NCBI GenBank assembly: GCA_022562855.1 | Contig: JADFON010000027.1 | Location: forward strand, 1 to 12,259 | From: Candidatus Zhuqueibacterota bacterium | GTDB lineage: Bacteria > SM23-31 | Reading direction: 5' to 3' | Length of the DNA stretch: 12,259 nt | In this document: piece after piece, positions 1 to 12,259 of the stretch | How the letters are laid out: every line of letters starts with the position of its first letter | Position numbering within the stretch: the stretch's first letter is position 1 | Made by a program: the position numbers and the translations under genes | The notes under the pieces: generated by a model | The model's input: the letters and a program-made list of their open reading frames with translations, nothing else | Told to the model about the DNA's origin: nothing | Database searches by the model: none

Positions 1-977
1 TGCTCTACGGTTTTTCGTTTGTATACGGGATAACCGGCAGCGCTAATTTATATGGAATCCGCGAGTATTTATTGCAATTTCCTGCAGACAATCTCATGAT
101 TTTTATGTCTATGCTTTTCATTCTGGCAGGAATCGGATACAAGATAACTATGGTTCCGTTTCATTTCTGGTGTCCCGACGTTTACGAAGGCGCCCCCACA
201 CCTGTAACGGCGTTTTTTTCCGTGGGACCAAAAGTAGCCGGTATTGCACTGCTGATCCGGTTTTTATATGCAGGATTATCCGAGCAGCTCAGCGGGGTTA
301 CGAATACCTGGGTGCCCGTTATCGGTGTCGATATTGCATTATTGCTGGCAATCCTGTCCGCGGTGACCATGACGCTTGGGAATTTGGCTGCCCTTGGTCA
401 GAAAAATATTAAGAGACTGCTTGCCTATTCCAGTATCGCCCATGCAGGTTATATCCTTATGGGATTTACGATATTTTCAAGCGAGGGAGTTTATGCAGTT
501 TTGTTTTATGTCGTAACGTACCTGTTTATGAACTTCGGGGCATTTATCGTGGTCGATGCTATTGCTATTCGGTTAAAGAGTGAGGATATAGAAAAATACC
601 GGGGTCTCGGAACACGGGCGCCGTTTATGGCGTTTTCTCTTACGATTTTTCTTATAGCCCTTACCGGTCTGCCGCCAACTGCGGGATTTATCGGTAAACT
701 TCTTATATTTGCTTCGGTGATCGATAAACAGCTTTACTGGCTGGCGGTGGTTGGTGTGCTGAACACAGCGGTCTCATTATATTATTACTTCAGGATACCC
801 AAAGCCATGTATTTTAAAGAAGTTTCGAAGGATGACGACTCAACGCTTGTAGTTTCGAGAATGCATACGGTTTTGGTAGCGGTTATGCTCTTCCTGACAC
901 TATACTTTGGATTGTTTTGGGAGCCATTAAGGGACTGGACAACATTTGGAATAAATTTCATGTTGAGCGCTAATTAA
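1..977 (+). CDS. nuoN: NADH-quinone oxidoreductase subunit N (complex I), 5' end outside the window
   Basis: This is the last 324 codons of NuoN, an antiporter-like membrane subunit of respiratory complex I that helps couple NADH:quinone electron transfer to proton pumping in the inner membrane. The frame is already open at base 3 and reads a typical NuoN stretch (LYGFSFVYGITGSANLYG), so the gene enters from the left and the TTG at 72 is not its start. The full family length is about 480-500 residues, so roughly the N-terminal third is missing. Diagnostic motifs are YKITMVPFHFWCPDVYEGAPTP, where the Lys and the Lys of the following GPKVAG match the conserved transmembrane lysines of the subunit, KRLLAYSSIAHAGY, and PPTAGFIGKLLIF, whose Lys matches the one in the late discontinuous helix. 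nuoN is usually the last nuo gene, and no further nuo gene follows. The stop is TAA at 975-977. Confidence 0.95.
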   Translation, partial: LYGFSFVYGITGSANLYGIREYLLQFPADNLMIFMSMLFILAGIGYKITMVPFHFWCPDVYEGAPTPVTAFFSVGPKVAGIALLIRFLYAGLSEQLSGVTNTWVPVIGVDIALLLAILSAVTMTLGNLAALGQKNIKRLLAYSSIAHAGYILMGFTIFSSEGVYAVLFYVVTYLFMNFGAFIVVDAIAIRLKSEDIEKYRGLGTRAPFMAFSLTIFLIALTGLPPTAGFIGKLLIFASVIDKQLYWLAVVGVLNTAVSLYYYFRIPKAMYFKEVSKDDDSTLVVSRMHTVLVAVMLFLTLYFGLFWEPLRDWTTFGINFMLSAN

Positions 978-1004
978 TAAAGTAATTTTTGCTTCAATTT
1001 TATC

Positions 1005-1033
1005 TTGTAAATTATTATTCAATTTGTTAGATT
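1005..1033 (+). promoter_or_regulatory. Weak candidate promoter for fdxA
   Basis: TTGTAA (1005-1010), a 17-base spacer and TAGATT (1028-1033) lie in the AT-rich 99-base gap between nuoN and the preferred fdxA start. Each box matches the sigma70 consensus at four of six positions. A start near 1040 would leave a leader of about 35 bases. fdxA could also be read through from the nuo operon, since I see no terminator after nuoN. Confidence 0.3.
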
Positions 1034-1076
1034 GTGACAGCAAATTTCATTTAATCTTAATTGTGAGGGTATGACG

Positions 1077-1409
1077 ATGACGTATATTGTAGGGGAGCCT
1101 TGTGTAGCCTGTAAATATGGCGATTGTGTGGACGTATGTCCTGTTGATTGCTTTTATCAGGATGAAGACACGTTGTATATTAACCCGGATGAATGTATTG
1201 ACTGCGATGCGTGCGTTCCGGAGTGTCCGGTAGATGCGATTTTCCCCGAAGAGGAAGACCCGATCTACGATGAATCCGATTGTAAACACGATAAACAGTA
1301 TTATGTTGATTTGAATTACAAATACGATTATGACACTGCCGAACCGGTAACAAGTGCAGACGACGTAAATCATGGTCCAAATTGGGATGCTTCTGTAGCA
1401 CGCGACTAA
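1077..1409 (+). CDS. fdxA: Seven-iron ferredoxin ([3Fe-4S][4Fe-4S], FdxA type)
   Basis: This is a small soluble cytoplasmic electron carrier of the Azotobacter ferredoxin I type, 110 residues. Numbered from the ATG at 1077, cysteines 9, 17 and 50 match the [3Fe-4S] ligands and 21, 40, 43 and 46 the [4Fe-4S] ligands. Cys12 and Cys25 match the two non-ligand cysteines of the family. The motifs [16 protein letters not shown] and [15 protein letters not shown] are almost textbook. The tail from about residue 55 is very acidic and Tyr/Asp-rich, and I do not recognise it. An in-frame ATG at 1071 exists, but GAGGG at 1065-1069 sits 1 base from it and 7 bases from 1077, so 1077 is preferred; family members also begin close to this point. 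The gene lies downstream of nuoN on the same strand and ends before a strong terminator. Redox partners cannot be told from the sequence. Confidence 0.93.
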
Positions 1410-1450
1410 GAACAGCATTCAAGTCTTATAATTCAACCGTAAAAATATAT

Positions 1451-1484
1451 AAAACCCCGCTATTAATCAAAATGGCGGGGTTTT
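1451..1484. terminator. Bidirectional intrinsic terminator between fdxA and the peptidase gene
   Basis: AAAACCCCGC (1451-1460) pairs perfectly with GCGGGGTTTT (1475-1484). Pairing continues inward through one G-U and three A-T pairs to a six-base loop (1465-1470). The plus strand ends in TTTTATT and the minus strand in TTTTATATATTTTT, so the hairpin can stop transcription from both converging genes. Confidence 0.88.
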
Positions 1485-1545
1485 ATTGGTTACCGGCGTT
1501 ATAACGGCAGTTTTTGTTATCATCATAGTCGTGCCGTCTGAATAG

Positions 1546-3615
1546 TTACATTACAATCATATCAAGTAATTCCAGGATCTTCAGGTGATTTATCACACCC
1601 TGCAGGTCGGTAGTTCCCCGGTACTGGACATCAAGCATTTTCTTTATATCCAGTGCGCTATTTTTCCCGTTTATGAGCAGATTTATCTCATTGACGTTAG
1701 CTCCGTTTCTTGGATACTTTGACATTTCATCCCCAAGCCTCTGCTCTGCCATCTGGTTAGAGAACGTTTTCAAACTTTCATTTGGCTTGGCGACCATGTT
1801 CGATCCTTCTTTTTCCAGACCGGTCAACGCTATCTCAACAGGTTGAATGCCAAGATTATCAGCAGTAATTTCCATGTATGCGTCAAAAACCCGTAAATTC
1901 ACATCTTTTGCGTCATCTATGGTTTTCTGAAGATCATCGACATAATTATTCATTGATTTACTATCCGACATCAACTCCAGGGTTGTTTCTAACGTCGCTT
2001 TTTCATTAATTGCAGCCGCTTCAATATAACCGCGTGCTTTCAGGAATGAACGGTTAAAATCAGGGACTCCGGCTAAAGAAAGCTCCTCCATCGCCCTTGC
2101 AAGTTGATGTGCGATACGGTTCATTCCGTTGCTTGACACTTCACCCGCAATTTTTGCCGCCATATTATCGTCTGCCGAAGCGATCGTATATGCCGCCGCG
2201 AGTGAAACGAATGCCGCCCGTTTGAGTTGTGTCGGATCGGCTTTATCGGGTCTGTCACCCGACGTATGGTACCACTGGTCGGGCCAGGTGATCATCAAGA
2301 CTCCGGGTACCCGGACGCCCAATGCATTAAACACTTCATGGTCGGATGAGCCATAGTGAGTTTCAACAGACCAGTAGAACGGTTCCCGTGATCCGGTCGG
2401 GGCGACTATCGGTTTCAGTATCCTTTGACCCCTGCGATTTTGAAGTATTTCCCTGTTTGTCTGCCCAACAAACCGGAGATAATTTTCTACCACATCATTT
2501 ATGTAATGGGGATTCCCATACGTTGTGCGCATCACGGAATAGGTCGAATAGTTTTTTGTCAGCCATGCTCCCACCATATCCATGTTGATGTTGCAGAGTG
2601 TCCTGCTCATAATTTCCGGGTTAGCCGCAACCCAGGGTCGTGAACCGGAGAATTCTGGTATCCATAGAAACCTGATGGTACGTTTGGGTCTGGGGAGTCT
2701 CCCTTCATTGATAAGTGTATTCAAGGTTCTGGCGATTTCCAGGATAACCGAACTGCCGGAAATATCGTCGTTCGCACCCTGTTTAGCATAACCTTCGAAT
2801 AGATGGGCGGAAAGTATTATTTCATCGGCGTTTGGATCGGTTCCCTGAATATAGCCGGTCGGATCCTGTATTTCAAAAGGCACCATTTGTGCCTCAATCG
2901 TTACGTTCACCCTGATGTTTTCTCCCCTTAAGAGCCGGTCTTTTAACGGATATCCGTCAATCGGCGGAATTGTAAATCCGAACTTTGCATTATCCCCGGG
3001 TGTAACGCTTGCCCACTGGATTTGAGTAGGATCGAATGTCGGACGGGGTGAGTAAACAGAAATGACGCCTACGGCGCCAAAATTATCCGCCTGACGGATC
3101 AAATTCCCGACCGGGGCGTACGATACTGCAATCTTACCTTGCACATCGACTCCTTCAAAGTCCTGCGCTCTTCCTTCGCCAACCCAGACCAGGTCTGTAG
3201 TGACATCCGCACTTTGGCTGTTCCTTGCAAGCATTGCCGGAACTTCATCAAAGTCGGCAAGTTTCTGCCGTCTTGGGCTGACCTCCCAGATTTCCCCTTT
3301 TGTCACATCGAAAGTTGTGCCTCCCGGAAACCTGTCGATTCTTGCCCCGGCTATACCGTATTCCCTGAGCTTGCCCAGAACATATTCCGCCTCCCAGAAC
3401 GTTCCTGAATATTCGCTTTCGGGTCTGTTCCTGTTGTAGCCCGCCATTTCGATCATATGGCTCATAGCAGTTTCCCCGGAAAGCTCACCGATAATCTCAT
3501 CCACCAGGTTTTCCGGTAGAAAACTCCACGGCATCCACGGCGTCATTTGTGCGGTGGCTGGACCACAGAAAATCGCAACTATTGCGATCGTGGTCAAAAC
3601 TGTTTTACATTTCAT
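1546..3615 (-). CDS. Secreted M28-family (aminopeptidase-like) metallopeptidase with PA-type insert
   Basis: The protein has 689 residues. A Sec signal peptide (residues 1-22, cleavage ATA|Q) sends it to the periplasm or outside. Residues about 110-250 resemble a protease-associated (PA) insert, 255-475 carry the M28 zinc-peptidase core, and about 480-689 form a helical C-terminal region I cannot name. Core motifs in order are SAHLFEG (His271), GANDDISGS (Asp283, the usual bridging Asp), RFLWIPEFSGS (Glu321), NINMDMVGA (Asp346), SSDHEVF (Asp425-His426) and WYHTSGDRPDKADP (His450). Two differences from the usual family pattern stand out. The first motif reads H-L-F rather than H-x-D, and the Glu-Glu pair reads Glu-Phe. 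Four of the five usual metal-ligand positions remain, plus the general-base Glu, so it may bind one zinc, use a different ligand, or belong to an M28 side branch. AGGAG on the minus strand (3627-3623) supports the ATG start at 3615. It is transcribed alone, towards fdxA. Confidence 0.88.
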   Translation of the reverse strand: MKCKTVLTTIAIVAIFCGPATAQMTPWMPWSFLPENLVDEIIGELSGETAMSHMIEMAGYNRNRPESEYSGTFWEAEYVLGKLREYGIAGARIDRFPGGTTFDVTKGEIWEVSPRRQKLADFDEVPAMLARNSQSADVTTDLVWVGEGRAQDFEGVDVQGKIAVSYAPVGNLIRQADNFGAVGVISVYSPRPTFDPTQIQWASVTPGDNAKFGFTIPPIDGYPLKDRLLRGENIRVNVTIEAQMVPFEIQDPTGYIQGTDPNADEIILSAHLFEGYAKQGANDDISGSSVILEIARTLNTLINEGRLPRPKRTIRFLWIPEFSGSRPWVAANPEIMSRTLCNINMDMVGAWLTKNYSTYSVMRTTYGNPHYINDVVENYLRFVGQTNREILQNRRGQRILKPIVAPTGSREPFYWSVETHYGSSDHEVFNALGVRVPGVLMITWPDQWYHTSGDRPDKADPTQLKRAAFVSLAAAYTIASADDNMAAKIAGEVSSNGMNRIAHQLARAMEELSLAGVPDFNRSFLKARGYIEAAAINEKATLETTLELMSDSKSMNNYVDDLQKTIDDAKDVNLRVFDAYMEITADNLGIQPVEIALTGLEKEGSNMVAKPNESLKTFSNQMAEQRLGDEMSKYPRNGANVNEINLLINGKNSALDIKKMLDVQYRGTTDLQGVINHLKILELLDMIVM

Positions 3616-3717
3616 AATTTGTCTCCTCTCGATTAAAATTTGCAGGTAAAAAGAATTTTTTTTGGAGTCTTTTGATATTCAAACTGCCAACCTGTTAATA
3701 TGACTAAAAAAGGCTAT

Positions 3718-3749
3718 TCTATAAATTGAAAAGTTGATAACGCTGTCAA
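3718..3749 (-). promoter_or_regulatory. Possible promoter for the M28 peptidase gene
   Basis: On the minus strand a perfect -35 box TTGACA (3749-3744) lies just past the 3' end of the tRNA-Sec gene. The best -10 candidate, TATAGA (3723-3718), is 20 bases further on, which is longer than the ideal 17, so the match is only partial. The leader to the peptidase ATG would be about 100 bases and contains an A-rich run. Cotranscription with the tRNA is an alternative, as I see no terminator hairpin between them. Confidence 0.3.
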
Positions 3750-3755
3750 AATTTG

Positions 3756-3848
3756 CGGGAGCGTGTGGGAATCGAACCCACCTTCGCTGTCTGACAGCGA
3801 ACATCGGTTTTGAAGACCGTGACCAGCACCAGCCATGCAGCCGCTCCC
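3756..3848 (-). tRNA. selC: tRNA-Sec (anticodon UCA)
   Basis: This 93-base gene folds as a selenocysteine tRNA. The acceptor stem GGGAGCG (3848-3842) pairs with CGCTCCC (3763-3757), followed by G at 3756 as discriminator. The anticodon loop CTTCAAA carries TCA (3813-3811), which reads UGA, closed by CGGT/ACCG. The long variable arm has a 7-bp stem, TTCGCTG/CAGCGAA, with loop TCAGA (3801-3783). The T arm is GTGGG-TTCGATT-CCCAC. CCA is not encoded. The total of 96 nt with CCA is close to E. coli SelC at 95. Two oddities are visible: the eighth acceptor pair expected in bacterial tRNA-Sec would be a G-A mismatch, and the D stem (C-G, U-G, bulged U, G-C, C-G, A-U) is imperfect. The long variable arm with UCA rules out tRNA-Trp or a Ser tRNA of ordinary type. 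It implies that SelA, SelB, SelD and selenoproteins are encoded elsewhere in the genome. Confidence 0.9.
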
Positions 3849-3866
3849 AATAGAAAAGTGTGAAAT

Positions 3867-3872
3867 ATTATA
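3867..3872 (-). promoter_or_regulatory. Candidate -10 box for tRNA-Sec
   Basis: On the minus strand a perfect TATAAT (3872-3867) ends 18 bases upstream of the mature 5' end of the tRNA, giving a short leader of about a dozen bases. The base block 17 bases further upstream (TTTTAT, 3895-3890) is a poor -35. Confidence 0.45.
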
Positions 3873-3990
3873 CATATTTTATTCAAAATATAAAAGTTAT
3901 TTTTCCATCTTTACACTGGAAATAAAGATTAATGAGGATATTTTCCACAAAAAGAGCAAGTTTTGTCTGCTGGGTTTCTTTGTCGAGAAG

Positions 3991-4020
3991 GTAAGTGTAA
4001 AGTGTTGACTTACTTTTACA
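3991..4020. promoter_or_regulatory. Overlapping inverted repeats at the operon promoter, candidate operator
   Basis: Two inverted repeats overlap the -35 box of the promoter at 4005-4033: GTAAGT (3991-3996) with ACTTAC (4008-4013), and TGTAAA (3996-4001) with TTTACA (4015-4020). Such symmetry over a -35 box is compatible with a dimeric repressor site. The DNA is AT-rich, so chance remains possible. Confidence 0.3.
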
Positions 4021-4033
4021 ATTTAAGTATATT
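4005..4033 (+). promoter_or_regulatory. Sigma70-type promoter of the five-gene operon
   Basis: TTGACT (4005-4010), exactly 17 bases, then TATATT (4028-4033): five of six matches to consensus in each box with ideal spacing. Transcription from about 4040 leaves a leader of about 100 bases before the ATG at 4140. It is the only good promoter I see ahead of the cluster 4140-11746. Confidence 0.65.
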
Positions 4034-4139
4034 TACCTTAATTAAAAATATTAAAAATCCTACGGCAATTTCTTCAGATTATAAGCCACTGTATTCTAAA
4101 TATAATCCTCCGGTAATTCGTCCGCTGGATGAGGATAAA

Positions 4140-5459
4140 ATGAAATTGAGCAGCAAAAAAGCGCCGATTTTTTATTTGCTTTCAAGCCTGTTAATTTCTC
4201 TCTTATTACTTAAGCCCGCTTCAGCGCAAACCAAAACCGCAACCGGAATCAGCCGCCCTGAGTATCACAAAATAAACGAACAACAAGTAGTCAGCCAACA
4301 GTTTTCACAAAGGGAACTTTGGGAACATATTGTTTCGTTTCCGGGGGACCTTTTATTCGTGCCGATAAGGATATTCTTCTTTGGGGTAAAACAGACAATA
4401 CAATTTGCCGATGAATCGAATCTCTTTAAGAAATTGAACGATCTGTTGACAGCAGACGATGGGAGCTGGGCAATCATGCCTTCCTATTCTTCCAGAACGG
4501 GAGGAGGATTAGATTATTTTCATTTTGTATCGGATACGTTAACCAGATTAACCTTTTCGGTATCCGCAGGATTGCGGAGGAGACAGGGTTACCGTTTGGG
4601 CTATGAGGGAGTTACCTTATTTGAAGGAAGGGCTGCTGCGGAATTCGAGGTGAGATATAGACTATATTCGGATGAAAGGTTTTACGGAATCGGACCGGAT
4701 TCGAATTTCGATAATGAAACCAATTACGCTCATGAACAGGTTTCGGTATCTGCTTCCGTATCGTCAAAGCTGGATGAAAATATTTCTTTTAACGGTGAAG
4801 CCGTAGTTGAAAGAAATAATATCCTGGGCGGCAGAAATTCCGCAACTCCATCAACAACAACCATATACCGGGATACCGGATTGCCGGGAATGGTAACAGG
4901 ATTGAAATTTACCCGCTTGAATCTCGAAATTATCCATGATTACCGCAATAATCGCGGCAGAACTACCAATGGCGGAATAAACCGGGTCAGGCTGGGTATC
5001 GTAAACGAAATCGACGGAGACAAATTTGGTTTCTGGCAGATTTCCCTCGATACCCGGAAATACTTTCATTTATTCTATAACCGCGTCCTGGTGGTAAGGG
5101 CGCATGGAACCTTTACAGAACCTTTTTTAAACCGTTCGATACCGTTCTACTATCTGAGTGACCTGGGACACCAGGAGACAATCAGGGGCTTCAGAAGGGG
5201 AAGATTCAGGGACAGGGACATGGCATTCGCTTCGGTGGAATACCGTTTCCCTGTTGCGCCGGCTCTTGATTCGTTTATATTTCTCGATGCCGGTCAGGTG
5301 GCTAAAAATCTTGTCAAGGATTTTTCAACCGCCGATCTGCAGTACGGTTACGGATGGGGCGTCAACATATTTAGCGAGAACCGTCTTGCCGCTCAATTTG
5401 TCATAGGAAAGAGTACCGACGGCTTCAGGGTTTATTTCAATTTCAACAAGGTATTTTAA
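4140..5459 (+). CDS. POTRA-less Omp85-family (BamA/TamA-like) outer-membrane barrel protein
   Basis: The protein has 439 residues. A Sec signal peptide (1-29, ASA|Q) is followed by about 80 residues and then alternating beta-strand sequence to the end. The Omp85 signature is HQETIRGFRRGRFRDRD (344-360), matching the conserved R-G-F of barrel loop 6, followed by a strand ending EYRFPV (367-372) and a final strand ending in Phe439, the usual outer-membrane beta-signal. The region before the barrel is too short for even two full POTRA domains, so it resembles the Omp85 types without an N-terminal chaperone domain. Its role may be passage or anchoring rather than general barrel assembly. The frame is open upstream to 3963, but GAGGA at 4131-4135, the signal peptide beginning exactly at 4140 and the promoter at 4005-4033 fix this start. 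It is the first gene of the operon; the next starts one base after its stop. Confidence 0.85.
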   Translation: MKLSSKKAPIFYLLSSLLISLLLLKPASAQTKTATGISRPEYHKINEQQVVSQQFSQRELWEHIVSFPGDLLFVPIRIFFFGVKQTIQFADESNLFKKLNDLLTADDGSWAIMPSYSSRTGGGLDYFHFVSDTLTRLTFSVSAGLRRRQGYRLGYEGVTLFEGRAAAEFEVRYRLYSDERFYGIGPDSNFDNETNYAHEQVSVSASVSSKLDENISFNGEAVVERNNILGGRNSATPSTTTIYRDTGLPGMVTGLKFTRLNLEIIHDYRNNRGRTTNGGINRVRLGIVNEIDGDKFGFWQISLDTRKYFHLFYNRVLVVRAHGTFTEPFLNRSIPFYYLSDLGHQETIRGFRRGRFRDRDMAFASVEYRFPVAPALDSFIFLDAGQVAKNLVKDFSTADLQYGYGWGVNIFSENRLAAQFVIGKSTDGFRVYFNFNKVF

Positions 5460-5460
5460 G

Positions 5461-7200
5461 GTGCAAAGTTTTCGATCAAATATACTCAATCCGCATTATT
5501 CCGGTGCGTCCGGCTCAGGATTAGTGAACTTAATGGCATTGTTGATGTTTTGCCTGTTACTATCATGCAGTGGTTCTAACCAATTCATAGCGCCTCAACC
5601 GCCTCCCGATGACATGCAGAATATTCCGCTGCCTCAAGAAAGGGAAATATACATAATTACGGACGGATTTGACAAACAGATAGTTGATAAAATCGGGGGG
5701 CTTCTTGATTTTTCCTATCAACTGAGAAAACTATTTGGAAAACCCAGAGAAGCGGCAAATGTCGATGCATTCGATGAAGTCTACAATTCTTCGTGGTTTA
5801 CCAACAGGAATGCGACAAAAGAGATGTCAATCGAGGAAATTGCGCGCGGAGCCGACACAGGCGCCGGTCCCGACGTTTCGGGCACCTGGTTGATAGTCAG
5901 CGCGAAAAACCAGGGTGTGACGCCTGGATTTGTAATCGTAGACAGCAGGGGAGTCGGTTATGTAATAAAGTTCGATCCTCCGGGCTATCCCGAACTTGCA
6001 AGCGGCGCCGAAGCAGTATCGACAAAATTATTCTATGCAGCCGGATATTTCACTGCCGAGAATTATATTACTGTATTCGACCCAAAAAATCTCGTTGTAG
6101 GAGAGGACGTTGAAATAACCGATGAACGGGGTCGTGAACGATATATGACTGAAGAGGACCTGCAAGTTATTTTACAGAGAATCCAGATAGGAGAAGACGG
6201 AAAAATTAGGGCGCTGGCAAGCAAATTTATCGTGGGAGAGGGTATCGGTCCTTTCCGTTATAAAAAAACCCGTAAAGATGATCCCAATGATCTAATTCCT
6301 CATGAAGACCGAAGGGAGCTTCGAGGATTACGGGTAATGGCGTCCTGGCTCAATCATTTTGACACAAAAGCAAACAATTCATACGATGCGTGGGTCACCG
6401 AAGGAAATGTGAGTTTTGTGAAACATTATCTTCTTGATTTCGGCTCGACTTTAGGAAGTATTTCCAGGGGTCCCATGCCGTACCATGTCGGGCATGAAAA
6501 CTGGGTAGACCCGACGGCTATTTTCAGAAAGAACCTGACATTGGGATTGCTGGTCGATGATTATGAAAAATTCTATGAGGTAAAATATCCCTCGATTGGT
6601 TTTTTTACACCGGTTAGCTTTCATCCTCAGAAGTATAAATTTATTTTTCCCAATCCTGCATTTAATAACATGACCGACCGCGATGGATTCTGGGGAGCTA
6701 AACTGGTAATGTCGTTTACCGATGAACAGATCGAAGCGGCGGTAAGGCAGGGACATTATTCAAACCCGGACGCCGCAGCATATCTTGTAAGCGTATTAAA
6801 GGAACGGAGAGATATAGTCGGGAGGTACTGGTACGGCAGGGTAAATCCTATCGATAACTTTGAGGTGATACCCGAATCAAGCGGACGACAATCTATAAAG
6901 TTTGAGAACCTGGCGGTGAAGAATAGATTAGCAGGAGCCCAGTCTTCGAATTACCGGTATTCGATTCGATTTGGAGACCGTGAATTAGTAACAAACAGGG
7001 AAACCGGGGGCGAGACGGTCATTCCGCTGCCGGATTTTCAGAATAATTCCGGCATGTATAGAGCTGCAGACGCAGAAAATCCAATAATTGTATCGATTCA
7101 AACACAACGAAACGGGGGAAAATGGAGTAAGGCGGTAAAGGTTTTCTTGCAGCCGGGCATTAATGGCAACAGCTTGACGCTTTTGGGAATCAAACGATAG
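5461..7200 (+). CDS. Lipoprotein with protein-kinase-like catalytic motifs
   Basis: The protein has 579 residues. The GTG start gives an n-region with Arg5, a hydrophobic stretch and a lipobox LLSC (Cys36), so it should be membrane-anchored outside the cytoplasm. I do not know a named family, but the middle reads like the core of a protein-kinase-like fold. GVGYVIKF (Lys170) resembles the ATP-binding beta3 Lys. Glu178 or Glu184 is followed by a helix and a hinge-like stretch. NHFDTKANN (Asp301, Lys303, Asn306) has the Asp-x-Lys-x-x-Asn spacing of the catalytic loop. LLDFGST (Asp326-Gly328) is a DFG motif 20 residues later. No classical Gly-rich loop is obvious. Residues about 460-579 look like a separate beta-rich domain. 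AAGG at 5448-5451 can serve as a ribosome site. It follows the barrel gene by one base, so the two are probably translated together. Kinase activity, substrate and nucleotide source are inferences. Confidence 0.72.
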   Translation: MQSFRSNILNPHYSGASGSGLVNLMALLMFCLLLSCSGSNQFIAPQPPPDDMQNIPLPQEREIYIITDGFDKQIVDKIGGLLDFSYQLRKLFGKPREAANVDAFDEVYNSSWFTNRNATKEMSIEEIARGADTGAGPDVSGTWLIVSAKNQGVTPGFVIVDSRGVGYVIKFDPPGYPELASGAEAVSTKLFYAAGYFTAENYITVFDPKNLVVGEDVEITDERGRERYMTEEDLQVILQRIQIGEDGKIRALASKFIVGEGIGPFRYKKTRKDDPNDLIPHEDRRELRGLRVMASWLNHFDTKANNSYDAWVTEGNVSFVKHYLLDFGSTLGSISRGPMPYHVGHENWVDPTAIFRKNLTLGLLVDDYEKFYEVKYPSIGFFTPVSFHPQKYKFIFPNPAFNNMTDRDGFWGAKLVMSFTDEQIEAAVRQGHYSNPDAAAYLVSVLKERRDIVGRYWYGRVNPIDNFEVIPESSGRQSIKFENLAVKNRLAGAQSSNYRYSIRFGDRELVTNRETGGETVIPLPDFQNNSGMYRAADAENPIIVSIQTQRNGGKWSKAVKVFLQPGINGNSLTLLGIKR

Positions 7201-7216
7201 GATTGAGGAAGACCAG

Positions 7217-8449
7217 TTGAATTTCACTTTCAAATACCCTGATAAGATAAAATTAATCGCATACTGTTTATTGATTTGCATTTTTTTTGCTTGTGCCCAA
7301 AGAGGTCTTCTCAGTGACGATTATCCCGATATTGCCGGTACTCCAAAGCTGCCGCCGGATGAATACTATAACGAAAACCCCACTTTTATTGCTTTTGCCG
7401 ATTCGCGACCGGGATGGAAGGCTCTCGAGAAGTTTTTAAAACCGGATAATTGGTTTACCTGGAAAATGCTGCTCTTTCCGTTCTATGAGATTTATTGGAT
7501 TTGGAATGGATTTATCGGTGGTATAGAAGCGTTGAGAGGCGATACCGAATTCGGGAAAAAAGAAAGAATCTTAGTTAGACAGGCAATCTACAATGAGGCA
7601 AAGCGGTCCGGCGCCGATTTCCTCCTTTCAAGCGAATTTGTATACGACGGTAGATATCCCCATGAATGGCTCCGGTTTTTGAAAGAAATCGAAGAGCATC
7701 CACTGCTCAATGACATTCCGCTTCTTCCCGTGATTGGTAATCACGATTTTTACGGCGATACTGAATTCGGAAAGCGCAATTATGAATATGTGTTTGATTA
7801 TCCACCGTTTTATACGCTGGAATTTCCCGATATGGTGCTTATAGTCGTAAATTCCGGGATATTGTTGGACCAGAATCAATTGATAGATGATGATGAACAA
7901 GACGCTTTGTTCAGCAGGTGGTATGTTTCCGATGACGGTAATCCGGAAAAATCCTGGCTTGAAAATGTATTGATTAATACAGACAAAACCTTTACAATAC
8001 TTTCCATGCACCATACCCTGATCTCTTCGGGAATACATCACTCTGATTGGGATAATACCGATAACGGAAGGAATCTTCACGAGAAAAGACAAAAACTAAT
8101 TGCTTTGCTTAAGGAATATGGTGTTCAGCTTATTCTGAGCGGACATGAGCATCATTACGAGCATTATGTTCTCAATTATCAAAAAGAAGGTAAACAAGAA
8201 ATGCACTTTGTTGTCGGCGGCGGCGGCGGCGTACCGCTCAGAAATATCCCCGATCAAACCGTAATCGACCGTTACCTCACCGAATACTCGAACAATGGGT
8301 TCGACGTTGAGCAGGTGAAATTGGAAAAAATATTTAATTACTCATTAGTTGAAGTCGAAGCCGAACGCGTGACGGTTAAGACTTACCGGGTGCCGATATC
8401 GGGTGAAAATGCAGTAATCCTTGTAGAAGAATTCATTATAAACAAATAG
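7217..8449 (+). CDS. Calcineurin-like metallophosphoesterase lipoprotein with altered metal motifs
   Basis: The protein has 410 residues. The TTG start is backed by GAGGA(A) at 7205-7210, six bases upstream. It begins with a hydrophobic segment and a weak lipobox FFAC (Cys26), so it is probably a lipoprotein. Metallophosphoesterase motifs in order are ADSRPG (Asp62, with Arg64 where D-x-H has His), LLSSEFVYDGRYPHEW (Ser139-Glu140 where the family has Gly-Asp), a perfect GNHD (174-177), MHHT (His265-His266) and SGHEHH (309-313). A later VVGGGGGVP turn is also typical. The Arg in motif I occurs in other members that read DSR. Loss of the bridging Asp in motif II is less common and could lower activity or change the metal. 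The gene starts 16 bases after the kinase-like gene, suggesting opposing or linked jobs. The substrate is unknown. Five tandem GGC codons (8216-8230) encode the Gly run. Confidence 0.83.
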   Translation: MNFTFKYPDKIKLIAYCLLICIFFACAQRGLLSDDYPDIAGTPKLPPDEYYNENPTFIAFADSRPGWKALEKFLKPDNWFTWKMLLFPFYEIYWIWNGFIGGIEALRGDTEFGKKERILVRQAIYNEAKRSGADFLLSSEFVYDGRYPHEWLRFLKEIEEHPLLNDIPLLPVIGNHDFYGDTEFGKRNYEYVFDYPPFYTLEFPDMVLIVVNSGILLDQNQLIDDDEQDALFSRWYVSDDGNPEKSWLENVLINTDKTFTILSMHHTLISSGIHHSDWDNTDNGRNLHEKRQKLIALLKEYGVQLILSGHEHHYEHYVLNYQKEGKQEMHFVVGGGGGVPLRNIPDQTVIDRYLTEYSNNGFDVEQVKLEKIFNYSLVEVEAERVTVKTYRVPISGENAVILVEEFIINK

Positions 8450-8463
8450 AATTACTTTTTAGC

Positions 8464-11238
8464 ATGAGAAATTTTCTCGAAAGAACATTGAATATTCGTA
8501 AAGGCGAAGCAGCCGTAACGCTGTTAATGCTCGGCTATATTTTCCTTGTATTATGTATATATTACTTATTGAAACCGGCAAGGGATGCGCTGTTTCTTGG
8601 CGATAAGTCCTGGACCGACCTTCCCTATGTTTTTATACTTATTGGGATTGTGGCAGTCCCGGTCAATTTCCTGCATGCTGCTGCAAGCAGAAAATTTCGT
8701 CTGAATAAGCTGATCATAATAACTTTTTTGATCCTGGCGTCAAATCTTATCCTGATCCGGTTGATAATGAATTATGAATTTGCCTGGACTGCCTATGTTT
8801 TTTATATATGGGTGAGTATTTACGGAGTATTGGTAACTTCACAATTCTGGCTGTTCGCAAATGCGATTTTTACACCGCCGCAGGCAAAACGGCTTTTTGT
8901 TCTTTTTGGCTTTGGAGCTATAATAGGAGCGTTCGCAGGAGGTGAGATTACTAACATTCTGTCAGATTTTATGTCGGGACCAAATCTTCTCTTCGTGTGT
9001 ATGGGGCTTTTATTGCTTTGTATCGTTTTGGTATACGCTATCACGCTATTGAAGCGAAAAGATCTGGAAGAAAGACCTGCGGGTTCACGAAATAAAGAAA
9101 AACCGAAAGAGAGTTTCGCTCAAGTAATCGAGTCCATTAAGAGTTCCCGTCACCTTTTATTAATCGTCGGCATTATCGGGATGACAATGGCGACTGCTTC
9201 ATTCGTAGATGTTCAATTTAAAGCAACGGTACAGGCAGAATTTGCAGGCGATGTAGATGGAATGCGTGCGTTTCTCGGCGTTTTTTACGGTAGACTGAGC
9301 CTTGTATCCCTTTTGATGCAGTTGGTATTTACCCGGTTTGTCCTGAAGCGGATTGGGGTTGGGGGCATCATCATGTTTCTGCCTCTCGGGTTGATTCTCG
9401 GTTCTGCTGCTATGTTTTTGATGCCTGGCTTAATCGCAGGAGTTTTGTTAAGAGGAGCCGACGGTTCTTTGAAATACTCGATTGACAAAACGGGAAGAGA
9501 GCTTTTATTCCTGCCTGTCCCGATTGAAGTAAAAAACCGGGTGAAGATTTTTATAGACGTAATCGTTGACAGATGGGCGCGCGGTTTATCCGCCGGTTTT
9601 ATTCTTCTGTTTCTGTACATTTTCGGTGAGGAAGTGAGACTGCTCAGCATTGCCGTACTGGCAATGCTCGTAATCTGGATGTTTTTTATTATCCTGATAA
9701 GAAAAGAATATGTTTTTGCGTTTAGGAAGGCTATCGACCGCAGAGACATCGACCCGGATGAATTGAGGATCAATATACAGGATGCATCGAATATTGACAG
9801 CCTGATTCGTACGGTAAAAAGTGATAACGATAAGCAAGTGTCGTATGCCCTTGACATGCTTTCTTCTGCAAAAGATGTGGAATTGACCGAACATCTCGCC
9901 CCTTTACTCAATCATGATCTAAAGAGTATTCGTCTGAAAGCGCTTACATTGTTACGGAATCAAAAAGATGATACTCTACAACCGCAAATGGAAAAACTCC
10001 TTCAGGAAAAAGACCCGGAGATTCAACTTGAGGCTATGCGGTACTTGTGCTCCCGGGCGGGTGAAAACCGAATGTCCTTGATTGAGGGATACCTGAATCA
10101 GCCGGATCCATGTTTGAAAGCTACCGCTCTTATTTGTGCATCGGAAGAAGCCGGAACAGACATCCGGAAATTTGTAAATGCAGAAACTATAGAAGCGTTG
10201 TTGCGCGAATCCGGCGATGAATCTGAATTTTGCAGGATTCAGGCTGCGCGTGCTGTAGGAAACATACACGATACTGAAACACGTTCAATATTATTGAAAT
10301 TAATCGACGACAAATCGCCGGTGGTAGTTCGGGAAGCATTGAAGAGTATCGGTCGTACGCAAGACCGGGATTTTATTCCGGTTTTGATAAAAAGAATCGG
10401 AGATAAAAACTATAAGAACGATTTTCGTGAAACTATCACTGCATATGGAATAAAAGTGGTAGGCACGTTAAGCGATTATCTTTCCGATGAAACCGTTGAT
10501 AAAAATGTTAGAAAACACATACCGGCAGTATTGAGTAAAATACCCGTTCAGGAATCGGTAAACGTTTTGATTGCAAACTTAAGCAAAGCCGAAACCCCTG
10601 TCAAATATTTTATATTGAAGGCGATAAACAAACTTCATGAAAATTATCCCGAATTGCGGATCAATCCGAAAAAGGTCGATTCAGTTTTCCTGGACGAAAC
10701 AAAAACGTATTATGAAATATTGCAGATACTGCATTTACATAAGAATGACAATGGTAATGAGGCTGCGGCTTTGCTGAGAAAGGCTCTTGAAGAGGAATTG
10801 GATCACAATCTGGAGCAGATATTTCGTGTTCTCGGTCTTAAATACCATTGGAAGGATATCCTACTCGCATACCTGGGAATAACAAGCGATAGAGCCGTGC
10901 TCAGGGACAATGCAATCGAGTACTTAGACAATATTCTTGGAATAGACCACAAGAAATACCTTCTTCCGTTACTTGACCGCGGCGCTGATGAAATTGCGAT
11001 AAAGCATGGTCGAAGCATGTTTGCAATTAAAGAAATGACCATGGGAGACTCGATAGAGTATCTTATTCTGAGTAATAATGCCTGGTTGAAAACATGCGCT
11101 ATTTATTATTTGAAAGACCATAAAGTGGATAACTTCGAAAGTCTGAAAGCGCAGATTGTTGAATCGATCAACGATGCAAATCCGTTTGTAAGCGAAACTG
11201 CAAAACTTGTATCCGGAGAAATAAACAAACTAAATTAA
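8464..11238 (+). CDS. ATP/ADP-translocase-like (Npt/MFS-type) membrane protein with HEAT-repeat tail
   Basis: The protein has 924 residues. Residues about 15-415 hold roughly twelve membrane helices with the pattern of the Npt/TLC nucleotide-translocase group: YYLLKPARDALFLGD (33-47), QFWLFANAIFTPPQAKRLF (127-145), GAFAGGEIT (155-163) and LKYSIDKTGRELLFLPVP (336-353). A charged loop at about 196-226 divides the two halves. Residues about 440-924 are soluble, formed by repeated helix pairs of HEAT/Armadillo type (for example DPEIQLEAMRYLCSR and SPVVVREALKSIG), and would probably lie in the cytoplasm as a binding scaffold. True ATP/ADP exchange is documented in obligate intracellular bacteria and plastids. 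Homologues with HEAT tails in free-living bacteria have no settled substrate. The gene starts 14 bases after the previous stop, with no clear Shine-Dalgarno sequence before the ATG. Its size, more than double a plain transporter, comes from the repeat tail. Confidence 0.85.
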   Translation: MRNFLERTLNIRKGEAAVTLLMLGYIFLVLCIYYLLKPARDALFLGDKSWTDLPYVFILIGIVAVPVNFLHAAASRKFRLNKLIIITFLILASNLILIRLIMNYEFAWTAYVFYIWVSIYGVLVTSQFWLFANAIFTPPQAKRLFVLFGFGAIIGAFAGGEITNILSDFMSGPNLLFVCMGLLLLCIVLVYAITLLKRKDLEERPAGSRNKEKPKESFAQVIESIKSSRHLLLIVGIIGMTMATASFVDVQFKATVQAEFAGDVDGMRAFLGVFYGRLSLVSLLMQLVFTRFVLKRIGVGGIIMFLPLGLILGSAAMFLMPGLIAGVLLRGADGSLKYSIDKTGRELLFLPVPIEVKNRVKIFIDVIVDRWARGLSAGFILLFLYIFGEEVRLLSIAVLAMLVIWMFFIILIRKEYVFAFRKAIDRRDIDPDELRINIQDASNIDSLIRTVKSDNDKQVSYALDMLSSAKDVELTEHLAPLLNHDLKSIRLKALTLLRNQKDDTLQPQMEKLLQEKDPEIQLEAMRYLCSRAGENRMSLIEGYLNQPDPCLKATALICASEEAGTDIRKFVNAETIEALLRESGDESEFCRIQAARAVGNIHDTETRSILLKLIDDKSPVVVREALKSIGRTQDRDFIPVLIKRIGDKNYKNDFRETITAYGIKVVGTLSDYLSDETVDKNVRKHIPAVLSKIPVQESVNVLIANLSKAETPVKYFILKAINKLHENYPELRINPKKVDSVFLDETKTYYEILQILHLHKNDNGNEAAALLRKALEEELDHNLEQIFRVLGLKYHWKDILLAYLGITSDRAVLRDNAIEYLDNILGIDHKKYLLPLLDRGADEIAIKHGRSMFAIKEMTMGDSIEYLILSNNAWLKTCAIYYLKDHKVDNFESLKAQIVESINDANPFVSETAKLVSGEINKLN

Positions 11239-11293
11239 ATACCGGATTCGAAAATAATTGTTTTGATTATTCCACAAAAGAGGTAACGACGCT

Positions 11294-11746
11294 ATGCTGA
11301 CAGCAATTGAAAAAGTCATATTTTTGCAAAACGTAGACATATTTACCGAAGTCCCGACCGAACATCTCGCCTATCTTGCTGCAATATCCGAAGAGGTTCG
11401 GTTTCTTACAAAAGATGACATTTATAAAGAGAATGACGCGGCGGATTCGCTCTACGTGGTAATGGACGGAAAGATAAAACTTCACCGGGACGGAGATGAA
11501 ATAACGGTCGCCGGACCGAATGAAGCATTTGGAACATGGGCGCTGTTCGATGAGAAACACAGGGTAGCAACGGCAACCGCGGTCGAGGATTCCAAGCTGC
11601 TCAGGATAGACAGGGAAGATTTTTATGACATTCTGACAGACCATGTTCAGATAATTGAAGGAATTTTCAAAACATTGGTAACAAAGCTTCGGGGAATGCT
11701 CGACCGTGTCAGCAGCGGTTTTCCTAAGAAAGACGTGAAAGAATAA
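11294..11746 (+). CDS. Single-domain cyclic-nucleotide-binding-like protein
   Basis: The protein has 150 residues, almost all one cNMP-binding (CRP-type) domain: a short helix (1-15), the DIFTEVPTEHL entry motif (15-25), a beta-roll with DSLYVVMDGKIKLHRDGDEI (51-70), and a phosphate-binding cassette FGTWALFDEKHRVATATA (79-96), then a C-terminal helix. Arg90, which holds the cyclic phosphate in the family, is present. The Glu of the usual F-G-E, which binds the ribose, is Thr81, so ligand affinity or identity may differ. No HTH domain follows, so it is not a CRP-like transcription factor. AGAGG (11279-11283) lies 10 bases before the ATG. It is the last gene of the operon, 55 bases after the transporter-HEAT gene; such domains are sometimes fused to or next to this transporter type, which suggests it gates or binds the HEAT tail. 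Confidence 0.83.
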   Translation: MLTAIEKVIFLQNVDIFTEVPTEHLAYLAAISEEVRFLTKDDIYKENDAADSLYVVMDGKIKLHRDGDEITVAGPNEAFGTWALFDEKHRVATATAVEDSKLLRIDREDFYDILTDHVQIIEGIFKTLVTKLRGMLDRVSSGFPKKDVKE

Positions 11747-11842
11747 ATTAACCCGTTGTGCTATTTATTTCTAAAGTGATTAATGCCAATTATTATCTTT
11801 TATCATAATAACTAATACAATTGTTATTGCCGCTTCACCTTC

Positions 11843-11936
11843 CTGTCATTCCCGCGCAGGCGGGAATCTCTGCGGTAAATCTACATCCGTAGTGGTTTTT
11901 GTTCCGCAGAGATTGCCCCTAACGGGACAATGACAG
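11843..11936. repeat. REPIN-like palindromic repeat
   Basis: Two 33-base arms face each other. Both start CTGTCATT and end AATCTCTGCGG when read inward (11843-11875 and the complement of 11936-11904). The left arm contains its own 8-bp hairpin ATTCCCGC-GCAG-GCGGGAAT (11848-11867). The right arm has a diverged core with CCC-TAAC-GGG. The 28-base centre includes a small CTAC-ATCC-GTAG hairpin (11881-11892). The GTCATTCCCGC opening is common in intergenic repeats of many bacteria. Confidence 0.75.
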
Positions 11937-12033
11937 CACTACGAATAACAGCGAAGATTATCGGGAATCAAGTCAATGCATTTCTTTGAATGCTATCTGG
12001 ATTTCGTGTACCCAATAAAAGGGACCACATAGT

Positions 12034-12084
12034 GGCAGGCCCAATTACGGGGCAGGCACTCCCGCTTGCCGGGACGGGATGACA
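12034..12084. repeat. Third GC-rich repeat block, possibly a solitary REP half
   Basis: GGCAGGC occurs twice (12034-12040, 12051-12057). A CCCGCTTGCCGGGACGGG segment (12061-12078) with hairpin potential follows, ending GGGATGACA. Read on the minus strand it opens TGTCATCCCG, close to the opening of the palindrome at 11843, so it may be a diverged relative without a partner arm. Confidence 0.4.
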
Positions 12085-12259
12085 TTTTTATTATGTATTT
12101 AATTAGCACATCGGGTTATAGTATTAATTGTCAAATTTCAATTTCCTTCAATTATTTTCTCCGCTAAAAAACAGTTATTGAAATGGTGGCAATTGCCGGC
12201 TTTGGCGGCGTTTGACTATCTTTCACACGGACATTGAACAAAAATTCTCCCGACTGTGA

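What the first reader, a model, noticed from the sequence alone, without database searches (positions are those of the whole stretch)
5461..7200. Extracytoplasmic lipoprotein with an apparent protein-kinase-like core
Seen: a lipobox at Cys36, then VIK (Lys170), candidate helix-C Glu178/Glu184, HFDTKANN (Asp301, Lys303, Asn306 at kinase spacing) and DFG (326-328), in the right order over about 160 residues. Known: this set defines the protein-kinase-like superfamily, including secreted members such as CotH and FAM20 types. Inferred: a kinase or pseudokinase anchored outside the cytoplasm, where ATP is scarce. I know no named family for it.
Basis: partly seen in the sequence, partly recalled or inferred. 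Interest (0 to 1): 0.72.

Follow-up and report, generated by a model that had tools for sequence, protein, structure and literature searches.

The report
Outer-membrane lipoprotein with kinase-like core
An undescribed family of lipid-anchored bacterial envelope proteins carries the catalytic residues of a HipA/Fam20-like kinase and is almost always encoded next to an outer-membrane barrel, often beside ATP/ADP-carrier-type transporters, which suggests phosphorylation outside the cytoplasm, where no nucleotide supply is normally assumed.

Summary
Window 5461-7200 (+) encodes a 579-aa lipoprotein with Lys170, Glu184, Asp301, Asn306 and Asp326 in kinase order. It belongs to an unnamed family: no Pfam or NCBIfam model reaches its cut-off. 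In 36 relatives the lipobox Cys is 34/34, K170 36/36, D301, N306 and D326 35/36 each, and E184 29/36.

Profile-profile comparison links the core to HipA-like kinases (PF20613, E 3.5e-5, above all 150 shuffles) with catalytic residues in register. The predicted model, although weak, matches CtkA and Fam20 structures over residues 131-467. The C-terminus is an FN3-like domain.

New here is the context. In 41 of 42 testable cases the gene lies next to a POTRA-less Omp85-type barrel gene. NTT (ATP/ADP-carrier family) genes lie within 8 kb in 19 of 47 cases; a phosphoesterase, a Na/Pi cotransporter and PhoU occur in some loci.

Best reading: an outer-membrane-anchored kinase working with its barrel on an unknown envelope substrate, possibly fed by the NTT. 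The NTT step is weakest: the window's NTT lacks most residues needed for ATP/ADP exchange, although three linked relatives keep them. No activity is shown.

The parts
5461..7200 (+). Kinase-like lipoprotein ('KIN'), 579 aa; lipobox Cys36, kinase-like core about 130-467, FN3-like domain about 462-568
5566..5568 (+). Cys36, lipobox cysteine (LLS-C-SGS); +2 residue is Ser; no Asp at +2 in any of 34 members
5968..5970 (+). Lys170, candidate beta-3 lysine (36/36)
6010..6012 (+). Glu184, candidate helix-C glutamate (29/36; Ser in most of the divergent subfamily)
6361..6378 (+). D301-T-K-A-N-N306, candidate catalytic loop (D 35/36, N 35/36)
6436..6444 (+). D326-F-G, candidate metal-binding DFG (D 35/36)
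3963..5459 (+). Omp85-superfamily barrel without POTRA; signal peptide ...LLLKPASA; translation probably starts at an inner ATG
   Evidence: Pfam Omp85 2e-15 at 198-469, no POTRA; adjacent to KIN in 41 of 42 testable cases
7217..8449 (+). Metallophosphoesterase lipoprotein (lipobox FFA-C)
   Evidence: Pfam Metallophos 1.2e-13; homologues beside KIN in L045, L048, L055, L056; motifs
8464..11238 (+). NTT-family (TLC ATP/ADP carrier) domain fused to HEAT repeats
   Evidence: Pfam TLC 1.1e-16, HEAT_2 5e-20; homologous to 9j3j and 9j3n
11294..11746 (+). Cyclic-nucleotide-binding domain protein that follows NTT-HEAT
   Evidence: Pfam cNMP_binding 3.3e-19; same order in L043, L045, L056, L057, L058

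Best explanation
KIN is an outer-membrane-anchored extracytoplasmic kinase of the HipA/Fam20-like branch of the protein-kinase-like superfamily. The lipid anchor and an N-terminal linker hold a two-lobed kinase domain and a C-terminal FN3-like domain at the outer membrane, where it works with the co-encoded POTRA-less Omp85 barrel, either as partner or as cargo moved to the surface. It transfers phosphate from a nucleotide to an unknown envelope or surface substrate. The co-encoded phosphoesterase would reverse the reaction or recycle products, and the Na/Pi cotransporter with PhoU found in some loci would recover phosphate. NTT-family inner-membrane transporters in the cluster could exchange cytoplasmic for periplasmic nucleotide and so feed it. 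Shown here: conserved anchor, conserved catalytic residues, homology to HipA-like kinases, gene linkages. Inferred: catalysis, direction of nucleotide flow, substrate, partnership with the barrel.
For: Catalytic residues near-invariant in 36 members 25-57% identical to the window protein. hhalign to HipA_2 (PF20613): prob 72%, E 3.5e-5, 146 columns, with K170, E184, D301 and D326 in register; to HipA_C: E 1.6e-3; both above all 150 block-shuffled controls and the reversed profile. Weak single-sequence hits to HipA_2 in 5 and HipA_C in 4 members. Model: strands, K170 strand, helix with E184, then catalytic-loop and DFG region in kinase order; VIA Z 8.8 to CtkA over 200 residues and 8.1 to Hydra Fam20 over 211. 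Lipobox 34/34, no Asp at +2. Omp85 barrel adjacent in 41 of 42 testable cases, median gap 5 bp; conversely 17 of the 18 strongest relatives of the barrel in the 82-genome set lie next to KIN, one of them beside a contig-end fragment. NTT within 8 kb in 19 of 47; genome co-occurrence 15/16 versus 8/66 (Fisher p 7e-10, not corrected for phylogeny). Na/Pi cotransporter and PhoU between KIN and NTT in L007, L055, L056.
Against: Mean pLDDT only 57, C-lobe below 50; a trimmed rerun was worse (44.6); Foldseek E-values for the kinases are 6e-3 to 5e-2. E184 is Ser in most of the divergent subfamily, and D301, N306 and D326 are each replaced once. NTT residues needed for ATP/ADP exchange in AtNTT1 (K155, E245, E385, K527) read F/S/D/R in the window and A/G/E/D in most short NTTs; only L050, L078 and L079 keep all four charges. 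No substrate identified; 28 of 47 KIN genes have no NTT within 8 kb on the stretch held, and the window's phosphoesterase has a changed motif II.
Confidence: 0.52

Rival explanations
1. Pseudokinase: the fold and a nucleotide- or ligand-binding site are kept, but the protein is a structural or sensory subunit of the Omp85 barrel, a lipoprotein partner comparable in role to BamB-E, without catalysis.
For: Near-obligate pairing with an Omp85 barrel, an FN3-like interaction domain, loss of the helix-C Glu in one subfamily, free ATP scarce in the periplasm (general knowledge).
Against: Lys, Asp, Asn and the DFG Asp stay near-invariant at low overall identity, which is unusual for a dead kinase; phosphate- and nucleotide-related genes recur beside it.
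Confidence: 0.2
2. A kinase-fold enzyme with other chemistry (AMPylation, or phosphorylation of a sugar, lipid or small molecule rather than protein), processing envelope glycans or lipids or salvaging extracellular phosphorus compounds together with the phosphoesterase, Na/Pi cotransporter and NTT.
For: Kinase-fold relatives are known to do such chemistry (SelO AMPylates, Fam20B phosphorylates xylose: established knowledge). Phosphate-uptake genes sit in the cluster; most NTTs here lack the ATP/ADP-exchange charges, so their substrate may differ; L106 adds PAP2 and Ppx/GppA-like genes.
Against: No substrate-specific signature was found; the phosphoesterase and Na/Pi genes occur in only a minority of loci.
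Confidence: 0.2
3. Not a kinase fold: the motif order is a coincidence inside another conserved enzyme family.
For: No single-sequence hit in Pfam, NCBIfam or PDB at a significant level; model confidence low.
Against: Profile-profile match with residues in register and above all shuffles; two kinase structures match the whole core.
Confidence: 0.08

Closest known systems
HipA-like kinases (Pfam PF20613 HipA_2, PF07804 HipA_C)
   Same: K, E, D and DFG-type Asp align in register; N-lobe strand YVVKF, helix with AE, catalytic N.D loop, IDHG
   Different: Below Pfam cut-offs; HipA proteins are cytoplasmic and often paired with HipB, whereas this is a lipoprotein with an FN3-like domain and an Omp85 partner gene
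Helicobacter CtkA (3akk)
   Same: Best kinase structure match, Z 8.8 over 200 residues
   Different: 12% identity; the match covers the kinase core only, not the lipid anchor or the FN3-like domain
Fam20 secretory-pathway kinases (4kqa, 5xom)
   Same: Fold match over 131-464; both act outside the cytoplasm and need imported nucleotide
   Different: 8-12% identity; the window protein has no cysteine after Cys36, so no disulfides; Fam20 are eukaryotic lumenal enzymes
NTT-HEAT / cNBD proteins of free-living bacteria (Major et al. 2017, PMC5381601)
   Same: Window 8464-11746 is this architecture and gene order; function reported as unknown
   Different: The parts of that paper read here do not mention a kinase-like lipoprotein or Omp85 neighbour
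Omp85 'noNterm' subfamily (Heinz and Lithgow 2014, PMC4104836)
   Same: Omp85 barrel without POTRA; PF00149 domains fused to other Omp85 barrels are reported there
   Different: Here the barrel is a separate gene tied to a kinase-like lipoprotein

Membership tests
Protein-kinase-like superfamily | Beta-3 Lys, catalytic Asp, Asn at +5, DFG Asp in order | tested here: met
   36/36, 35/36, 35/36, 35/36
Protein-kinase-like superfamily | Helix-C Glu pairing with the Lys | tested here: inconclusive
   E184 in 29/36; Ser in 6
Protein-kinase-like superfamily | Two-lobed kinase fold | tested here: inconclusive
   Model pLDDT 57, C-lobe poor, yet CtkA Z 8.8 and Fam20 Z 8.1 over 131-467
Protein-kinase-like superfamily | Phosphotransfer or nucleotide binding | not testable with these tools
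   needs purified protein
HipA_2 / HipA_C (Pfam) | Score over the curated cut-off | tested here: not met
   Window protein no hit; best member E 0.016 and 0.026
HipA_2 / HipA_C (Pfam) | Profile-profile homology with catalytic residues in register | tested here: met
   E 3.5e-5 and 1.6e-3, above all 150 shuffles
HipA_2 / HipA_C (Pfam) | HipB-type DNA-binding partner gene | tested here: not met
   Neighbouring gene is an Omp85 barrel in 41 of 42 testable cases
CotH (PF08757) | Profile similarity | tested here: not met
   hhalign score 19.7 lies within its shuffles, which reach 25.3
Fam20 | Fold similarity | tested here: inconclusive
   Z 8.1, 8% identity
Fam20 | Conserved disulfide cysteines | tested here: not met
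   No Cys after residue 36 in the window protein
Bacterial lipoprotein | Signal peptide with lipobox Cys | tested here: met
   C in 34/34, +2 residue G, A, S or T, never D
NTT (PF03219) for window 8464-11238 | Family profile over cut-off | tested here: met
   61.2 bits against cut-off 21
NTT (PF03219) for window 8464-11238 | Charges needed for ATP/ADP exchange (AtNTT1 K155, E245, K527 from PMC3306366; E385 from general knowledge) | tested here: not met
   F/S/D/R in the window; K/D/D/K only in L050, L078, L079
Omp85 noNterm for window 3963-5459 | Omp85 barrel, no POTRA | tested here: met
   Pfam Omp85 only, at 198-469

The most novel reading that the evidence does not exclude
Many bacterial phyla run ATP-dependent phosphorylation at the outer membrane: a lipoprotein kinase acts with a dedicated Omp85 barrel, is supplied by NTT nucleotide exchangers in the inner membrane, and is balanced by a phosphoesterase and phosphate re-uptake.
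Probability: 0.22. Interest if true: 0.93.

Novelty: new variant of a known kind. Interest (0 to 1): 0.74.

Why it matters
Phosphorylation by bacterial kinases is thought of as cytoplasmic because ATP is not expected in the periplasm. A conserved outer-membrane kinase tied to a barrel and often beside ATP/ADP-carrier-type transporters would open a compartment for this chemistry and give a concrete, testable role to NTT proteins of free-living bacteria, whose function is unknown (PMC5381601). Even if catalytically dead, a kinase-fold lipoprotein almost obligately paired with an Omp85 barrel would be a new kind of barrel partner.

Tried and rejected
Direct family and PDB sequence searches gave nothing significant. 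A viral-contig scan with the family alignment found no relative. A second structure prediction on the trimmed core (8 sequences) was worse, pLDDT 44.6, and was not used. CotH as a relative was tested and rejected at profile level. A first hhalign run used a wrong-frame HipA_2 ORF and was discarded; the corrected run is. NTT, phosphoesterase, Omp85 and cNMP profiles served as negative controls. Defence-system models did not match KIN, the phosphoesterase or the barrel; only the HEAT repeats of the NTT protein matched. Literature searches for extracytoplasmic or secreted bacterial kinases of this kind returned no description.

Full report
What is there. The window is contig C435 of a draft genome (2.5 Mb, about 80% complete). 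On the + strand an apparent operon reads Omp85 barrel (3963-5459), the reported gene KIN (5461-7200), a metallophosphoesterase lipoprotein (7217-8449), an NTT domain fused to HEAT repeats (8464-11238) and a cyclic-nucleotide-binding protein (11294-11746). The gaps between the first four genes are 1 to 16 bases. Upstream lie the end of a NuoN-like gene, a ferredoxin and a minus-strand M28 peptidase.

The observation. The protein alone has no significant match in Pfam, NCBIfam or PDB sequences. Relatives were found in Poribacteria-, Calditrichota- and Bacteroidota-labelled assemblies, in 15 of 82 genomes of one phylum (a sixteenth holds a contig-end fragment), and in 11 of 290 genomes sampled broadly with the family profile. 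A 36-row alignment, 25-57% identical to the window protein, keeps Lys170 in all, Asp301, Asn306 and Asp326 in 35 each, Glu184 in 29, and the lipobox Cys in all 34 rows that reach it. Asp never follows the Cys, which by the E. coli sorting rule (general knowledge) favours the outer membrane.

Is it a kinase fold? Three lines agree. (1) Member by member, Pfam gives weak sub-threshold hits to HipA_2 (5 members, best E 0.016) and HipA_C (4 members, 0.026). (2) hhalign of the core (window residues 120-465) against about 30 HipA_2 proteins collected here gives probability 72%, E 3.5e-5 over 146 columns, with YVIK170F on YVVKF, E184 on the helix Glu, the NHFD301 loop on TNVD, and LLD326FG on LIDHG; HipA_C gives E 1.6e-3. 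Both real scores (46.3, 33.0) exceed all 150 block-shuffled profiles (maxima 35.4, 23.0) and the reversed profile; CotH does not (19.7 against 25.3). Unrelated profiles gave E 0.25-0.86. (3) An AlphaFold2 model from seven sequences is weak (pLDDT 57) but has the kinase order of elements in the N-lobe. Foldseek lists Golgi casein kinase Fam20C and CtkA among its first hits, and VIA-align gives CtkA Z 8.8 over 200 residues and Hydra Fam20 Z 8.1 over 211, across residues 131-467; residues about 462-568 match FN3 domains. These Z values are near the level that the tool calls ambiguous, so this line alone would not suffice.

Surroundings. Over all loci held, KIN lies next to an Omp85-type barrel gene in 41 of 42 testable cases, upstream in 38, median gap 5 bp, often overlapping; the exception is L103. 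In the reverse direction, of the 18 strongest relatives of the window barrel in 82 genomes (E 6e-20 or better), 16 are next to a full KIN, one is next to a KIN fragment at a contig end, and one (G131:C278) is not. NTT genes lie within 8 kb of 19 of 47 KIN genes. By genome, 15 of 16 KIN-bearing genomes have an NTT match against 8 of 66 others (Fisher p 7e-10, not corrected for phylogeny). NTT-HEAT genes also occur without KIN (L068-L072), whereas the short NTT (about 445 aa) is mostly found in KIN loci. In L007, L055 and L056 a Na/Pi cotransporter and a PhoU protein stand between KIN or the phosphoesterase and the short NTT. L106, from a different bacterial family, combines KIN and barrel with two NTTs, a Ser/Thr kinase, a Ppx/GppA-like protein and PAP2. 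Histidine kinases or response regulators flank many loci.

A test of the supply idea. In AtNTT1, K155 and K527 matter for nucleotide binding and E245 for translocation (PMC3306366); E385 is cited from general knowledge. I aligned the NTTs to AtNTT1 and the ADP,ATP carrier of entry 9j3n. The window NTT-HEAT reads F/S/D/R, other NTT-HEATs F/A/D/T with small variations, most short NTTs A/G/E/D with small variations, and the short NTTs of L050, L078 and L079 K/D/D/K, keeping all four charges. So some KIN-linked NTTs are plausible nucleotide exchangers and others may carry something else. This is why the supply step gets a low probability.

Mechanism. Most likely KIN is a lipid-anchored outer-membrane kinase acting with its barrel on an envelope substrate. 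The anchor motif, residues, homology and gene pairing are shown; catalysis, substrate, nucleotide source and topology are inferred. A pseudokinase partner of the barrel and a kinase-fold enzyme of other chemistry are the serious rivals. The loss of Glu184 in the divergent subfamily would fit some members being inactive.

Comparison with the known. It may work like an extracytoplasmic Fam20-type kinase and is by profile a distant relative of HipA-like kinases, but it is not a member of the HipA Pfam families at their cut-offs and lacks a HipB partner; it lacks Fam20's cysteines; CotH is not supported. The NTT-HEAT and cNBD gene pair was described in 2017 with unknown function (PMC5381601), and POTRA-less Omp85 proteins in 2014 (PMC4104836). 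In the literature searches I ran I found no description of the KIN family or of its pairing with these genes; that is a statement about the open-access library searched, not about all literature.

Noticed in passing
window 7217-8449: The phosphoesterase family lacks the motif-I His (D-x-Q/R, reminiscent of purple acid phosphatases), and the window copy also has motif II changed (S-E instead of G-D), so it may be altered or inactive.
   Followed up: partly
L050, L049, L061, L057: Two KIN-barrel pairs occur in one locus, suggesting paired paralogues.
   Followed up: no
L031-L035, L024, L010: A divergent KIN subfamily (25-29% identity to the window protein) has Ser in place of Glu184 in most members, and often DFD instead of DFG.
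   Followed up: partly
L050:8661-9983, L078:1417-2748, L079:510-1847: A third kind of NTT, short, keeps all four ATP/ADP-exchange charges (K/D/D/K), unlike the other KIN-linked NTTs.
   Followed up: yes
L055:4224-6027, L056:4991-6725, L007:1488-3245: Na/Pi cotransporter plus PhoU-domain protein inside the cluster.
   Followed up: yes
L106:424-11340: Cluster with two NTTs, a Ser/Thr kinase, a Ppx/GppA-like protein, PAP2, KIN and barrel: an unusually dense phosphate-themed locus.
   Followed up: partly
L103:999-2654: A KIN gene without any barrel neighbour, the only exception with room upstream.
   Followed up: no
L184:5154-6461: A barrel of this type without a KIN neighbour.
   Followed up: no
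L098: The KIN match of genome G321 is listed with one in-frame TAG.
   Followed up: no
window 1546-3615 (-): M28-family peptidase with a signal peptide, transcribed divergently from the barrel operon.
   Followed up: no
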